Shown here: piece by piece, positions 1-64,000 of the stretch
How positions within the stretch are numbered: the stretch's first letter is position 1
Layout of the letters: each line of letters starts with the position of its first letter
Source of the DNA: Sandaracinaceae bacterium
Lineage (GTDB): Bacteria; Myxococcota_A; Polyangia; Polyangiales; Sandaracinaceae
Assembly: GCA_019637095.1 (NCBI GenBank)
Contig: JAHBWG010000029.1
Location: forward strand, 1-64,000
DNA length: 64,000 bases
Reading direction: 5' to 3'
Made by a program: the position numbers and the translations under genes
The notes under the pieces: model-generated
Told to the model about the DNA's origin: nothing
What the model saw: only the letters and a program-made list of their open reading frames with translations
Databases searched by the model: none

Positions 1-1
1 G

Positions 2-763
2 GCGGGGCCGGCGCTGGCCGCCGCGGGTCGTGCGCGCGCGGCTCCGGCGCGTCCTCGCCCGCCGGAGCGAGCGCGGGAGTCACGGCGGGCGAGCGGGGGC
101 GACGACGACTGGCGCCGCGACCCGGATCTCACCGAGGACGACCGCGACCTGCTCGAAGAGCTGACCGAGCGCGCGACGCTCGCGCGCGAGCGCCTGCGCC
201 TCGCCGAGGAGACCCTCCGGGAGCAACGCCGCGAGCTCGCGGCGCTGGCGCAGCGCCTCGAGGGGGAGCGCCTGCCGCCGCGGCTCCGCGCCGAGCTCGA
301 GCTCGCGCTCGTCTGGGCGAGCTGGCGCGCGGGGCACCCGAGCGCGGGCGAGCTCGCGGAGCACTTCACCGCGGAGCACGCCAGCGCCGGCGATCTCCTC
401 GCCATCGCGTGGATGATCCGGGGCGAGGTCGCCGCGGCCGAGCAGCTCCCCGAGGAAGCGCTCGCCGCCTTCCGCTTCGGGGCGAACCGGATGGGTGAGC
501 CGCTCTACGCGTACTCGCTGTGGCGCACGGCCGCGGTCCAGCGCGCGGCGGGGAACGCCGCGGCGGCCCGCGAGTCGCTCATCGCGGTCGAGCGGGAGGC
601 GTGTGCGCGCGGGGCGCCCGAGCTCGTGCGCCGGCTCGCGTACGACGCCGCCAGCGCGCTCGGCCACGGCGTGCGCGCCGACGCGGACGGCGTCTTGCGA
701 CCCGAGGTGTGCCCCCCCATGGGCGCCGCCGCCGATCGCGCCGGCTGGCGCCCCGAGGAGTGA
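2..763 (+). CDS. Hypothetical helical protein, 3' part only
   Basis: The frame is open from the left window edge to the TGA at 761-763, so the N-terminus lies outside. The visible 253 residues begin with an Ala/Pro/Arg-rich low-complexity stretch, then a charged segment (TEDDRDLLEELTERATLARE) that looks like a coiled coil of about 60 residues, then paired amphipathic helices (EALAAFRFGANRMGEPLYAY, AAARESLIAVEREACARGAP) that resemble TPR-type repeats. No catalytic motif is visible. It converges on the TolC-like gene with 11 bases between the stops. I do not recognise the family; function unknown. A scaffold or outer-envelope helical-repeat protein is possible but unproven. Confidence 0.6.
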   Translation, partial: AGPALAAAGRARAAPARPRPPERARESRRASGGDDDWRRDPDLTEDDRDLLEELTERATLARERLRLAEETLREQRRELAALAQRLEGERLPPRLRAELELALVWASWRAGHPSAGELAEHFTAEHASAGDLLAIAWMIRGEVAAAEQLPEEALAAFRFGANRMGEPLYAYSLWRTAAVQRAAGNAAAARESLIAVEREACARGAPELVRRLAYDAASALGHGVRADADGVLRPEVCPPMGAAADRAGWRPEE

Positions 764-774
764 CCGCCGTCCGA

Positions 775-2292
775 TCACTCGCGGCGGCCGGTGGCCGCGC
801 GCCAGCGCGCGTGGGCGATGACGAGCGCACCCCGCGCGTCGACGAGCGCGGCCTGCGCCGCGGCTGCGGCCTCTTCGCGCAGGTTCACCACGAAGAGCTC
901 GGTCGCGCCGAGCGCGAAGCGGCGGCGCTCGGCCTCCGCGACCGCCTCGGCGACCTCCGCCGACTCTTCGGCGAGCGCGACCGCCTCCTCCGCGGCGCGC
1001 GTGGCGCTCGCCGCGTCCTGCACCTCCGCCGCGATGCCGTCCGCGATCCGCCGCGCGTCCGCGCGCAGCGCGCTGAGCTCCGCGCGAGTGGTGCGGAGCC
1101 TGCCGCGCGCCTCGCGCAGCTGAAGGGGCATCGAGAACAGGATCGAGCCTTCGACCACCGCGGCGCCGAGCGTCTCCTGCTCGCGCGGCGTGCCCGCGCC
1201 GAGATCGAGGGACGCCGCCAGCCCGACGTCGATGCGAGGCGCGACCTGGTTCTCGGCGAGCTCGACGGACACCGCCTGCCGGTCCAGGAGCGCGCGCACG
1301 CGCGCGGTCTCCGGCCGCCGCGCCCACGCATCGCGGATCTCCCGGCGCAGCTCGAAGGACGAGGGGGGTGGCGCGTCGAGCGCCTCGGGCATCCGCGCCG
1401 GCGGCGCGACCCACGGGGTTCCGTCCGCCCGGCGCAGATACAGAGAGAGCGCGATCGCCGCCTGCTCCAGCGCGCGCCGCGCCGCGACCAGCGTCCCGCG
1501 TCGCGCGGCCACTACGCGCCGATTCTCCAGCGCGTCGAGCGGCGGCGAGCCCCCGGCCTGGACGCGGGCGAGGATCTGTTCATCGCGCGCCTCCGCGAGC
1601 TCGAGCAGCCGCGCGGCGACCTGGTAGCGCAGGCCTGCGGCGACCCATCGCACGTAGGCGCTCGTCGCCTCGTACCGCAGCGCGATCAGGCGCGCGTCGA
1701 GGTCGGCCTCCTCGGCGCGCAGGCCGTGCTCGGCCTGCCGCGTGCGCGCCCGCCGCGCGTCGATCGGCCCGTCACGCCACAGCGGTACGCGGAGCCCGGC
1801 GCGCACCTCTCCGAGGTCGAGCGTGCGCTGGTGGCCGTAGTAGTCCGGGAGCTGTCCGCCCCGTCCGATCCGCCAGCCCGCCCACACGGTCGCGCCCCAG
1901 AGCGGGGTCGGCTGCACCAGGGCCACGTCCGCGCGAGCCCAATCGTAGTAGCCGACGGGCGCCCCCCAGCCCTCGGCGGTGAGCGTGAGATCGAACCCTC
2001 CCTCCGCCGCGAGCTGCTCGCCAGCCGCTGCCGCGACGCGCGCTCGGCCGAGGTCGACGAGCGGGTGGTGGCGCTCCACCGAGGTGAGGACCTGCCCCAG
2101 CGTGAGCATCGGCTGGGTCCCGAGCGCGAGCCGCTCGCTCGGCGCGAGGGGGCGCAGCCGGTAGCCACCAGGGAAGGCGAGCGCGCTCGGGTCGAGGCCC
2201 GCGCCCGGGGAGGGCGCCGTCGAGTCTGGTTGCGCGTGCACACGCGCGGTCCCGACCGCGAGCAGCACGAGGGCGAGGGGGAGTCGCGTCAC
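775..2292 (-). CDS. TolC-like outer membrane efflux protein
   Basis: Predicted 505-residue outer membrane channel of a tripartite exporter. It has a cleavable signal peptide (MTRLPLALVLLAVGTARVHA) and two long coiled-coil regions rich in Ala, Arg and Glu, the TolC/OEP layout (about residues 190-270 and 400-490). The chosen start is GTG at 2292, which overlaps the stop of the upstream HlyD-like gene as GTGA. The longer open frame to 2598 runs through the HlyD gene and is Arg-rich, so it was rejected. It is the last gene of the operon HPF-like, ABC, HlyD-like, TolC-like. By analogy to type I secretion it would open the outer membrane for the ABC/HlyD complex. No substrate gene is recognisable nearby. 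Confidence 0.82.
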   Translation of the reverse strand: MTRLPLALVLLAVGTARVHAQPDSTAPSPGAGLDPSALAFPGGYRLRPLAPSERLALGTQPMLTLGQVLTSVERHHPLVDLGRARVAAAAGEQLAAEGGFDLTLTAEGWGAPVGYYDWARADVALVQPTPLWGATVWAGWRIGRGGQLPDYYGHQRTLDLGEVRAGLRVPLWRDGPIDARRARTRQAEHGLRAEEADLDARLIALRYEATSAYVRWVAAGLRYQVAARLLELAEARDEQILARVQAGGSPPLDALENRRVVAARRGTLVAARRALEQAAIALSLYLRRADGTPWVAPPARMPEALDAPPPSSFELRREIRDAWARRPETARVRALLDRQAVSVELAENQVAPRIDVGLAASLDLGAGTPREQETLGAAVVEGSILFSMPLQLREARGRLRTTRAELSALRADARRIADGIAAEVQDAASATRAAEEAVALAEESAEVAEAVAEAERRRFALGATELFVVNLREEAAAAAQAALVDARGALVIAHARWRAATGRRE

Positions 2293-3632
2293 GTCCCGGA
2301 CCTCCCGCGGCTGGCGCGACGCTCCGGCGTCGGGGGCTGGTCGAGCATGGGTGGGAAGCCGTTGAACTGTCGCCACTGCTCGAACGCCACCGTGACCTGC
2401 TCGAGCAGCACCCATCCGTTCGCGCGCGCGCCCTGTCGGAGGAAGCGAGGCGAGGGCCAGGGCTCGTCGTCGGGGTCGGGCGTGACGACGACGCGGAAGT
2501 TCCCGCGTCCGTCGTCGTGCGAGTCCACGAAGGCGACCCGGCCCCCGAACGTCCCGACGGCGACCGAGGGCCACCCGGTGAACTGCACCGCGGGCCACCC
2601 TTCGAACTGGAGCCGCACCGGGCGCCCCGGGGCGATGAGGGCGGCGTCGTTGCCGTCGACGACGATCTCGACCGCCCGCTCGTCCGTGTCGGGCACGAGC
2701 AGGGCGAGCACCTCGCCGGCGCGGACCTGCTCGCCGCCAGGCATCACCTCGAGCCGCAGGATCGTCCCCGCGCGCGGCGCGACCACGAGCTGCGCTCGTT
2801 GCCGGGCGACCTCGACCTCGATCCTCGCGAGCGCGGCGCGGGCCGCCGCGGCGTCGGCCTCGGCCGTCTGCAGGGCGGTTCGAGCGGCCTCGATCGCGGC
2901 GTCGCGGTTCGCGCGCGCGCGGTCGAGCTCGGCTTGTTGGCTCGCGAGGTCGTCCCGCGCGCCGCGAGCCCGCGCGCGCGCCGCGTCGCGCCCCGTCCGC
3001 GCGCGCGCCTCGCCGAGGAGCGCGAGCTCGAGGTCGCGCTCCGAGGTCAGCCCCTGCTCGCGCAGGGCGCGCAGGCGCGCGAGGTTGAGCATCGCCGTGT
3101 CGAGGTCGGCGTCGGCGGCGCGCTCCGCCTGGTCGGCCGCGCTCACCGTCTGCCGCGACGCCCGGAGCCGCGCCTCGACGGCCGAGACGGCGCTCGTCTC
3201 GGCGCGGGCCGTCGCGTCGAGCCGCGCGCGTTGGGCGGCGACGCGCGCCTCACCCGTCGTGAGCCGCTCGGCGCCCGCCTCGCGCTCGATCTCCAGCCGC
3301 TCCATCTGGCGAGGATCGTTGTCCGAGAGGCGCACGACGGGGTCCCCCTCGGCGACGACCGAGCCCTCCTGGACGAACCACTCGACGACGCGCCCGGAGA
3401 CCGGCGCCTCGATGCTCTGTCGCCGCTCGAGCGGCGCGTAGGCGATCACTCGGCCCGTCCCGCGCACGCTCTGTTGCCAGGGAGACAGCACCCCGAAGAT
3501 CAGGAAGGTCACGAACGCGGTCGCGAGCGCGAGCGCGACACGGCGCGCGCGCACCGGCGGGCGCACGAGCCGCTCGCTCGGCAGCGGGGGGGCGGGGTCG
3601 CGGTACGGCCCCGCGAAGGCGGGCTCGCTCAT
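2289..3632 (-). CDS. HlyD-family periplasmic adaptor (membrane fusion protein)
   Basis: A 447-residue adaptor joining the inner membrane ABC transporter to the TolC-like channel. After a cytoplasmic N-terminus there is one membrane segment (VALALATAFVTFLIFGVL, about residues 31-48), then a biotinyl-lipoyl-like half (IEAPVSGRVVEWFVQEGSVV, about 73-92), about 170 residues of coiled-coil hairpin rich in Ala/Arg/Glu, the second lipoyl half (VVAPRAGTILRLEVMPGGEQ) and a beta-barrel domain. Start ATG at 3632 overlaps the ABC stop as ATGA; its own stop overlaps the TolC-like start as GTGA. This is the classical HlyD order and length. What is exported cannot be told from the sequence. Confidence 0.85.
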   Translation of the reverse strand: MSEPAFAGPYRDPAPPLPSERLVRPPVRARRVALALATAFVTFLIFGVLSPWQQSVRGTGRVIAYAPLERRQSIEAPVSGRVVEWFVQEGSVVAEGDPVVRLSDNDPRQMERLEIEREAGAERLTTGEARVAAQRARLDATARAETSAVSAVEARLRASRQTVSAADQAERAADADLDTAMLNLARLRALREQGLTSERDLELALLGEARARTGRDAARARARGARDDLASQQAELDRARANRDAAIEAARTALQTAEADAAAARAALARIEVEVARQRAQLVVAPRAGTILRLEVMPGGEQVRAGEVLALLVPDTDERAVEIVVDGNDAALIAPGRPVRLQFEGWPAVQFTGWPSVAVGTFGGRVAFVDSHDDGRGNFRVVVTPDPDDEPWPSPRFLRQGARANGWVLLEQVTVAFEQWRQFNGFPPMLDQPPTPERRASRGRSGT

Positions 3633-5788
3633 CGTGTGCCTCCGTGGCGTGGCGCCTCGGTCAGAGCGCCGTCTCGGAGCTCGAACACGCGCGACGCGCG
3701 AGCGTGCGCCTCGACGTCGTGCGTCACGAGCAGGAGCGTCCAGCGGCGCTCCGGCGCGAAGAGGGCGTCGAGCACGGTGCGGCGCGTCTCGGGGTCGAGC
3801 GCGTCGAGCGCGCCGTCGATGCAGAGGAGATCGGGCTTGCCGGCGATGGCGCGGGCGAGCACGAGCCGCGCCGCTTGGCTGCGTGAGAGCGGCGATCCAT
3901 CCGGCAGCACCGGGGTGGCGAGGCCCTCGGGGAGCTCCGCGATCTCGTCGAGCAGGTCGACGTCGCGCAGCGCCTCTCGCACCGCCACGCCCTCGAGCGG
4001 GCGACCGAAGGTGACGTTGTCTCCGATGGTGCCGACGACGATCTCGGAGCCGCGGACGAGGGCCGTGCGGCGGCGCAGGACGCGTCGGTCCACGTCGGTG
4101 AGGTCGACTCCGTCGAGAAGGACGTGGCCCGCCGCCGGCTTGCGGAGCCCGAGCAAGACATCGAGCAGCAGGCTCTTGCCTCCGCCGCTCGAGCCCGCGA
4201 GGACGACCCGCTGCCCCGGGCGCACCACGAGATCGATGCCCGAGGCCACGGGAGGCCGGTCGTCGGCGCCGAACGCGAGCCCCTCGATCCGAAGCGTGGC
4301 GCCGTCGGTGGATGCCAGGAGCGCGCTCGTCGCGGCCGGCGGCGCCTCGAGCGGGAGGTCGAGCAGCTGCCCGACCTTGTCGAGCGCGGCGAGCAGATCG
4401 TAGGTCGCCTCGAGCTGTTTGCCGACCTTCGTGAACGAGACGACGACCATCGTGACGATGAGCTCGGCGGCGACGAGCTGGCCGAGGGTCAGCTGGCGCT
4501 CGATCACCAGCCAACCGCCGAGGCCGAGGATCCCGGCGCTCGCGACCGCGTGCAGCGTCAGCGAGCCGATGATCTGCCGGAAGACGATGCCGAAGTGCTT
4601 CGCGCGGTAGGCGAGGTAGGTGGCGGCGAGCTCGTCGGTCCGCTGCCGGGCGAGCACCGGTCCGCCCGCGAGCTTGAACGCGACGGGGTGGCGAGCGACC
4701 TCTTCGAGCCAGCTCGCGACCTTGTACTTCGCCTTGGACTCGAGGACCGCGGTGTGCGTCGCGCCGCGGCCGAGCCCGGCGAGGATCGCGATCACCGCGA
4801 GCACGAGGACGACGTCGAACGCGAGCAGGATCGGGTGATAGAAGGCGAGCACGAGCATCCCGACGACCGTCGTGAGCACGATCTCGAGGCCGCTGACGAG
4901 CAGGGTCGCGGCCGCCTTCTGGATCGTGAAGAGATCGAAGAAGCGGTTCACGAGCTCCGGGCCGTGCGCGCGATCGAACGCGGCGATCTCTACCCGCGGC
5001 AAGCGGTGCGAGAGCTCGTTGACGAGCCGGACGAAGAGACGCCGCTGCAGCACCTCGACCACCCAGACCTGGAGCGCGCGCAGCACGCCGGCGAAGGCGA
5101 GCCCGGCCAGGAGCAGGAGCGCGATGACGATCAGCGGCTGCAAGAGCGTGGCGAACGCCACCGAGTTGACGAGCGCCTGGACGGCGATGGGGGTCGTCAA
5201 CGCGAGCAGGCCCACCCCGCCCCCGTAGATGACGATGACCAGCACGTCGTGGCGCTCCTGGCGCACGAGCGCCCTGAGGCGAGCCCACGGGGTGGGCGGC
5301 GGGTGCCCGTGGGCGCCTCGCGGACCGGAGCCGAGCGCGCTCGGCGGGTCGATGGCGACCCAGCGGACGGCGCCCAGGCGCGTGGGATCGATCAGCGCCG
5401 CGACGTCCCCGCGCCGGGTCCAGCGCTCTTCGGAGGAGCCCCCGCGCTCGACGCACAGCTGGCTCCCCCGGCGGTCCGTCAAGAGGACCCACTGGCCCTC
5501 GGCGTCGACGCCCACGACCGGGTGCTCGGGGCCGACCGAGCGAGCGACGTCGGCGACCGTGCCGTGGAGCTCGACGGCGTGGAGCCCGAGGTCCACGCAG
5601 GCGTCGACGAGCCGCGAGGCCCACGCGTGCTCTTCACCTGACGGGTCGGTCCGCGCCGCGACGCCGCGCACGACCTCGGAGTCGGCGTCGAGCCCGACGC
5701 ACTCGACGACGCGGCGGAGCAGGAGCTCCCACGGTGACGTCCAGGCCTCGAAGGCGGTGACATCTTCGTCGAGCGCGGGGGCGGTCAT
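3629..5788 (-). CDS. ABC exporter, peptidase-ABC/HlyB type, with degenerate NBD motifs
   Basis: Predicted 719-residue inner membrane half-transporter. Residues about 25-150 resemble the C39-like N-terminal domain of bacteriocin/HlyB exporters, but no catalytic Cys-His pair is visible, so it is probably a non-proteolytic substrate-binding domain. A six-helix exporter core follows (about 170-470), then the nucleotide-binding domain. Walker A is intact (GSSGGGKS, 532-539) and the H-loop LLVTHD is present. The signature is LSRSQ (634-638) instead of LSGGQ, and Walker B reads LLCIDG, with Gly659 where the catalytic Glu normally stands. Start ATG 5788 overlaps the upstream small gene as ATGA. Function as an exporter is well supported by the HlyD/TolC neighbours; ATPase activity may be slow or need a partner. 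Confidence 0.85.
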   Translation of the reverse strand: MTAPALDEDVTAFEAWTSPWELLLRRVVECVGLDADSEVVRGVAARTDPSGEEHAWASRLVDACVDLGLHAVELHGTVADVARSVGPEHPVVGVDAEGQWVLLTDRRGSQLCVERGGSSEERWTRRGDVAALIDPTRLGAVRWVAIDPPSALGSGPRGAHGHPPPTPWARLRALVRQERHDVLVIVIYGGGVGLLALTTPIAVQALVNSVAFATLLQPLIVIALLLLAGLAFAGVLRALQVWVVEVLQRRLFVRLVNELSHRLPRVEIAAFDRAHGPELVNRFFDLFTIQKAAATLLVSGLEIVLTTVVGMLVLAFYHPILLAFDVVLVLAVIAILAGLGRGATHTAVLESKAKYKVASWLEEVARHPVAFKLAGGPVLARQRTDELAATYLAYRAKHFGIVFRQIIGSLTLHAVASAGILGLGGWLVIERQLTLGQLVAAELIVTMVVVSFTKVGKQLEATYDLLAALDKVGQLLDLPLEAPPAATSALLASTDGATLRIEGLAFGADDRPPVASGIDLVVRPGQRVVLAGSSGGGKSLLLDVLLGLRKPAAGHVLLDGVDLTDVDRRVLRRRTALVRGSEIVVGTIGDNVTFGRPLEGVAVREALRDVDLLDEIAELPEGLATPVLPDGSPLSRSQAARLVLARAIAGKPDLLCIDGALDALDPETRRTVLDALFAPERRWTLLLVTHDVEAHARASRVFELRDGALTEAPRHGGTR

Positions 5789-6081
5789 CGCGACGGTCCC
5801 CGGCCGGCGGTGCGCCGCGCCACCGCAGCGCGCGCGCGCGCCACCGCGAACGCGAGCGTGTCGTCGAGCTCGCGACCTTCGACGCGGAGCATGATCGGCG
5901 GGCCCTGCACGATCGCGAGGCGCAGGGTCACCGCCACGGTGCGCTCCGCGTCGCTCGACCAGACGTGGACTCCGGCGCGGCGCACCCGGTGCACGTAGGC
6001 GCCGAGGCCGGCGCGAAGCCGCTCCTCGAGCTGGAGCGGATCGGCGGCGTCTCGGGGATCGAGCGTGGCTTGGACTCGCAT
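5785..6081 (-). CDS. Small HPF/RaiA-like protein at the head of the exporter operon
   Basis: A 98-residue protein (GTG at 6084 directly before ATG 6081 is an alternative start). The pattern of an amphipathic helix (PLQLEERLRAGLGAYVHRVR), alternating strands (AGVHVWSSDAERTVAVTLRL), a short strand (PPIMLRVEGRE) and a final basic helix (ALAVARARAAVARRTAGR-like) resembles the S30AE/HPF ribosome-hibernation fold, where the helix faces rRNA and anticodon sites. Length matches short HPF proteins. Its stop overlaps the ABC start as ATGA, so the two are likely coupled. Similarity is by pattern only; it could instead be a different small alpha/beta protein that binds the transporter or its cargo. Confidence 0.5.
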   Translation of the reverse strand: MRVQATLDPRDAADPLQLEERLRAGLGAYVHRVRRAGVHVWSSDAERTVAVTLRLAIVQGPPIMLRVEGRELDDTLAFAVARARAAVARRTAGRGPSR

Positions 6082-6165
6082 CACGCGGCGATATGGGGCT
6101 CGCCACGACTGCGAACAAATCGAAATAACGATGTTCTCGATTCGATATTATGGAAGGCTCGGGGC
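6082..6165. promoter_or_regulatory. Divergent promoter region of the exporter operon and the lysR-type gene
   Basis: An 84-base spacer with a clear AT-rich core (about 6113-6155) in a very GC-rich setting. It holds the inverted repeat AATCGA (6118-6123) and TCGATT (6137-6142), overlapped by ATCGAA (6119-6124) and TTCGAT (6141-6146). GATTCGATATTAT at 6139-6151 contains a possible -10 (GATATT/TATTAT) for the lysR-type gene at 6166. Such dyads next to a LysR gene are typical autoregulatory sites; binding is inferred. A similar motif recurs upstream of pfa1. Confidence 0.5.
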
Positions 6166-7077
6166 ATGAACTGGCTGAACTACCACCACCTGCTGTACTT
6201 CTGGACGGTCGCTCGCGAGGGGTCGGTCACCCGCGCAGCCGAGGTGCTCCGGCTCTCGCAGCCCACGGTGAGCGGGCAGGTGAAGCTCCTCGAGGAGGCG
6301 CTGGGCGAGAAGCTCTTCCGGCGCGTCGGCCGCGAGCTCGTGCTGACGGACATGGGCCGGATCGCCTACCGCTACGCGGATGAGATCTTCTCCCTGGGCC
6401 GAGAGCTGTCCGACACGTTCGCCGGGCGGCTGGCTCGGCAGCCGGACCGGCTCACCATCGGCGTGAGCGACCTCGTCCCGAAGCTCATCCTCTACCGGCT
6501 GATCGAGCCCGCGCTCACGCTCGAGCCGCCCCTGCGCGTCATCTGTCGCGAGGGCAAGACGGAGCAGCTCCTCGCCGACCTCGCCATCCACGAGCTGGAC
6601 CTGGTGCTCGCCGAGGTCCCGATCGCGGGGCAGGCCAGCGTGCGCGCCTACAACCACCTCCTCGGGGAGACGGGCGTGTCCTTCTTCGCCACGAAGGCGC
6701 TCGCGCGCCCGCGGCGCCGGGGCTTCCCCCGAACCCTCGACGGCGCGCCGCTCCTCGCGCCGACGGAGAACACGCACCTGCGTCGCGCCCTCGATCACTG
6801 GCTCGCCCAGCTCGGGGCGCGTCCCCGGGTGGTCGCGGAGTTCGAGGACAGCGCGCTCCTCAAGGCGTTCGGTGCCGAGGGGGCGGGGCTCTTCCCGGGG
6901 CCGACCGCCATCGAGCGCGAGATCTGCGCCACGTACCGCGTCGAGGTGGTCGGGCGAACCGACGCGGTGGTGGAGCGCTTCTACGCGATCAGCGTCGAGC
7001 GACGGATCAAGCATCCGGCGGTGCGCCTGATCACCGAGCGGGCGCGCGAGCGCCTGTTCCCGACGCTCTCCGGCTGA
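6166..7077 (+). CDS. LysR-family transcriptional regulator, NhaR-like
   Basis: A 303-residue DNA-binding regulator. The N-terminal winged HTH (about residues 1-62) carries LNYHHLLYFWTVAREGSVTR, followed by the recognition helix (LSQPTVSGQVKLLEEALG) and LFRRVGRELVLTDMG, closely resembling NhaR, the LysR-type activator of sodium/proton antiport and stress genes. The rest is a periplasmic-binding-protein-like effector domain beginning at about residue 90 (RLTIGVSDLVPK). Start is ATG 6166. It is divergent from the exporter operon and is the gene immediately before the pfa operon, same strand, 160 bases away, so it may control either or both. The effector is unknown; a link with Na+ or membrane stress is only by family analogy. 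Confidence 0.85.
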   Translation: MNWLNYHHLLYFWTVAREGSVTRAAEVLRLSQPTVSGQVKLLEEALGEKLFRRVGRELVLTDMGRIAYRYADEIFSLGRELSDTFAGRLARQPDRLTIGVSDLVPKLILYRLIEPALTLEPPLRVICREGKTEQLLADLAIHELDLVLAEVPIAGQASVRAYNHLLGETGVSFFATKALARPRRRGFPRTLDGAPLLAPTENTHLRRALDHWLAQLGARPRVVAEFEDSALLKAFGAEGAGLFPGPTAIEREICATYRVEVVGRTDAVVERFYAISVERRIKHPAVRLITERARERLFPTLSG

Positions 7078-7237
7078 CGCGCCACGGGAGCAAGCTCACG
7101 CCAACCGGGTTCGCTCGTACCATCGCTTCTCTATGTGATTTCGGTATTTTATCGACTGAAACGAGAACGGGTCTGTGCCATGGGGCGGCTCCGTGGGGCG
7201 GAGCCCGCGCGCGGGGGCTTGAGCTTGTGGCCAAACG
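7078..7237 (+). promoter_or_regulatory. Leader region of the pfa operon with a LysR-like dyad and a hairpin
   Basis: AT-rich core at 7131-7163. GATTTCGGTATTTT (7137-7150) resembles GATTCGATATTAT upstream of the lysR-type gene. TTTCGG (7139-7144) and CTGAAA (7156-7161) form a dyad with one mismatch and an 11-base spacer, the T-N11-A geometry of LysR boxes. TATTTT (7145-7150) could be a -10, but no good -35 is seen. Downstream, GGCTCCG (7187-7193) and CGGAGCC (7199-7205) form a 7-bp hairpin in the presumed 5' leader. The ATG at 7238 lacks a strong Shine-Dalgarno. Confidence 0.45.
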
Positions 7238-8896
7238 ATGACAGAGACGTCGCCTTCTTTTCGCTATCTGAGAAAGCCCGTGTTCTCGCCCATCGCGATG
7301 TGGTCCGGCGGCGCCCGCGCCCCGGCCTTCGAACCGCGAGCGCTCGTCGAGGCGGCGCGCGAGGTGCGGGCACCGATCCACGTCCTGCGCGAGCCGGGGG
7401 AGGGGCGCGTGGGCGTCGCGTTCGATGGCGACGTCATCCCGCCGAAGTATCTCAACGGCCACCGCGGCTACCCGCTCCTCGCGACGCTCCCGGCGCTGTA
7501 TCCCGAGTGGCTCGGCGACCGGAGCTTCGCCGAGGCCCACGGCGTCCGGTTCCCCTACGTCACCGGGGCGATGGCCAACGGGATCGCCACGACCGAGCTC
7601 GTCACGGCCGTCGCGCGCGCGGGGATGATCGGCTTCTTCGGGGCCGCCGGGCTCGCGTTCGGGCGGGTCGAGGAGGCCCTCGGTCGTCTCGAGGCCGCGC
7701 TCGGCGGGACCTCCCACGCGTGGGGGATGAACCTCATCCACTCGCCGAACGAGCCGGCGCTCGAGGAGGCGGTGGCGGATCTGTACCTCCGTCGCGGCGT
7801 GCGGCGGGTCTCGGCGGCGGCGTACCTGGCCCTCACGCCGGCCATCGTTCGATACGCTGCCACGGGTCTCACAGTCGATTCGGGTGGCGCGATCCACCGC
7901 AAGAACCACGTCTTCGCCAAGATCTCTCGGCCCGAGACGGCGCGGCACTTCCTGACTCCCGCGCCCGCCGCGATGCTCGACGCGCTGGTCCGGCGCGGCC
8001 AGTTGACCGCCGACGAGGCGCGGCTGGCCGCCCGCGTGCCCGTGGCGGAAGATATCACTGTCGAGGCCGACTCGGGCGGCCACACCGACAAGCAGGCGCT
8101 CGGCGCAGTGTTCCCGGTGATCGCCGAGCTCCGCGACGCGCTCGCGGCCGAGCACGGCTACACCCGGGCCGTCCGCGTCGGCGCGGCGGGCGGCCTCGGC
8201 ACGCCGCGCGCGGTCGCCGGCGCGTTCTCCATGGGCGCCGCGTACGTGCTCACCGGCTCCGTGAACCAGTCCGCCGTCGAGTCGGGCCTCTCGGCCGAGG
8301 GTAAGCGCATGCTGGCCGGGGCCACCATGGGCGACGTGACGATGGCCCCTGCCGCCGACATGTTCGAGCAGGGCGTCGAGGTCCAGGTGCTCAAGCGTGG
8401 TACCATGTTCGGGGCGCGCGCGCACCGGCTCCTGGGCGCGTACCGGCGCTATCCGGGGCTCGACGCGGTCGAGCCGAACGAGCGAGCCGCCCTCGAGAAG
8501 CAGGTCCTGGGCGCGAGCTTCGACGAGGTCCGCGCGTCGACCCGCGCGTTCTGGGCCGAGCGCGATCCGTCGCAGAACGAGCTCGCAGCCCGCGATCCGA
8601 AGCACGAGATGGCGCTGGCGTTCCGCTGGTACCTCGGGCTGTCGAGTCGCTGGGCCATCACCGGTGAGCCGTCGCGCCGTCTCGACTATCAGATCTGGTG
8701 CGGGCCCGCCATGGGCGCCTTCAACGAGTGGGTGCGCGGGTCGTTCCTCGAGGCGCCGGAGAACCGGTCCGCGGTGCAGATCGCGCTCAACCTGCTCGAA
8801 GGCGCGGCGGTGGTGACCCGCGCGCACCAGCTCCGCAGCTATGGCGCGGCGGTCCCCGCGGCCGCCTTCCGCTTCGCGCCTCGCCCGCTCGCATAG
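7238..8896 (+). CDS. pfa1: PUFA synthase enoyl reductase subunit (PfaD-like)
   Basis: A 552-residue FMN-dependent enoyl reductase of the PfaD / trans-acting PKS ER family (2-nitropropane dioxygenase-like TIM barrel). It would reduce selected enoyl-ACP intermediates during cytosolic assembly of polyunsaturated fatty acids. Visible family signatures are PYVTGAMANGIATTELV, GMIGFFGAAGL, the FMN-site segment EADSGGHTDKQ, RVGAAGGLGTP and LTGSVNQ, then the C-terminal QIWCGPAMGAFNEWV block typical of PfaD. Length is that of the family. It is first in the operon, 7 bases before pfa2; ER first, then the PfaA-like and PfaC-like subunits, is the arrangement known from terrestrial myxobacteria. Confidence 0.93.
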   Translation: MTETSPSFRYLRKPVFSPIAMWSGGARAPAFEPRALVEAAREVRAPIHVLREPGEGRVGVAFDGDVIPPKYLNGHRGYPLLATLPALYPEWLGDRSFAEAHGVRFPYVTGAMANGIATTELVTAVARAGMIGFFGAAGLAFGRVEEALGRLEAALGGTSHAWGMNLIHSPNEPALEEAVADLYLRRGVRRVSAAAYLALTPAIVRYAATGLTVDSGGAIHRKNHVFAKISRPETARHFLTPAPAAMLDALVRRGQLTADEARLAARVPVAEDITVEADSGGHTDKQALGAVFPVIAELRDALAAEHGYTRAVRVGAAGGLGTPRAVAGAFSMGAAYVLTGSVNQSAVESGLSAEGKRMLAGATMGDVTMAPAADMFEQGVEVQVLKRGTMFGARAHRLLGAYRRYPGLDAVEPNERAALEKQVLGASFDEVRASTRAFWAERDPSQNELAARDPKHEMALAFRWYLGLSSRWAITGEPSRRLDYQIWCGPAMGAFNEWVRGSFLEAPENRSAVQIALNLLEGAAVVTRAHQLRSYGAAVPAAAFRFAPRPLA

Positions 8897-8903
8897 GGAA
8901 GCC

Positions 8904-11900
8904 ATGGACGACGAGAAGAACCGCATTGCCGTCGTGGGCCTCGCCACGCTGTTCCCCGGCTCGGTCGACGCTACCGGGTTCTGGAGGGACATCCTCCACG
9001 GCACCGACCGTATCACCGACGTCCCCCCGAGCCACTGGCTCGTCGAGGACTACTACGACCCCGATCCGAGCGCCCCCGACAAGACCTACGCGCGCCGCGG
9101 GGCGTTCCTGCCGCGGGTCGAGTTCGAGCCGATGCGCTGGGGGGTGCCGCCGTCCACCGTCGAGGCGACCGACACCTGCCAGCTCCTGGCGCTCATCGTG
9201 GCCCAGCAGGTCCTCGAGGACGCCGCCCGCGGGCAGTTCGACTACACCGACCGCTCACGCATGAGCGTCATCCTCGGCGTCACGAGCGCGCAGGAGCTGC
9301 TCGGCGCGATGGTGAGCCGCCTGCAGCGTCCGGTCTGGACCAAGGCGCTGCGCGAGATGGGACTCGGCGAGCCCGAGGTGCAGGAGGCCTGCAAGCGCAT
9401 CGAGGCCCACTACACGCCGTGGCAGGAGGCGACGTTCCCCGGCGTGCTCGGCAACGTGGTGGCCGGGCGGATCGCGAACCGCCTCGACCTCGGCGGTACC
9501 AACTGCGTCACCGACGCGGCCTGCGCGAGCACCTTCAGCGCGCTGTCGATGGCGGTGAACGAGCTCCGGCTCGGCGAGTCGGACGTGGTGATCTGCGGCG
9601 GCGCCGACACCATGAACGACATCTTCATGTACCTCTGCTTCAGCAAGACGCCCGCGCTGAGCAAGACGGGCGACTGCCGGCCGTTCAGCGACGGCGCCGA
9701 CGGCACGATGCTCGGCGAGGGGTTCGGGATGCTCGCGCTCAAGCGGCTCGCGGACGCCGAGCGCGACGGCGATCGGGTCTACGCGGTCATCACCGGCGTC
9801 GGCACGAGCAGCGACGGCAAGGGGACCGCCGTGTACGCGCCGGTCGCGGCGGGGCAGGCGAGGGCGCTCCGCCGCGCGTACTCCCACACGGGGTACGGGA
9901 TCGAGACGGTCGAGCTCATCGAGGCCCACGGCACCGGCACGGTCGCCGGTGACGCGGCGGAGTTCGCCGGTCTGAGCACCGTGTTCGACGAGAGCGGGCG
10001 GGCGGACCGGCAGTGGTGCGCCCTGGGCTCGGTGAAGTCGCAGATCGGGCACACGAAGGCGGCGGCGGGCGCGGCGGGGCTCGTGAAGGCGATCCTCGCG
10101 CTCAACCACCGTGTGTTGCCGCCGACGATCAAGGTGGAGCGCCCGAACCCCAAGCTCGATCTCCCCTCGAGCCCGTTCTACCTGAGCACGGTGGCGCGTC
10201 CGTGGGTGCGCGGGGCGGACCACCCCCGGCGCGCAGGGGTGAGCTCCTTCGGCTTCGGCGGATCGAACTTCCACGTCGCGCTCGAGGAGTACGGCGGGTC
10301 GGCCGCGCGCGCGCTCCGGCGGCGCGCGTGCCCCACGGAGCTCGTCCTGGTCGGCGGCTCCTCGCCGGCCGACGTCGCGGCGCGTGCGCGCGCGATGGCC
10401 GCCGAGGTGGGGGCGGCGCCCGGCACGCTCGCGTCCCTCGCCCGCACGAGCCAGGAGACGTGGGACCCGAGCGCGCCCGCGCGCCTCGCCGTGGTGGCCG
10501 AGGACGAGGCGTCGCTCGCCGCCAAGCTCGAGCGCGGCGCGACGCTCGCGGCGGCCGGCGAGCCGACCGCGACTCCGGACGGTATCGCGTTCGGTACGGG
10601 CGCTCCGCCCGGCGACGTGGCGTTCCTCTTCCCCGGGCAGGGGAGCCAGTACGTCTCGATGGGGGCAGACGTCGCGATGACGTGGGAGGAGGCGCTCGCG
10701 CCGTGGGACGCGGCCGCGAGCCTCGCGGGCGTGTTCGACGAGCCGCTCCACGACGTCGTCTTCCCCAAGCCGGTGTTCGATGACGGCACCCGCGCGGCGC
10801 AGGCGGAGAAGCTCACCCGGACCGAGTGGGCCCAGCCCGCGATCGGGGTGGCGAGCCTCTCCCACCTCGCGCTCCTCGACGCGGTCGGGCTCGCCCCGAA
10901 GGCGGTCGCCGGGCACAGCTTCGGCGAGGTGACCGCGCTCGCGGCCGCTGGCGTGCTCTCGCGGGAGGACGCGATCCGCGTGGCCCGCCGTCGTGGCGAG
11001 CTGATGGCGGAGGCCGCGGCGACGCCGGGCGCGATGACCGCGGTGAGCGCCGCGCGCGACGCCATCGAGGTGGCCCTCACGCCGTGGCCCGAGGGCCTCG
11101 TCGTGGCCAACCACAACGGGCCTACGCAGGTGGTGCTGAGCGGTCCGCTCGCCGCGATCGAGGCCGCGGAGGCTGCGCTGTCGGGCGCGAAGCTCGCCTT
11201 CCGGCGGCTGCCCGTCGCGACGGCCTTCCACTCGAGCGTCGTGGCGGGCTCGACCGAGCCGTTCGCGCGGTTCCTCGAAAGTGTGTCGTTCTCGACACCA
11301 TCGGTCCCCGTCTACGCGAACCGGGAGGCGGCGCCGTACCCGGTGGCGCCGCCCGATGCGCGGGCGCTCCTCGCGGCTCAGCTCGCCTCGCCCGTGCGCT
11401 TCGTCGAGTCGATCGAGGCGATGTACGCGGCGGGCGCGCGCGTGTTCGTGGAGGTCGGGCCTGGCGCGGTGCTGAGCGGGCTGGTCGAGCGCATCCTCGA
11501 GGGGCGGCCTCACCTCGCCGTGCCGGTCGACCGCAAGGGGAAGCACGGGGTGACCAGCCTGTTCGCGGCGCTCGGCCGCCTCGCCGCGGCGGGGGTCCCG
11601 CTCTCGCTCTCGGCCCTCTGGGAGCCTTTCCTCCCGGTCGAGGATCCGCGCGCCCGCGTGGCGCCCAAGATGACGCTCGCGCTCAGCGGGTCGAACTACG
11701 GCAAGCCGTACCCACCGCCGAACGGCGCGGCCGGTCTCCCCGCCCCCAACCCCGAGCGCTCCCGACCCGCCCCGACCGAGCAGGATGTGTCGCCCATGTC
11801 GAAGCCGACCCTCACCCCTCCCGTCGCGACCGCCCCGGTCGCTGCGGCGCCCGCTTCCGCGGCTGCGCTCGCCGCGCCCGCGCCCGTCGCTGCCGCGCCC

Positions 11901-14885
11901 GTCGCTGCCCCGCCGACGGCCGCGCCGCTCGCGGGGGACGGCTGGGCGAGCGCCTACCTCGCCGTGCAGTCCCGCGTGATCGACGCCCACACCGCCTACA
12001 CCCACGCGATGGCGACCGCACACGGGACGTTCCTGGCAGCCCAGCAGCAGGCCCTCGCCACGATGTCGGGGCTCCTCGTCGGGGCTCCTGCGGCGTCGCT
12101 CGCGCCGCTCCCGCCTCCTCCGGCGATCGCGCCGGTGACGCACGCGCCGCTCGCGCCGGTCGCGGTGGTGGCTCCGCCGGCGCCGCTCGCGCCGCCGGCG
12201 CTGGCTGCGGCCCGCGCGGCGCACGTCACGGCCCCCGCCTCGCTGCCCGCCGCGCCGCCGCGCGAGACGGCCCCGGTCGCGGCTCCCGGCGTGGACCTCG
12301 CGGCGCTGCTGCTGGAGGTGGTGGCGGACAAGACGGGCTACCCGACGTCGATGCTGGAGCTGTCGATGGACCTCGAGGGCGACCTCGGGGTGGACTCGAT
12401 CAAGCGGGTGGAGATCCTGGCGGCGATGCGCGAGCGCGCGGGCTCGCTGCCGGAGGTGGATCCGGCGGAGCTCGGCAAGCTGCGCACGCTGCAAGAGATC
12501 GTGTCGCGGCTGGGCGACGGTTCGGCATCGGCGAGCGCGGAGGCGCGCGCCCCCGAGGCGGCGCGTACCGAGGCGTCGAGGTGGGTGCTGGAGCGTGTCG
12601 CCGCGCCGCCGTCGGGCTTCGCGCTCGCGGGCCTGCTCGACGCCGCGTCGGTGGCGGTCGTCGATGGGGGCTCGGGGCTCGCCGAGTCGGTCGCCGAGGC
12701 GCTGACGGTGCGCGGGGTTCGCGCGCGAGCCGGCAGCCCGGACGGGTCCACCGATGGGGTCGTCTTCCTGGGCGGGCTCGCCGAAGTGGGTGACGGCGTG
12801 CAAGCCGCCTTGCGTGTCCAGCGCGAGGCGTTCGAGGCGGCCAAGGCCGTCGCGGCGCGCCTCTCGACCGGCCCCGGGGTGTTCGTCACCGTGCAGGACA
12901 CGGGCGGGGACTTCGGACTGTCCGGCTCGCCGCGCGCGTGGCTCGGCGGGCTGCCCGGTCTAGTCAAGACGCTGGCGCAGGAGTGGCCCACGGCCGGCGT
13001 GCGCGCGATCGACCTCGACCGCGGGGGGCGCGACGCGTCGGCGATCGCGACGGCGATCGCGCGCGAGCTCGTCTCCGGCGGCTCGCCGCGCGGACCTGGT
13101 GCGAGCGGGGGCGGCGCGGAGGTCGCGATCGCCGCCGACGGCGCGCGCTCGACGCTCGTCAGCGCGCCGGTCGCCGTCGGCGCGGGCGCTCCTCGCCTCG
13201 GGCGCGAGGACGTCGTGGTGGCCTCGGGCGGCGCGCGCGGGGTGACCGCGCGGACGTTGATCGCGCTCGCGGAGGCGAGCCGGGCGCGGTTCGTCTTGCT
13301 CGGTCGCACCGCGCTCGAGGACGAGCCGCCAGAGTGCGCGGGCGCGACGACGGACGCCGAGCTCAAGCGCGCGCTGCTGACCGCCGCTCAGGCGCGCGGT
13401 GCGCGGGTCTCGCCCAAGGAGCTCGACGGCGTCGCCTCGCGCGTGCTCGCGGCGCGCGAGGTGCGGGCGACGCTCGAGGCGATCGGGCGCGCCGGCGGCG
13501 AGGCGCGCTACCTGCCGGTCGACGTGCGCGACGCGGCGGCGCTGCGTGCGGCGCTCGACGAGGTGCGCGCGGCCTGGGGCCCGATCACCGGGCTCGTTCA
13601 CGGCGCCGGGGTGATCGCCGATCGCTTCGTGGCCGACAAGCCGCTCGAGGACTTCGATCGGGTGATGGACGTCAAGGCGGGCGGGCTCGCCGCGCTCCTC
13701 GACGCCACCGCGGGCGACCCGCTGCGCGTGCTCGTCGCCTTCAGCTCGGTCGCGGGACGCACCGGCAACCGAGGCCAGGCGGACTACGCGATGGCCAACG
13801 AGACGCTCAACAAGGTCGTCGCGCGCGAGGTCGCGCGCCGCGAGGGGCTGTTCGGTCGCAGCCTGGGCTGGGGACCGTGGAAGGGCGGCATGGTGACGCC
13901 AGCGCTCGAGCAGCACTTCGCGCGGCTCGGGGTCCCGATGATCGGGCTCGACGAGGGCGCGCGGATGCTCGTGGAGGAGCTGTCGGACACCGGCGCCGCG
14001 CTCGAGCTCGTGCTCGGCGGCGAGCCGCGGCCGGAGGCGCTCGCGGCGGCGGGGGGCGGCGTCGGGCAGAAGCAGTGGCGGTACGAGGCGCTCGTCTCGC
14101 GCGAGGCGTTCCCCGCGGTGGAGCACCACCGCGTGAAGGGGCAGCCCGTCCTGCCGGTCGCCCTCGCGCTCGAGCTGTTCGCGCGCGCGGTCGAGGCGGC
14201 GCGTCCGGAGCTCGTCCTGACCCGCATCGACGACCTCGCGGTGCTCAAGGGCGTCGTGCTCGAGCGCTTCGAGGCGGAGGGGGATCGGTTGGCGATCGAG
14301 GTCGCGCTGATCTCGAACGGCGACGGGATCGAGGTGGGCCTCAAGCTGACCGACGCGAGCGGGCGGGCGCGGTACTCCGCGCGCGGGGTGGCCGAGCGCG
14401 CGGTCGCGGCGCCGAGCGCGCTCCCGGCGAGGCCCGCGGGGCTCGGGACGTTCGAGGGCGTGGTCTACGACGGCGTCGCCCTGTTCCACGGCGACGCGTT
14501 CAAGGTGATCGTCGGGGCGCCGGCGGTCGGCGACGCGGGCGCGGAGGCCACCGTCGAGGGCGCGCGCGCCCGCGGGTGGGGGGGCGCGGGCTTCGCTACG
14601 GATCCCGCGCTCGTCGACGGAGGGCTCCAGCTCGCGCTCCTCTGGACGTGTCACGCCGACGGCGGCGCGGCGCTCCCGACCGCCGTGAAGAGCTTCCGTC
14701 GCTATCGGGCCGGCCTGCTCGACGGCGCCGCGCGCGCGGTCCTCGTCGGGCACCAGCGCGCGGCGGATCGCAGCCTCTCCGACGTGGTCTTCTTCGACGC
14801 GAGCGGCGAGCCCGTGGCGGAGCTCCGCGGGGTCGCGATGCACGTCCTGCCCGGCTCGCGCGAGCGCGCCTCGGCGCGCGCCTGA
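8904..14885 (+). CDS. pfa2: PUFA synthase subunit KS-MAT-ACP-KR-DH (PfaA-like)
   Basis: A 1993-residue multidomain synthase that elongates acyl chains with malonyl units. Order: KS (about 1-470; Cys207 in DAACASTF, His342 in EAHGTGT, His383 in GHTKAAAG), malonyl transferase (about 560-900; Ser672 in GHSFGE), an Ala/Pro linker with a helical block at 1011-1056, one ACP (about 1130-1200; Ser1165 in GVDSIKR), ketoreductase (about 1420-1700; ASGGARGVT nucleotide site, Tyr1628 in ADYAMAN) and a double-hotdog dehydratase (1730-1980; His1742 in HRVKGQPVLP, Asp1905 in DGGLQ). ATG 8904 was chosen over upstream codons inside pfa1 because KNRIAVVG begins the KS fold there. Only one ACP is visible; most described PfaA-type proteins carry several in tandem. 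Confidence 0.95.
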   Translation: MDDEKNRIAVVGLATLFPGSVDATGFWRDILHGTDRITDVPPSHWLVEDYYDPDPSAPDKTYARRGAFLPRVEFEPMRWGVPPSTVEATDTCQLLALIVAQQVLEDAARGQFDYTDRSRMSVILGVTSAQELLGAMVSRLQRPVWTKALREMGLGEPEVQEACKRIEAHYTPWQEATFPGVLGNVVAGRIANRLDLGGTNCVTDAACASTFSALSMAVNELRLGESDVVICGGADTMNDIFMYLCFSKTPALSKTGDCRPFSDGADGTMLGEGFGMLALKRLADAERDGDRVYAVITGVGTSSDGKGTAVYAPVAAGQARALRRAYSHTGYGIETVELIEAHGTGTVAGDAAEFAGLSTVFDESGRADRQWCALGSVKSQIGHTKAAAGAAGLVKAILALNHRVLPPTIKVERPNPKLDLPSSPFYLSTVARPWVRGADHPRRAGVSSFGFGGSNFHVALEEYGGSAARALRRRACPTELVLVGGSSPADVAARARAMAAEVGAAPGTLASLARTSQETWDPSAPARLAVVAEDEASLAAKLERGATLAAAGEPTATPDGIAFGTGAPPGDVAFLFPGQGSQYVSMGADVAMTWEEALAPWDAAASLAGVFDEPLHDVVFPKPVFDDGTRAAQAEKLTRTEWAQPAIGVASLSHLALLDAVGLAPKAVAGHSFGEVTALAAAGVLSREDAIRVARRRGELMAEAAATPGAMTAVSAARDAIEVALTPWPEGLVVANHNGPTQVVLSGPLAAIEAAEAALSGAKLAFRRLPVATAFHSSVVAGSTEPFARFLESVSFSTPSVPVYANREAAPYPVAPPDARALLAAQLASPVRFVESIEAMYAAGARVFVEVGPGAVLSGLVERILEGRPHLAVPVDRKGKHGVTSLFAALGRLAAAGVPLSLSALWEPFLPVEDPRARVAPKMTLALSGSNYGKPYPPPNGAAGLPAPNPERSRPAPTEQDVSPMSKPTLTPPVATAPVAAAPASAAALAAPAPVAAAPVAAPPTAAPLAGDGWASAYLAVQSRVIDAHTAYTHAMATAHGTFLAAQQQALATMSGLLVGAPAASLAPLPPPPAIAPVTHAPLAPVAVVAPPAPLAPPALAAARAAHVTAPASLPAAPPRETAPVAAPGVDLAALLLEVVADKTGYPTSMLELSMDLEGDLGVDSIKRVEILAAMRERAGSLPEVDPAELGKLRTLQEIVSRLGDGSASASAEARAPEAARTEASRWVLERVAAPPSGFALAGLLDAASVAVVDGGSGLAESVAEALTVRGVRARAGSPDGSTDGVVFLGGLAEVGDGVQAALRVQREAFEAAKAVAARLSTGPGVFVTVQDTGGDFGLSGSPRAWLGGLPGLVKTLAQEWPTAGVRAIDLDRGGRDASAIATAIARELVSGGSPRGPGASGGGAEVAIAADGARSTLVSAPVAVGAGAPRLGREDVVVASGGARGVTARTLIALAEASRARFVLLGRTALEDEPPECAGATTDAELKRALLTAAQARGARVSPKELDGVASRVLAAREVRATLEAIGRAGGEARYLPVDVRDAAALRAALDEVRAAWGPITGLVHGAGVIADRFVADKPLEDFDRVMDVKAGGLAALLDATAGDPLRVLVAFSSVAGRTGNRGQADYAMANETLNKVVAREVARREGLFGRSLGWGPWKGGMVTPALEQHFARLGVPMIGLDEGARMLVEELSDTGAALELVLGGEPRPEALAAAGGGVGQKQWRYEALVSREAFPAVEHHRVKGQPVLPVALALELFARAVEAARPELVLTRIDDLAVLKGVVLERFEAEGDRLAIEVALISNGDGIEVGLKLTDASGRARYSARGVAERAVAAPSALPARPAGLGTFEGVVYDGVALFHGDAFKVIVGAPAVGDAGAEATVEGARARGWGGAGFATDPALVDGGLQLALLWTCHADGGAALPTAVKSFRRYRAGLLDGAARAVLVGHQRAADRSLSDVVFFDASGEPVAELRGVAMHVLPGSRERASARA

Positions 14886-14888
14886 GCC

Positions 14889-17800
14889 GTGCGCGCGATG
14901 CCCATCGCCATCGTCGGGCGCGCGTGCCTGTTGCCGGGCGCGCACGACCCGGCGGCGCTCTTCGCGCTCGCTCGTGAGGGGCGCTGCGTACTGCGCGATG
15001 CGCCGGAGGGTGCGTGGCGCGTCCCGACGAGCCACGTCCTGGCGGCGTCGCCCGAGGAGGCGCGCGATCGCACGTGGACGCGTCGCGGGGGCTACGTCGA
15101 GGGGTTCCGCTTCGACCCCGATGGGTACGCGGTGCCCGCGGAGGTGCTCGGCCCGCTCGACCCGCTCGTCCACTGGGTGATCGACACCGCGGCGCGGGCG
15201 CTCGACGACGCGGGCGTGCGCAGGCTGGACGCGCGGCGGACCGGCGCGGTGCTCGGCAACCTGGGCCTTCCGTCGAGCGGGTCGGCGCGCTTCGCCGAGC
15301 ACGTCTGGCTCGGCGCGCACGCGCGCGGCCTCGGGGAGGCGGCGCCGGCGCCCCTCGACCGCTTCCAGAGCGGCCTGCCCGCGCACCTCGCGGCGCGGGC
15401 GCTCGGGCTCGGCGCCGGCGCGTTCGCGCTCGACGCGGCGTGCGCCTCGTCCCTGTACGCCATCGCCTACGCCTGCGACGCCCTCGCCGAGGGGCGGGCG
15501 GACCGGATGCTCGCGGGTGCGGTGAGCGCGGCCGACGACCTCTTCCTCCACGTCGGCTTCTGCGCCCTGGGCGCGATGAGCAAGACGGGCCAGAGCCGGC
15601 CGTTCCACGCGGGCGCGGACGGGCTGGTCCCGGCGGCGGGGTGCGGGTTCGTGGTGCTCGAGCGGCTCGACGACGCGGTCCGCGCCGGTCGCACGATCCA
15701 CGGCGTGATCCGCGGCGTCGGGCTGGCCAACGACGGACGCGGCGAGGGGCTGCTCGCGCCGAGCGCGCGCGGGCAGGCGCGCTCGATGGAGCTCGCGCTC
15801 GCGCGCGCGGGGCTCGCGCCCGAGGACGTGCCGTACGTGGAGTGCCACGCGACGGGGACCCCGGTCGGCGACGCGACCGAGCTCGCGTCGCTGCGCGCGG
15901 TGTACGGGGACGCGCCCCGACGGATCGGCTCGCTGAAGGCGAACCTCGGGCACCTCATCACGGCGGCGGGCGTGGCGGGCCTGATCAAGATCCTCGAGTC
16001 CCTGCGCGAGGGCGTGGCCCTGCCGACGCCGCATCTCGATCGGAGCAGCGACGCGCTCGATGACTCGCCGTTCGAGGTCCTCGACGCACCCGCGCCGTGG
16101 CGCGGGCCGAGGCGCGCGGGGCTGAGCGCGTTCGGCTTCGGGGGCAACGACGCGCACCTCCTCGTCGAGGCGTACGAGCCCGCGAAGGCGGGGCGCGCGG
16201 CCACCGCGGCTTCGCGCGCGAGCGGCGCGGTCGTCGTCGTCGGCCTCGGGGCGCGCGTCGGCGACGGAGGCTCCGCCGCGGACCTCGAGCGCGCGCTCTT
16301 CGATCGGCGCCCGGTCGGGCGCGCGCAGGCGGTGAAGATCCCGCTCGCTGCGCTCCGCTTCCCTCCCGCGGACCTCGCGAAGGCGCGGCCGGCACAGACG
16401 CAGCTCCTCGCGGCGGCGATCGAGGCGAGCCGTGGGCTCACCCTCCCGAGCGAGACGACGGGCGTCTACGTCGGGTACGGCTGCGATCCGGAGATCGCGC
16501 GCTGGGGCGCGCGGTGGCGCGCGCGGGCGTTCGCCGAGGCGCTCGGCGCGGACGAGGCGTGGGCGCGCGAGGCGGCGGACGCGCTCGTCGCGCCGCTCGA
16601 GGCGCCGCACGTGGTCGGCGCGCTGCCGAACATCCCCGCCAACCGGCTCAGCTCGCAATTCGACTTGCGCGGTCCGAGCCACGCGGTGATGGCCGAGGAG
16701 CTGAGCGGCGTGCGCGCCCTGGAGCTCGCGGTGCGCGCGCTCGCGCGCGGGGACCTCGACGCGGCGCTCGTCGGCGCGGTGGATCTCGCGGACGAGCCGG
16801 TCCATCGCGCGGCTTCGGCCGACGCGGACGCGGCGGACGCGGCGGTCGCGCTGGTGCTGATGCGCCGCGCGGACGCGGAGCGCGAGGGCTGCGCGATCCT
16901 GGCCGAGCTCGCGTCGGCGGGCGAGACCTCCCCGGGCGAGCGGTTCGCGTCGGGGCTCCCGCGCGCGCACGCCGCGAGCGGGCTCGTCGAGGTCACCGCG
17001 GCGCTCGTCTTCGCGGCGCGCGGGCGACGCCCCGACGGGAGCGCGTGGACCGACGCCGAGCGGAGCCTCTCCGTCGAGATCGAGGCGCTCGGGTCGGAGC
17101 GCGCGGCCTTCGTCGTCACCGCGCGGGGCGCGCCGATCGGACCGCTCCCCGAGGCGCCCGACGCGCCCTGCCTCGAGCTGCCCGCGCACCCGCCCCCGGT
17201 CCTCTTGCCGGCGCTTCGCGCGCCCGTGGTGGAGATCATGCAGCCAGCCCCGCCCCTGCCGCCGACGCGCCTCGACGGGCCGCCGGCTCCCCCGGTGAGC
17301 GCCGCCGAGGTGTTCGCCGCGACGCCTGCGTCGTCCCGAGGTGACGAGGCGCACGGCGCGCCGGCGTCGCCCGCGCCCGCCGCGGATCCCGCTCCGCCGC
17401 CGGCTCGTCCGACCGCGCCGACGTCGGCCGCGCCGCCCGCGCACGCGCCGGTCGCCGCGCCGGTCGCTGCGACCCCCTTCGGTGCCTCGGGGTGGCTCGC
17501 CGCACACGTCGAGCACCAGAGCCGCCTCGCGGATGCGCATCGCCACTTCGTCGAGCAACAGAGCCTCGTCCACCAGCAGTTCCTGCAGGCGCTGGTGACG
17601 CTCCCGACGCCGCTCGCCGCCGCGCCCGTCGTGAGCGCGCCCGTCGTGAGCGCGCCCGCCGTGAGCGCGCCCGTCGTGAGCGCGCCCGTCGCGAGCGCGC
17701 CCGTCGTGAGCGCGCCCGTCGTGAGCGCGCCCGTCGCGAGCGCGCCCGTCGCGAGCGCGCCCGTCGCGAGCGCGCCCGTCGCGGCGCCGCCGACCGCACC

Positions 17801-20800
17801 CGCCGCCGGTCGACCGGCGCCGGGTTCGGTGCCGAGCGCGTTCCGGCCGCGCGGGCCGTCGTTCGACCGAGACGCGCTGCGGATCCACGCGGGCGGGCGC
17901 ATCTCCACGATCTTCGGGCCCGAGTTCGCCCAGCAGGACGCGCACGCGGTCCAGGTTCGGATGCCCGAGCCGCCGCTCCTGCTCGCCGATCGCTGCACGG
18001 GCATCGACGCGGTCCCCGGCTCCATGGGCAAGGGCGTGTGTTGGACCGAGACGGATGTCCGCGCCGACTCCTGGTATCTCCACGACGGCGCGATGCCGAC
18101 CGGGATCATGGTCGAGTCCGGCCAGGCCGACCTCTTCCTCATCAGCTACCTCGGCGTCGATTTCCTCAACCGGGGCGAGCGCGCGTACCGCCTGCTCGGC
18201 TGCGAGATGACGTGGGAGGGCGACCTCCCGACGATCGGCGAGACGCTGGCCTACGAGATCCACGTCGATGGTCACGCGGCGCAAGGCGACGTGCGATTGT
18301 TCTTCTTCCACTACGACTGCTACGTCCGGCGCGCCGACGGGACGACGCGCCCCGCGCTGCGCGTTCGCGGCGGGCAAGCGGGCTTCTTCACCGAAGCCGA
18401 GCTCGCGGCGTCCGCGGGGATCCTGTGGCGCCCCGAGCGCCAGGAGATCCGAGCCGACGCGCGCGTCGATCCACCAGCGACGTCGACGTCGGCGCGTCGC
18501 TTCGAGCGCTCCGCGATCGAGGCGTTCGCGGCGGGCCGCCCGTGGGAGTGCTTCGGCGACGGGTACGAGCGGACCAAGACGCACACGCGCACGCCGCGCA
18601 TCCAGGACGGTCGGATGCTGTTTCTCGACACCGTCGAGGTCTTCGACCCGACGGGGGGACCGTGGGGCCGCGGTTACCTCAAGGCGGTCACGCCGATCAC
18701 GGCGGACGACTGGTTCTTCGCCGGACATTTCAAGAACGACCCCTGCATGCCGGGCACGCTCATGCTCGAGGGCTGCGTCCAGGCGATGGCGTTCTACCTC
18801 GCGGCGATGGGCTACACCGTCGAGCGCGATGGCTGGCGCTTCCGCCCGATCCCCGACGAGACGTACTCGCTGCGCTGCCGCGGGCAGGTGATCCCGTCGA
18901 GCCGCGAGCTCACGTACGAGGTGTTCGTCGAGGAGGTGCACGACGGGCCGGCGCCGCGCCTCTACGCGGACCTGCTCTGCACGGTCGATGGCCTCGGCGC
19001 GTTCCACGCGCGCCGCTTCGGGCTCGAGCTCGTCCCGAGCTGGCCGCTCACGAGCCGGCCCGAGCTCTCGCGCGAGGGCGCGGGCGATGCGCGCGCGGCG
19101 ACGGCTTCCTACCAGGGCGCGCCGCCGTTCCGCTTCGACTACCCGTCGCTGCTCGCGTGCGCGTGGGGGCAGCCGTCGACCGCCTTCGGTCCGATGTACG
19201 CGCGCTTCGACGGCGCGCGCCGGACGCCGCGGCTGCCCGGGCCGCCGTACCACTTCCTGAGCCGCGTCACCTCGGTCGACGGCGCGATGGGTGGTCTCGA
19301 GGCGTCGCGCACGTTCACGTTCGAGTACGACGTGCCGCCGGATGCCTGGTACTTCCGCGAGAACGGCGCGCGCGTCATGCCGTTCGCGGTGCTGCTCGAG
19401 GCGGCGCTCCAGCCGTGCGGTTGGGTGGCGAGCTACGTGGGCAGCACGCTCACGAGCGAGTCCGACTTCCTGTTCCGCAACCTCGACGGCGAGGGGACGA
19501 TCCTCGCCGAGGTGCTGCCCGAGAGCGGGACCCTCCGCTCGACGGTCACGATCCGGAACATCTCGCGCTCGAGCGGGATGATCATCGAGTCCTTCGAGGT
19601 GCGCTGCGCGCTCGGCGAGACCGACGTCTACGCGCTGAAGACGGTGTTCGGCTTCTTCCCGCCGGAGGCGTTCGAGGACCAGGCGGGGTTGCCGACGAGC
19701 CCGGCGCAGCGAGCGCTCCTCGAGGCGCCCTCGAACGTGCACGTCGACTTGACGGCCCGGCCGGCGCGGTTCGCGCGCGGGACGCTCCGGCTCGCCGAGC
19801 CGATGCTCCTGATGATCGACCGGGTCACGCGCTTCGAGCCCACCGGTGGCGCGAGCGGGCTCGGCGCGCTCCGCGCGGAGAAGGACGTCGACGCGGGCGA
19901 GTGGTTCTTCAAGGCGCACTTCTACCAGGACCCGGTGCAGCCCGGCTCCCTCGGCATCGAGGCGATGCTCCAGCTGCTGCAGGTCTTCATGATCGAGGCG
20001 GGGCTCGGTGAGGGCATCGAGGCGCCGCGGTTCGAGGCGATCGCCGTCGATCGCCCGCACGTGTGGAAGTACCGCGGGCAGGTCGTCCCCGAGAACCGCC
20101 TCATCTCGACGACGATGGAGATCGTGGAGAAGGGCGCCGACGAGCGCGGCGCGTACGCGCTCGCCGATGCCTCGCTGTGGGTGGACGGCAAGCGGATCTA
20201 CGAGGCGAAGCGCCTCGGGATGCGCATCGTCGCCGGCGTCGACGAGCGCCGAGCGGCGGGCGACGAGACGCTCGACCCCGCGCAGGATCGTTGGCTCGGC
20301 GATCACCGGCCGACCTACACGGCCCCCGCGCTGCCGATGATGAGCATGCTCGACCGCATGGTCGCCGCGGCGCGCGCCGCGCGCGGCCCGGTGGACGGGC
20401 TCCGCGATCTGCGCGTCGAGCGCTGGCTCGTCGTGGAGGGGCCGACGCGGATCACGACCGAGGTCGAGGGCGACGAGGTGCGCCTCTACGCCTGGCGCGA
20501 CGCCCCGCGCGCGGCGCTGTCCCGCTTCGAGCTCGTCGCCCGCGCGACGATCGACGCGCCCCCGCCGCTCCCCGCGCCCGCGCCGCTCCGCGACGCGACC
20601 GCGATCGAGCCGTACGCGGGCGAGCGCCTCTTCCACGGCCCCGCCTTCCACTACGCGCGCCGCCTCTCGCTCGGCGCAGCCGGCTCGACGATGGTGCTCG
20701 ACGCGGGCCGGGGCGCAGTCCCGTTCGGCGCGATCCACCAGGGCTTGTTCGACGCGGCCACGCACGGGATCCCGCACGACGCCTTGCACCTTTGGTCGTC

Positions 20801-22304
20801 GCGCATCGGCGACGACGTGGTCGGCTACCCGCACCGGCTCGACGTGCGCTTGTCGGGCGAGGTGCCGCGCGCGGGCGAGGTCGTGTGCGAGGCGCGCTTC
20901 GCGGGCTTCGACGGGGACGACGCGCGCTTCCCCGTCGTGCACCTCTGGCTCCAGGCGGGCGGACGGACGTTCGCGGAGCTGCGGCTGACCGAGGTGCTCC
21001 TCCCGAAGGGGCCCCTCGGCATGGCGGCGCCCGTCGATCGGCGGCGGTTCCTCGCCGAGCGTGCGTTCGTGGCTGGCGTCGGCCTCGCGCGCTCCGAGGG
21101 CGGCGCGACCGTCCTCGCGGTCGACGACGTGGCGCGGAGCGACTGGTTCCCCGGCACGATCGAGGCGGTGTACGGGACGCGCGATCCGCGCGCGATCGCG
21201 ATCGCCGAGCACGTCGCGGCGTCCGTCTCGGCCCACCCCTCCACGGTGTCCGTCGAGCGCGAAGACGCGGTGTGCGCCCACGCGCCGCTGACCGCGCATC
21301 GCGTCATCGTCGCAGAGGAGCGCGGGCGCGTGTCGGTGCGCGCCGCGGCGCCGCCGCGCCTCGCCATCGCGCCGGTCGTCGACTTCTGGCGCGCGCACTT
21401 CGACGTCGGCCCGTGGCCGGTCGAGGAGCTCTACTACGGGCTGGTCGAGCGCTTCGTCGCCGCCGTCCACCTCGAGGACCCGCGCGCCCTCGCCGCCCTG
21501 CGGGGCCGGGGTGTGCTGTACCTCGCGAACCACCAGGTCGGGATCGAGTCGCTCGTGTTCTCGATCGTGGCCTCCGCCCTCGCCGGCGTGCCCACGCAGA
21601 CGCTCGCGAAGGCCGAGCACCGCACGAGCTGGCTCGGGCGGCTGATCGCGCACTGCTTCACATGGCCGGGCGTCGAGGACCCAGGGGTGATCGCCTACTT
21701 CGACCGGAGCGATCCGTCGTCGCTGCCCAGCCTCGTGCGCACCCTCGCGAGCGGGGCGCACGCCAAGAGCCTGATGGTGCACGTCGAGGGCACGCGGGCG
21801 CTCGGCGCGCGACAGCCCGTCGAGAAGATGAGCGGCGTCTTCTGCGATCTCGCGATCGAGGCGGGTGTGCCCGTCGTCCCCGTCCGCTTCAGCGGCGGGC
21901 TGCCGGTCGAGCCGGCGGCGGCGCGGCTCGAGTATCCGGTCGGGATGGGCAGGCAGGACTACTGGATCGGCCGCCCGATCTCGCCGTCCGAGCTCGCGGC
22001 GCTGCCGTACAAGGCGCGCACCGAGCGCGTCGTGGCGGCGATCGAGGGGCTCGGACCTCCCCGTCACCTCGAGACGCCGCACGCGCCCGACCCTGCCTTC
22101 GAGGCGCGGGTGCGGGCGCGCGCGGAGGCGGGCGTCGAGGTCGGGCTCGCCGCCATCGCGGAGGTGCTCGCCGAGCGGGCGGGATCGAGCGAGCCGGCGC
22201 GAGCGCTGTGCGAGGTGCTCTCTGGGCGCGCGCCGCTGCCGAGCGACCCCGCCGAGGCGGCGTGGCTCAGCGAGCTCGCGGCGCGGTTCGGGACGCGCCG
22301 CTGA
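14889..22304 (+). CDS. pfa3: PUFA synthase subunit KS-CLF-DH-DH-(DH-like)-AT (PfaC-like)
   Basis: A 2471-residue synthase subunit. KS (about 4-430; Cys185 in DAACASSL, His320 in ECHATGT, His355 in GHLITAAG); chain-length factor (about 445-800) in which the active Cys is replaced (SHAVMAEELSG, about residue 602); linker with a helical block (865-906) and a 5-residue tandem repeat (912-965); two FabA-like double-hotdog dehydratases (about 985-1420, His1280 in FAGHFKNDPCMPG; about 1440-1800, His1677 in FKAHFYQDPVQPG); a third DH-like segment (about 1820-2130, LFHGPAFHYARRL); and a C-terminal 1-acylglycerol-phosphate acyltransferase-like domain (about 2160-2400; NHQVGIES, His2215, and VEGTR). GTG 14889 follows the pfa2 stop by 3 bases; ATG 14898 is possible. 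The AT probably transfers finished PUFA to lipid, as inferred for myxobacterial Pfa3. Confidence 0.94.
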   Translation: MRAMPIAIVGRACLLPGAHDPAALFALAREGRCVLRDAPEGAWRVPTSHVLAASPEEARDRTWTRRGGYVEGFRFDPDGYAVPAEVLGPLDPLVHWVIDTAARALDDAGVRRLDARRTGAVLGNLGLPSSGSARFAEHVWLGAHARGLGEAAPAPLDRFQSGLPAHLAARALGLGAGAFALDAACASSLYAIAYACDALAEGRADRMLAGAVSAADDLFLHVGFCALGAMSKTGQSRPFHAGADGLVPAAGCGFVVLERLDDAVRAGRTIHGVIRGVGLANDGRGEGLLAPSARGQARSMELALARAGLAPEDVPYVECHATGTPVGDATELASLRAVYGDAPRRIGSLKANLGHLITAAGVAGLIKILESLREGVALPTPHLDRSSDALDDSPFEVLDAPAPWRGPRRAGLSAFGFGGNDAHLLVEAYEPAKAGRAATAASRASGAVVVVGLGARVGDGGSAADLERALFDRRPVGRAQAVKIPLAALRFPPADLAKARPAQTQLLAAAIEASRGLTLPSETTGVYVGYGCDPEIARWGARWRARAFAEALGADEAWAREAADALVAPLEAPHVVGALPNIPANRLSSQFDLRGPSHAVMAEELSGVRALELAVRALARGDLDAALVGAVDLADEPVHRAASADADAADAAVALVLMRRADAEREGCAILAELASAGETSPGERFASGLPRAHAASGLVEVTAALVFAARGRRPDGSAWTDAERSLSVEIEALGSERAAFVVTARGAPIGPLPEAPDAPCLELPAHPPPVLLPALRAPVVEIMQPAPPLPPTRLDGPPAPPVSAAEVFAATPASSRGDEAHGAPASPAPAADPAPPPARPTAPTSAAPPAHAPVAAPVAATPFGASGWLAAHVEHQSRLADAHRHFVEQQSLVHQQFLQALVTLPTPLAAAPVVSAPVVSAPAVSAPVVSAPVASAPVVSAPVVSAPVASAPVASAPVASAPVAAPPTAPAAGRPAPGSVPSAFRPRGPSFDRDALRIHAGGRISTIFGPEFAQQDAHAVQVRMPEPPLLLADRCTGIDAVPGSMGKGVCWTETDVRADSWYLHDGAMPTGIMVESGQADLFLISYLGVDFLNRGERAYRLLGCEMTWEGDLPTIGETLAYEIHVDGHAAQGDVRLFFFHYDCYVRRADGTTRPALRVRGGQAGFFTEAELAASAGILWRPERQEIRADARVDPPATSTSARRFERSAIEAFAAGRPWECFGDGYERTKTHTRTPRIQDGRMLFLDTVEVFDPTGGPWGRGYLKAVTPITADDWFFAGHFKNDPCMPGTLMLEGCVQAMAFYLAAMGYTVERDGWRFRPIPDETYSLRCRGQVIPSSRELTYEVFVEEVHDGPAPRLYADLLCTVDGLGAFHARRFGLELVPSWPLTSRPELSREGAGDARAATASYQGAPPFRFDYPSLLACAWGQPSTAFGPMYARFDGARRTPRLPGPPYHFLSRVTSVDGAMGGLEASRTFTFEYDVPPDAWYFRENGARVMPFAVLLEAALQPCGWVASYVGSTLTSESDFLFRNLDGEGTILAEVLPESGTLRSTVTIRNISRSSGMIIESFEVRCALGETDVYALKTVFGFFPPEAFEDQAGLPTSPAQRALLEAPSNVHVDLTARPARFARGTLRLAEPMLLMIDRVTRFEPTGGASGLGALRAEKDVDAGEWFFKAHFYQDPVQPGSLGIEAMLQLLQVFMIEAGLGEGIEAPRFEAIAVDRPHVWKYRGQVVPENRLISTTMEIVEKGADERGAYALADASLWVDGKRIYEAKRLGMRIVAGVDERRAAGDETLDPAQDRWLGDHRPTYTAPALPMMSMLDRMVAAARAARGPVDGLRDLRVERWLVVEGPTRITTEVEGDEVRLYAWRDAPRAALSRFELVARATIDAPPPLPAPAPLRDATAIEPYAGERLFHGPAFHYARRLSLGAAGSTMVLDAGRGAVPFGAIHQGLFDAATHGIPHDALHLWSSRIGDDVVGYPHRLDVRLSGEVPRAGEVVCEARFAGFDGDDARFPVVHLWLQAGGRTFAELRLTEVLLPKGPLGMAAPVDRRRFLAERAFVAGVGLARSEGGATVLAVDDVARSDWFPGTIEAVYGTRDPRAIAIAEHVAASVSAHPSTVSVEREDAVCAHAPLTAHRVIVAEERGRVSVRAAAPPRLAIAPVVDFWRAHFDVGPWPVEELYYGLVERFVAAVHLEDPRALAALRGRGVLYLANHQVGIESLVFSIVASALAGVPTQTLAKAEHRTSWLGRLIAHCFTWPGVEDPGVIAYFDRSDPSSLPSLVRTLASGAHAKSLMVHVEGTRALGARQPVEKMSGVFCDLAIEAGVPVVPVRFSGGLPVEPAAARLEYPVGMGRQDYWIGRPISPSELAALPYKARTERVVAAIEGLGPPRHLETPHAPDPAFEARVRARAEAGVEVGLAAIAEVLAERAGSSEPARALCEVLSGRAPLPSDPAEAAWLSELAARFGTRR
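17622..17783 (+). repeat. 15-base tandem repeat inside pfa3 (APV[VA]S linker)
   Basis: Ten full copies of GCGCCCGTCGTGAGC (or GTCGCGAGC / GCCGTGAGC variants) plus a partial unit encode Ala-Pro-Val-Val/Ala-Ser repeats at residues 912-965 between the chain-length factor and the first dehydratase. The unit is almost unchanged at DNA level, including third positions, which suggests recent slippage or unequal exchange. The peptide should be an extended, flexible spacer between domains. Confidence 0.95.
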
Positions 22305-23547
22305 GCGGTGCGCCGAACAGCGCCTCCTCCCACGCGGGCAGGAGCCGGTCCACGTGGAAGTCCTCGCTGCGCGCGAGCGCCCGCGCGCGGTAGTGACGGC
22401 GGAGCGGCTCGTCCGCGAGCACCTCGGCGAGCGTCTCCGCCCAAGCGCGCTCCGCGGCGTCGAGCGGCGCCTCCGGTGGGGCGAGACCCGGCGAGGGGAC
22501 CGGCATCAGGATGCCGTGCTCGACACGCTCGGGCGTGGAGGTCTCGATCCGCCAGTCGGTGTCCGGCGCCAAGATCTCGCGCGGTCCGTAGCGGCAGTCG
22601 GACGCGACACAGACCGCGCCGACGGCGAGCGCCTCGAGCAGGGCCATCGGGAGGCCTTCCCAACGCGACGGGAGGGCGAAGACGGTCGAGCGGGCGACGT
22701 AGCGTACGGGGCGCGCCCGAAACCCGGCGAAGACGACGTCGCAGGCCTCGGCGGGGCCGTCCGGGTGGTCCGGCTCGTCCGCGGCGTAGACGGAGAGGCC
22801 GAGCCCGCGGGCGCGCTCGGGGAGCTCCTTGGCGTAGATGCCGCGGCCGAGGATGAGGAGGCGGGCCCCCGGCGCGCACGTCGCGGCGAACGCCCGCACG
22901 AGGGGCCACGACCCCTTCTCGGGGTTGAGGCGGCCGACGGAGACGACGACGGGACGGTCGAAGATGGACGCGAGGTCGTCGTCGAGCGGGTCGCTGCCCT
23001 GCGCGCGCAGGCGCTCGAGCGGCAGCGCGCTGTAGAGCGTCAGGGCTCGCTCCGGGTCGACGCCGAAGTGCTCGACGAGCTCGGCGCGCGCGCCGTGAGA
23101 GACCGCGGTCACGAGGTCTGCGCGTCGGTACAAGGTGCGGACCAGGCCCCTGACGATCGCCCCCATCGGGCCAGGGTTGCCGATGCGCTCGTTCGTCCGC
23201 GAGCTCACCACGACGCGTTGCCCGCGCGCCCGCGTCAGGACGTTCACGAAGTTCGCGTAGGCCGTGAGGCTCAGGACGGTGTCCGGGCGCGACCGGCGCC
23301 GGAGCACGAAGAACCGCGCTGTGACCTCGCCGAGATGTCGCAGGAGCGCGAGGCGGTCGAGCCCGCGCGAGTGCATCTCGCTCAGCACGTAGAGCGAGCC
23401 GTCGTACGGGTAGTTGATCGCGTCCTCGAACAGCGCGAGGTCGAGCGCGACGCGCTTCCCGAGCGCGATCGTGAGCTCCGACGCGAAGCGTCCTGCGCCT
23501 CCTCCGAAGAGGTCGGGCACGAGCACGGTGAGGCGGGGGGTGGGCAC
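22267..23547 (-). CDS. Glycosyltransferase, GT4-like
   Basis: A 426-residue GT-B fold glycosyltransferase. The N-terminal domain starts LTVLVPDLFGGGAGRFASEL, the acceptor-side glycine-rich pattern of GT4 enzymes; the C-terminal domain has VVVSVGRLNPEKG and the donor-binding segment ALPSRWEGLPMALLEALAVG with the usual E-x7-E spacing. It would add a sugar from a nucleotide donor to a membrane-linked glycan. Its 3' end overlaps the pfa3 3' end by 38 bases (convergent). It is divergent from the methyltransferase at 23619 across 71 bases, and marks the edge of the polysaccharide region. Acceptor and donor are not predictable. Confidence 0.85.
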   Translation of the reverse strand: MPTPRLTVLVPDLFGGGAGRFASELTIALGKRVALDLALFEDAINYPYDGSLYVLSEMHSRGLDRLALLRHLGEVTARFFVLRRRSRPDTVLSLTAYANFVNVLTRARGQRVVVSSRTNERIGNPGPMGAIVRGLVRTLYRRADLVTAVSHGARAELVEHFGVDPERALTLYSALPLERLRAQGSDPLDDDLASIFDRPVVVSVGRLNPEKGSWPLVRAFAATCAPGARLLILGRGIYAKELPERARGLGLSVYAADEPDHPDGPAEACDVVFAGFRARPVRYVARSTVFALPSRWEGLPMALLEALAVGAVCVASDCRYGPREILAPDTDWRIETSTPERVEHGILMPVPSPGLAPPEAPLDAAERAWAETLAEVLADEPLRRHYRARALARSEDFHVDRLLPAWEEALFGAPLSGASRTAPRAR

Positions 23548-23618
23548 GGGCGGGAGTCTGCGCGATCGGCGCGTGTCCGTCGATTGAACGAGGCGCGCTC
23601 CCGTGCAACCGTCGGCGC

Positions 23619-24533
23619 GTGCCAGCAGAGTGCGTGTCGTGCGGCGCGCGGAGCGCGCGGTCGGTGCTGAGCCGCGGCGAAGGCGACCTGGGGCTGATGC
23701 GCTGCGACGAGTGCGGGCTCGTGTTCCTCGACGGCTGGTCGTCGGCCTTCGAGGCGGAGCTCTACGCGTACTACGACGCGCGAGTCGGCGCCTCGCGCGA
23801 GGAGCGCTACGACCCTCTCACCACGGCTCGCCAGCGGGAGCTGCTCGCCGCTTGGGCGCCTCGCGTGCGCGGGCGTCGCCTGCTCGACGTCGGCTGCGGC
23901 GAGGGGCAGCTCGTCGCGACCGCGCTCGACGAGCGCTGGGCGGCGCGCGGGATCGACCTCGCGACGGGCGCGATCCAGGTCTGCGCCTCGTTCGGGCTGC
24001 CGTGCGAGGTGCTCGACTTCTTCGACGCCTCCCTCGACGCGGAGCGCTACGACGTGATCACGATGAGCGAGCTCCTCGAGCACGTGCCGCGCCCCGGCCG
24101 GTTCCTCGCGCGTGCGTCCTCGTTGCTCGCGCCGGGCGGGCTGCTCTACGCCACCACGCCGAACTTCGACAGCCTCACCCGGCGGCTCGTCGGCCCGCGC
24201 TGGAGCTGCATCCACCGCGAGCACATCGCTTACTTCACGGAGGCGACGCTGTCGTCGCTCGCCGCCGCGTCGATGCCCGGCTGTCGGGTGCGGGTCCGCT
24301 CGAAGAACCTCAGCCTCGGCGAGATCGCGCAGCGTCTGCGCCCGGCCCCCGCGCGCGGTGAGACCTGCTCGCCGCAGGAGGCGCACCAGGTGGCGGCCCG
24401 ATCCCGGCAGCGACGGCTCCGCGCGCTCATCGCGGGCTCACGAGGCCTCTCGCTCGCGAAGCGCGGCGCCAACGCGCTCGTGGGCGCCGCGGGGGTCGGC
24501 GACACGCTGATCCTGACGGCGCAGAGGAGCTGA
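23619..24533 (+). CDS. Class I SAM-dependent methyltransferase with N-terminal zinc-ribbon-like motif
   Basis: A 304-residue protein. The first 40 residues hold two Cys pairs (CVSCG and CDECG), a small zinc-ribbon-like element that often precedes methyltransferases in sugar clusters. The Rossmann domain follows with LLDVGCGEGQLV (SAM motif I), DVITMSELLEHVPRPGRFL and LLAPGGLLYATTPNFDSLTR. The start is GTG at 23619. It lies 9 bases before the flippase gene on the same strand and presumably forms an operon with it. Likely role: O- or C-methylation of a sugar in the surface polysaccharide; the exact substrate is unknown. Confidence 0.82.
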   Translation: MPAECVSCGARSARSVLSRGEGDLGLMRCDECGLVFLDGWSSAFEAELYAYYDARVGASREERYDPLTTARQRELLAAWAPRVRGRRLLDVGCGEGQLVATALDERWAARGIDLATGAIQVCASFGLPCEVLDFFDASLDAERYDVITMSELLEHVPRPGRFLARASSLLAPGGLLYATTPNFDSLTRRLVGPRWSCIHREHIAYFTEATLSSLAAASMPGCRVRVRSKNLSLGEIAQRLRPAPARGETCSPQEAHQVAARSRQRRLRALIAGSRGLSLAKRGANALVGAAGVGDTLILTAQRS

Positions 24534-24542
24534 GCCACCGCG

Positions 24543-25949
24543 GTGTCGCTCGCCCGCTTCGCCAGGGGTGCCTCGATCTACGCCGCGGCCGGTCTCGCGC
24601 TCAAGGCGCTGTCGCTGATCATCGCGCCCATCTACACGCGGTTCCTCGCGGTCGAGGAGTTCGGCGCGATCAACCTCGCGGAGTCGTTCTCGGCGATCCT
24701 CGCCGCGGTCGTGAGCCTGTCGCTCCCGCAGGCGCTCAACCGCATCTACTTCAAGCACGAAGAGCGCGAGCCGCGCGAGCGCTTCGTCTCGTCGGTCCTC
24801 TGGGGCGGCGGCGCGGTGACCGTCGCCGTGCTCGCGATGTCCTTCGCGGTGGGCCCCTTCACGACGGCGCTGGTCTCGCGGTGGTTCCCCTCGCTCACGT
24901 TCTACCCCGTGCTCGCGCTCGCGCTCGGAGCGGCCCTCGCCACGCAGTACCTCCAGATCTGGCAGCGGCTCTTCCAGGCCGAGGAGACGCCGCGGCCCTT
25001 CGCGGTGACGCGGCTCATGCAAGGGATCTTGACGTCCGCGGCCGTCCTCGCGCTCGTCGTCGGGCTCGAGGCGGGCGGCGTCGGGCTCCTCGTCGGCCGG
25101 CTCGTCGGCGTGCTCGCCGTGGTGGCGTGGGTGCACTGGGTGTTCCGCCGGCGCATGGCGCCCAAGCCCGCGCTGGAGGACCTGCGAGCGGCCGTCCGTT
25201 TCGGGGTCCCGCTGATCCCGTTCCAGATCACCGTGCTCGTGCTCGAGGTGTCCGATCGATTCGTCATCGAGGCCACGCTCGGCACCGAACGGGTCGGCGT
25301 GTACTCGCTGGCGGCGATGCTCGGGGGCGTGATGATCTTCGTGAACCGGAGCGTCGTCGCCGCCTGGCACCCGGTCTTCTATCGGCACGTCGAGACGCCC
25401 GAGGGGCGCGAGCGCATCGGGCGCGACGCGGTCCGCGTCCTCTCCGTCACCGCCGCCGTCGCGGCGTTCGGCGCCGTCATCGCCGACGACTTCGTCAGCA
25501 TCGTCTTCGACGCACGCTACGCCGAAGCGGGGGCGCTCGTTCCCTGGATCATCGGCGGCTACCTCGTGTGGGAGGTGTTCGCCCTGACGAACCTGCAGAC
25601 CCACGCGAAGGAGAGGCCCGGCGTGTCGAGCGCGATCGCCGTCCTCTCGGGGATCGTAAACGTCGGGCTCAACGTCTGGCTCGTGCCGCGTCACGGGATC
25701 GTGGCCGCAGCGATCACGACGTTCGCGGCGTACTCGCTCCAGGCCGTGGTCGGCGCGATCGTCGCGCACCGCATCCAACCCATCCCCTACGCGTGGAGCC
25801 GTGGCGGCGTGGTGCTCGCGGTGTTCGGCGCCGTCCTCGCGGTGACGCAGATCGAGTGGGCGTCTCCCGCGCACGCCTGGGTGGCGCGCGGCGTCGCGTC
25901 GTTCGCCGCGCTCGCGCTGGCGGCCGTGGCGGTACGCGGGTCGCGGTGA
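24543..25949 (+). CDS. Oligosaccharide flippase, Wzx/MATE-like
   Basis: A 468-residue polytopic membrane protein with about 12-14 hydrophobic segments, beginning ARGASIYAAAGLALKALSLI and containing IAPIYTRFLAVEEFGAINLA, the N-terminal signature of the Wzx / polysaccharide biosynthesis flippase family. Later helices include GVPLIPFQITVLVLEVSDRF and SGIVNVGLNVWLVPRHGIVA. It would flip a lipid-linked oligosaccharide across the inner membrane. GTG 24543 starts 9 bases after the methyltransferase stop. It converges on the asnB-like gene with 13 bases between stops. Confidence 0.87.
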   Translation: MSLARFARGASIYAAAGLALKALSLIIAPIYTRFLAVEEFGAINLAESFSAILAAVVSLSLPQALNRIYFKHEEREPRERFVSSVLWGGGAVTVAVLAMSFAVGPFTTALVSRWFPSLTFYPVLALALGAALATQYLQIWQRLFQAEETPRPFAVTRLMQGILTSAAVLALVVGLEAGGVGLLVGRLVGVLAVVAWVHWVFRRRMAPKPALEDLRAAVRFGVPLIPFQITVLVLEVSDRFVIEATLGTERVGVYSLAAMLGGVMIFVNRSVVAAWHPVFYRHVETPEGRERIGRDAVRVLSVTAAVAAFGAVIADDFVSIVFDARYAEAGALVPWIIGGYLVWEVFALTNLQTHAKERPGVSSAIAVLSGIVNVGLNVWLVPRHGIVAAAITTFAAYSLQAVVGAIVAHRIQPIPYAWSRGGVVLAVFGAVLAVTQIEWASPAHAWVARGVASFAALALAAVAVRGSR

Positions 25950-25962
25950 GCGGCGCCCGCGC

Positions 25963-27780
25963 CTACCGCCACGTGGACAGGAATCGTCGCTCCACCACGT
26001 CGCCGAAGCGCGCGCGGTCGGTCGGCCCGTCACCGCCCGCGGGGAGGGGGATCCCGAATCCTCGCTTGGCGAGCTCGTGCACTCCGCGAACCCGGCGCGC
26101 GGCGAGCTGCCGCAACGGATGCTTGTGGACGCCACGGTGCACCTTGAGCTCGGTGTCGAGCGACTGCGCGAGCGCGACGAGACGGTGGTCGAGCAAGGGG
26201 GACCGGGCCTCGAGTCCGTAGGCCATCGTCGCGCGGTCCACCTTCACGAGGACGTCGTCGCGGAGGTACGTGACCAGATCGAGCCCTGACAAGATGGCGT
26301 GCGTACCACGTGACGCTGCCGCGTCCCAGGCGTAGCCCGGGTACCAGGCGCGCGCGTAGGTGAGGAGCGATCCGTGGAGCCGCGCCTGGACGCTCGCGTC
26401 GAGGAGCTGTCGGGGGACCATCGTGTGAAAGGCGTCGTAGATGTCCTCTGCGCTCCTCGCGTCGACCACGTCTTCCAAGACCGCGATCTTGATGCGCGCG
26501 GTGTCCGAGCGGAGCTTCGCGACGCGAGCGGCGCCGCGCACGAGCGGCTCCATCCACGAGCGACCGAGCAGGTAACGAGCGGCTGGGCGCCACCCCGGGA
26601 CCCATGCCACGTGGCGCCGCAGCTCGAAGAACCGACCGGGGTGGCTCAGCCAGGGGTACCCCATGAAGAGCTCGTCGCCGCCGTCACCCGTGAGGACCAC
26701 CGTCACGTGCGCGCGGGCGGCCTCGGAGATCGCGAGCGTGGGGATGAACGACGGGTCGGCGAACGGCTCGTCGAAGATCGTCGCCGCGCGGTCGGTCTGC
26801 CGCGCGTAGTCCTCCGGCCCCAGCGGGAGCACGGTGATCGGTACGCCGAGCTGCGCTGCGGTCGCGCGCGCGACGGGGGACTCGTCGAAGCGAGGGTCGG
26901 TCGGCTGCACGGTGAAAGCCCGCGTGGCGCGGTCGCCGAGGCGCGCCACGGAGCTCGCCACGAGGGTCGAGTCGATCCCGCCGGAGAGAAACACGCCGAC
27001 GGGGACATCCGCCCGCACGCGCAGGCGCGTCGCGTCGTCCACGAGCGCGCTCACGGCATCGAGCGCGTCGTCGAACGTCCCCTCGAACCGGTGCGCGAAC
27101 CCACCGAGCGGGTCCCAGTACAGGCGCTCCGTGCGCTTCGACGGGTCGCCGAGCGAGATGGTGAGGTGGGTCGCGGCGGGGAGCTTGGCGCACTCGCGGT
27201 AGATCGTGCGCCGAGCCGGCAGGTAGCCGAGCCAGCGATAGAGGGCGCGGGCGTCTTCGTCGATCGTCAGCGGCAGGCCGAGCGCGACGAACGCCTTGGG
27301 CTCGCTCGCGAACGCGATGACGTCGTCCGCCTCGTAGAGATAGAGCGGCTTCTTGCCGAGACGATCCCGCGCGAGCACGAGCTCTCGACGCGAGGCGTCG
27401 TGGTACGCGAGCGCCCACATCCCGTTGCACCGTTCGAGGAAGGGCGGGCCGTGGGCGCGAAGCCCCTCGAGCAGCACTTCGGTGTCGCTGCTCGTCGAGA
27501 GCGGGAGGTCCAGCGAGGCCCGCAGCTCGACGTGATCGTAGATCTCGCCGTTGAAGACGAGGGTCGCCTCGCCGCGCTGCATCGGCTGCGCCGCGGCCTC
27601 CGACAGATCCACGATCGCGAGGCGCCGATGTCCGAGCCAGAGCTCGCGCGCGTGCGGCGCGTCGTGGCGCGTGAGCCCCGCCCCGTCGGGACCTCGGTGG
27701 GCGAGCGTGTCGAGCGCCGCGGCGAGGTCGGGGCGCGCGAAGCGTCCGCGTGGCGCGAGCACGCCGAGGACGCCGCACAT
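25963..27780 (-). CDS. asnB: Asparagine synthase-like glutamine amidotransferase
   Basis: A 605-residue AsnB-type enzyme. The N-terminal Ntn glutaminase domain starts with the catalytic Cys2 (MCGVLGVLAP) and has LAHRGPDGAG and LVFNGEIYDH; the C-terminal synthetase domain carries the PP-loop SGGIDST at residues 266-272 and LTGDGGDELFMGYP. ATG 27780 overlaps the upstream glycosyltransferase stop by one base (TGATG). In polysaccharide clusters such proteins often amidate uronic acids rather than make asparagine, which would fit the uronate-forming dehydrogenase here. Housekeeping asparagine synthesis remains possible. Confidence 0.87.
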   Translation of the reverse strand: MCGVLGVLAPRGRFARPDLAAALDTLAHRGPDGAGLTRHDAPHARELWLGHRRLAIVDLSEAAAQPMQRGEATLVFNGEIYDHVELRASLDLPLSTSSDTEVLLEGLRAHGPPFLERCNGMWALAYHDASRRELVLARDRLGKKPLYLYEADDVIAFASEPKAFVALGLPLTIDEDARALYRWLGYLPARRTIYRECAKLPAATHLTISLGDPSKRTERLYWDPLGGFAHRFEGTFDDALDAVSALVDDATRLRVRADVPVGVFLSGGIDSTLVASSVARLGDRATRAFTVQPTDPRFDESPVARATAAQLGVPITVLPLGPEDYARQTDRAATIFDEPFADPSFIPTLAISEAARAHVTVVLTGDGGDELFMGYPWLSHPGRFFELRRHVAWVPGWRPAARYLLGRSWMEPLVRGAARVAKLRSDTARIKIAVLEDVVDARSAEDIYDAFHTMVPRQLLDASVQARLHGSLLTYARAWYPGYAWDAAASRGTHAILSGLDLVTYLRDDVLVKVDRATMAYGLEARSPLLDHRLVALAQSLDTELKVHRGVHKHPLRQLAARRVRGVHELAKRGFGIPLPAGGDGPTDRARFGDVVERRFLSTWR

Positions 27781-28973
27781 CAGCCGAGGATCTCCCCGAT
27801 CAACGCCGCGTACGCGTCGGCGCCGCGGCCGAGGTCGAAGTGTGGGCGGGTGAGCTCGCGCCCGGCACGCAGCGCCCCTTCGTCCGTCACGCCGCGGACG
27901 ATCGCGTCGGCCGCTCGCGCGACGCTGCGCTCGTCGAGATCGGGCAGCGTGATCCCCGTTCCCGCGCGCTCCACCCAGCGGCGCACGTCGTCGTTGCAGC
28001 CGTGCGCGACCGGACGCACGCCGCTCGCGAACAGCTCGGCGAGCTTGGTCGGCATCGACCCGCGCTTGGCGAAGGAGCTCTCCAACAGCATGAGCCCCCA
28101 GTCCATGGCGCGTACCCAGGGCGCGACGCGGTCGTGGTCCACGGACCGCACGGTCACGCGTCCCGGATCGACTCCGTGCTCGGCGACGAGGCGGCGCATC
28201 TCGTCGATCTGTGGCGTGAGGCACAAGAGGTGCGCGTCGGCCCGCTGACGGAGCACGCGTGCGCTCAGGTCGAGGGTCACGTCGATCCGGTACGAGGCGT
28301 TGATCGACCCGAGGTGCCCGAGCACGAGGCGACCGGCGAGGGGGCGCGCGTCCTGGGCGACGTCCGCGTCGAAGCGCAGCGCGAACTCGTCGTAGTCGAC
28401 GCACGTCGGGATCGTGACCACGGGCACGCCCGTCCAGCGGCCGAACACGTGCCGGCGGACGTCGTCGGCGCCGACGTCGGTGAGCATCACGATCGCGCGG
28501 GCGTTCCGGTAGAGGCGATGCTCGACGAAGCGAGCGGCGCCGAGGCGAAGCGCTCCGTTGAACCATGCGCCTTGGGCGAGCCGCTCGTCCACCCAGTAGC
28601 CGCGCGCGTCGAAGAGGTACGGAGTGCCCCATCGAGCCCGGAGCGCGAGGCCGACCACGCCGGCGAGGTAGCTGCGACAGTGCACCAGACGCGGCCGGGG
28701 CAGGCGCGCGGCGCGCGCGAGCATGCGCCGCACGTTGTCGGCCCGATCAGGCCCATACGGGAGCGCATCCCACGCGACTCCGTGAGAGGTCAGGGCCGCG
28801 CGGACGCGCGCGACCCTCGCCGGATCGGCGAGGTCGGCCTCGTGCTCCATCGACAACACGCGGTACCTGAAGCCGCGCTGCGCGAGCGCGATGAGAGGGC
28901 GGACGACCTGTGAGTAGCCGAGCGGCGATCCGAGCCCGTCGAACGTGAGATAGAGGATCTCGCGGTCCTTCAC
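27780..28973 (-). CDS. Glycosyltransferase, GT4-like
   Basis: A 397-residue GT-B type transferase. N-terminal LYLTFDGLGSPLGYSQVVRP places the acceptor pocket; the C-terminal domain has GRLVLGHLGSINASY and the donor-site region MPTKLAELFASGVRPVAHG. The start GTG 28973 overlaps the stop of the upstream lipoprotein gene as GTGA and the stop touches asnB as TGATG, so translation is probably coupled. The longer frame to 29147 is the shadow of the upstream gene. Sugar specificity is unknown. It is likely one of the enzymes assembling the repeat unit that the Wzx-like protein exports. Confidence 0.85.
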   Translation of the reverse strand: MKDREILYLTFDGLGSPLGYSQVVRPLIALAQRGFRYRVLSMEHEADLADPARVARVRAALTSHGVAWDALPYGPDRADNVRRMLARAARLPRPRLVHCRSYLAGVVGLALRARWGTPYLFDARGYWVDERLAQGAWFNGALRLGAARFVEHRLYRNARAIVMLTDVGADDVRRHVFGRWTGVPVVTIPTCVDYDEFALRFDADVAQDARPLAGRLVLGHLGSINASYRIDVTLDLSARVLRQRADAHLLCLTPQIDEMRRLVAEHGVDPGRVTVRSVDHDRVAPWVRAMDWGLMLLESSFAKRGSMPTKLAELFASGVRPVAHGCNDDVRRWVERAGTGITLPDLDERSVARAADAIVRGVTDEGALRAGRELTRPHFDLGRGADAYAALIGEILG

Positions 28974-30199
28974 GGCGCCACCCCCCGCTGCGGGTGCTGG
29001 ATCTGCCATTGACGCAGGCCGGGGATCTGGTCGGTGAAGAAGTAGGTGCGGCCGACGCTCCCCTGATGCGAGAAGCCCCAACGGCTCGCGCCCTCGTCCT
29101 CGAAGCGGCGGAGCTGCCAGCCCCAGCCCTCGCTGGGGTGCCGCCACGCGAGCGCGGCGTGCTCGTTGCCCGGGATCGTGACGCGGAGGTTGGAGTCGAG
29201 GTGGCGGAACGTCAGCCGAGCGCTCCGCATGCCGACGCGCTCGGCCGGACCGCGCACGTAGGGGACCGCGCTGCCGCCGACGAACAGCGCGCCTGCGGGC
29301 CCCTCCGCGTGCGCTCCGTCGCGCTCGATGTAGCCCCCGAGCACCGTCGAGTAGCTCGCTGGCTGCAGGAGCGCGATCGAGCGCTCCGACGCGCTCTCGA
29401 GCGCCGGCGCGACGTACACGTTACCGAGGAAGGAGTCGTCGACGATGCCCTCCGGCGTCGCGCGGATGTCGAGCCCGCTGAAGAGCCCGGCGTTCGCGTC
29501 GCCGCCGCGCAGCCACACGCCCCGACCGCACTGCACGATCAGGACGTTCGCCCAGCGCTGCAGGTTGACGTTCGCGCCGGCCGAGCATCGGCCCTCGCGA
29601 CAATCGCAGACTCCGTCGCACGCGCAGTCCTCGGCGCTCGCGCACGTCTGCCCCGTGTCGAGCCGCGAGTGCGCACGGATCGCCGTCCCCAACCTCCGGA
29701 TCATGAGGTTGTCGAGGCGTATCCCGTTGGCGCGGACGTCGAGCCCGATGCCGCCGTGACGCCGGGCCGCGCCCTCGATCGTGAGGTCGCGCAAGAGCGA
29801 GTAGCGCGCCGCCGCGGTGAGGCGCACGCCGACGTGGTCGCCCGTCACCCGCAAGACGGCGCCGCGCGCGTCGAGGATCACGCGGCGGTCGATGCGCACG
29901 CCGACACCGTCTCCGTCGGCGTCGTCGATGCGCAGCACCGCGTTCTCGGGGAGCTCGACCGGGGTGCCGAGCCCTGGCGTCTGCTCGGGCAGCGAGGCGA
30001 TGACGCGCGCGAGCGCGGGCGCCGCGTCGCGCTCGCCCGTGGGGTCGACGCAGAACCCGCGAACGCGCACGTCGGTGGCCGCGTCGCACACCTCGCCCCG
30101 GGGTGGGGGGTCCGCCTGGGTCGAACGCGCCTCGGGCGCCGTCGCGCCAGGGCCCGCGCACGAGGCCGCGAGCACGAGCGCCGCCCAGCGCCGCGTCAT
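28970..30199 (-). CDS. Parallel beta-helix lipoprotein in the polysaccharide cluster
   Basis: A 409-residue exported protein. The N-terminus has a short signal with a possible lipobox (VLAASC, Cys14). Residues about 45-330 look like a pectate-lyase-type right-handed beta-helix: [60 protein letters not shown] and [17 protein letters not shown] repeat a strand-turn pattern. A Cys-rich insert ([20 protein letters not shown]) interrupts the helix. It overlaps the UDP-xylose synthase stop (ATGA) and the glycosyltransferase start (GTGA). It could bind, trim or epimerise the polymer outside the inner membrane; no catalytic residues can be named. Confidence 0.65.
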
Positions 30200-31131
30200 G
30201 CGGACGCGAGCCTCTCGCGGAAGTAGGCGATGGTGCGGAGCAGGCCCTCGTCGAGCGCGATCGATGGCGTGAACCCGAGCGCCCTCGCGGCGAGCGTGAT
30301 GTCGGGGCGGCGTTGCTTCGGATCGTCGATCGGCAGCTCGACGTGCGCGAGCGGGCGGTCCGTCCCGGTGATGGCGAGGACCTTCTCGGCGAGCTCGCGG
30401 ATGGTGAACTCCACCGGGTTGCCCAGGTTCACGGGCCCGGTCTCGCTCGGGTGCTCCATCAGCGAGGTCAGGCCGTCGACGAGATCGTCGACGTAGCAGA
30501 AGCTCCGGGTCTGGTTGCCCTCGCCGTAGAGCGTCAGCGGTTCGCCGCGGAGCGCCTGCACGATGAAGTTGCTCACGACGCGGCCGTCGTCGATGGCCAT
30601 GCGCGGCCCGTACGTGTTGAAGATCCGCGCGACGCGGATCTCGACGCCCTCTTGGCGATGGAAGTCGAACGCGAGCGTCTCGCTGCAGCGCTTGCCCTCG
30701 TCGTAGCAGCCGCGCGGGCCGATGGGGTTCACGTTGCCGCGGTAGTCTTCGGTCTGAGGGTGCACGTCCGGGTCGCCATAGACCTCGCTCGTCGAGGCCT
30801 GGAGGAAGCGGGCCCCGGTGCGGGCCGCGAGGCGCAGGCCGTTGATGGTCCCCACGACGTTGGTGACCACCGTCTTGACGGGATCACGCTGGTAGTGGAC
30901 CGGGCTCGCGGGGCAAGCGAGGTTGTACACGCGATCGGCCGGCGCGAAGTACGGGTCGGTCACGTCGTGCACGAAGAGCGCGAAGCGCGGGTGTGGGAGC
31001 AGGCCCGCGACGTTGTCGCGGGAGCCCGTCGACAGATCGTCGATCGCCAGGACGTCGTGGCCCTCTCCCACGAGCCGCTCGCAGAGATGCGAGCCGACGA
31101 AGCCGGCCCCGCCGGTCACGATGATGCGCAC
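30196..31131 (-). CDS. uxs: UDP-glucuronate decarboxylase (UDP-xylose synthase)
   Basis: A 311-residue short-chain NAD-dependent sugar nucleotide enzyme. NAD site [11 protein letters not shown] near the N-terminus, catalytic TSEVYGDP and YDEGK, and the family marker [20 protein letters not shown] together identify the UXS branch rather than a generic epimerase. It converts UDP-glucuronate, made by the dehydrogenase encoded at 32072-33382, into UDP-xylose in the cytosol. Its stop overlaps the beta-helix lipoprotein start by 4 bases. The 73 bases before its start show nothing distinctive. The pair suggests a xylose- and/or glucuronate-containing surface polymer. Confidence 0.9.
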
Positions 31132-31204
31132 GTGAGCTCCTCCTCGGTAGCAGTGATCGGGGCGCGTGAGCGTGCCCGCGCGTCACCGTGTCGCACGGAC
31201 CGGG

Positions 31205-32065
31205 TCACGCGGCCAACCATCCCTGGAAATCCTGCTCGGGGAGGAGCGCGGCGAGGGCGCGGACATCCTCGGCGTACACGGCGACGAGCCGTGCGCGCTG
31301 CTCGGGGGTGAGCGGGGGGTTCCGGGTGGGGCGGCGCGTGATCCGCTCGACGAGTCGCGGCAGACCCGTGCGCTTGATCGCCCGGCGGGTCCGGTCGAGG
31401 CCCGCTCGGGCCAGCCCTTCGGCCACCCTCACGCGCAGCTCGTAGAAGGCGGGGGAGACGTGCGAGCTCGCCTCGTTCACGCGGGTCTCGAGAGCGCGGG
31501 GCTCGAACCCGGGGTCCGCGCCGATCGCCTCGCAGACACGCCGCAGCAGCGCCGCCGGAGACCTGCGCAGCTCCTCGAAGCGCAGCACGAGCACGCGCGC
31601 GAAGCGCTCGAGGTACGGCGCGAGGTGCCGCGCGTAGAAGCCCTCGAGCAGGATCTCGTGCGGGTCTTCGCGCCTCGGATCGGCGCAGAGCGCGTCGAAA
31701 GAGAACGGCATGCGGTGACGGCCGGCGAGCATGTGATATTGCGAGTGCGCCCGCTCCGCCGGGTCGCGCAGGATGGCGATGATCGTCGCGTCGGGCGTGA
31801 GCTCGTGGAGGAGCTCGGCGCAGCCGGCGCCGAGCAGCCCGGGGGACACGTCGCCGCGCGGCTGGTCGCTGCGCGCGCCGGCGAAGAGGGCCTCGTACGG
31901 CGCGAGGCCGCGCTCGGCGTAGGGGCTCGGCCGACCGTCCCAGCCGCGGAACCAGTTCACCTCCTTGAACTCCGGCAGGAACACGTCGGGGTGCTCCGCC
32001 AGGCAGGCGTAGAGCCAGGTCGTTCCGGCCTTCGGCGCGCCGATGCAGTAGAACGACGGGAGCAC
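31205..32065 (-). CDS. PAPS-dependent sulfotransferase
   Basis: A 286-residue P-loop-like sulfotransferase. The 5'-phosphosulfate loop is FYCIGAPKAGTTWL (residues 5-18) and the 3'-phosphate site is AILRDPAERAHSQYHML; EVNWFRGWD after the P-loop is typical for bacterial carbohydrate sulfotransferases related to the heparan N-deacetylase/sulfotransferase group. It would transfer sulfate from PAPS to a glycan hydroxyl or amino group. It lies 6 bases downstream of the UDP-glucose dehydrogenase gene and 73 upstream of uxs, so it is probably in the same transcript. Enzymes to make PAPS are not in the window. The acceptor is inferred from context. Confidence 0.82.
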   Translation of the reverse strand: MLPSFYCIGAPKAGTTWLYACLAEHPDVFLPEFKEVNWFRGWDGRPSPYAERGLAPYEALFAGARSDQPRGDVSPGLLGAGCAELLHELTPDATIIAILRDPAERAHSQYHMLAGRHRMPFSFDALCADPRREDPHEILLEGFYARHLAPYLERFARVLVLRFEELRRSPAALLRRVCEAIGADPGFEPRALETRVNEASSHVSPAFYELRVRVAEGLARAGLDRTRRAIKRTGLPRLVERITRRPTRNPPLTPEQRARLVAVYAEDVRALAALLPEQDFQGWLAA

Positions 32066-32071
32066 GACGGC

Positions 32072-33382
32072 TCAGCTCCCGCGCACGCCGATGCCGTCGT
32101 ACGCGAAGCCCATCGCGCGCAGGCCGTAGCTCGACCAGATGTTGCGGCCGTCGATCAGGACCGGCCGCCGCATGAGCTCCGCGAGGCGCTCGAAGCTGGG
32201 GTTCTGGTACTCGCGCCACTCCGTCATCAGACAGAGGGCGTCGGCGTCGCGCGCGGCCTCGTACGCGTCCTCCACGAGGGTGACGCGATCTCCATAGCGG
32301 TCGCGGACGTGCGCCCCCGCCTCGGGGTCGTGCGCCAGCACCTCCGCGCCCTCCGCGAGCAGCGCGTCGATGAGCGTCAGCGACGAGCTGTCGCGGATGT
32401 CGTCCGTGCGCGGCTTGAAGCTGACGCCCCAGACCCCGACGCGCTTCGCGCGCAGCCCGTCCTCGAAGTGCTGTCGCAGCTTGCGGAAGACGACGCCCTT
32501 CTGGCGGTCGTTCACCCGATCGGTGGTCGCGGCGAGCTCGAGCTCCATCCCGTGCTCGCGCGCCGTGTGGACGAGCGCCTTCACGTCCTTCGGGAAGCAG
32601 CTCCCGCCGTACCCCGGCCCCGCGTACAGGAACTTCGCGCCGATGCGCGCGTCGCTGCCGACGCCGAAGCGCACCGCGTGGACGTCCGCGCCGACCCGCT
32701 CGCAGAGGAGCGCCACCTCGTTCATGAACGAGATGCGCATCGCCAGCATGGTGTTGGCGACGTACTTGGTGAGCTCCGCGCTCGCCGGGTCCATCCACAC
32801 CATGCGGTCCCGATCCAAGCAGACCGGGTGGTAGAGGCGGCTCATCATCTCGTGGGCGAAGGTGTCGTCTTCGTCGCAGCCGATCACCACGCGGTCCGGG
32901 CGCAGGAAGTCGCTGACCGCGTCGCCCTCCTTGAGGAACTCGGGGTTCGAGACGACGTGGACGCGGTGGCGCGCCTCGCGCACGAGGCGGCGCACGCGCG
33001 CGTTGGTGCCGACGGGCACCGTGCTCTTGAGGACGAGCACGACCTCGCGCTCCGCGTGCTCCGCCACCACCTGCGCGACCGCGTCGACCGCGGCCAGGTC
33101 CGCGCCGCCGTCCGCCCGAGGGGGCGTGCCCACCGCGATGAAGACCGCGGTCGCCTCGCGCACGGCGGCCGCGACGTCGGTCGTGAACCGCAGGCGGCCG
33201 CCCGCGACGCAGCGCGACACGATCGCGTCGAGCCCGGGCTCGAAGATCGGGATCCGCCCCGCGTTCAGCGCGGCGATCTTGTCCTCGTCGACGTCGGCGC
33301 AGATCACGTCCTGTCCGGTCTCGGCGAAGCAGGCGCCGCTCACCAGACCGACGTAGCCGGTCCCGACCATGCAGAGCTTCAT
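32072..33382 (-). CDS. ugd: UDP-glucose 6-dehydrogenase
   Basis: A 436-residue cytosolic enzyme that oxidises UDP-glucose twice with NAD to UDP-glucuronate. The N-terminal Rossmann fold starts MKLCMVGTGYVGLVSGACFA; the active-site Cys is in YGGSCFPKDVKAL; VSNPEFLKEGDAVSDFLRPD and GVSFKPRTDDIRDSSSL are family signatures. Length is normal. It heads the minus-strand run ugd, sulfotransferase, uxs, lipoprotein, glycosyltransferase, asnB, and supplies the substrate for uxs. The 73-base upstream spacer separates it from the amidohydrolase-like gene on the same strand; no clear promoter motif was found in it. Confidence 0.93.
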   Translation of the reverse strand: MKLCMVGTGYVGLVSGACFAETGQDVICADVDEDKIAALNAGRIPIFEPGLDAIVSRCVAGGRLRFTTDVAAAVREATAVFIAVGTPPRADGGADLAAVDAVAQVVAEHAEREVVLVLKSTVPVGTNARVRRLVREARHRVHVVSNPEFLKEGDAVSDFLRPDRVVIGCDEDDTFAHEMMSRLYHPVCLDRDRMVWMDPASAELTKYVANTMLAMRISFMNEVALLCERVGADVHAVRFGVGSDARIGAKFLYAGPGYGGSCFPKDVKALVHTAREHGMELELAATTDRVNDRQKGVVFRKLRQHFEDGLRAKRVGVWGVSFKPRTDDIRDSSSLTLIDALLAEGAEVLAHDPEAGAHVRDRYGDRVTLVEDAYEAARDADALCLMTEWREYQNPSFERLAELMRRPVLIDGRNIWSSYGLRAMGFAYDGIGVRGS

Positions 33383-33455
33383 CGTGGGCCCATCCTCGTT
33401 GCGCGCTCGTTGCGCGGGCGTGGCGTAGCGTTCGGTGCGGGGGCGGGCAACCGGC

Positions 33456-34712
33456 TCAGCGCGCGGGGGCCGGGGCGAGGGGCCGCTCGCGCGCGGCCTC
33501 CTCGTACACGCGCCGATCCGTGTCGATGTAGGTCGCGATGGCCCCCGCGATGGCGCGCGCGATGTGGCGCGCCGTCTCGAGCTGCCGCGGGTCCGGGCGC
33601 GACGGATGTCCGGTCACGGGGTCGAACGTACAGAGCAGGTCCTTGCGGATCTCGATGCCGAGCGAGCTCGGCCGCTCGGGCGAGCGCCGGAACTCGGTCA
33701 CCACCTCGGTCGTCTCGAGGAAGCGCTGGACGTGCTGGTAGGCGTCGAGCGCGGCCTGGAACGCGGCGCGGTCCTCCGGCCGGACGCGGCGGAACCGGTG
33801 GACGAACCCGCGCAGGGCGTCGGCCTCGGCGAGGCGGAGGTTGGTGTCGAGGAGCATGGTCCAGACCGTCTCGTAGGGCGGCTGGCCCACGGTCTCGGGG
33901 TGGCGCTGCTCGAAGCGGCGCCGCAGGAAGCGGAAGAAGTGCCACACCTGGGCGCGCATCTCGATGCCGCCGTCGGGGATCGGGTAGGGGTGGTTGTGCG
34001 TGACGCGGAAGCCCGAGCGCTCGAGGTTCAGGCTGATGCGGTCGCGCAGGATCCGGCTGCACGTCGACTCGGCGAGGTGGTCCGGGTACATCGGGTCGAA
34101 CACGCCGAAGCGTAGGCGCGCGTCGCGCTGGTAGCTCAGCGGCAGGCTGATGAGGCTGAGGTCGGCGCGCTTGGTGCGGCTCGCGTGCGTCTCGTCGTAG
34201 GTGTGGATCGCGATCCCGATCAGCGCGTCGGCGAGGACCTCCTCGATGCGCTCCGAGATCGGGTCGTAGTACGACTCGAGAAGATCCGCGGCCTCGTCGT
34301 GCCGCAGCGCGGTCGCGAACATCCGGCCGATCGCGAGCGCCTCGAGGGGCTCCGCGTCGTCCACCGGCGTGCGCCCGGGAAAGCGGTTGAAGTCGAGCAG
34401 CACGCGGGCGACGCGGCACCGCGCGTAGGCGCGCAGACCGAGCGCGCTCGCGAGCTCCTGGGCGACGAGGTTCGCGCCCCAGTCCCGCATCGCGACGTGG
34501 CGCGGCACCAGCACCGCCGGGTCGATGCGGGGGGTGACGCCGTCGGGGCCGAAGTAGAACCGCGGGGGGATCGCGCCGCCGTCGTGCGGCGTGTAGATGG
34601 CGATCCGATCGAGCAGCGCCGCCGGGATCGGCGGCTCCGCCGCGGGCGCCACCTCGACGAGCTCGAGGGGGGGATCGCAGGGCAGGTCGAAGTCGAACGG
34701 GCTCACGGCCAT
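33456..34712 (-). CDS. N-formylglutamate amidohydrolase-family protein
   Basis: A 418-residue protein. The segments IAIYTPHDGGAIPPRFYFG, RDWGANLVAQELASALGL, RVLLDFNRFPGRTPVDDAE, SYYDPISERIEEVLADALIG and IHTYDET match the order of motifs in the N-formylglutamate amidohydrolase (FGase) family, whose members hydrolyse formyl or similar amide bonds using a metal-bound His/Glu set. It has a C-terminal extension of about 150 residues compared with classical HutG-type enzymes. ATG 34712 was chosen; the longer frame upstream is low-complexity and overlaps the divergent phosphoesterase gene. No histidine-degradation genes are adjacent, so the true substrate is uncertain. Confidence 0.65.
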   Translation of the reverse strand: MAVSPFDFDLPCDPPLELVEVAPAAEPPIPAALLDRIAIYTPHDGGAIPPRFYFGPDGVTPRIDPAVLVPRHVAMRDWGANLVAQELASALGLRAYARCRVARVLLDFNRFPGRTPVDDAEPLEALAIGRMFATALRHDEAADLLESYYDPISERIEEVLADALIGIAIHTYDETHASRTKRADLSLISLPLSYQRDARLRFGVFDPMYPDHLAESTCSRILRDRISLNLERSGFRVTHNHPYPIPDGGIEMRAQVWHFFRFLRRRFEQRHPETVGQPPYETVWTMLLDTNLRLAEADALRGFVHRFRRVRPEDRAAFQAALDAYQHVQRFLETTEVVTEFRRSPERPSSLGIEIRKDLLCTFDPVTGHPSRPDPRQLETARHIARAIAGAIATYIDTDRRVYEEAARERPLAPAPAR

Positions 34713-34796
34713 GTTGCGGGCGAAGGGTGACACGGATCGATCGCGCTCGCTGCGGTTGACACGCCGGCGGTCCCGTCGCATCGACCGAGAGGACGC
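34713..34796 (+). promoter_or_regulatory. Candidate promoter upstream of the phosphoesterase gene
   Basis: This 84-base divergent spacer contains a perfect -35 hexamer TTGACA at 34756-34761. At 17 bases spacing the -10 would be CATCGA (34779-34784), a weak match. AGAGGA at about 34787-34792 is a good Shine-Dalgarno before ATG 34797. The short distance implies a leader of only a few bases before the ribosome site. Confidence 0.35.
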
Positions 34797-35507
34797 ATGC
34801 AGGTCGCGCTGGTCTCGGACATCCACGCCCATCGCGTCGCCCTCGAGGCGGTCCTCGCCGAGATCGATCGCCTCGGCGTCGATCAGGTGATCTGCCTCGG
34901 CGACGTCGTCGATGTCGGGCCACATCCGGCCCAGACGCTCGCGATCCTGCGCGAGCGCGAGATCGTCTGCGTGCGGGGCAACCACGATCCGCTCGACGAG
35001 GGGCCGAGCCACGCGTTCCTGCGCGACCTCGAGGAGTGGACGCGCGCGCAGCTCGGCGCCGAGGCGCGCGCTTGGCTCGCGTCGCGGCCGCTCGAGCACG
35101 CGGTCGACCTCGACGGGACGCGCCTCCACTGCGTGCACGGCTCGCCGCGCTCGGTACGCGAAGACGTCCTCGCCACGACGCCCGACGACGAGCTCGACGC
35201 CTGGACCCGCCACCTCGACTTCGACGTGCTCGCGTGCGGCCACACGCACGTCTCGATGGCGCGGCGCCTCGCCGGGCGGTGGGTCGTCAACGTCGGCAGC
35301 ACCGGCCAGCCCTTCGCCGCGCCCTACGCGGGCGAGGGCTCTCCGGTGATCCTCCCGTTCTTCGAGTTCGCGATCGTCCGCGGCGGCCGGCGCGGGCCGA
35401 GCGTCGAGCTGCGCCGCGTGCCCGCGGACCGCGCGCAAGTGGAGCGCGCCACCCGCGAGAGCGGGATGCCCCACGCCGAGGCGTGGCTGGCCCAGTGGCG
35501 GTGGTGA
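34797..35507 (+). CDS. Metallophosphoesterase, YfcE/MJ0936-like
   Basis: A 236-residue calcineurin-like phosphoesterase. All five metal motifs are visible in order: SDIHAH (Asp8, His10), CLGDVVD, VRGNHD, a histidine in HCVHGSP, and CGHTHVSM. The size and the compact order fit the YfcE/MJ0936 phosphodiesterase group, which hydrolyses phosphodiesters with two metal ions in the cytosol. The natural substrate is unknown. ATG 34797 follows AGAGGA. It precedes corA by 102 bases on the same strand and is divergent from the amidohydrolase-like gene. Confidence 0.88.
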   Translation: MQVALVSDIHAHRVALEAVLAEIDRLGVDQVICLGDVVDVGPHPAQTLAILREREIVCVRGNHDPLDEGPSHAFLRDLEEWTRAQLGAEARAWLASRPLEHAVDLDGTRLHCVHGSPRSVREDVLATTPDDELDAWTRHLDFDVLACGHTHVSMARRLAGRWVVNVGSTGQPFAAPYAGEGSPVILPFFEFAIVRGGRRGPSVELRRVPADRAQVERATRESGMPHAEAWLAQWRW

Positions 35508-35609
35508 CGCGCGACGGACCGAAAGTGGACGCTCACGTCGGGGCGGCGGGATGCTCGGCGCGATGGATCGCGCAGCCACTCGCTCGCCACGCCAGACGGT
35601 GACTTCGCG

Positions 35610-36680
35610 ATGAGCCGCTTCAGCCGGCGGCGCCGCGCCGCGCGCGCGGGGCGGCGCATCGGGGCGACGCCGGGGAGCCTCGGCCCGGTCGGTGGCGCGG
35701 GGCCCTCGACCATCCGCGTGATGCGCTACGACGCGACCACGCTGGAGGAGTCCGACCGCCTCGAGGGCAACGGGCGCGGGCGCCGCGTCACGTGGGTCGA
35801 CGTCATCGGGATCGGGTCGGCGGACGTGGTGCGCGCGATCGGCGAGCGCTACGGCCTGCACCCGCTCGCGCTCGAGGACGTGATGCACCCGCACCAGCGG
35901 CCCAAGATCGAGGAGTACCCGGACTGCCTGTACGTCGTGGCGCGCGTGCCGCAGGAGCGCGAGGGCGCGCTCGACATCGAGCAGCTGTCGATGTTCATCG
36001 GCGCCGACTTCGTCATCACGTTCCAGGAGCGCGAGGGCGACGCCTGGGATCCCGTGCGCGAGCGGCTGCGGCAGGCCAAGGGGCGGATCCGCGGCGAGGG
36101 CGCGAGCTACCTCGCCTACGCGCTGCTCGACGCGTGCGTCGACGCGATGTTCCCGCTCGTCGAGGCCTACGACCAGCGCCTCGAGGCGTTCGAGGAGACG
36201 GTCTTCGCGTCCCCCGCGCACGAGCTCGCGCCCGCGATCCACTCGATCGATCGCGACCTCACGGCGATCCGCCGCGCCGTGCTCCCGCTGCGCGAGGCGG
36301 TGTCGCGGTTGATCCGCGAGGAGCTGCCCCTCATCGAGCGGGGGGTCGTCCTCTACCTGCGCGACTGTCAAGACCACTTGAGCCAGATCGTCGACATCGT
36401 CGAGGCGCAGCGAGAGCTCGTCCGCGCGCTGCGGGAGGCGCACTCGGCGGCGCTCGAGCTGCGCTCGGGCGAGGCGATGAAGGTGCTGACGATCATCGCC
36501 ACCATCTTCATCCCGCTGAGCTTCATCGCGGGTGTGTACGGGATGAACTTCGACCGCGAGGCCTCACCGCTGAGCATGCCGGAGCTCGGCTGGGCGTACG
36601 GCTATCCCAGCGTCCTAGGCCTGATGGCCGCCCTCGCCCTCGGGATGCTCGTGTACTTCCGCCACCGCCGCTGGCTCTGA
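35610..36680 (+). CDS. corA: CorA-type magnesium/cobalt channel
   Basis: A 356-residue divalent cation channel of the CorA/MIT family. A large cytoplasmic N-terminal domain (about 30-290, including WVDVIGIG, LHPLALEDVMHPHQRPKIEE and the long helix around AIRRAVLPLREAVSRLIREE) is followed by two transmembrane helices near the C-terminus. The first ends in the ion-selectivity motif YGMNF (about residue 310). An Arg-rich N-terminal tail of about 35 residues is unusual but short. The spacer before the gene holds a 7-bp palindrome GCGCGATGGATCGCGC (35558-35573). Its last 66 bases overlap the convergent MscS-type gene. Confidence 0.93.
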   Translation: MSRFSRRRRAARAGRRIGATPGSLGPVGGAGPSTIRVMRYDATTLEESDRLEGNGRGRRVTWVDVIGIGSADVVRAIGERYGLHPLALEDVMHPHQRPKIEEYPDCLYVVARVPQEREGALDIEQLSMFIGADFVITFQEREGDAWDPVRERLRQAKGRIRGEGASYLAYALLDACVDAMFPLVEAYDQRLEAFEETVFASPAHELAPAIHSIDRDLTAIRRAVLPLREAVSRLIREELPLIERGVVLYLRDCQDHLSQIVDIVEAQRELVRALREAHSAALELRSGEAMKVLTIIATIFIPLSFIAGVYGMNFDREASPLSMPELGWAYGYPSVLGLMAALALGMLVYFRHRRWL

Positions 36681-37484
36681 GCGTTCGAGGAAACGTCGCA
36701 AGATGTCTTGCTCCACCCGCCCGCGCTCGCGCGCGGGCGTCGGGACGCGCACGCGCAGCGTCAGCCCGCTCCCCTCGGGGTGCACGGTGACACGCGGGCG
36801 CACGTCGAAGCTCGAGAGGCCGAAGCGCGCGCCGACCTCGTCCATGTGCTTGCGCGCCCGCTCGCTGTGCTCCGAGCACACCTCGGTCGCGGCGGCGAGG
36901 AGCCGCGCCTCGTCCTCGCGCCAGGCCGCGCGCTCCGGGACGGGGACGGTGAACGTATGCAAGACGTATTGCCCGGTGAACGTCTCGTTCGCGACGGCCT
37001 GGGTCAAGAACACGCTGTTCGGCAGGACGTGGGTTCGCCCCGTGCGCTGGTGCCCGGGCCCGATCTCGAGGATGGTCGTGCCGAGCAGCCCGATGGCGAT
37101 GACGTCGCCGCGGATCGCGCCCACCTCGACCCGGTCGCCGACCTCGAAGCTGCGGCTCGTCGCGCGCACGACGAAGCCGCTCAGGCACATGATCACCTCC
37201 TTGGTGGCGATGACGATCGCCGAGGCGAGCACGACCAGCGAGACGAGCAGGTCGCGCAGCTCCGAGCCCCAGATGAAGAGCAGCCCGAGGGCGACGAGCG
37301 CGAGCGCGAGGCTCCGGCCGTGCCCGTGCCAGCGCAGGCGCGCGGACGCGTCGAGCCGCTCGTTCTTGCGCACCATTCGGACCACGACGGCGCGCGCGAG
37401 GAGCGCGAGCAGCACGACGACGCCGGACGCGACGAGCTGGCGTCCGACGGGCGAGTGGAGGAAGTCGAGGACCATGCCGGGCAT
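36615..37484 (-). CDS. MscS-family mechanosensitive channel
   Basis: A 289-residue small-conductance channel-type protein. Three hydrophobic segments come first (about residues 15-37, 58-80 and 85-105), then the MscS beta domain with FEVGDRVEVGAIRGDVIAIG, a family signature, and TGRTHVLPNSVFLTQAV. The C-terminal alpha/beta vestibule domain covers about residues 175-275. It would relieve osmotic pressure at the inner membrane. The gene reads toward corA and overlaps its 3' end by 66 bases; this is a tail-to-tail overlap of two real coding sequences, supported by strong domain matches on both strands. ATG 37484, with ATG 37475 an alternative. Confidence 0.88.
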   Translation of the reverse strand: MPGMVLDFLHSPVGRQLVASGVVVLLALLARAVVVRMVRKNERLDASARLRWHGHGRSLALALVALGLLFIWGSELRDLLVSLVVLASAIVIATKEVIMCLSGFVVRATSRSFEVGDRVEVGAIRGDVIAIGLLGTTILEIGPGHQRTGRTHVLPNSVFLTQAVANETFTGQYVLHTFTVPVPERAAWREDEARLLAAATEVCSEHSERARKHMDEVGARFGLSSFDVRPRVTVHPEGSGLTLRVRVPTPARERGRVEQDILRRFLERSEPAAVAEVHEHPEGEGGHQA

Positions 37485-37521
37485 CGCGCGCTGGGACTCT
37501 ACAGCGGCGCCCCTGCCGCGG

Positions 37522-38163
37522 TCAGCGGCACTCGCTCGGGATGGCGGCGCCCGGCACGTTCGCGAGGCCTTCGCGCCAGCCGCTCAGGATCTGCGCGCAG
37601 ATCTCGTCGCTCGCCTCGGGGCTGCGGGCGAAGTCGACGAGCGACGCGCACGCCTCTGCGCCCTCCATCGGTGCGCCGGTGGCGCGGCTGATCTCCGCGA
37701 AGAACGCGCGGCAACACCCCGCGAGCCGCGCGCAGGCCGCCCCTCCGCAGACGTCCCGCGCCTCGAGCGCGGCGCTCAGCGCGGGCATGAACTCGGGCGT
37801 CATCCCGAGGTCGAGCCGCTCGCACAAGAGCCCTGCCGTCGCGCGCGCCTCCGTCCCGCGGCCATCTTCGGCGAGCAACAGCGCCAGGCGGGCCCGCAGG
37901 CGCCAGGCGAGCTCGGCGCCCGCGTCGAGACCGGGCGTCGCGAGCGCGGCGCGGAGCAGGCGCTCGGCGCCGGCGGCGTCGCCCGCGGCGAGCGCGCGCT
38001 CGGCCTCCGCGAGCCGCTCGGACGCGGGGACGGGGGCGTCGGCGCCGGCCCCTGCGGCTTCGCCGCCGGTCGCGACCGAGCTCGAGGCCTCACCGGCGTC
38101 CGGGCCGGTGGCGCACGCCAGGAGGAGCGCTCCGAAGAGGGCGGGGAGGGGGTGCCGAGGCAT
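37522..38163 (-). CDS. Hypothetical lipoprotein with Cys-rich C-terminal half
   Basis: A 213-residue predicted lipoprotein. ATG 38163 gives the signal MPRHPLPALFGALLLAC, lipobox LLAC with Cys17. The next segment has Ala-rich helices resembling a single TPR (AERALAAGDAAGAERLLRAA). The C-terminal half contains six to seven Cys (VCGGAACARLAGCCRAFF and later EACAS, EICAQ, SECR), suggesting disulfides outside the cytoplasm. It lies 32 bases downstream of the HEAT-like secreted protein gene on the same strand. Family not recognised; a GG...CC pattern of this type is common in uncharacterised myxobacterial envelope proteins. Confidence 0.6.
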   Translation of the reverse strand: MPRHPLPALFGALLLACATGPDAGEASSSVATGGEAAGAGADAPVPASERLAEAERALAAGDAAGAERLLRAALATPGLDAGAELAWRLRARLALLLAEDGRGTEARATAGLLCERLDLGMTPEFMPALSAALEARDVCGGAACARLAGCCRAFFAEISRATGAPMEGAEACASLVDFARSPEASDEICAQILSGWREGLANVPGAAIPSECR

Positions 38164-38195
38164 CGCGCGCAGCCTGACACGCGACGGCCCGCCGC

Positions 38196-38663
38196 TCACG
38201 GCGACGCGAGCTGCGCGCGCGCGAGCGCCGCGGCACCGCGGAGGTCCTCGCGGGCGCTCGCGTCGTCGGCGAGCGCGTCGAGGGCCTCGAGCACCGGGTC
38301 GAGCGGCTCCGCCTCGCGCCGCGCCATCCCCTCGAGCATCGGTCCGTGCGCGATGGCGAGGATCGCGGCCATCGCGGCGGGCGCCCGGAACGGGTCGCGC
38401 CCGCGCGCGAGCGTGACGAGCCGCGGCAACGTCTCCTCGGGCGCGCGCAGGTAGGGCGCAGCGTAGATCGCACCCAGGCTCGGCGGCTCGGCCGTCAGGG
38501 CCGCGAGCACCGCGTCGTCACCGGCGCGATCGGCGAAGCGGGCGAGGGCGATCGGGTCGAGCGACTCGATGTCCGCGAGCTCCGGCTGCGCGCTCGCGCG
38601 CGCCGTCACGGCCAAGAGCGCCAGCGCGAGGCCGCGCGCGTGCGCGCACGATGCGCGCCTCAT
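38196..38663 (-). CDS. Small secreted helical protein
   Basis: A 155-residue protein with a signal peptide (RGLALALLAVTARASA) and a mature part made of short amphipathic helices (ELADIESLDPIALARFADRA, VLAALTAEPPSLGAIYAAPY, PLDPVLEALDALADDASARE), resembling two or three HEAT/ARM-like repeats. ATG 38663 overlaps the rsmA stop as ATGA, so it is translationally linked to rsmA. No catalytic motif is seen; I do not recognise the family. Confidence 0.6.
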   Translation of the reverse strand: MRRASCAHARGLALALLAVTARASAQPELADIESLDPIALARFADRAGDDAVLAALTAEPPSLGAIYAAPYLRAPEETLPRLVTLARGRDPFRAPAAMAAILAIAHGPMLEGMARREAEPLDPVLEALDALADDASAREDLRGAAALARAQLASP

Positions 38664-39487
38664 CGCGTCGCCTCCCACGCCCGGGCGAGCGCCGCGAGCT
38701 CTTCGATGTCGAGCGTCTCGCCCCGCCGCCTCGGGTCGTAGCCCGCCGCCGCGAGGGCGGCGTCGGGATCGCCGCCGAGGCTGGCGAGCGCGTTTCGAAG
38801 GGTCTTGCGACGCTGGCCGAACACCGCCTTCACGAGCGCCCGGAACCCCTCGGTCTCCTCCGCGCGCGGCACCTCGCGCGGATCGAGCGCGACCACCGCG
38901 CTGTCCACGCGCGGCGGCGGGTGGAACGCCCCGGCGGGGACCCGGATCACGTCCGAGACCTCGAACGCGGCTTGGAGGAATACGCTGGGCGCGCCCCACG
39001 CGCGGGTCCCCGGCGTCGCCACGAGGCGGTCGCGGACCTCGCGCTGGACCATGATCACCGCGCGCCGCAGCGCGGCGCGCGACGCGACCAGGTTGCGCAG
39101 GATCGCGCCGGTGATCGCGTAGGGGAGGTTCCCGGCCAGGCCGATCCGCGCGCCGCCCGCGAGCGCCGCGAGGTCCACGCTCGCCGCGTCGCCCTCGCGC
39201 ACCTCGAGCCGCTCGACGTGGCCGAGCTCGGCGGCGAGCACCGCGATCATGTCCGGGTCCCGCTCGATGGCGATCACGCGCGCGCCCTTGCGCAGGAGCG
39301 CGCCCGTCAGCGTGCCGAGCCCGGGGCCGAGCTCGACGGTCAGCTCGTCGGGGCGCGGGTCGAGCGCGTCCGCGATCCGCTCGACGGCGTGGGGCGCGAC
39401 CAGGAAGCTCTGGCTGTACCCGCGCTTGGGCGCGAGGCCGTGACGGCGCAGCACGCGCCGCGGGTCCTCCCACGCGGGGATCGTCAC
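38660..39487 (-). CDS. rsmA: 16S rRNA dimethyladenosine transferase
   Basis: A 275-residue KsgA/RsmA enzyme that dimethylates two adjacent adenosines near the 3' end of 16S rRNA during small-subunit maturation. Visible motifs: KRGYSQSFL near the N-terminus, SAM motif I VELGPGLGTLTGALL, acidic motif VIAIERDPDM, the catalytic NLPY in LAGNLPYAIT, and FHPPPRVDSAVV plus RRKTLRNAL in the C-terminal domain. Start GTG 39487 overlaps the DUF58 stop as GTGA. It is thus in a chain with DUF4350, MoxR and DUF58 genes upstream and a small secreted protein downstream. Confidence 0.93.
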   Translation of the reverse strand: MTIPAWEDPRRVLRRHGLAPKRGYSQSFLVAPHAVERIADALDPRPDELTVELGPGLGTLTGALLRKGARVIAIERDPDMIAVLAAELGHVERLEVREGDAASVDLAALAGGARIGLAGNLPYAITGAILRNLVASRAALRRAVIMVQREVRDRLVATPGTRAWGAPSVFLQAAFEVSDVIRVPAGAFHPPPRVDSAVVALDPREVPRAEETEGFRALVKAVFGQRRKTLRNALASLGGDPDAALAAAGYDPRRRGETLDIEELAALARAWEATR

Positions 39488-41109
39488 GCCGCCCGCCGGC
39501 GCCCCGCGCGGTGCGCGCGAGCGAGGACGAGGCCCGGGCTGTCCTCGCCCGTCGCGCGGATCACGGGCACCCCGAGCGGCACGAGCGCGGCGCGCGCGTC
39601 GTGGAAGTGCCGGCGCTCGGTCCGCGCGTAGACGCCGAACACCGTGCGCTCGAGCGCCCCCTCGGGCGGGTCGGCGAACGTCGTCGCGTCGGGCACCACG
39701 AACGCGAGCTGGTGGCGGTGCATCCGCAGGAGCTTGGCCGAGGCGACCACGTCGTCGAGCGAGCCGATCGCGTCGAAGTCCGTGACCACGGCGATGGACA
39801 TCGGCGAGCGGCTGCGCCCGCCGATCTCGCGCAGCGCGGCGGCGAGGCCGGGCCCCTTCGCGCCGTCGCGCGGGTCCGGGCGGTACGGCAGCGGGATGCC
39901 GCGCACGCGACAGAAGCGGCGCAGCACGACGCCGGCCGGGCTGCTCGCGCGCACCGGCGGGTCGCGATCCTCGACCTCCTCGAGCGCCTCGCCGACGTGC
40001 CGCACGAGGAGCGGGACGTTCCACCCCTTCCCATCGCCGCGCGAGAAGTCGACCCCGTCCTGCTGGCGCACGTAGCCGCCGACCACCGCCGCGACCTCTG
40101 CGTCGTCGATCTCGGTGAGGTCCTCGTCCACCGCCTCGATCGCCCCGAGGAGCGCCTCGAACACTCGCAGCAGCTGCGGGCGCCCGTCGTTGGGCGTGAC
40201 GTGGGCGAGCATGCGGCCATCGACGGTGACGAGCCCGAAGCGGTCGCCCGCGTCGAGCGCGCGGCGCGCCTCCGCCGCCGTGGCCTCGACCGCGAAATCG
40301 AGCTTGCGCCGCCCCGGCGCGCCTCCCCGCATGGTGCCGCTCACGTCGAGCACCACGTAGCGCGTCTCCTGCACCTCCTGCTCGACCTCGCGGACCATCA
40401 GGCGGCCGGCGCGCGCGCTCGCGCGCCACGCGATCGCCTTGAACGGGTCGCCGGGCCGGAGCTCGCGCAGCTCGCGCAGCTCCGTCCCGCTGCCCGCGGG
40501 GCTCGAGAGGCTCGCGCCGATCTGCTCGACCGGGAGGCCGGCGACCGCGCGGGGCGCGGCGCGCGCGCGGAGCGCGGCCTTGGGCAGCACCTTGATCACG
40601 AGCGGGTTCGGGAAGTAGAGGGGCACCTCGAAGAGCCCGAGCGGGCCGGGCAGCGTGACGGCGAGCCCGTGCAGCACGACGCGGCCGACCGCGGGCGCGA
40701 CGAGGCGGAAGGTGAACTCCGTGCGCGCGTTGGGCGCGAGCGAGAGCACGTCGGCGTCCTCGTCGACCCGCCGCGCGCCGCCGGGCACGAGGGGGGTCAG
40801 GTCGCGCAGCTCGAGCCTCATCGCGCCGCGGTGTCGCAAGAAGCAGCGCACGTCGAAGGGCTTGTCCGGCACGACCGCGCCGCCCCCGGTGCCCGGCTCC
40901 GCGTGCGCGAGCCACCACGCGAACTCGAGCCGGTGCCGCCGCACGCGCCGCCCGAGCGGCATCGTCGCCGCGAGGCAGAGCGCGAGGCCCACGCAGAGCG
41001 TGCCGCCGAACAGCGCGGCGGGCCACGACGCGGTGAGCGCGCCCAGCCCGAGGAGCAGGACGGCGCCGGCGATCGCGGCGAGCGCGCTGCGCGTCGGGAT
41101 CGGCAGCAC
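39484..41109 (-). CDS. DUF58/VWA-type membrane protein
   Basis: A 541-residue protein. Two N-terminal membrane helices (about 9-50) are followed by a beta-rich domain and then the DUF58 signature SGTELRELRELRPGDPFKAI and WRASARAGRLMVREVEQEVQ, leading to a von Willebrand-like fold with VVLDVSGTMRG (MIDAS-like DxSxT). In known systems DUF58 proteins partner with MoxR AAA+ ATPases in assembling or activating metal-containing or envelope complexes. It is 6 bases downstream of the moxR-like gene and overlaps rsmA by 4 bases. Client is unknown. Confidence 0.82.
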   Translation of the reverse strand: MLPIPTRSALAAIAGAVLLLGLGALTASWPAALFGGTLCVGLALCLAATMPLGRRVRRHRLEFAWWLAHAEPGTGGGAVVPDKPFDVRCFLRHRGAMRLELRDLTPLVPGGARRVDEDADVLSLAPNARTEFTFRLVAPAVGRVVLHGLAVTLPGPLGLFEVPLYFPNPLVIKVLPKAALRARAAPRAVAGLPVEQIGASLSSPAGSGTELRELRELRPGDPFKAIAWRASARAGRLMVREVEQEVQETRYVVLDVSGTMRGGAPGRRKLDFAVEATAAEARRALDAGDRFGLVTVDGRMLAHVTPNDGRPQLLRVFEALLGAIEAVDEDLTEIDDAEVAAVVGGYVRQQDGVDFSRGDGKGWNVPLLVRHVGEALEEVEDRDPPVRASSPAGVVLRRFCRVRGIPLPYRPDPRDGAKGPGLAAALREIGGRSRSPMSIAVVTDFDAIGSLDDVVASAKLLRMHRHQLAFVVPDATTFADPPEGALERTVFGVYARTERRHFHDARAALVPLGVPVIRATGEDSPGLVLARAHRAGRRRAA

Positions 41110-41115
41110 GCCGGC

Positions 41116-42081
41116 TCAGCGCTCCTTCCGGTGCGGCACCTCTTCGAGGGCCTGGGTCACGATCCGCTCGTGCTGCGTCCCCTCCATCTCGGCCTCGGGC
41201 GTCAGCACCAGGCGGTGCGCGAGCACGGGGACGGCGAGGCGCTTCACGTCGTCGGGGATGACGTAGCCCCGGCCGAGCACGAGGGCGCGCGCGCGCGCGG
41301 CCCGCACGAGCGCGAGCGAGGCGCGCGGCGACGCGCCGAGGAAGAGGCGCGCGTGCTCGCGCGTGAAGGTCGCGAGGCGCACGACGAAGTCGAGGATCGA
41401 GTCCTCGACGTGCACGCGCTCGACGAGCTGCTGCATCGCCAGGATCTGCTCGGGGATGAGGATCTTCCGGGCCCCCGGGCTCCCCTCGCTGAACCGCCGC
41501 AAGATCCCTTTCTCGTCTGCGGCCGACGGGTAGCCGATGACGAGGCGGATGAGGAAGCGGTCGATCTGCGCCTCGGGGAGCGGATAGGTCCCCGCCTGCT
41601 CGACGGGGTTCTGTGTCGCGAGGACGATGAACGGGGAGGGGAGCGGCCGCGTGTCGCCCTCGATCGTCGCCTGGAACTCCTGCATCGCCTCGAGCAGCGC
41701 GCTCTGCGTCTTGGCAGGCGCGCGGTTGATCTCGTCGCCGAGCACCACGTTCGCGAAGATCGGGCCCTCTCGGAGCTGGAAGGTCCCCTCGCGCGGCGAC
41801 AGCACATAGGTACCCGTGATGTCGGCGGGGAGGAGATCCGGCGTGAACTGGATGCGGCGGAAGTCGCACCCGAGCGTGGCCGCGAAGGCCTTGCAGAGGG
41901 TGGTCTTGGCCACGCCGGGCACGCCCTCGAGCAGCACGTGGCCGCGCGCGAGGAGGGTGACGAGGAGCTGCTCCGGCACCGTGCGCGGGCCGACGTAGAC
42001 GCGCTGGACCTCGTCGATCACGCGGTTGCAGCTCTCGGCCACGCTCGCGAGCGTGGCGGGCTCGATCGTCTGAGTGCTCAT
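41116..42081 (-). CDS. MoxR-family AAA+ ATPase
   Basis: A 321-residue AAA+ chaperone-like ATPase. Walker A is EGVPGVAKTT (residues 52-61), Walker B and surrounding segment LGDEINRAPAKTQSALLEAM, sensor 1 FIVLATQNPVEQAGTYPLPE, and an arginine-finger region AQIDRFLIRL, all standard for the MRP/APE2946 subgroups of MoxR. ATG 42081 overlaps the DUF4350 stop as ATGA. Together with DUF58 and DUF4350 it forms the known three-gene module; it probably remodels a periplasmic or membrane partner through its VWA-type neighbour. Confidence 0.92.
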   Translation of the reverse strand: MSTQTIEPATLASVAESCNRVIDEVQRVYVGPRTVPEQLLVTLLARGHVLLEGVPGVAKTTLCKAFAATLGCDFRRIQFTPDLLPADITGTYVLSPREGTFQLREGPIFANVVLGDEINRAPAKTQSALLEAMQEFQATIEGDTRPLPSPFIVLATQNPVEQAGTYPLPEAQIDRFLIRLVIGYPSAADEKGILRRFSEGSPGARKILIPEQILAMQQLVERVHVEDSILDFVVRLATFTREHARLFLGASPRASLALVRAARARALVLGRGYVIPDDVKRLAVPVLAHRLVLTPEAEMEGTQHERIVTQALEEVPHRKER

Positions 42082-43313
42082 CGTGCGAGCTTCTCCAACA
42101 GGGCGTCTCCGAGGCGCACGAGCTCGCGGAACTGCCGCTCGCCGACCGTCGGCGGCGAGGTGGGCCCGTCTTGCGCGGCGTGCAGCCGATCCAGCGACAG
42201 CAAGAGACGTTGCATGTCGGCGATGTCGGGCTCGGCGTGGCCCGCCGCGCGCATCGCGGTGAGCACGTCGCGCAGCAGCGCGGTGCCGGAGAACGACAGG
42301 CGGCGCAGGATCTCCGCCTCGACCTCGAACTTGTAGACCATGAGCGGCTGCGACAGATCGACGCCGGGTCGGGCGAAGAACCCGACGCGGCCGACGAAGC
42401 CGCCGTGGGCGGCCTCTCGCGCGAACATGCGCGCGGAGCGGTAGGGCGAGCGGCGGGGCAAGGCGCCGAGGGCCAGGATGACCGCGATCGCCGCGAGCGC
42501 CAGGCTGGCGATCCGCAGCGCGAGCGGAGGCACGTCGAGGCGCGAGAGCCGCTCGAGCAGCGCGCGCAGATCGTGGAGCGGCCGATCCGCGCCCGGCTCC
42601 CCGTAGCGCCCGACGATCGCGACGTCCGGGCGCACCACGACGAGGCGTCCCGGGCGATCGCGTCCGAGGTAGTCGACGAGGTTCTCCGCGAACCGCCGGT
42701 TGTCGTTGAGCGCCATCATGTTGTCGATGAGCACGCTCGGATCGGCGAGCACGACGAGCCGGCCTTCGCCGACCGCGCCCGCGAGCACGATCGCCTCTCC
42801 GTCGCCGAGCTCGAAGATCGGCGCGAGCTCGCGGTGGCGCACGACGGCGGGGTGGTTGGTCACGAGCGCGTTCACCCCGCGCGCGAGCTCGTGCGTGCCG
42901 ATCGGCCGCGCGACGGGGAGGCGATCGTTGCCGCGCAGCAGCATCGAGGAGGGCGCGGACGGGAGGGCGCGCGCGATCGAGAAGAGCGCGAGGAAGGTGT
43001 CCGCCTCGCCGAAGTCGTCCGCCACGCAGGCGCGGCCGCCGTCCCGGAGGAACGCGGTGAGCCCGGCCCCCGGCAGCTCGCGGGACGGGCTGAGTATCAG
43101 GAGAGAGTCGGACGGATCCAAGGTGCCCACATCGAAACGCTCTGGGATCTCTACGGTGCGCCCGCGCTCCTCCGCGATTCGCATCAGCTGGGATACCGAG
43201 TTCCAGGCGTCGCCCGAGGTCTCGAAGTCCGCCTGGGCGAGGGCTACGCCGGGGCTCGCGGCCGTGAGGGCGAGCGCGAGCGAGACGAGCCCGGCGATCG
43301 GGGCGGCCTTCAC
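42078..43313 (-). CDS. DUF4350-type membrane protein
   Basis: A 411-residue protein with a signal peptide (SLALALTAASPGVALAQA), a periplasmic globular domain including SLLILSPSRELPGAGLTAFLRDGG and LVVLADPSVLIDNMMALNDN, which looks like a glutamine-amidotransferase-like fold used in DUF4350 proteins, then a transmembrane helix (about 278-297) and a cytoplasmic tail of about 110 residues. It is first in the module DUF4350-MoxR-DUF58-rsmA. The function is not known beyond the association with MoxR/DUF58 systems. It is divergent from the small gene at 43370 across 56 bases. Confidence 0.72.
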   Translation of the reverse strand: MKAAPIAGLVSLALALTAASPGVALAQADFETSGDAWNSVSQLMRIAEERGRTVEIPERFDVGTLDPSDSLLILSPSRELPGAGLTAFLRDGGRACVADDFGEADTFLALFSIARALPSAPSSMLLRGNDRLPVARPIGTHELARGVNALVTNHPAVVRHRELAPIFELGDGEAIVLAGAVGEGRLVVLADPSVLIDNMMALNDNRRFAENLVDYLGRDRPGRLVVVRPDVAIVGRYGEPGADRPLHDLRALLERLSRLDVPPLALRIASLALAAIAVILALGALPRRSPYRSARMFAREAAHGGFVGRVGFFARPGVDLSQPLMVYKFEVEAEILRRLSFSGTALLRDVLTAMRAAGHAEPDIADMQRLLLSLDRLHAAQDGPTSPPTVGERQFRELVRLGDALLEKLAR

Positions 43314-43369
43314 GGCGGGAGGATAGCAGGGCCGCCGCGAAAGAGTGGACGTCCGCGACCGCAGGCTGC

Positions 43370-43603
43370 ATGGTTTCCTCGGTCCCCGTCCGAGGCTACA
43401 GTGAAGCCAGCTACTGGGAGCGCTTCGTGCTGCCGCCTTTCATCATCGACCAGATCCGCAAGCGCGAGGAAGACGACCGGCACCGGCGCGATGCCCCGGC
43501 GCCGACGTTGCCGCTCCCGGAGCCGCTGCGCCGCGAGCAGAAGCCGAAGAACGACGAGGCGGAGCGGGGCGTCGTGATCATCGACCTGAACGCGCCCGAG
43601 TAG
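43370..43603 (+). CDS. Small conserved-looking hypothetical protein
   Basis: A 77-residue soluble protein. The N-terminal half SEASYWERFVLPPFIIDQIR is hydrophobic-aromatic, followed by a charged helix (KREEDDRHRRD), a Pro-rich link and a short C-terminal strand GVVIIDLNAPE. The codon pattern (GC-rich third positions) supports this frame over the opposing 107-residue frame at 43310-43633, which starts and ends inside neighbours. No family or function recognised. It sits between the divergent DUF4350 operon and the convergent SDR gene (5 bases apart). Confidence 0.6.
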   Translation: MVSSVPVRGYSEASYWERFVLPPFIIDQIRKREEDDRHRRDAPAPTLPLPEPLRREQKPKNDEAERGVVIIDLNAPE

Positions 43604-43608
43604 GCGGT

Positions 43609-44466
43609 TCAGCTCCTCGTCAGCTCGGCCCACGCGCGCTCGATCGCTGCGAACGACGGCGGCTCTCCGTCGCCGAACCAGCCCGGCGTCTCGCGGCCGT
43701 GCAGCGCATAGATGCGCGTGCCCGCGACCCCGACGACCTCGCCCGAGACGTCTGCGGCGCGCGGCGAGACCAGGAACGCGCCGACCGGCCCGACGAGCTC
43801 CGGCCCCATCGATCCGGGCGCGATCGTGCGGAAGAGCGGCAGCTCCTCGGTCGTGCGCGTGCGCGCCGTCGGCGCGAGCGCGTTGACGCGCACGCGGTGC
43901 TTGCGCAGCTCGACCGCGGCCGAGCGCACGAGCCCGACGACCGCCGCCGACGACGCGGCGAGCGCGGCCTGGCGCGCCGCACCGAAGAACCCCACCGGCC
44001 CGGTGTGCAGGAGGATCGCGCCGCCTTCACCGCCATCGATCATCGCGCGCGCGCCCGCGCGCACCAGCCCGAACGCGCCCAGGACGACGACGTCCAGCAT
44101 GCGGCGCAGGTCGTCCTCGTCGAGCTTGAGGACCGTCGCGTCGGCCACGAGCCCGGCGCAGCCGATGAGCGCGTCGAGCCGCCCGAAGCGCGAGACCGCG
44201 TGCGCGACGATGCGTTCGGGGCCACCGCGCGCGCCCACGTCCTCGGCGTCGGCCTCCGCCGGCACGCCGAGCTCGGCCTCGATCTGCCGCGCGACCTCCG
44301 CCGCGACGCCAGGGTCCGCGCCGCGGCCGCGCACGTCACAGCCGAGGTCGTTGACCAGCACGCCCGCGGCCCCGGCGCGGGCGCACGCGAGCGCGTGCGC
44401 GCGGCCGACCCCGCGCCCGCCGCCCACGACGGCGACGACCTTGCCCTCGAGCGGACCCTCGCTCAT
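43609..44466 (-). CDS. SDR-family protein lacking the catalytic tetrad
   Basis: A 285-residue Rossmann protein. The dinucleotide site is present (VVGGGRGVGRAHALA, about 13-27), and LVNDLGCDVRGRGADPGVAA resembles the hydroxyacyl-CoA dehydrogenase branch of SDRs. The catalytic residues are not: where S-Y-K should stand there is LLHTGPVG (about 152-159), Leu169 for Tyr and Ser173 for Lys, and the NAG motif reads GCAG. The fold seems intact, so it may be a structural or regulatory pseudo-enzyme. ATG 44466 overlaps the stop of the metzincin lipoprotein gene as ATGA. Confidence 0.8.
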   Translation of the reverse strand: MSEGPLEGKVVAVVGGGRGVGRAHALACARAGAAGVLVNDLGCDVRGRGADPGVAAEVARQIEAELGVPAEADAEDVGARGGPERIVAHAVSRFGRLDALIGCAGLVADATVLKLDEDDLRRMLDVVVLGAFGLVRAGARAMIDGGEGGAILLHTGPVGFFGAARQAALAASSAAVVGLVRSAAVELRKHRVRVNALAPTARTRTTEELPLFRTIAPGSMGPELVGPVGAFLVSPRAADVSGEVVGVAGTRIYALHGRETPGWFGDGEPPSFAAIERAWAELTRS

Positions 44467-46445
44467 CGGCTCGTCGCGCTCATCCGGAAGACGTGGGCTT
44501 GGCCCGCCGTCAGCGCGGTGTTGGTGCCGCTGCCGACGATGCTCCAATACATCAGGTTGCCGCGATCGCCGTGCGCGGTGTCGGCCAGCTGATCGCCGCC
44601 GCCGAAGGGCGCGCAGTCGGCGGTCGCCGGCGTCTCGCCCGGCCCGCACGGCCGCGCCTGCTCGGTCGAGTGGTACAGCCCGACGTAGTGCCCGATCTCG
44701 TGCGCGAGGATGTGGCCGACCACGTTGGCGCCCGTCGTGCCCGTCCCGACGACGCCGTCGGCGAACGAGCTCACGACGCCGCTGTGTCCCGTGCCGTGGA
44801 GGCCCACCGGTCCCGGGATGCCGCCGGCGATCCCGAGCGCGCGGAACCCGTCGCCGGCGCCGCTGATCGAGCGCACGAGGAACACGTTGACGCCGCGCGC
44901 GGCGCCTCGCCCGCTCAGGCGGAACAGGCCTGCGAGCTCGCTGTCCTGCCCGTCCGAGGAGTCGATCACCCGGTAGCGCGTCGCGTCCGGCTCCGCGACG
45001 TCGAAGTAGCGGACGTTCCCGACGCGGATGCCGGTGGGCGCGAGGAGCGTGTCGAGTCGTGTCAACGCGCCTTGCAGTTTCGCGTGCGACTCCGCGGTCG
45101 CGGCGCTCAACCCGCTCAGCCCGACGAGGAAGACGTTGAGGTCGATGCGACCGGCGGTGAACGACCCGCCGCGCGCGCGCTTCACGAGCGCGGTGAGGTG
45201 CAGCTCGGGCGTCGCGCCGTCGCCGGCGGCGTCCGGGATCGGGCCCACCGCCCAGCGGTGCACGCCGGGCACGAACGCCACCCGATCCGGCGTGGTGTTC
45301 GGGATCAACATCGAGGCGGCGTCGAAGGTCTGGACGGGGAGCCAGCGGATCGGCTGGTCGACGAGCATCACGATCTGCGCGGCGTCGAACAGCTGCCGGC
45401 CCGTCGGGTCGGTCACGGTGAGGAAGGCGATGTCCCGTGGGTCGCCCCCGGTCTGGCGCGCCGAGAGCGTGATGCTCACCGCGTCGGAGGGCGCGGCGAG
45501 GGTGCGCTGCTCGCCGAACCCGGCGCGGATCGTGACGCGACCGTAGTCGACCTCGTAGATCTCGCTCGCGCCCGAGAGCGGAGGGTACCCGCAGCCGCGG
45601 AACGTCGCGCCGCCCGCGCCCTCGCGCACGAGGTCGGTGCACTGCATGCCGGTGACGCACTCGGAGGCGTCTCCGCACGCCTCGCTGCACTGCCCGTCCT
45701 GGCAGACGCGCGCGAGGCACTCCTCGTCGGCACGGCACGGCGCGCCGATCGCCCCGCCGCCCGGCGGCGCGAGCACGCACACGGTGGGCGCGCCCGGCGC
45801 GGCGAGCGCGCTGCAGCCAGCCTCCGTCGGGAACACGAAGCAGTCCTCCGCGCGCGCGCAGGGGAGCGAGCACACGCCCCCGAGCGCCGCCGGCAGGCAC
45901 ACGCGGCCCTCGCACTCGTCGTCGCGCGCGCACGGGGTCCCGGCCGGCGAGCCGCCCGGTCCCGCGTCCGGGCGCGGCGGCGGCTCGACGCATGCGCTCG
46001 CGCGGCAGACGCGTGTCGGACCGCAGTCCGCGTCGTTCACGCACTCGACCCCGTCGCAGCGTCCGTCGGCCGCGCAGGTCGCGGCGTCACCGCAGTCGGC
46101 GTCCACGCGGCAGCGCGGCCGGCAGGTCCCTCGCCAGCACTGGTACCCGTCGCGGCAATCCGACGCCCCCTCGCACGCGGCGAGGCAGATCGGGGGCGCG
46201 CTCGACGTGTCGCAGCTCGCGCCGGCGCCGCACGCGCCCGGCTCGCACGTCGCCGTGCAGTAGCCGCCGGGGAAGCGGGGATCGTCGAGGCAGGCGAGGC
46301 CAGCCGCGCAGGGGACGGAGGGACCGCAGGCGGCGCCGTACGCGACGCCCGCGTCGGGGCCGTGAGACGAGCCGCCGCACGCAGCGAGCAACCCGAAGAG
46401 GGCCGCGAGCGCGGCGCGGGGGCGGAGAAAGGGGAACGCGAGCAC
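44463..46445 (-). CDS. Lipoprotein metalloprotease with an M43 (pappalysin-like) metzincin site
   Basis: A 660-residue predicted lipoprotein. GTG 46445 gives the signal with lipobox LLAAC. Residues about 25-280 are Cys-rich repeats of the C-x-x-D-x-D-C type (CRVDADCGDAATCAADGRCD and similar), common in myxobacterial surface proteins. A beta-rich domain follows. The protease site is HEIGHYVGLYH (residues 582-592), the metzincin HExxHxxGxxH motif, followed by GDQLADTA and the Met-turn NLMYWS (Met632), the arrangement in M43 cytophagalysin/pappalysin peptidases. Likely an outer-surface protease. It overlaps the pseudo-SDR gene and is divergent from the kinase gene. Confidence 0.78.
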   Translation of the reverse strand: MLAFPFLRPRAALAALFGLLAACGGSSHGPDAGVAYGAACGPSVPCAAGLACLDDPRFPGGYCTATCEPGACGAGASCDTSSAPPICLAACEGASDCRDGYQCWRGTCRPRCRVDADCGDAATCAADGRCDGVECVNDADCGPTRVCRASACVEPPPRPDAGPGGSPAGTPCARDDECEGRVCLPAALGGVCSLPCARAEDCFVFPTEAGCSALAAPGAPTVCVLAPPGGGAIGAPCRADEECLARVCQDGQCSEACGDASECVTGMQCTDLVREGAGGATFRGCGYPPLSGASEIYEVDYGRVTIRAGFGEQRTLAAPSDAVSITLSARQTGGDPRDIAFLTVTDPTGRQLFDAAQIVMLVDQPIRWLPVQTFDAASMLIPNTTPDRVAFVPGVHRWAVGPIPDAAGDGATPELHLTALVKRARGGSFTAGRIDLNVFLVGLSGLSAATAESHAKLQGALTRLDTLLAPTGIRVGNVRYFDVAEPDATRYRVIDSSDGQDSELAGLFRLSGRGAARGVNVFLVRSISGAGDGFRALGIAGGIPGPVGLHGTGHSGVVSSFADGVVGTGTTGANVVGHILAHEIGHYVGLYHSTEQARPCGPGETPATADCAPFGGGDQLADTAHGDRGNLMYWSIVGSGTNTALTAGQAHVFRMSATSR

Positions 46446-46500
46446 GCCCTGGCAGTGTACACCCGGCGCGGGCTGCGCTCTGCTATGGTTCGGCGCTCGC
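46446..46500 (+). promoter_or_regulatory. Candidate extended -10 promoter for the Ser/Thr kinase gene
   Basis: In the 55-base divergent spacer TGCTATGGT at 46481-46489 reads as an extended -10 (TGn plus TATGGT, 46484-46489). Transcription would begin about 46496, only a few bases before GTG 46501, implying a nearly leaderless message. No -35 match is present at the expected distance. Weak evidence. Confidence 0.3.
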
Positions 46501-47865
46501 GTGCACGCTCGACTCGGCAACTACGAGCTCGTCCGAAAGATCGCGGCGGGCGGGATGGCGGAGATCATGCTCGCCCGGCAGTGGGGCGAGGCGGGGTTCT
46601 TTCGCGACGTCGTCATCAAGCGGCTGTTCACGCACCTGGCCGAGCACGAGCGTCAGCTCCGCATGTTCCTCGACGAGGCGCGGCTCCTCTCGCTGCTCGC
46701 GCACCCGAGCATCCCGCAGGTGTACGAGGTCGCGTACGAGAAGCCCTACTGGTACATCGCGATGGAGTACGTCGAGGGGCTGACCGTCGCGGACCTCTGG
46801 CGGCTCGGCGCCAAGTCCGGTCAGCTCATGCCGATGAACGTCGCGCTCGCGGTCGTCGTGCAGGCGTGCGAGGCGCTCCATCACGCGCACGAGCGTCACG
46901 ATCGCGCGGGGCGCGCGCTGCGGATCGTGCACCGCGACGTGACGCCGCAGAACATCATGCTGACCCGCGACGGCGTGGTGAAGCTGATGGACTTCGGCGT
47001 CGCGGCGACCTCGGCGCGCAAGGACACCGAGGCCGGCGCGGTGCGCGGGACGTTCGCCTACATGGCGCCCGAGCAGGTGCGCGGCCGGCCCCTCGACAAG
47101 CGCGCGGACGTGTTCGCGCTCGGCGTCGTGCTGTACGAGCTCACCACGGGCACGCGACTGTTCCGCGGCAACGACGTCCAGATCATGACGGCGGTCGTCG
47201 AAGAGGACGCGCCTTCGCCTTCGACGCGCGTCCCCGGCTACCCCGCGGACCTCGAGGAGATCGTGCGCTCCGCGCTCGCGCGCGATCGGAGCGCGCGCAT
47301 GCCGAGCGCGGCGCACCTCGCGAGCTACCTCGAGGAGCTCGCCATGCGCAACGGCATGCTCATCGGCCCGCGCGCGATCGCGCGCTACTTCGCGCAGGTG
47401 GCGCCGGCCGAGCCGATCCACGAGGAGTCGCTCGGCATCGTCGAGCGCCCGCAGCCGCGGCTGGAGGTCGTGCCGGACTCGGAGTCCCGGGCGGTGTGGG
47501 GGCCCGAAGACGACTCCTTGCCCGAGATCGACGAGCGCGCGCTGCTCGACGACCTCCAGCTCCTGAGCGTCCCGACCGACCTCCACGAGGGGCGGCCCTT
47601 CGAGGACTCGGACACGACGGGCCGGCAGGATCTCGCGGTGCTCGACGCGCTGCTCGACGACATCGGCGCGGAGCCCGAGGACGAGGTCGACGAGCACGAG
47701 GTGGTCGACGTGACGGGCGACGAGCCGGGCCTCGTGCTCGAGGACCTCGCCGAGGACGCTGGCCGTCCCGTGTTGCTCCTCGACGAGGCGTCCCGCAAGA
47801 GCTCGCGCCCCCGCGGCGACGACTACATGAGCGAGCTCGAGCGCAGGCTCGCCGAAGAGGATTGA
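46501..47865 (+). CDS. Serine/threonine protein kinase
   Basis: A 454-residue Hanks-type kinase. Gly-rich loop KIAAGGMAEIML, Lys40 (VVIKRL), catalytic loop IVHRDVTPQNIML (Asp146), DFG at 164-166, activation segment GTFAYMAPEQVRGRPLDKRA and helix F region ADVFALGVVLYELTTG are all intact. HRDVxPQN is the form seen in many myxobacterial kinases. The kinase domain ends about residue 280. The C-terminal 170 residues are acidic and probably disordered (DDLQLLSVPTDLHEGRPFED; DIGAEPEDEVDEHEVVDVTG) and have no transmembrane helix, so it is cytosolic. GTG 46501 start. Targets are unknown. Confidence 0.92.
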   Translation: MHARLGNYELVRKIAAGGMAEIMLARQWGEAGFFRDVVIKRLFTHLAEHERQLRMFLDEARLLSLLAHPSIPQVYEVAYEKPYWYIAMEYVEGLTVADLWRLGAKSGQLMPMNVALAVVVQACEALHHAHERHDRAGRALRIVHRDVTPQNIMLTRDGVVKLMDFGVAATSARKDTEAGAVRGTFAYMAPEQVRGRPLDKRADVFALGVVLYELTTGTRLFRGNDVQIMTAVVEEDAPSPSTRVPGYPADLEEIVRSALARDRSARMPSAAHLASYLEELAMRNGMLIGPRAIARYFAQVAPAEPIHEESLGIVERPQPRLEVVPDSESRAVWGPEDDSLPEIDERALLDDLQLLSVPTDLHEGRPFEDSDTTGRQDLAVLDALLDDIGAEPEDEVDEHEVVDVTGDEPGLVLEDLAEDAGRPVLLLDEASRKSSRPRGDDYMSELERRLAEED

Positions 47866-47868
47866 GCG

Positions 47869-47889
47869 CTGGGCTCGATGGCGCGCTCG
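47869..47889 (+). repeat. 21-base intergenic repeat, copy C
   Basis: The 21 bases right after the kinase stop contain CTCGATGGCGCGCTCG and match the copies in the pilP-pilQ spacer (55540-55560 with one mismatch, 55661-55681 with two). TCTTCGA follows at a similar distance here and after the first pil copy. It lies in the 43-base convergent gap between the kinase and small lipoprotein genes. Related strings also occur by chance in GC-rich genes, so the repeat family is tentative. Confidence 0.4.
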
Positions 47890-47908
47890 ACCGCGCAGTC
47901 TTCGAGGC

Positions 47909-48148
47909 TCACGGGCGCGGATCGATCGGAGCGCCCTCGCCGGGGCACGGGCGGATCAGCGAGCGACCCGCCTCGCAGAAGCCGGAGACACACAGCCGCA
48001 GCGCCCCACAGGTCGCGCCGGGGTTGCAGTCGTCGAGCTGCTCGCACGGCGTCCCGGTCCCTGGTCCCGGCGCCTCCGGCGTCCGCGGGCAGCCGCTCAG
48101 GGTGAGCGCGGCGAGCGCGGCGAGGGCGAGTGGGATGGAGCGTCGCAT
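47909..48148 (-). CDS. Very small Cys-rich lipoprotein
   Basis: A 79-residue predicted lipoprotein: signal with lipobox LTLSGC (Cys20), then six Cys in the mature part (CEQLDDCNPGATCGALRLCV, FCEAG, RPC), the short disulfide-rich pattern also seen at the N-terminus of the metzincin lipoprotein. It converges on the kinase gene and lies 46 bases downstream of the sigma-54 activator gene on the same strand. No function can be assigned. Confidence 0.7.
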   Translation of the reverse strand: MRRSIPLALAALAALTLSGCPRTPEAPGPGTGTPCEQLDDCNPGATCGALRLCVSGFCEAGRSLIRPCPGEGAPIDPRP

Positions 48149-48194
48149 CGCGCCTCGAATGTAGCAGCGCTCGCGGCGGGCTGCCCCGTATCGT

Positions 48195-50738
48195 CTACAG
48201 GATCCCGTACTCCTTGAGCCGCCGGTAGAAGGTACGTCGCGCCATCCCGACCTCCTTGGCCGCGCGCACGCGGTTCCATCCGCTCGACTCGAGCGCCTCC
48301 AGGATGCGGAGCTTCTCGGTGTCCTTGTACTCGTCGACGGTGGCCGGCGGCGCCGCGCCCGCGCTCGGTGTCGCTTGCGCCAGGGCGCGCTCGAGCCTCG
48401 GGGGCAGCGGGAGGCTCGCGCCGTCGTCGCCGAGCGCGAGGTCGTCCGGCTGGATCAGGTCACCCTCGGCCATCACCCACGCGTTCAGGAGCAGGTGCTC
48501 GAGCTGACGGACGTTGCCGGGCAGCGGGTGCGTCAGGAGGCGGGTGACCGCGTCGCGCGAGATGCGCTTGGCGGGTAGCCCGTCACGCTTCGCGAAGGTC
48601 GCGAGGAAGTGGTCGCACAAGAGCGGGATGTCCTCGGCGCGCTCGCGCAGGGGCGGCAGCCAGAGCTCGACCACGTTCAGCCGGTAGTAGAGATCCTCGC
48701 GGAATTCGCCCCGCTCGACGAGGCGGGAGAGCGACTTGTTCGACGCGGCGATCACCCGCACGTCGACGTCGATCTCGTCGTCGCTGCCGACCGGGCTCAC
48801 CCGCCGCTCCTGGATCACGCGGAGCAAGTCGATCTGCATCTTGGGCGGCATGTCGCCGACCTCGTCGAGGAAGAGCGTGCCGCCCGAGGCCTTCACGAGG
48901 ACGCCCGCGCGGTCGCGATCGGCGCCGGTGAACGCGCCGCGGACGTGCCCGAAGAGCTCGCTCTCGAGCAGCGCCTCCGGGATCGCGGCGCAGTTCACGG
49001 CGACGAACGGCTGGCTCGAGCGCGTGCCGCTGAAGTGGATGGCGCGCGCGATGAGCTCCTTGCCGGTCCCGCTCTCCCCCTGGATGACGACGGGCACCGT
49101 GGCGTCGCACACGCGATCGATGATGGCGAAGACGCGGCGCATCCGCTCGCTCCTGCCCACGATGCCGTGCCGGTCGTGCGCCTTGCGGAGGGCGTCACGC
49201 GCGCGCACGAGATCGGTCCTGGCCTCCTCGAGCTCCACCGTCTTGGCGTCGAGCAGCCGCTCGATCTCCTCGTTCGCTTGCGCGAGCTCGCGGTTGGTCG
49301 CCTCGAGCTCCGCGCGCCGCGCCTCGATGCTCGCGAGCAGGCGCGCGTTCTCGAGCGCGATCGCCGCCTGATCCGCGAAGGCGAGCAGGAGGTCGAGGTC
49401 GGCCTCGCCGAATCGACCGCGGCGCATCCGGTGCTCGAGGTACAGCACGCCGACCGCGCCCGAGCGGCCCCGGATGGGCAGGCACGCGACGGACTTGAGC
49501 ATGAGCTTGTGGACCGAGACGTACTCGCTCAGCCGATGATCCGTCCGCGCGTCGACGGTGAGGATGGGCTCGCCATCGATGAGCACGGCCTCCGCGATCG
49601 AGCGGCTGAACGCGACGTGCGGGTCGTCCGGGCGCGCCGCGTCGCGGACGGTGTGCGGGAGCAGCTGTCCGCGCTCGTCGGTCAGAAGGACGAAGCCGCG
49701 CTCGGCGCCCGACAGCTCGATCGCCGAGTCGGTGATGCGCTCGAGGAGGCGGTCGAGATCCGTCTCCGACGCGAGGCGCTTGAGGATCTCGAGCAGGCGC
49801 CCGAGCCGCCCGTCGGCGAGCGGATCGCTCGCGCGCGGGGGGAGGGCGGCGCGGTCGGTCTCCCCCGCCGCGCGCCGCCGCGCCGTGCGCCGCCGCGCGT
49901 CCTCCCAGAAGCCCTCGCGGTGCTCCCGGGACAGCGCGGTCGCGATCGCCTCGAGGACCTCCACCGCGCGCTCCCAACGCTTGCGCGCGAGCAGCTCGCC
50001 GCCGCGCTGCTCGTGCAGGCGCGCCGCCGCCGCGTGGAGCTGCCAGCCGAGCTCGCGGCCCGGATCGCGGGCGCCATCGACCAGCCGCTCGAGCTCGCGC
50101 AAGGCTCCGTCGAGATCGCCCGTCGCGCCGCGCGCGCGCGCGAGGAGGAGATCGAGCCGCGGACGCAGGCGCTCCTCGCGCGCGCCCTCGACGTGGTCGC
50201 GCGCGTCGGCGAGCCGCGCGGCGGCGGCCGACGCGTCGACCGGCCCGTCGCGATCGAGCAGCGTCTCCGCGGCGTCGAGGGCCGTCTCCGCGAGCGCGCC
50301 GGCCGCGCCGGGGACGTCGCGCAGCCACCCGATCGCCTCGTCGTAGCGATGGAGCGCGGTGTCCGTGTCGCCCGTGGCCGCGGCGGCGCGGCCGAGCGTG
50401 CGGGCCGCCACCGCGCGCGCGTCCGCGGGCGCGCGGCGATCCTCGAGGACCGCGTGTGCCCCCTCGATCGCCGCGTTCGACTGGCCCAGCCACTGCTGGA
50501 GCTCGGCGCGCTGCGCGCGGGCGCGGGCCGCCTCCGCGGGCTCGTCCTCCTCGGCGGCCCGCCGCAGGGCCTCGTCGAGCGCGGCCAGCGCGCTCCGCCA
50601 GGACTCGCGCGCGACGTGCACCCGGGCGAGCGCGCAGCACGTCGCGGCGCTGCGCGGCTCCTCCGTGTCGAGGCACGCGAGGGCCTCGTCGAGCGCCCCC
50701 CGGCGCCACGCGTCATCGAAGCCGAGTGCGTCGTCCAC
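48195..50738 (-). CDS. Sigma-54-dependent activator with TPR, GAF, AAA+ and Fis-type HTH domains
   Basis: An 847-residue enhancer-binding protein. N-terminal Ala/Arg-rich TPR-like helices (about 1-270), a GAF sensor domain (about 290-465, ELSGAERGFVLLTDERGQLL to ADQAAIALENARLL), a coiled coil (about 470-520), then the AAA+ domain with Walker A GESGTGKE, the sigma-54 contact loop GAFTGA and Walker B GGTLFLDEVGDM, and a C-terminal Fis-like HTH (NRVRAAKEVGMARRTFYRRL). No receiver domain, so the signal is probably a ligand or protein interaction sensed by GAF/TPR. GTG 50738 was chosen for the upstream AGGG; GTG 50789 is an in-frame alternative. It would activate RpoN promoters elsewhere. Confidence 0.92.
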   Translation of the reverse strand: MDDALGFDDAWRRGALDEALACLDTEEPRSAATCCALARVHVARESWRSALAALDEALRRAAEEDEPAEAARARAQRAELQQWLGQSNAAIEGAHAVLEDRRAPADARAVAARTLGRAAAATGDTDTALHRYDEAIGWLRDVPGAAGALAETALDAAETLLDRDGPVDASAAAARLADARDHVEGAREERLRPRLDLLLARARGATGDLDGALRELERLVDGARDPGRELGWQLHAAAARLHEQRGGELLARKRWERAVEVLEAIATALSREHREGFWEDARRRTARRRAAGETDRAALPPRASDPLADGRLGRLLEILKRLASETDLDRLLERITDSAIELSGAERGFVLLTDERGQLLPHTVRDAARPDDPHVAFSRSIAEAVLIDGEPILTVDARTDHRLSEYVSVHKLMLKSVACLPIRGRSGAVGVLYLEHRMRRGRFGEADLDLLLAFADQAAIALENARLLASIEARRAELEATNRELAQANEEIERLLDAKTVELEEARTDLVRARDALRKAHDRHGIVGRSERMRRVFAIIDRVCDATVPVVIQGESGTGKELIARAIHFSGTRSSQPFVAVNCAAIPEALLESELFGHVRGAFTGADRDRAGVLVKASGGTLFLDEVGDMPPKMQIDLLRVIQERRVSPVGSDDEIDVDVRVIAASNKSLSRLVERGEFREDLYYRLNVVELWLPPLRERAEDIPLLCDHFLATFAKRDGLPAKRISRDAVTRLLTHPLPGNVRQLEHLLLNAWVMAEGDLIQPDDLALGDDGASLPLPPRLERALAQATPSAGAAPPATVDEYKDTEKLRILEALESSGWNRVRAAKEVGMARRTFYRRLKEYGIL

Positions 50739-50819
50739 GCGGCCAACCCTGACACACGGCGCACCGTAGCACAAGACGGCACGTGTCACGCGGTGGCACA
50801 GCGCGCCAGGCCGCGCCGG

Positions 50820-51833
50820 TCAGCCCTCTTCCGCCTCGTCGTGGTCGTGATCGTCGTTCGCACGTTCGGCGGGCGGCGGGGCGCGGCGCGGGCGTGGGAG
50901 CCCGGTGCTCGCCGCCTCCTCCTCGCTCGCGTCGGCGGGGGGGGCGTCGCCCGGTCGCTGATAATCCGGGGCCTCGCCCGGCGCCGACCAGTCGACCCAG
51001 TAGGTCGCGCGGTCTCGCACGTCGAGGTGGATGAAGTGGCTCCGGGGGTAGTAGCCGACGCCGACGTTCGGGAAGCTCGCGCGGAGGTAGTCGCGGAGGT
51101 CCGTGTTCGGGACGCCGCGGACCCTCAGGTCGAGCGCGTTGCCCGCGATGTGCTGGCTCGTCTCGCGGGTGTAGCCGCCGGCCGGGCGGTAGCCGCTCAC
51201 GATGGTGATCTCGCGGCCGCCGAAGTGGTCGGAGACGCGCGCGAGGATCTCGATGAGGCGCGGCGGCGGCAGCGGGCCGGAGTCGGCCCGGTTGCGCGGG
51301 TTCGTCCGCATGAGCTCCTGCAGTGACCGTCGGGCAGCGCTGCGTGCGCGCCCGCGGCTGTCGAGCAGGCGCACCCGCACCCTTCGATCCCCGGCGCGGC
51401 GATAGAGGCGCGCGACCCCTGGGCTGCGCGGGCGCCCCCAACGCCGCGCCGCCGTCTCTTGCTCCTGGATGGACGCGAAGCCCGGGAGCTGGAGGCGCTG
51501 CCCGAGGCGAAGGCTGTCGCCGCTGAGCCGGTTCAGGCGCTGCAGATCCGTCACCGAGCACCCGTTCTGGCGCGCGATGCTCGCGAGCGTCTCGCCGTGC
51601 CCGACGTAGTGGATCCCGCGCTCGGGCACCCGCAGCGTCATCCCGGGGCGGAGCTGCGCGTCGCGACGGAGCTGGTTGGCGGCGGCGAGGTTGTCGACGC
51701 TCACCTCGTAGCGGGCCGCGATGCGCGCGAGGCTCTGACCGGGGCGCACGGTGTGCTCCCGCTGCGCGGAGGCGCCGCCCGGGATCCCGAGCACGACGAG
51801 GGCCGCGACGGCCAACCAACTGCGGAGCTGCAT
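50820..51833 (-). CDS. LysM / M15-like cell-wall peptidase
   Basis: A 337-residue secreted protein. ATG 51833 gives the signal MQLRSWLAVAALVVLGIPGG. Two LysM domains bind peptidoglycan (HTVRPGQSLARIAARYEVSV and YVGHGETLASIARQNGCSVT). The C-terminal domain has the Asp/His pattern of M15A/DUF882-type peptidases: SGYRPAGGYTRETSQHIAGN, ALDLRVRGVP and GVGYYPRSHFIHLDVR, consistent with zinc D-Ala-D-Ala or endopeptidase activity. The last 45 residues are acidic and low complexity. It lies 81 bases upstream of the sigma-54 activator start on the same strand. Confidence 0.85.
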   Translation of the reverse strand: MQLRSWLAVAALVVLGIPGGASAQREHTVRPGQSLARIAARYEVSVDNLAAANQLRRDAQLRPGMTLRVPERGIHYVGHGETLASIARQNGCSVTDLQRLNRLSGDSLRLGQRLQLPGFASIQEQETAARRWGRPRSPGVARLYRRAGDRRVRVRLLDSRGRARSAARRSLQELMRTNPRNRADSGPLPPPRLIEILARVSDHFGGREITIVSGYRPAGGYTRETSQHIAGNALDLRVRGVPNTDLRDYLRASFPNVGVGYYPRSHFIHLDVRDRATYWVDWSAPGEAPDYQRPGDAPPADASEEEAASTGLPRPRRAPPPAERANDDHDHDEAEEG

Positions 51834-52002
51834 CGGGCGGTGGACAGAGGTAAGCCGACGCGCGCGCGCGCGCAAGGCGGCGATCGCGCCTCGCCTCTCG
51901 GCATGGCCGGAAGTTAGTGTTAGTTATGTATGAATTAACTGCAATTTGCCTACTATTTCTTGACGATTAGCCGAAAGCTGTCCATACGATGTGCACGCGA
52001 CG
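51834..52002 (+). promoter_or_regulatory. AT-rich promoter region between the LysM gene and the XRE gene
   Basis: The stretch 51912-51966 is by far the most AT-rich in the area. AGTTA (51922-51926) and TAACT (51936-51940) form an inverted repeat, a possible operator. TTGACG (51960-51965) is a near-perfect -35; a -10 would be CATACG (51983-51988, spacing 17) or TACGAT (51985-51990, spacing 19). Transcription would then begin near 51997, just before ATG 52003. The LysM-side promoter may share this space. Confidence 0.5.
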
Positions 52003-52329
52003 ATGGAGCACGAAGAACAGCCGGCGCCGCCCACGCCCCCCGCTGCGACCTCCGAGCCGCGTGCCCCGGAGGGCACCGCCGGGAGCGACTCGCGGGCGTC
52101 CGAGGGGGCCGGCTCGGGCGCGGGCTCGCACCCGAACAACGTCCGCCAGATGCGCGTCGAGCGCATGATGTCGAAGGCGGAGCTCGCGCGGCGCGCGAAC
52201 GTCTCGGTGCTGACCATCGATCGCGTCGAGAAGGGTTACGGCTGCCGCATGGACACCAAGCGGAAGATCCTCGGCGCCCTCGGGCTCAGCCTCGGGGACC
52301 GGGTCCGCGTGTTCGGCGACGAGCCCTGA
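52003..52329 (+). CDS. XRE-type helix-turn-helix regulator
   Basis: A 108-residue protein (ATG 52003; GTG 51991 is an in-frame alternative that would overlap the predicted -10). The first 45 residues are Pro/Ser/Glu-rich and probably disordered. The HTH domain is VRQMRVERMMSKAELARRAN followed by VSVLTIDRVEKGYGCRMDTK and a last helix KILGALGLSLGDRVRVFGDE, the normal XRE length. It lies 113 bases before pilM on the same strand, and such small HTH genes next to pilM could regulate pilus assembly or themselves. Target is inferred only from position. Confidence 0.85.
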   Translation: MEHEEQPAPPTPPAATSEPRAPEGTAGSDSRASEGAGSGAGSHPNNVRQMRVERMMSKAELARRANVSVLTIDRVEKGYGCRMDTKRKILGALGLSLGDRVRVFGDEP

Positions 52330-52442
52330 GGCGGCTGGCGCGGTCTGGTCGCGGTCTGTCGAAAATTCGCGCCGCGCTCCTCGGTTGGGCGACCCTTCGA
52401 ACGCCATGTCATCCTGACTGACGTGGTGGACGGGTAGGACGG

Positions 52443-53498
52443 ATGTCCGAGGGCAACAATCTGGTCGGCGTCGACATCGGGTCGAGCTCCATCAAGGTCG
52501 CCGAGCTGAAGGAGAAGCGCGGCGGCGCGCGCTCTCTCCAGTACTTCGGGTTCCACCCGCTGCCGAGCGAGACGATCGTCGACGGCCACATCATGAACTC
52601 GGGCGCGATCGTGGAGGGTCTGCAGAAGCTCTTCCACAAGCAGAAGCGTCGCGACGTCGCGCTGCGCGTGAGCGGCCACTCCGTGATCATCAAGAAGATC
52701 ACGATGCCGCAGATGACGACCGCGGAGCTCGAGGAGCAGATCACGTGGGAGGCGGAGCAGCACATCCCCTTCGATCTCGCCGAGGTCGAGATCGACTGGA
52801 ACGTGCTGAGCCAGCGCGCCGACCAGGGGCAGATGGACGTGCTGCTCGTCGCCGCGAAGAAGGAAGAGATCAACGACCTGACGCAGCTCGCCATCGAGGC
52901 GAAGCTCAAGCCGCGCGTCGTCGACCTCGACGCCTTCACCGTTCAGAACGCGTTCGAGGCCGGCTACGGCGCGCCGCCGCCGGATCAGACGATCGTGCTC
53001 ATCCACGTCGGCGCGTCGCTGACGACGCTCAACATCCTCGCGGAGGGGACGACGTCGTTCACGCGCGACATCGCGAACGGTGGCAACCAGATCACCGAGG
53101 AGATCCAGCGCGCGCTCGGGATCAGCGCCGAGGAGGCCGAGGCGTACAAGTGCGGGGGCGACGGGCGCGGCCTCGTCCCCCGCGAGGTGCCCGAGGTCAT
53201 CTCGCAGGTCGTCGATCAGCTCGCCGGCGAGATCCAGCGCTCGCTCGACTTCTACCTCGCGACGAGCGGCGGCGGCGACGTCAGCCGCGTGCTCGTCTCG
53301 GGCGGCACCGCCAACATCCGCGCGCTGCTCGACGCGATCGAGCGGCGCTGTCGCGTCCCCGTCGAGCCGCTCGACCCGATGCGCGTCGCGCAGCCCGAGG
53401 GCAAGCGCGCGGATCTCGCGCTGCTGCAGGCGCGCGCGGCGCAGGCCACCGTGGCGATGGGGCTCGCGCTCCGCAAGGACCGGGAGAAGCGCGCATGA
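52443..53498 (+). CDS. pilM: Type IV pilus assembly protein PilM
   Basis: A 351-residue actin-like ATPase of the pilus alignment complex, cytoplasmic. It starts NNLVGVDIGSSSIKVAELKE (phosphate-1 motif) and contains ITWEAEQHIPFDLAEVEIDW, VVDLDAFTVQNAFEAGYG, LIHVGASLTTLNILAEGTTS (phosphate-2) and RVLVSGGTANIRALLDAIER (adenosine motif). It would bind the short N-terminal tail of PilN. The gene is first in the run pilM-pilN-pilO-pilP and overlaps pilN as ATGA. AGGACGG just before ATG 52443 is the ribosome site. Confidence 0.94.
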   Translation: MSEGNNLVGVDIGSSSIKVAELKEKRGGARSLQYFGFHPLPSETIVDGHIMNSGAIVEGLQKLFHKQKRRDVALRVSGHSVIIKKITMPQMTTAELEEQITWEAEQHIPFDLAEVEIDWNVLSQRADQGQMDVLLVAAKKEEINDLTQLAIEAKLKPRVVDLDAFTVQNAFEAGYGAPPPDQTIVLIHVGASLTTLNILAEGTTSFTRDIANGGNQITEEIQRALGISAEEAEAYKCGGDGRGLVPREVPEVISQVVDQLAGEIQRSLDFYLATSGGGDVSRVLVSGGTANIRALLDAIERRCRVPVEPLDPMRVAQPEGKRADLALLQARAAQATVAMGLALRKDREKRA

Positions 53499-54139
53499 TT
53501 CGCATCAACCTCCTCCCGAAGGCCCGCAAGCAGGCGAGCGCGCAGACGGGCGGCATCCAGGGCTGGCTGATCGGCTACGCGGCCGCCGTCGCGATCACCG
53601 TCGTCGTCGTCGGGTTCATCTACGTCGGCAAGGAGCGGGAGCTGAACGAGCAGCTCGCGCAGAACGCCGAGCTGAACCGGGAGATCACGCGCCTCGAGCA
53701 GCAGTCCGCCAACATCGACCAGGTCCGCGCGCAGATCGAGCAGAGCCGGCAGCTCGAGACGGTGGTGAACGACCTCCAGCGCGCGCGGTACGGGCCGACC
53801 GCGGTGCTCATGGAGCTGTCGCGCATCCTGAGCCTCGGCGGCGGCCCGACGGTGGATCCGCAGCGCCTCGAGGAGATCCGGCACCAGAACCCGCTCGCGT
53901 CGTTCAACCCCGGCTGGGAGCCGCGCCGGCTCTGGATGCGCTCGCTCACCGAGGAGGAGCGGCGCTGCACCATGACCGGGACCGCGCGCACCAACGAGGA
54001 CATCGCCGAGCTGCTCCGCCGCCTGGCGCTGAGCGATCGGTTCACCAACGTCGTGCTCGTGCGCACGCAGGGCGTCGAGGACCAGCGCACCCGCCTGCTC
54101 CTCATCGAGTTCGAGCTCACCGCGGAAGTGATCTACTGA
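53495..54139 (+). CDS. pilN: Type IV pilus assembly protein PilN
   Basis: A 214-residue single-pass inner membrane protein. The N-terminus MIRINLLPKARK carries the conserved INLLP motif that binds PilM. One transmembrane helix follows (GWLIGYAAAVAITVVVVGFI), then a coiled coil (ELNEQLAQNAELNREITRLE) and a ferredoxin-like periplasmic domain. ATG 53495 overlaps the pilM stop by 4 bases and its stop shares the A of the next ATG (TGATG), so expression is tightly coupled to pilO. Confidence 0.93.
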   Translation: MIRINLLPKARKQASAQTGGIQGWLIGYAAAVAITVVVVGFIYVGKERELNEQLAQNAELNREITRLEQQSANIDQVRAQIEQSRQLETVVNDLQRARYGPTAVLMELSRILSLGGGPTVDPQRLEEIRHQNPLASFNPGWEPRRLWMRSLTEEERRCTMTGTARTNEDIAELLRRLALSDRFTNVVLVRTQGVEDQRTRLLLIEFELTAEVIY

Positions 54140-54795
54140 TGGCGAAGCCGGCGAAGAAGCAGGGCACCGGGGCGGGCGAGTCGTTCGCGCGCCTCCCGGC
54201 AGCCGGGAAGGCGGGGATCGGGATCGGGCTGATCGCGGTGCTGGTCGCGGGGTACTACTTCGCGCTGCACCTCAGCCTCGACGAGGAGCTCGAGTCCGCG
54301 GTGGCGCAGCACGGACAGCTCCGGCAGCGCATGACGCGCGCGCAAGCGCAGAACGCGGAGTATCTGCGGCTGCGGATCGAGCTCGAGCAGCGCCAGGGGC
54401 TCGACCAGGCGAACCTGCGCGCGCTGCCGGCCGAGGCGGAGACCGCCTCGTTCCTGCAGGACCTCAACCGCCTCGCCGAGCTGAGCGGGCTCGACATCCG
54501 CTTGGTGGAGCCCCGGCCGGAGGAGAGCGCGGAGCACTACCTGCGGCTCCCGGTGCGTCTGCAGCTGCGCGGCAAGTACCACCAGATCGCGCGGTTCTTC
54601 TACAACGTCAGCCGGCTCGATCGCCTGATCAGCATGGAGAACATCCAGCTCGGGCAGCCTCAGCGCAGCGCGCGCGAGGCCCAGGTGGACGAGGTGATCA
54701 TCAGCGTCGAGGTGCTGGCGACGACCTTCCGGCGTACGCCTTCGGCCGAGGCGCAGGCGGCTGCGCCGGCAGCCCAACCGAGGGCAGGCACATGA
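54139..54795 (+). CDS. pilO: Type IV pilus assembly protein PilO
   Basis: A 218-residue inner membrane partner of PilN. A short cytosolic Lys-rich N-terminus is followed by a membrane helix (AGIGIGLIAVLVAGYYFALH), a coiled coil (ELESAVAQHGQLRQRMTRAQ) and a periplasmic ferredoxin-like domain ending in VDEVIISVEVLATTFRR. The LQLRGKYHQIARFFYNVSRL segment is typical of PilO. It starts on the stop of pilN (TGATG) and overlaps pilP as ATGA. Confidence 0.93.
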   Translation: MAKPAKKQGTGAGESFARLPAAGKAGIGIGLIAVLVAGYYFALHLSLDEELESAVAQHGQLRQRMTRAQAQNAEYLRLRIELEQRQGLDQANLRALPAEAETASFLQDLNRLAELSGLDIRLVEPRPEESAEHYLRLPVRLQLRGKYHQIARFFYNVSRLDRLISMENIQLGQPQRSAREAQVDEVIISVEVLATTFRRTPSAEAQAAAPAAQPRAGT

Positions 54796-55448
54796 AGCGA
54801 GCGTTGCGCGCATCGGTCCTCGCGGGCGTGATGGGGCTCGCCGCGGCGGGCTGCGAGGAGGAGCCGATCCAGGTCGGGCGCGGGCTCGGCCCCGCGGGTC
54901 CGACCGGACCCGGGCCCGCCGCGCCCGGGGCGCCCGGGGAAGGGGTCGACGCCGGCGTGGACGCCGGCCCGGAGATCGTCACCTACCGCGACGAGGACTT
55001 CGTCGACTCCGACTCCAATCGGGACCCGTTCCGCAGCTACGAGTCGATGTTCATCATCCAGGTCCCCGAGATCGACCAGGGCGGTCGCGACGTCACGATG
55101 CCGGACACGGGCATCGACGAGATGCGCCTGATCGGCGTGGTGACCGGCTCGGCGAACCCGCGCGCGATGATCGTGGATCGCGACGGCGTCGGCCACGTCG
55201 TGCGGCGCGGCGACTACGTCGGTCGCTCCGAGGTCGTGCAAGTCGGCGGGACCGAACAGCTCCCCGTGACGCTGAACTGGCGCGTCGACCGGATCCGCGA
55301 CGCCGAGATCGTGCTCACGCGCGAGGACCCCACGGCGCCCAACCGCCCCCCGCTCACCCGCGTCCTGATGCTCCGCAACGAGGACGAGGAGCGGGCGGGT
55401 GGCGCGCAGGGGATCCGGCAGGCGAGCACCGAGGAGACCCGCGACTGA
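54792..55448 (+). CDS. pilP: Type IV pilus lipoprotein PilP
   Basis: A 218-residue inner membrane lipoprotein linking PilNO to the secretin. Signal peptide with lipobox LAAAGC (Cys21). A Pro/Gly-rich linker (GPAGPTGPGPAAPGAPGEGV) precedes the PilP beta domain: SNRDPFRSYESMFIIQVPEI, MRLIGVVTGSANPRAMIVDR and VRRGDYVGRSEVVQVGG match the family. ATG 54792 overlaps pilO by 4 bases. Its stop is followed not by pilQ directly, as usual, but by a 434-base spacer. Confidence 0.92.
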   Translation: MKRALRASVLAGVMGLAAAGCEEEPIQVGRGLGPAGPTGPGPAAPGAPGEGVDAGVDAGPEIVTYRDEDFVDSDSNRDPFRSYESMFIIQVPEIDQGGRDVTMPDTGIDEMRLIGVVTGSANPRAMIVDRDGVGHVVRRGDYVGRSEVVQVGGTEQLPVTLNWRVDRIRDAEIVLTREDPTAPNRPPLTRVLMLRNEDEERAGGAQGIRQASTEETRD

Positions 55449-55531
55449 GCTCGCTGGAGGGGTTGTTCCAACGTCCCAACCCCTCCCCCCCTCGCGGGGG
55501 CGATGGGGCCCCGGCCAACGGCCATCGCGCA

Positions 55532-55560
55532 GCGATGGCCTGGCCTCGATGGCGCGCTCG
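55532..55560 (+). repeat. 29-base direct repeat, copy A
   Basis: Begins GCGATGGCCTGGCCTCGATG and differs from 55653-55681 at one base. Its start is the right arm of the 55520-55540 hairpin. Its last 21 bases also resemble 47869-47889. Confidence 0.8.
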
Positions 55561-55652
55561 CGCGCGGTGCGTCTTCGATGGGGACCCCCACGCGTGGGTC
55601 CCCCATCCCCTTCTCGAGCGCGGCGGTGCCATCGACCGACGCCCGTCGCTGC

Positions 55653-55681
55653 GCGATGGCCTGGCCTCGATGGTGCGCTCG
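55653..55681 (+). repeat. 29-base direct repeat, copy B
   Basis: Same sequence as copy A except T for C near the 3' end (GATGGTGCGCTCG). It also starts in the right arm of an inverted repeat (GCCATCG at 55628-55634), so the hairpin-plus-repeat module appears twice. Confidence 0.8.
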
Positions 55682-55882
55682 ACGGCGTAGGCGCTCGATG
55701 CGTCGCTGGCGCCGCGCGCGTCCCGCGCGTGCGTCCCGCGCGTGCGTTCGAGCGCCGGTGCGCGCCGCGCGGAGCTGCGTCGGGAGCGGGGTCGCCGCGA
55801 GGCGGCCTGTCTGTCGCTTTCTTGCGTCGGTGCCGTGGGGCGTTCGACCATTCGCGTTCAGGGAACCGTCGAAAGAGGACTC

Positions 55883-58084
55883 ATGCGAAGCACCCGTTTG
55901 TTCGTCTCGGTCGTCGCCTGCCTCGTCGCTCTCGCGTCGTCCGGGGTCGCACAGACCTCCGACGTCAGCGTCCGCGCCGTCGAGCTGTCGGGCTCCGAGC
56001 ACCGCGCGCGCGTCGTGATCACCGGCGACTTCGAGGTGCCGCGGTACGCGGTGCGGACGCGCGAAGAGGGGCGCGTCGTCGTGGTCGAGGTCGATGGCGC
56101 GCGGATCGAGGGCGCGCTCGCCGTCGACGGCCAGGCGGGCCTCGTCACCACGAGCAGCGCGAGCGCGACGGCGCGCGGCGTGCGCATCGAGCTCGGGCTC
56201 GCGGTGCCGGCGATCCATCGCGCGCGCGCCACGGCGGGACGGATCGAGCTCGTGCTCGAGCGCCCCGGCGCCGGGGGGCAGCCGGCGCCGGTCGAGGCCT
56301 CGGGTCCCGCCGAGGTCCGCGCGGTCCACGTCGAGCGCCGTGACGGGCGCGACCGCGTCGTCGTGCAGCTCTCGCGCGCCGCGACGTTCCGGACGGTGCG
56401 CGCAGGGAGCGGGCCGGCCCGCCTCGTGATCGACGGCGCGCGCCCGTCCGCGGGCGTGCCCCGCACGCTCACCGTGGATCCCGCCGAGGACATGGTCGTG
56501 CGCGGCGTGCGCGTCGAAGAGGATCGCGGGCGCACCGTGATCGAGGTCCAGCGCGACGACGGCGCGTTCGGTACGGCGATCCGCGAGGGCGACCGCATCG
56601 TGTGGCTCTTCGCGCCCGCGCCGCGCCGCGTGGAGCGCCCGCGCTCGCGCACGATCGCTCGAGAGGCGTGGGCGCAGGCCGACGCGGACGAAGAGGACGA
56701 GGACGCGATCGACGGGGACGAGGTCGCGGCGTTCCTGTCCGACGTGCCGATGCAGCTCGGCCGCGCGCGCGGCGCGCAGCGCTACCGCGGGCGGCGCATC
56801 GACCTCGACTTCCACAACGCCGACATCCACAACATCCTGCGGCTCATCGCGGAGGTCGGCGGCGTCAACATCGTCACGAGCGACGACGTCTCGGGCAGCG
56901 TCACGATCCGCATGCGCAACGTCCCTTGGGACCAGGCGCTCGACGTGATCCTCCAGGCCAAGGGCCTGGGCATGGTGCGCCGCGGCAACCTGATCCGCGT
57001 CGCGCCGCTCGCCTCGCTCGAGAAGGAGCGCGAGCTCGCCATCGCGCGCCAGAAGCAGCAGATCGAGCTCGCGCCGCTCGAGACGCGCCTGATCCCGGTG
57101 AGCTACGCGACGGCGAGCAACCTCTCCCCGCGCGTGCAAGAGCTCTTGACGTCGCGCGGGAACGTGTCTGTCGACGAGCGCACGAACGTGCTCATCGTGC
57201 GCGACACCATCGAGAGCCTCGACGACATCGAGGAGCTCATCCGCACGCTCGACACCCAGACCCCGCAGGTGCTCGTCGAGGCGCGGATCGTCGAGGCGAC
57301 CAGCCAGTACGTGCGAGACGTCGGCATCCAGTGGGGCGGCAACGTCCTGGCGTCGACGGCGACGGGGAACCCGACCGGCCTCATCTTCCCGTCGAGCGTC
57401 GGCGTCACCGGCGGCAACTTCGATCAGAACACGCCGAGCGCGGGCCTCTCGCCGTTCGCGCCGCGCGTCGCGACGCCGAACTTCGCCGTGAACCTCCCGG
57501 CGACGACGGGCACCGGGCAGGGCGGCGCGCTCGGCATCACCCTCGGCTCGCTCGGCGGCACCGTCAACCTCGCGGTGCGTCTCAGCGCGGCGGAGGCGAC
57601 CGGCGTCGTGCGCATCATCAGCTCGCCGCGGATCCTCACCCTCGACAACCACGAGGCGCACATCGCGCAAGGGACGTTGATCCCGTACTCGCAGATCAGC
57701 GCGCAGGGCGTCCAGACCGCGTTCCAGGAGGCGAAGCTCGAGCTGCGGGTCACTCCGCACGTGACCGCCGACGGCTCGATCTCGATGCACGTCAAGGTCA
57801 CGCGCGACGAGCCGGACTTCACGCGGACCTCGGCCCGCGGTGACCCGACGATCCTCAAGCGCGAGGCCGAGACGCACCTCTTGATCGAGGACGGGCACAC
57901 CGCGGTGATCGGCGGCATCTACACGCGCAACACCGGCCGCAACGTCGATCAGATCCCGTTCTTCGGTGACATCCCGATCCTCGGCGTCCTGTTCCAGCGC
58001 CGCCGCATCCGGGACGAGCGGAACGAGCTCTTGATCTTCCTCACCCCGCGCATCGTGAACCGCGCCGAGTCGCTCCGGCGGTGA
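55883..58084 (+). CDS. pilQ: Type IV pilus secretin PilQ
   Basis: A 733-residue outer membrane secretin. Signal peptide MRSTRLFVSVVACLVALASS; two AMIN-like domains (about 25-135 and 145-250, the second starting VRAVHVERRDGRDRVVVQLS) that bind peptidoglycan; a short acidic link; the secretin/TonB short N-terminal domain (RIDLDFHNADIHNILRLIAE); an N1 domain (LIPVSYATASNLSPRVQELL); and the secretin pore (RIISSPRILTLDNHEAHIAQ to FFGDIPILGVLFQ and ELLIFLTPRIV). ATG 55883 follows AAAGAGGA. The longer upstream frame has no signal peptide and was rejected. Confidence 0.94.
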   Translation: MRSTRLFVSVVACLVALASSGVAQTSDVSVRAVELSGSEHRARVVITGDFEVPRYAVRTREEGRVVVVEVDGARIEGALAVDGQAGLVTTSSASATARGVRIELGLAVPAIHRARATAGRIELVLERPGAGGQPAPVEASGPAEVRAVHVERRDGRDRVVVQLSRAATFRTVRAGSGPARLVIDGARPSAGVPRTLTVDPAEDMVVRGVRVEEDRGRTVIEVQRDDGAFGTAIREGDRIVWLFAPAPRRVERPRSRTIAREAWAQADADEEDEDAIDGDEVAAFLSDVPMQLGRARGAQRYRGRRIDLDFHNADIHNILRLIAEVGGVNIVTSDDVSGSVTIRMRNVPWDQALDVILQAKGLGMVRRGNLIRVAPLASLEKERELAIARQKQQIELAPLETRLIPVSYATASNLSPRVQELLTSRGNVSVDERTNVLIVRDTIESLDDIEELIRTLDTQTPQVLVEARIVEATSQYVRDVGIQWGGNVLASTATGNPTGLIFPSSVGVTGGNFDQNTPSAGLSPFAPRVATPNFAVNLPATTGTGQGGALGITLGSLGGTVNLAVRLSAAEATGVVRIISSPRILTLDNHEAHIAQGTLIPYSQISAQGVQTAFQEAKLELRVTPHVTADGSISMHVKVTRDEPDFTRTSARGDPTILKREAETHLLIEDGHTAVIGGIYTRNTGRNVDQIPFFGDIPILGVLFQRRRIRDERNELLIFLTPRIVNRAESLRR

Positions 58085-58115
58085 CGCGCGGCCCACGCGT
58101 CGTAAGCTCCGGCCG

Positions 58116-59672
58116 ATGGACGCGTGGGTCTTCCTCTCCGGGCCGATGGGCTCGGGCAAGTCGACGTTGGGGCGCGCGCTCGCCCAGAGGCTGGGCGCGC
58201 GCTTCGTCGATCTCGACGAGCGCATCGAGGCCTCGACGGGGCGAACGGTCGCGGCGCACTTCGCCGAGGGAGGAGAGGCGGCGTTCCGCGCGCGCGAGCG
58301 CGACCTCGCGCGGAGCCTCTTGTCCGAGCCACCGGCGGTCGTCGCGCTCGGGGGAGGCACCGTCACGGATGCGCCGACGCGGCGCGCGCTGCTCGAGGCG
58401 GGGACGCTGATCACGCTCGAGGCGCCGCTCGAGGTGCTCCGGGCGCGCATCGGCGACGGGGCAGGGCGGCCGCTCGCGGGCGAGCTCGAGGCGCGCCTCG
58501 CGGCGCGCGCCGGCGCGTACGCCGAGTGCCACGCGCGCGTGGCGACCGACGGCGGCCAGGAGGCGGCGCTCGACGCGATCCTCGCCGCGATGGCGCGCGA
58601 TGCGGTCGTGGTGCCGCTCGGCGAGCGCAGCTACCGCGTCGCGTTCGAGCATCGCGATGGGCTCGCGGGCGCGCTCGCGCCGCTGCGGCCGACCGGCGTC
58701 GTCGTCGTGACCGACGACAACGTCGACGGACCGTGGGGGCGCGCGATGGCCGAGGCGGTGGGGGCGCGCGCGCGCGTCGTGCTCACGCCGGGCGAGGAGC
58801 ACAAGACGAGCGCGGCGGTCGAGCGCATCTGGGACGCGGCGCTCGAGGCCGAGCTCGATCGCGGCGGCGTGGTGGTCGCGATCGGCGGCGGCGTCGTCGG
58901 CGACCTCGCCGGGTTCGCCGCGGCGACGCTGCTGCGCGGCGTGCGGTTCGTGCAGGTGCCGACGACGACGCTCGCGATGGTCGACTCGTCGGTCGGCGGC
59001 AAGACCGGCTTCGATCGGCCGCAGGGCAAGAACCTCGTCGGCGCGTTCCACCAGCCTGCGCACGTGCTCGTCGACGTGGAGACGCTGACGACGCTGCCCG
59101 ACGTCGAGCTGCGCGCGGGGCTCGCCGAGGTCGTGAAGTCGGCGTGGCTCGACTCGGAGGACGCGGTCGCCGCGCTCGAGCGCGACGCGGAGGCGCTCCT
59201 CGCGCGCGATCCGCCGGCGCTCCGCGGGGCGATCAAGCGCTCGGTGGCGCTCAAGGCGCGCATCGTCGCCTCGGACGAGCGCGAGGACGCGGAGCGACGG
59301 TGGCTCAACCTCGGCCACACGGTCGGCCACGCGATCGAGGCGGCGCGCGGCTACCGCGGCGTGCGGCACGGCGAGGCGGTCGCGCTCGGCATGGTCGCGG
59401 CGTTCCGCGTCGCCGCCTCGCTCGGCGACGCGCGCGCCGTCGAGCATGGCGCACGCGCGGCGGCGCTCCTCGCGCGCCTCGGGCTGCCGACGGATCTCGA
59501 CGCGAGCGCGGGCCCCGACGTTCACCGCTTCGTCGGCGCGGACAAGAAGCGGCGCGGCGATCGCGTCCACTTCGTCGTGCCCGGCGCGCCGGGGGAGGTG
59601 CGGGTGGTCCCGCTTCCATTGACGCACGAATTTGGTCTCGGGGGCCGAGCGCCGGTAGAGTCTTCCATGTGA
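58116..59672 (+). CDS. aroKB: Shikimate kinase / 3-dehydroquinate synthase fusion
   Basis: A 518-residue bifunctional enzyme of the shikimate pathway. Residues about 1-165 are shikimate kinase: P-loop GPMGSGKS (9-16), FVDLDERIE, VVALGGGT and a GRPLAGE lid. Residues about 175-510 are AroB: VVAIGGGVVGDLAGFAAATL, VPTTTLAMVDSSVGGKTGFD, KNLVGAFHQP, EVVKSAWL, the zinc ligands in NLGHTVGHAIE and the later RHGEAVALGM. In most bacteria the two are separate adjacent genes. It is 31 bases downstream of pilQ, as in many proteobacteria where aroK and aroB follow pilQ. Confidence 0.95.
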   Translation: MDAWVFLSGPMGSGKSTLGRALAQRLGARFVDLDERIEASTGRTVAAHFAEGGEAAFRARERDLARSLLSEPPAVVALGGGTVTDAPTRRALLEAGTLITLEAPLEVLRARIGDGAGRPLAGELEARLAARAGAYAECHARVATDGGQEAALDAILAAMARDAVVVPLGERSYRVAFEHRDGLAGALAPLRPTGVVVVTDDNVDGPWGRAMAEAVGARARVVLTPGEEHKTSAAVERIWDAALEAELDRGGVVVAIGGGVVGDLAGFAAATLLRGVRFVQVPTTTLAMVDSSVGGKTGFDRPQGKNLVGAFHQPAHVLVDVETLTTLPDVELRAGLAEVVKSAWLDSEDAVAALERDAEALLARDPPALRGAIKRSVALKARIVASDEREDAERRWLNLGHTVGHAIEAARGYRGVRHGEAVALGMVAAFRVAASLGDARAVEHGARAAALLARLGLPTDLDASAGPDVHRFVGADKKRRGDRVHFVVPGAPGEVRVVPLPLTHEFGLGGRAPVESSM

Positions 59673-59689
59673 GCACCTGCGGAGGCTTC

Positions 59690-60382
59690 ATGCGTCGATC
59701 GCTCCTGTCGTTGGCTCTGACGTCCGCCCTGGCCGCGGGGTGTGCCCCAGGGAACCCCGGCCTGGTCGTGAGCAACGTGATCGACCCCGACGATCAGTGT
59801 GTCTACGCCATCGGAGGCATCGCGCGCACGATCGGGTACTTCGACGTCGGGGTCCCGAACAACAGCTACGAGGCCGCGTTCCGGTTCCTGAACCAGCTCA
59901 TGAACCTCTCGCAGAGCGGCGTGGCGGGCTTCCCCCCGATGGCCGATCCGAACGTGATCCAGGTGCAGGCGCTCGAGGTCGAGATCCGGGACATCGGCAA
60001 TCGGCCGCTCGCGTTCTTCGACGGCGCCAACCCGTTCACCGTCCCGGTCGGCGGCGTCGCCGTCCCGTCGGGGGATGGGATGCAGGCCGGCGAGGGCCTC
60101 GGCTTCGCGCAGATCATCCCGCCGGTCTACGCCGCGGACCTCGGTGAGGTCGCGGGGACGGACGCGATGATCGTCGTGTCGGTCCGCGCGATCGGCCGCA
60201 CCACCGGCGGCGCCGAGGTGGTCAGCGACGAGTTCATCTTCCCGGTCCAGCTCTGCAGTGGCTGCCTCTCGGTCTGCCTCACCGACGACATGGGCGAGCC
60301 GCTCTGCCGCCCTACGTGCCTGCCGGGGCAAGACAACGTGCACATCGCGTGCGACGCGTCGTGCATCGCCGGCCGTACCTGA
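59690..60382 (+). CDS. Hypothetical lipoprotein
   Basis: A 230-residue lipoprotein: signal MRRSLLSLALTSALAAGC, lipobox LAAGC (Cys18). The mature part is beta-rich (IQVQALEVEIRDIGNRPLAF) with a Gly/Pro stretch, and ends in a Cys cluster (LCSGCLSVCLTDDMGEPLCR plus three more Cys). GGAGGC lies before ATG 59690, 17 bases after aroKB. No family recognised; outer membrane or periplasmic location expected. Confidence 0.75.
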   Translation: MRRSLLSLALTSALAAGCAPGNPGLVVSNVIDPDDQCVYAIGGIARTIGYFDVGVPNNSYEAAFRFLNQLMNLSQSGVAGFPPMADPNVIQVQALEVEIRDIGNRPLAFFDGANPFTVPVGGVAVPSGDGMQAGEGLGFAQIIPPVYAADLGEVAGTDAMIVVSVRAIGRTTGGAEVVSDEFIFPVQLCSGCLSVCLTDDMGEPLCRPTCLPGQDNVHIACDASCIAGRT

Positions 60383-60385
60383 TCG

Positions 60386-63300
60386 TCAGCGCGGGAGGTG
60401 GCCGAACGCGAAGCGCGCGAGCGCGGCGGCGCGGCCCGACCCGAGCACCGCGCTGAGCGCGGCCTCGTCGGTGACGGGGCCCTCGGCGAGCGCGAGGACG
60501 GCCTTGCCCAGGTCGCCACACGCGATGAGGCCCGCGCGATCCGCGGCGACGAACGACGCGTCGCGCGTGGCGGCGACGTCGTCCCAGCGCTCGGTCGAGA
60601 GCAAGAGCTCGCGCACCTCCGCCTGATGGCGCGCCGGGATGGTGTTCCAGAGCTCGCTCGCGATCGCGGCGGCCTCGCGCGGGATCGCGCCGCCCGCCTC
60701 GGCGGGGCCGAACGCGGCGCTCACCGCCTCGACGACGAGGGTCGCCCGCTCGATCGGCAGGGTCGCGACGAGCAGATGATCGGGGCGCGAGAGCTCGAGG
60801 GCGCGACCGAGCGCGAAGCTCATCGCGTCTTCGTCGGGGGCGAACGGGCCCGCCGCCACCAGCGACGGGGGCACCGTGCGGTAGACGCGGAGCGAGGGCG
60901 GGCGGTTCGGCGCGTAGTAGAGCTGCGGGAGGTCGACCACGCGCAGCGCCTCGAGCGTGCGCACGAACGCGCGCGAGACGGGGTCGGTCGCGATCCGCAG
61001 CACGCGCTCGTTGCCGTCGGGCGGCGGCTCGATCCGCTCGCGGAAGAGCGGCGTCGCGTCCTCCCACAAGAGCGCCCACAGCCGCCGGTTCGCGGAGAGG
61101 GGGCCCCCGCGGAGCCAGTCGTTGAGCTCGGAGGGCAGGGCGCCGCGCAGCGGCTCGGCGCTCGCCAGCTCCGGCTCGATCAGCGCGAGCACGCCCCGCG
61201 CGAGGTGGAGCGCCTCGGGGGCGACGACACGCTCCCCGAGCGCGACGAGCTGCCTCGCCGCGGAGAGGCGGTGCGGCTCGCGGGCGAGGCAGCGGGTCAG
61301 GAGGGTGGCCGCGCGCGCGAGGCCGCCCGCGTCGCCACGCGCGGCGAGCTCGATGGCGAGCCGCTCCATGGCCTCTGGTGTCTCGGGCTCGGCCGCAGGC
61401 GACACCCACGCCAGGCCCGGCGGCGGTCGCGAGGGCACCCGGGTGTCCGGCACCTCGACGGCCGCCCAGCGCTCGATGCTCGGGCGCCCCGTCGCGACGG
61501 TGGCGTCCTCGTCGCCGTCTTCGTCGCCGTCTTCGCCGCCGTCTTCGCCGCCGTCTTCGTCGCCGTCTTCGTCGCCGTCTTCGTCGCCGTCTTCGTCGCC
61601 GTCTTCGTCGCCGTCTTCGTCGCCGTCTTCGTCGCCGTCTTCGTCGCCGTCTTCGTCGCCGTCTTCGTCGCCGTCTTCGTCGCCGCCTTCGTCGCCGTCT
61701 TCGTCGCCGTCTTCGTCGCCGTCTTCGTCGCCGTCTTCGTCGCCGTCCTCGTCGCCGTCCTCGTCGCCGTCTTCGTCGCCGTCCTCGTCGCGGTCCTCGT
61801 CGCGGTCCTCGTCGCGGTCCTCGTCGCCGTCCGCCGGCGCCGGGCGAAGCTCGCCGGTCGGTTCGGCCGGGGCGACCGACGCCTGCGGCGTCCCCGTCGC
61901 GCCGTCGCCAGCGACCTCGTCGGCCAGCGCTCCCCAGTCCGCGAACGCGCCCTCTTCCGGTTCGCCGGGCGGAGCCTCGGAGACGCGCAAGCCGAGCTGA
62001 CCGGCCATCATCCGTGCGCCCGCGTGCGCCGGCTTGGCACGCAGCGCGGCGCGGAGGCGGGACTCGGCCTCGTCGCGCAGGCCCGCCTCGAACGCCCACG
62101 TCGCCGCCTCGAGCTCGATGTCTGCGACGAGCTCCGCGTCCGCGCCTTCCTCCGCCGCCGTCGCGAGCGCCTCTCCCACCGTCGCGAGCGCGGCGTCGAG
62201 GTCGCGGCGACCGATCGCGTGCAGGCGCGCCATCCGCAGCAGGAGCCGGGCGCGAGCCTCACCCATCCAGGCGTCGTCCGCGTGTCGCCGCAGGACGCCG
62301 AGGAGCCGCGCGAACGCCGCCTCGCCGCGCGCGCGATCCGTCGCGAGCAGGTCGCCGGCGAGCCGAGACAGGCTCCCCTCGAGCTCCGCCTCGCCCGCGT
62401 GCTCCCAGACCTCGGCGAGGATCTCGAAGGCGCGCTCCGGCCGCGCGAGCTCGCGCTCGTAGAGATCCGCCGCGATCATCGCCATGCGCACCCGCACGGC
62501 CGGGTGCCCCGCGCGCTCGCTCAGCGCGTGCGCCGCGCGGGCGAGCGTCTCGACGTCACCGCGCGCGCGCGCGAGCCGCTCGATCGACGCGTAGATCACG
62601 CCGGCCTGCGGGTGTCGCTCGACCGCATCGAGGTACGCGCGGAGCGCCCGGTCGGCGTCACCGTGGCGCTCGAGCCAGCGCGCCCAGCGGTAGCGGAGCG
62701 AGCGCCGCCCGTTGGGCCCCATCGCGCGCTCGACGAGCATCGCGTAGGTGCGCTCGGCGACCTCCGCGTCGCCGAGCTCGAGCGCGAGCTGCTCGAACGC
62801 GACGAGGAGCGGCCCGCTCCCCGGGGCGCGACCCAGGCCCTCTACCGCGGCCGTGAGCGCGAGGCGTGAGTCGCCGGCGACCCGCCACGCGAGCTGGACG
62901 GCGTGCCGATAGACCGTCGCGGCGGGCGCACCCTCGAGGGTGCCTCCGACCTCACGCAGCAACGAGACGGCCCGATCCGTCCGGCCGATCTCGGCGAGAC
63001 CGGTCGCCGCGCGCAGCAGGGCGCCGAGATCCTCTCCCGCGCCAGCGCGCCGGAGGAACGCCTCGGCCCGGTCGGCATCCCCGCGCAGCCTCGCGTGCGC
63101 CGCGGCGAGCTCGAGCAGCGTCTCGTTCTCGTCGCCTCCGGCCTCGAGGCGGAGCGACAGCACCGCGAGCAGCCGGTCCGTCTCCCCGGTCTCCGCGTAG
63201 AGCTCGACGAGGCGATCCAGGGCCGAGCGGTCGTGCGGTCGCTCGCCGAGCAAGCGCAGGTGCGCGCGGGCCTCCGCCGCGCGATCGCCGAGCTCGCGGT

Positions 63301-64000
63301 GCAGCGCCGCGAGCTCCCGCAGCTTCGTGAGGTGGGCCTCGCCCTCCGCGATCGCGAGCTCGCGCTCGAGCGCGTCGCGCTGCAGCTCGGGGTGGCTCGT
63401 GACCTCCGCGAGGCGCCCCGCGAGCCGTCGGAGCTGCGCGCCGCCGGGACCGAGCGCGTCGCTCGCGCGCAGGGCGAGCCGCGCCGCGACGGCGGGATCG
63501 CGCTCTCCGAGCCGCTCGATCGCCTCGAGGAGGGGTGCGCCGAGGGCCGGCGCGATGCGCTCCGGCGCGATCGCACCCTCGATGGCGGCGACGCGCGCGG
63601 CGTCGCTGTCGAGCGACGCGAGCGCGCCGAGCCGCACCGCCCACGGCTCGCCATCGAACTTCGCGACGCTCGCCCACGCCGAGAGGGCCTCCTCGAGCAG
63701 GTCGTGCTCGCCCGCGTCGTAGGCGGCCTGCGCCCACGCCGCGAGCATGGGCGGCGAGTCGCCGAAGATCTCGCGCACGACCCGCAGCGCGGCGCGCGGA
63801 TCGTCCGCGTGCGGCAGGTGGCGAGCGACGAGGAGCGCGGCCTCCGAGCTGCTCGGATCCGCGGTGAGGGCGGCCTCGGCACACGAGAGCGCCTCCTCGA
63901 CGGACGAGGCGAGCTCGAGCTCGAGCGCCAGCGCGGTCAGGACGCGCGCGCGCGCCACCGGGGGCAACGGGACTTGCGCTTCCGCGGCGAGCGCCTCCCG
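60386..64000 (-). CDS. Large TPR-repeat protein, 5' end beyond the window
   Basis: The frame is open from the right window edge to the TGA at 60386-60388, giving at least 1204 visible residues. The first 700 are many TPR/SEL1-like helical pairs (ALEREL AIAEGEAHLTKL; RALRAYLDAVERHPQAGVIY; AESRLRAALRAKPAHAGARM). An extended acidic segment made of EDGD units (about 108 residues) follows, then a 370-residue C-terminal domain without known motifs (ERVLRIATDPVSRAFVRTLE; LLVATLPIERATLVVEAVSA). It converges on the lipoprotein gene 3 bases away. Such proteins are common in myxobacteria as large scaffolds; function unknown. Confidence 0.8.
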   Translation of the reverse strand, partial: REALAAEAQVPLPPVARARVLTALALELELASSVEEALSCAEAALTADPSSSEAALLVARHLPHADDPRAALRVVREIFGDSPPMLAAWAQAAYDAGEHDLLEEALSAWASVAKFDGEPWAVRLGALASLDSDAARVAAIEGAIAPERIAPALGAPLLEAIERLGERDPAVAARLALRASDALGPGGAQLRRLAGRLAEVTSHPELQRDALERELAIAEGEAHLTKLRELAALHRELGDRAAEARAHLRLLGERPHDRSALDRLVELYAETGETDRLLAVLSLRLEAGGDENETLLELAAAHARLRGDADRAEAFLRRAGAGEDLGALLRAATGLAEIGRTDRAVSLLREVGGTLEGAPAATVYRHAVQLAWRVAGDSRLALTAAVEGLGRAPGSGPLLVAFEQLALELGDAEVAERTYAMLVERAMGPNGRRSLRYRWARWLERHGDADRALRAYLDAVERHPQAGVIYASIERLARARGDVETLARAAHALSERAGHPAVRVRMAMIAADLYERELARPERAFEILAEVWEHAGEAELEGSLSRLAGDLLATDRARGEAAFARLLGVLRRHADDAWMGEARARLLLRMARLHAIGRRDLDAALATVGEALATAAEEGADAELVADIELEAATWAFEAGLRDEAESRLRAALRAKPAHAGARMMAGQLGLRVSEAPPGEPEEGAFADWGALADEVAGDGATGTPQASVAPAEPTGELRPAPADGDEDRDEDRDEDRDEDGDEDGDEDGDEDGDEDGDEDGDEDGDEDGDEGGDEDGDEDGDEDGDEDGDEDGDEDGDEDGDEDGDEDGDEDGDEDGGEDGGEDGDEDGDEDATVATGRPSIERWAAVEVPDTRVPSRPPPGLAWVSPAAEPETPEAMERLAIELAARGDAGGLARAATLLTRCLAREPHRLSAARQLVALGERVVAPEALHLARGVLALIEPELASAEPLRGALPSELNDWLRGGPLSANRRLWALLWEDATPLFRERIEPPPDGNERVLRIATDPVSRAFVRTLEALRVVDLPQLYYAPNRPPSLRVYRTVPPSLVAAGPFAPDEDAMSFALGRALELSRPDHLLVATLPIERATLVVEAVSAAFGPAEAGGAIPREAAAIASELWNTIPARHQAEVRELLLSTERWDDVAATRDASFVAADRAGLIACGDLGKAVLALAEGPVTDEAALSAVLGSGRAAALARFAFGHLPR
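61505..61828 (-). repeat. 27-copy 12-base tandem repeat encoding EDGD
   Basis: Units of GTCGCCGTCTTC (reverse complement GAAGACGGCGAC, Glu-Asp-Gly-Asp) with few variants: four units at the right use CTC or CGG, two at the left use GCC. The array encodes an acidic, flexible linker between the TPR region and the C-terminal domain. Near-identity suggests length change by slippage. It is a simple repeat, not a CRISPR: there are no spacers. Confidence 0.97.

Follow-up and report, generated by a model that had tools for sequence, protein, structure and literature searches.

The window analysed here is a stretch of 64,000 nucleotides from a Sandaracinaceae bacterium (contig JAHBWG010000029.1). Judged from its genes and domains, it carries a complete pfa1-pfa2-pfa3 PUFA synthase of Type L, whose Pfa2 subunit holds a single ACP in place of the usual tandem array. 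It is probable that this array has truly contracted from an ancestral tandem of at least two ACPs to one. We therefore describe a known kind of synthase with an unusual ACP count, for which collapse of the array during assembly is the main open doubt.

The cluster follows the gene order given for Type L by Shulse and Allen 2011 (PMC3098273), with the pfaD homologue at the 5' end followed by the pfaA and pfaC homologues, all on one strand between positions 7238 and 22304. The window contains no N. The features are as follows.

5965 to 7077, + strand: LysR-family regulator directly upstream of pfa1, with a putative link to the cluster
7238 to 8896, + strand: pfa1 (pfaD homologue), enoyl reductase of 552 aa (TIGR02814 pfaD_fam, 611 bits against a cut-off of 449)
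8904 to 14885, + strand: pfa2 (pfaA homologue), KS-MAT-ACP-KR-DH, 1993 aa from the ATG at 8904 (TIGR02813 omega_3_PfaA, 1273 bits against a cut-off of 1010)
8919 to 10136, + strand: KS domain of Pfa2, with DAACA, EAHGTGT and GHTKAAAG intact (Pfam and motif check)
10623 to 11501, + strand: MAT domain, with GHSFGE intact (Pfam and motif check)
12306 to 12509, + strand: single ACP with LGVDSIK, phosphopantetheine Ser codon at 12396-12398 (Pfam and family HMM)
13221 to 13883, + strand: KR domain, with ASGGARGVT and YAMAN intact (Pfam and motif check)
14067 to 14855, + strand: PKS-type dehydratase, PS-DH (PF21089 and PF14765)
14889 to 22304, + strand: pfa3 (pfaC homologue), with KS-CLF, four FabA-like hot-dog stretches and a C-terminal AGPAT (Pfam)
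21504 to 21890, + strand: AGPAT (PF01553) of Pfa3, residues 2206-2334, the release domain of Type L and myxobacterial synthases (Pfam)

The reading frame of pfa2 is open from an ATG at 8841, but translation more likely begins at the ATG at 8904, which follows directly on the stop codon of pfa1 at 8896. The order KS-MAT-ACP-KR(-DH) with intact catalytic motifs is that of PfaA subunits. Likewise, Pfa3 combines a KS, a second KS stretch (CLF), four FabA stretches and PF01553, as expected of Type L. The Type L synthases of myxobacteria and actinobacteria, such as those of Sorangium cellulosum, Aetherobacter and Minicystis rosea (PMC3098273), also place the pfaD homologue first and share the domain order of Pfa2 and Pfa3 and the C-terminal AGPAT with the window; the pfa genes of Aetherobacter have been assigned to Type L (PMC4882568). 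These relatives differ from the window in having several ACPs in Pfa2, for example three each in M. rosea, G001 and G006, the latter two being genomes of the window's family in one and two contigs.

Only a single strong Pfa2-type KS was recovered from the source genome, which rules out a second pfa cluster there. Two other genomes of the same family, G005 (L118, G005:C40) and G008 (L117, G008:C703), do carry a second, diverged pfa cluster beside the orthologue. Its KS is 72% identical to that of the window, and its ACP copies are near-identical (three in G005, two in G008). A candidate phosphopantetheinyl transferase for activating the ACP is the one PF01648 match in the source genome, a 226-aa frame on another contig; in Aetherobacter, Sorangium and M. 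rosea, pfaE lies away from the pfa cluster (PMC8436480).

The original prediction had noticed one DSIK phosphopantetheine site in Pfa2, Ser1165, between the MAT and KR domains. Both Pfam and an HMM trained on the Pfa ACPs of relatives bear this out. Pfam reports a single PP-binding domain (33.0 bits, cut-off 20.8; residues 1156-1223, equal to 12306-12509), and its serine is Ser1165 counted from the ATG at 8904 or Ser1186 from 8841. The Pfa-ACP HMM, run with every filter off, gives one match in Pfa2, of 111.5 bits, at the DSIK site. The scan was exhaustive and gave no second match above 2.2 bits in Pfa1 to Pfa3 or in the six frames of the window, so that cryptic ACPs in the Ala/Pro linkers, which would have overturned the prediction, were rejected. 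No further copy of the ACP DNA was found elsewhere in the assembled source genome. The HMM does not undercount, because it recovers three domains each in M. rosea, G001 and G006, and Pfam concurs for G006 and M. rosea.

In place of the tandem array typical of PfaA subunits, the assembled Pfa2 has one ACP. Published ranges for tandem ACPs in PUFA synthases run from 2 to over 10 (PMC4882568) or from 2 to 9 (PMC3585217), although Shulse and Allen (PMC3098273) did not exclude single-ACP clusters.

A low count might mean that the cluster is on its way to loss, with ACP copies already gone and synthesis weak or absent, and the window does have fewer ACPs than all of its close relatives. We consider this very improbable. 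As originally predicted, the synthase is not simply decayed: the frames of pfa1 to pfa3 are full length, the KS, MAT, KR and ACP motifs are intact, and Pfam recognises the PS-DH. Moreover, the window's ACP equals those of multi-ACP relatives in HMM score, and identity to the G200 counterparts is 79% for Pfa1 and 63% for Pfa3. A free ACP from another locus could also make up for the missing ACP capacity in trans, and the source genome does have other PP-binding proteins (17 matches in the genome), some on short open frames. However, none of these genes matches the Pfa ACP at the DNA level and none lies in the window. PUFA synthases of this type are not known to need a free ACP, and trans supply seems to us the least credible of the explanations.

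The position of the window among its relatives was examined in a tree of Pfa2 KS-MAT sequences (65 rows, quick search). The window falls within a clade of eight (98% SH-aLRT) and within one of nine (100%), and every other row in them carries a multi-ACP label. Complete arrays are available for G200 (four ACPs) and G043 (two), and G182, G438 and G378 have at least two ACPs across contig pieces. G005 and G002 are taken as multi-ACP because their contigs overlap exactly within the ACP. G224, the weakest case of the clade, is so classed because its array is broken and includes a shared stretch of 69 bp. Most close relatives are therefore not single-ACP, and the prediction that the window is unusual among its kin holds, in that the other eight members have or appear to have at least two. 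The original prediction had proposed an early or a reduced form. An early or primitive form was rejected, as the window is nested within multi-ACP lineages; a reduced form stands if the assembly is right. Given the counts in the rest of the clade, the window's array either contracted recently or lost a repeat when the genome was assembled.

The second of these alternatives, which the original prediction did not consider, holds that the gene really has two or more near-identical tandem ACPs, of which one copy was kept by the assembler or when contigs were merged. The copies in tandem ACP arrays are homogenised, and such arrays are where assemblies from short reads break. In single-contig relatives, the ACP copies share exact stretches of 114-242 bp. 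Across the phylum, contig ends pile up at the ACP. Among 71 minus-strand matches, 12 end 2.0-2.5 kb past the KS, compared with one to six in each of the other 500-bp bins up to 4 kb past it, and the window's ACP sits 2.0-2.2 kb past its KS. In G005 and G002, pfa2 is spread over a pair of contigs, and within the ACP the suffix of one contig repeats the prefix of the other exactly, over 141 and 127 bp respectively. Three further genomes show exact overlaps as well, of 110-140 bp. If joined at the 141- and 127-bp overlaps, pfa2 of G005 and G002, the two nearest relatives, would read as one-ACP. Lengths of 141 and 127 bp equal the largest k-mers often set in MEGAHIT and SPAdes, and the G002 record carries a SPAdes-style NODE name. 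The source genome is itself a fragmented draft of 197 contigs, some of only 2.6 kb, and was probably assembled from short reads. Shared k-mer ends were not found among 20 contig ends of the source genome, a result that is uninformative about the assembler.

Several observations nevertheless speak for a true single ACP. The window's contig passes through the ACP without a break; in relatives with near-identical copies, contigs usually end at that point. The source assembly contains no orphan ACP fragment. Draft arrays that were assembled through do show their copies, such as four in G200 and five in G225, and one-ACP Pfa2s are real in other genomes. Collapse, to which the multi-ACP state of the closest relatives also lends weight, is on this evidence a serious but doubtful possibility, and we favor true contraction.

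The occurrence of one-ACP Pfa2s elsewhere comes from scans of genome contigs and Myxococcota genomes, in which ACPs were counted on uncut arrays. Surveyed relatives have one to seven ACPs in Pfa2, and 17 of the 64 counted have one, a proportion that is not an unbiased frequency because the rows were hand-picked from the matches, partly by frame length. Counts from one- or two-contig genomes are three in G001, G006 and M. rosea, five in G101 and Sulfidibacter, two in G488, four in G489, at least two in G487, and one in G479 and G480. The last two are different species, each with a complete pfa1-pfa2-pfa3 cluster in a single-contig genome ("single contig" being taken from the assembly and not from the sequencing method). 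Natural one-ACP PUFA synthases thus exist beyond reasonable assembly doubt, and tandem ACPs are usual for these enzymes without being strictly defining. The full pfa1-pfa2-pfa3 set was checked in G038 as well as in G479 and G480. All three species examined from family f20 (G387, G388 and G391) have one-ACP Pfa2s, with the ACP of G391 lying in a different reading frame from the KS, as after a sequencing indel.

Four Acidimicrobiales drafts (L010, L063, L074 and L076) carry Pfa2s with one ACP. These Pfa2s group together in the tree with 100% SH-aLRT and appear to represent a lineage in which the single ACP is fixed. In these drafts, as in G479, G480 and the three f20 species, the one ACP lies between MAT and KR, like that of the window. 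However, these Pfa2s are not close to the window and occupy separate places in the tree.

Across the tree, the single-ACP state requires at least nine changes, at least six of which are forced by well-supported branches. Shuffled labels gave a mean of 15, and none of 500 shuffles was as low as nine. This clustering indicates that the state is mostly inherited and does not reflect random assembly failure. One-ACP synthases are therefore real, recurrent minorities, and from these sequences the single-ACP state appears heritable yet labile, with the window as a derived, isolated case. The chances seem to us evenly balanced that working one-ACP PUFA synthases arose repeatedly in myxobacteria from multi-ACP ancestors, with the window among the most recent.

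Some further observations were made in the course of the survey. Within one genus, ACP number varies between one in G335 (L179) and two in G247 (L177), with short branches between them; this difference reflects either very fast change or draft-assembly error. In L194, from the single-contig 14.8-Mb genome G487, two ACPs are in frame, and a third ACP-like segment reads in a different frame, which would fit frameshifts on either side of it. L030 and L088, titled as a Klebsiella pneumoniae MAG, encode myxobacterial-type Pfa2s and agree in length with contigs of G059 and G197, which are placed in the window's phylum, so these titles look wrong.

The MAT-ACP linker of Pfa2 also contains a conserved motif of ~48 aa (GWASAYLAVQSRVIDAHTAYTHAMATAHGTFL..., 11934 to 12101, + strand), probably helical, that is found in nearly all Pfa2 relatives examined and has the consensus [AG]WxxAYQExQRQTAEAHAAYxxxMAxSHxxFL. 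A related motif lies past the CLF of Pfa3 (17481-17636) and was seen in most Pfa3s. Pfam has no match over the ~48-aa linker motif. It is possibly a docking or dimerisation element that joins Pfa2 and Pfa3. In the linker between the CLF and DH of Pfa3, the translation also reads as long tandem APVVSAPV(A/V)S repeats (approximately 17640-17850 of the window).

Judged by its intact domains, the window's synthase is probably a working enzyme. MAT would load malonate onto the single phosphopantetheinylated serine, the KS and KS-CLF would extend the chain, KR, DH and ER would process it, and AGPAT would pass the completed acyl chain on to lysophosphatidic acid. As each Pfa2 polypeptide offers one tether, it would carry one intermediate at a time, so lower flux is expected. 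According to the account of Jiang 2008 given in PMC3585217, one active ACP is enough for PUFA synthesis and more ACPs raise yield. In OrfA with 4 to 11 ACPs, ACP number altered productivity and not the product profile (PMC5067506). These results imply that one ACP should suffice for a working enzyme, at lower flux, and the low product amount suggested by the original prediction is plausible by analogy with such dosage work. The accompanying suggestion that ACP number might signal a different chain fares poorly, because altering the number of ACPs did not shift the product profile in published work (PMC5067506).

Chain type would instead be set by the KS-CLF, the DH and the AT content. The product type is better predicted from Pfa3 than from ACP number. 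Pfam recognises no AT domain (Acyl_transf_1) in the window's Pfa3, and the Pfa3 proteins of G200 and G006 likewise lack a recognisable one. In this respect all three resemble the S. cellulosum type, which is without AT (PMC4882568, PMC8436480), whereas Pfa3 of M. rosea differs in having a weak AT match (27.3 bits) below the cut-off. Linoleic acid is the only product of S. cellulosum with its AT-less Pfa3 (PMC4882568). By this analogy, the AT-less Pfa3 offers a hint toward the window's product, but it is only a lead, because G006 and G200 also have no AT.

The tandem ACP array counts as a hallmark of PUFA synthases in the literature, where reviews set two as the lower bound (PMC4882568, PMC3585217). 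Draft genomes can give wrong ACP counts, since contigs built from short reads often stop within the array. If one-ACP synthases did originate repeatedly, then tandem arrays are not always maintained by selection. Natural one-ACP clusters, some of them beside multi-ACP close kin, would provide test pairs for the role of the array in yield, stability, and temperature or membrane demand.

Follow-up and report, generated by a model that had tools for sequence, protein, structure and literature searches.

The gap between the type IV pilus genes pilP and pilQ in this Sandaracinaceae bacterium holds a single degraded, rearranged copy of a multi-hairpin repeat that is dispersed through the genome. The window, meaning the whole stretch of DNA that was analysed, is 64,000 nucleotides long, and models R1 and R2 find no other copy in it. 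The gap is probably best read as a REP-like repeat at the 3' end of a gene, with a local role that is at most that of an mRNA-end hairpin, and with pilQ expressed mainly from its own promoter.

The gap is well defined. Between the TGA of pilP (55446-55448) and the ATG of pilQ (55883) there are exactly 434 bases (55449-55882). The pilP open reading frame scores 20.6 bits with the Pfam PilP model, under the cut-off of 25.6, and its DNA resembles the pilP DNA of relatives. The features are:

54792-55448, + strand: pilP, open reading frame; the TGA stop (55446-55448) marks the element's left edge
55449-55455, + strand: spacer GCTCGCT, 7 nt, from the pilP stop to the stem of hairpin 1
55456-55486, + strand: hairpin 1, inverted repeat GGAGGGGTTG / CAACCCCTCC with a lengthened loop; R2 match
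55487-55511, + strand: remnant of hairpin 4, aligned to model R1
55512-55549, + strand: hairpin 5, first copy; R1 match, arms at 55520 and 55532
55532-55560, + strand: 29-base module, copy 1
55577-55607, + strand: extra hairpin, inverted repeat GATGGGGACCCC / GGGTCCCCCATC, absent from the consensus unit
55629-55670, + strand: hairpin 5, second copy; R1 match, 30.1 bits, E 7e-7
55653-55681, + strand: 29-base module, copy 2, one mismatch against copy 1
55718-55743, + strand: 13-mer GCGTCCCGCGCGT, twice in tandem, within the G+C-rich tail
55818-55851, + strand: pilQ promoter-like block, TTTCTTGCGT - N18 - GACCAT; the same block lies 5' of pilQ in relatives
55822-55827 and 55846-55851, + strand: the hexamers of this block
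55872-55879, + strand: likely pilQ ribosome-binding site, AAAGAGGA
55883-58084, + strand: pilQ, secretin, 733 aa; Pfam Secretin 153.6 bits

Hairpins 2 and 3 are missing here; what this copy retains is hairpin 1, the hairpin 4 remnant and a doubled hairpin 5. The hairpin 1 region (55446-55519) matches model R2 with 31.7 bits (E 2.1e-5), and 55446-55591 matches model R1 with 57.9 bits (E 2.2e-14).

The hairpins and the duplicated 29-base module that the original prediction described are real. The two modules sit within a pair of 49 bases that is 84% identical. The gap further has a perfect 10-bp stem (55456-55465/55477-55486), a 12-nt stem at 83% (55577-55588/55596-55607) and an imperfect 47-nt inverted pair at 74% (55520-55566/55615-55661). 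As anticipated, the gap is also strongly structured when folded: TGA plus gap as RNA reaches -263 kcal/mol, with a z of -4.67 and none of 100 shuffles equally good. The opposite strand folds strongly as well (z -3.84, again 0 of 100). In the minimum-energy fold hairpin 1 is local, and the module copies pair mutually in one long arm; they do not form two local hairpins. The absence of T-runs behind the hairpins, also noted originally, holds for the main stems. A terminator scan of the gap finds none after them, and its sole terminator-like match is a weak 5-bp stem outside them (55801-55815), whose T tract is part of the pilQ promoter-like block.

A dispersed repeat at gene ends

Comparison of fetched copies gives a full unit of around 205 nt, with five hairpins in a fixed order. 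After the stop codon comes a T-rich spacer, then hairpin 1 (GGAGGGG...CCCCTCC), hairpin 2 (CCCAT..ATGGG or equivalents), the linker CCCCCCACCC, hairpin 3, hairpin 4 (CCCCATCGC..GCGATGGGG), and finally hairpin 5 with its bulged outer stem and a looser tail. Copies in the own genome agree across these roughly 205 nt, loops and linkers too; the exact 3' end differs between copies. The tail motif AGTCTTCGAG (loci L089 1607 and L092 1566) resembles the 5' start GTCTTCGGAG (L043 1440), and these are possibly direct repeats at the two ends of the element. At L088 1548 (minus strand) there is a minimal copy, the hairpin-5 core alone, where gene stops that are apparently convergent lie about 27 nt apart.

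The gap has at least 54 DNA matches in the 9.25-Mb genome, query included. The core motif CGATGGCCTGGCCTCGATGG, with up to two mismatches, occurs 88 times, and its reversed control 0 times. R1 is a covariance model built from 28 full copies, with 4 of 32 copies left out as atypical. Among the best 150 of 25,129 candidates scored it gives at least 138 matches, including partial and tandem units, two of them in the gap. Because several of the searches scored the best candidates only, all these copy numbers are lower bounds.

The repeat has no match in Rfam 15 at E up to 1 in 55000-56300 of the window, and none at 11 loci, most of which have copies. At further element loci Rfam finds tRNA and SRP RNA only. 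The 27-base exact core is absent from the GTDB r220 genomes, among which the genome's own records are perhaps not included, and phage and plasmid records gave no match to the element. The literature searched yielded no report of it. One phage-like viral contig (L330 6900-7100) has a similar double hairpin with a CCCCCCTCCCC linker, shortly past a stop codon; besides this one, viral contigs gave no element-like stretch.

Elements in the own genome mostly start at the last base of a stop codon, run in the sense direction, and favour convergent gaps. Open frames and codon-position G+C served to call gene ends, in place of a gene finder. By this measure 95 of 106 core hits have a coding-like stop in sense to them, at most 420 nt upstream. 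The remaining 11 are one loose hit elsewhere in the window, two hits deep in arrays, and hits for which no frame passed the filter.

There are 77 distinct element-bearing gene ends, with TGA as the stop in 75 and TAG in 2, and conservation begins at the first base past the stop codon. In 42 of them the GAGG of hairpin 1 comes exactly 7 nt after the stop, and in 22 at another distance of up to 25 nt; in 13 it was not found. For the window copy the distance to GAGG is 8 nt, and that to the first stem G is 7 nt. The base at +1 is G at a frequency of 0.83, and T at +2, +3 and +4 has frequencies of 0.58, 0.68 and 0.47. At 142 other gene ends, which had to pass a stricter frame filter and lie in loci picked for carrying elements, these numbers are 0.49 for G and 0.08, 0.10 and 0.13 for T.

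Gaps with an element are convergent in 30 cases, co-directional in 22 and divergent in 3, versus 14, 61 and 28 for gaps without one, where all gaps come from loci picked for carrying elements. For convergent versus co-directional gaps this is an enrichment with a Fisher p of 9e-6. A cruder count of neighbours gives 33 convergent and 15 co-directional. The pilP-pilQ copy belongs to the co-directional minority.

The predicted hairpin structure is supported by compensatory changes. In the 28 own copies, 97.8% of stem cells pair. Cells with changes on both sides number 61, versus 19.3 +- 4.9 in shuffles (0 of 500), and pairs number 10 versus 7.0 +- 1.2 (10 of 500), while further pair types, at 17, are below the shuffles' 18.3. 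The copies are related, so the comparison with shuffles counts as evidence and not as a probability. Between genera, where 18 sequences were compared over hairpins 1 and 2, there are 40 double-change cells versus 17.5 +- 3.4 (0 of 500). Sliding by -1 still gives 32, two of the five covariation measures are not above shuffles, and hairpin 2 aligns poorly, with 72.4% of its cells paired.

The idea of G-U pairs as a mark of selection on the sense RNA was considered and dropped. The cells that are not Watson-Crick are G-T in 11 cases and A-C in 10, and such a near-equal ratio gives no sign of selection on sense RNA over DNA.

Relatives, turnover and mobility

The same hairpin layout, with other stem letters, is found within the family (genomes G001, G002, G005, G006, G007 and G008), in other families of the order (G010, G017, G025, G035, G043, G076, G082 and others), and in another order of the class (G213, with 35 matches from 35 candidates scored). 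A strict hairpin-1 pattern hits 18 of the 144 genomes of the order. The own genome has 44 hits, G005 has 76 and G035 has 141; a control has 9 over the whole set of 144. Where a genome has only one or two hits, these may be due to chance. With stricter filters and the best candidates scored, a two-hairpin model is found in at least 7 of 140 genomes of the phylum. The two-hairpin pattern occurs in 96 stretches in GTDB r220, and among the 80 stretches listed, 79 carry myxobacterial titles and one is called "uncultured proteobacterium".

Outside the own genome, copies come after each of the three stop codons, such as TGA followed by GTTCTTTG and GGAGGG in G213, or TAA followed by gttttcg in G035. 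They are also found behind tRNA genes, at distances to hairpin 1 of 10, 9, 24, 8, 12 and 10 nt (L167, L171, L187, L273, L310 and L334 respectively), and behind an SRP RNA gene (L299 1566-1660, 5 nt past the Rfam match). Some follow terminator-like T-runs. A called open reading frame stops close upstream of 22 of 79 copies in G035, and of 17 of 57 in G005. The stop rule is weaker outside the own genome, and many of these copies are in tandem arrays.

When the 81 own upstream genes are compared with 17 from G005 and 9 from G008, there is one clear ortholog pair that has the element in both genera (own L042 and G008 L210, 78% identity; other matches have 31-44% identity). G005 and G008, which are of one genus, have 6 element-bearing ortholog pairs in common. 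G008 has counterparts of 8 of 12 G005 flanks, and 7 of these could be read into the gap. All seven sites are occupied in both genomes, one by the first 9 nt only, and at some common sites the array length differs. Positions are therefore shared within the genus, and largely different between genera.

As a second option, the original prediction offered an inserted mobile-type repeat. This stands as far as dispersal goes. Dispersal is borne out by the at least 54 DNA matches, the at least 138 R1 matches and the gaps without an element in the relatives G001, G002, G006 and G008. Movement is not, with 7 of 7 sites in common, and recent transposition between close genomes was not seen at these readable G005/G008 sites.

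The own genome has three IS200-type genes and five weak matches to a RAYT model; the match at L057 scores 37 bits against a cut-off of 80. Y1/RAYT-like genes from 34 sources (33 places) in several genomes were searched for elements in their surroundings with model R2, and 11 of them also with R1, which found none. In one of them an element lies about 0.65 kb from an IS200-type gene, directly behind another open frame of 206 codons. A link to Y1/IS200/RAYT genes was set aside, as none in the own genome has elements on its flanks in the manner of RAYTs with their REPs. All 13 element genomes have RAYT-model matches, as do 8 of 15 others; these are mostly below the cut-off and partly to IS200-type genes, and the association is weak.

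It is possible, if on balance not the case, that we are looking at a functional RNA element of 3' ends (a terminator, an RNase-cleavage site or an mRNA stability element) that is selected and rarely duplicated, and not at a selfish repeat. Such an element would go well with the preferred distance between the stop and hairpin 1, the U-rich single strand followed by a strong hairpin, stems that are compensated inside and between genera, the convergent enrichment, the positions common to close genomes and the copies behind tRNA and SRP RNA genes. It goes less well with a pilP-pilQ copy that has no U-run after its main stems, and with G-U pairs that do not exceed A-C. Few genes carry one, too: at least 138 matches versus an estimated 8,000 or so genes, with a single clear ortholog pair in both genera when 81 own genes are set against 17 (G005) and 9 (G008).

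A bolder reading is that this is a class of elements, unreported in the sources searched and found across the Polyangia, which colonises the exact 3' ends of genes (at stop codons, tRNA and SRP RNA genes and terminators) by recognising gene or transcript ends and not a DNA sequence, and which keeps its chain of hairpins by compensatory change while the letters change per genus. We consider this unlikely.

Targeting of the element to gene or transcript 3' ends, for example by a single-strand transposase or by reverse-transcriptase template switching onto RNA 3' ends, seems distinctly doubtful. No recent insertion was found at the readable G005/G008 sites, and we know of no enzyme or intermediate. 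What such targeting would explain is the position of the 5' end, which in several families is close behind stops of all three kinds, behind tRNA genes (five of six cases at 8-12 nt, the sixth at 24), behind the SRP RNA gene (5 nt), and behind terminator-like T-runs.

The pilQ locus

The original prediction started from the idea that pilP and pilQ normally abut. In relatives they do not: six of seven gaps are 146-393 bp long (147, 146, 222, 158, 393 and 325 bp), and the seventh, which contains another open frame, measures 2,062 bp. In G014 (L114 4482-6422) an opposite-strand open frame of 647 codons lies between pilP and pilQ.

The gaps read in G001, G002, G006 and G008 hold no element, and neither do the pilQ loci of G001, G002, G003, G005, G006, G007 and G009, as far as these extend. 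An element lies in the gap at three of 30 pilQ loci (the own one and 29 relatives, some stopping short of the gap). The own copy is in sense; those of G035 (L415 1078-1248) and G017 (L419 1194-1410), from two other families of the order, are antisense. G017 (L160/L419) was first met through a model hit, and is therefore biased as a sample of pilP-pilQ gaps. In the proposed comparison with relatives, two gaps have an element, in antisense; in the loci of the other 27 relatives R2 has no match at E up to 1 and R1 none better than E 0.4. Given how few gaps carry elements at all, the recurrence in pilP-pilQ gaps is curious.

Slightly upstream of the pilQ start there is a block consisting of a T tract, TTGCNN, a spacing of N17 or N18, and GAxx(A/T)T. 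The own version reads TTGCGT-N18-GACCAT (55822-55851). The strict pattern is present in 17 of the 24 pilQ loci read across the order (own included; L404-L429), whether or not there is an element. Variants were recognised by eye in G006 (N18), G043, G030, G034 and G011, and within the stretch read G029 and G046 have none. A consensus promoter scan does not list the block. We infer that it is a pilQ promoter and that it is active.

Separate pilQ expression is explained more simply by this promoter-like block, which is there irrespective of the element, than by tuned hairpins. This bears on the first explanation in the original prediction, in which the gap is an attenuation or processing site that lets the level of the secretin differ from that of PilMNOP. 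The same hairpins occur at the 76 other gene ends examined, and with this and the block such tuning is not supported. A site specific to pilQ has become very unlikely, even if the gap is strongly structured and 2 of 29 relatives' pilQ loci, in two other families and with some loci ending short of the gap, have an element there. Both of these elements are antisense, and R1 and R2 leave the other 27 loci empty at the thresholds given.

Unrelated G+C-rich terminators that are alike by chance can hardly be the answer: the two-hairpin pattern does also occur once in the phage-like contig, and several of the 18 hairpin-1 genomes have only 1-2 hits, near the control of 9 in 144, but in the own genome the agreement over about 205 nt with linkers and loops, and the 88 core sites versus 0, contradict it.

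Proposed role and known systems

Under the REP-like reading, the hairpin 7 nt past the pilP stop would act at the end of the pilMNOP transcript, where it would block 3' exonucleases or the terminating ribosome and weaken read-through, as PMC12306157 describes for E. coli REPs. Transcription of pilQ would start mainly at its own promoter-like block. The family as a whole may have spread by some mobilising activity, and may have been kept mainly where no gene was harmed.

For type IV pili, it points to pilQ forming its own transcription unit in this group. If the anchoring to gene ends holds, one genome offers dozens to more than 100 natural replicas of a single post-stop hairpin. These would allow a genome-wide test of what such a hairpin does: stall ribosomes, protect transcripts, end transcripts, or nothing. 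The repeat is also a family defined by structure that has no counterpart in Rfam 15.

REPs, in the portions of PMC3733652 and PMC12306157 that characterise them, are high-copy, extragenic, palindromic, arranged in mosaic arrays, genome-specific and often near stop codons. The element is like REPs and BIMEs in all of this: it is high-copy, extragenic and palindromic, has mosaic arrays, is genome-specific, and lies close to stop codons. However, a REP or BIME is built on one palindrome of 20-40 nt, while the element is a five-hairpin unit of around 205 nt which, in the own genome, is in sense to the upstream gene. The REP/BIME tag, GTAG or CGTC, is practically absent at the ends of its hairpins. 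Within 6 nt of the ends of the five helices, 28 full copies have one GTAG and one GACG, at different helices, and no other tag. RAYT-associated REPs flank a RAYT gene, and over 34 sources the element does not. Lacking both the tag and the flanking, it is not filed as a RAYT-associated REP.

E. coli REPs within 15 nt of a stop lower translation, according to Liang, Rudd and Deutscher (2015) as cited in a passage of PMC12306157. The pilP-pilQ hairpin, at 7 nt past the stop, fits the reported distance; it is of another sequence family, and a similar effect is predicted by analogy.

With intrinsic terminators the element shares a strong G+C-rich hairpin at gene ends and an enrichment in convergent gaps. 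Intrinsic terminators have a U-run after the hairpin, whereas the pilP-pilQ copy has none after its main stems, and in the element a T-rich stretch precedes the first stem instead.

MITEs and ERIC-like intergenic repeats are non-coding, dispersed and structured, and measure about 100-250 bp. The element is likewise non-coding, dispersed and structured, and differs from them in being anchored to the 3' ends of genes.
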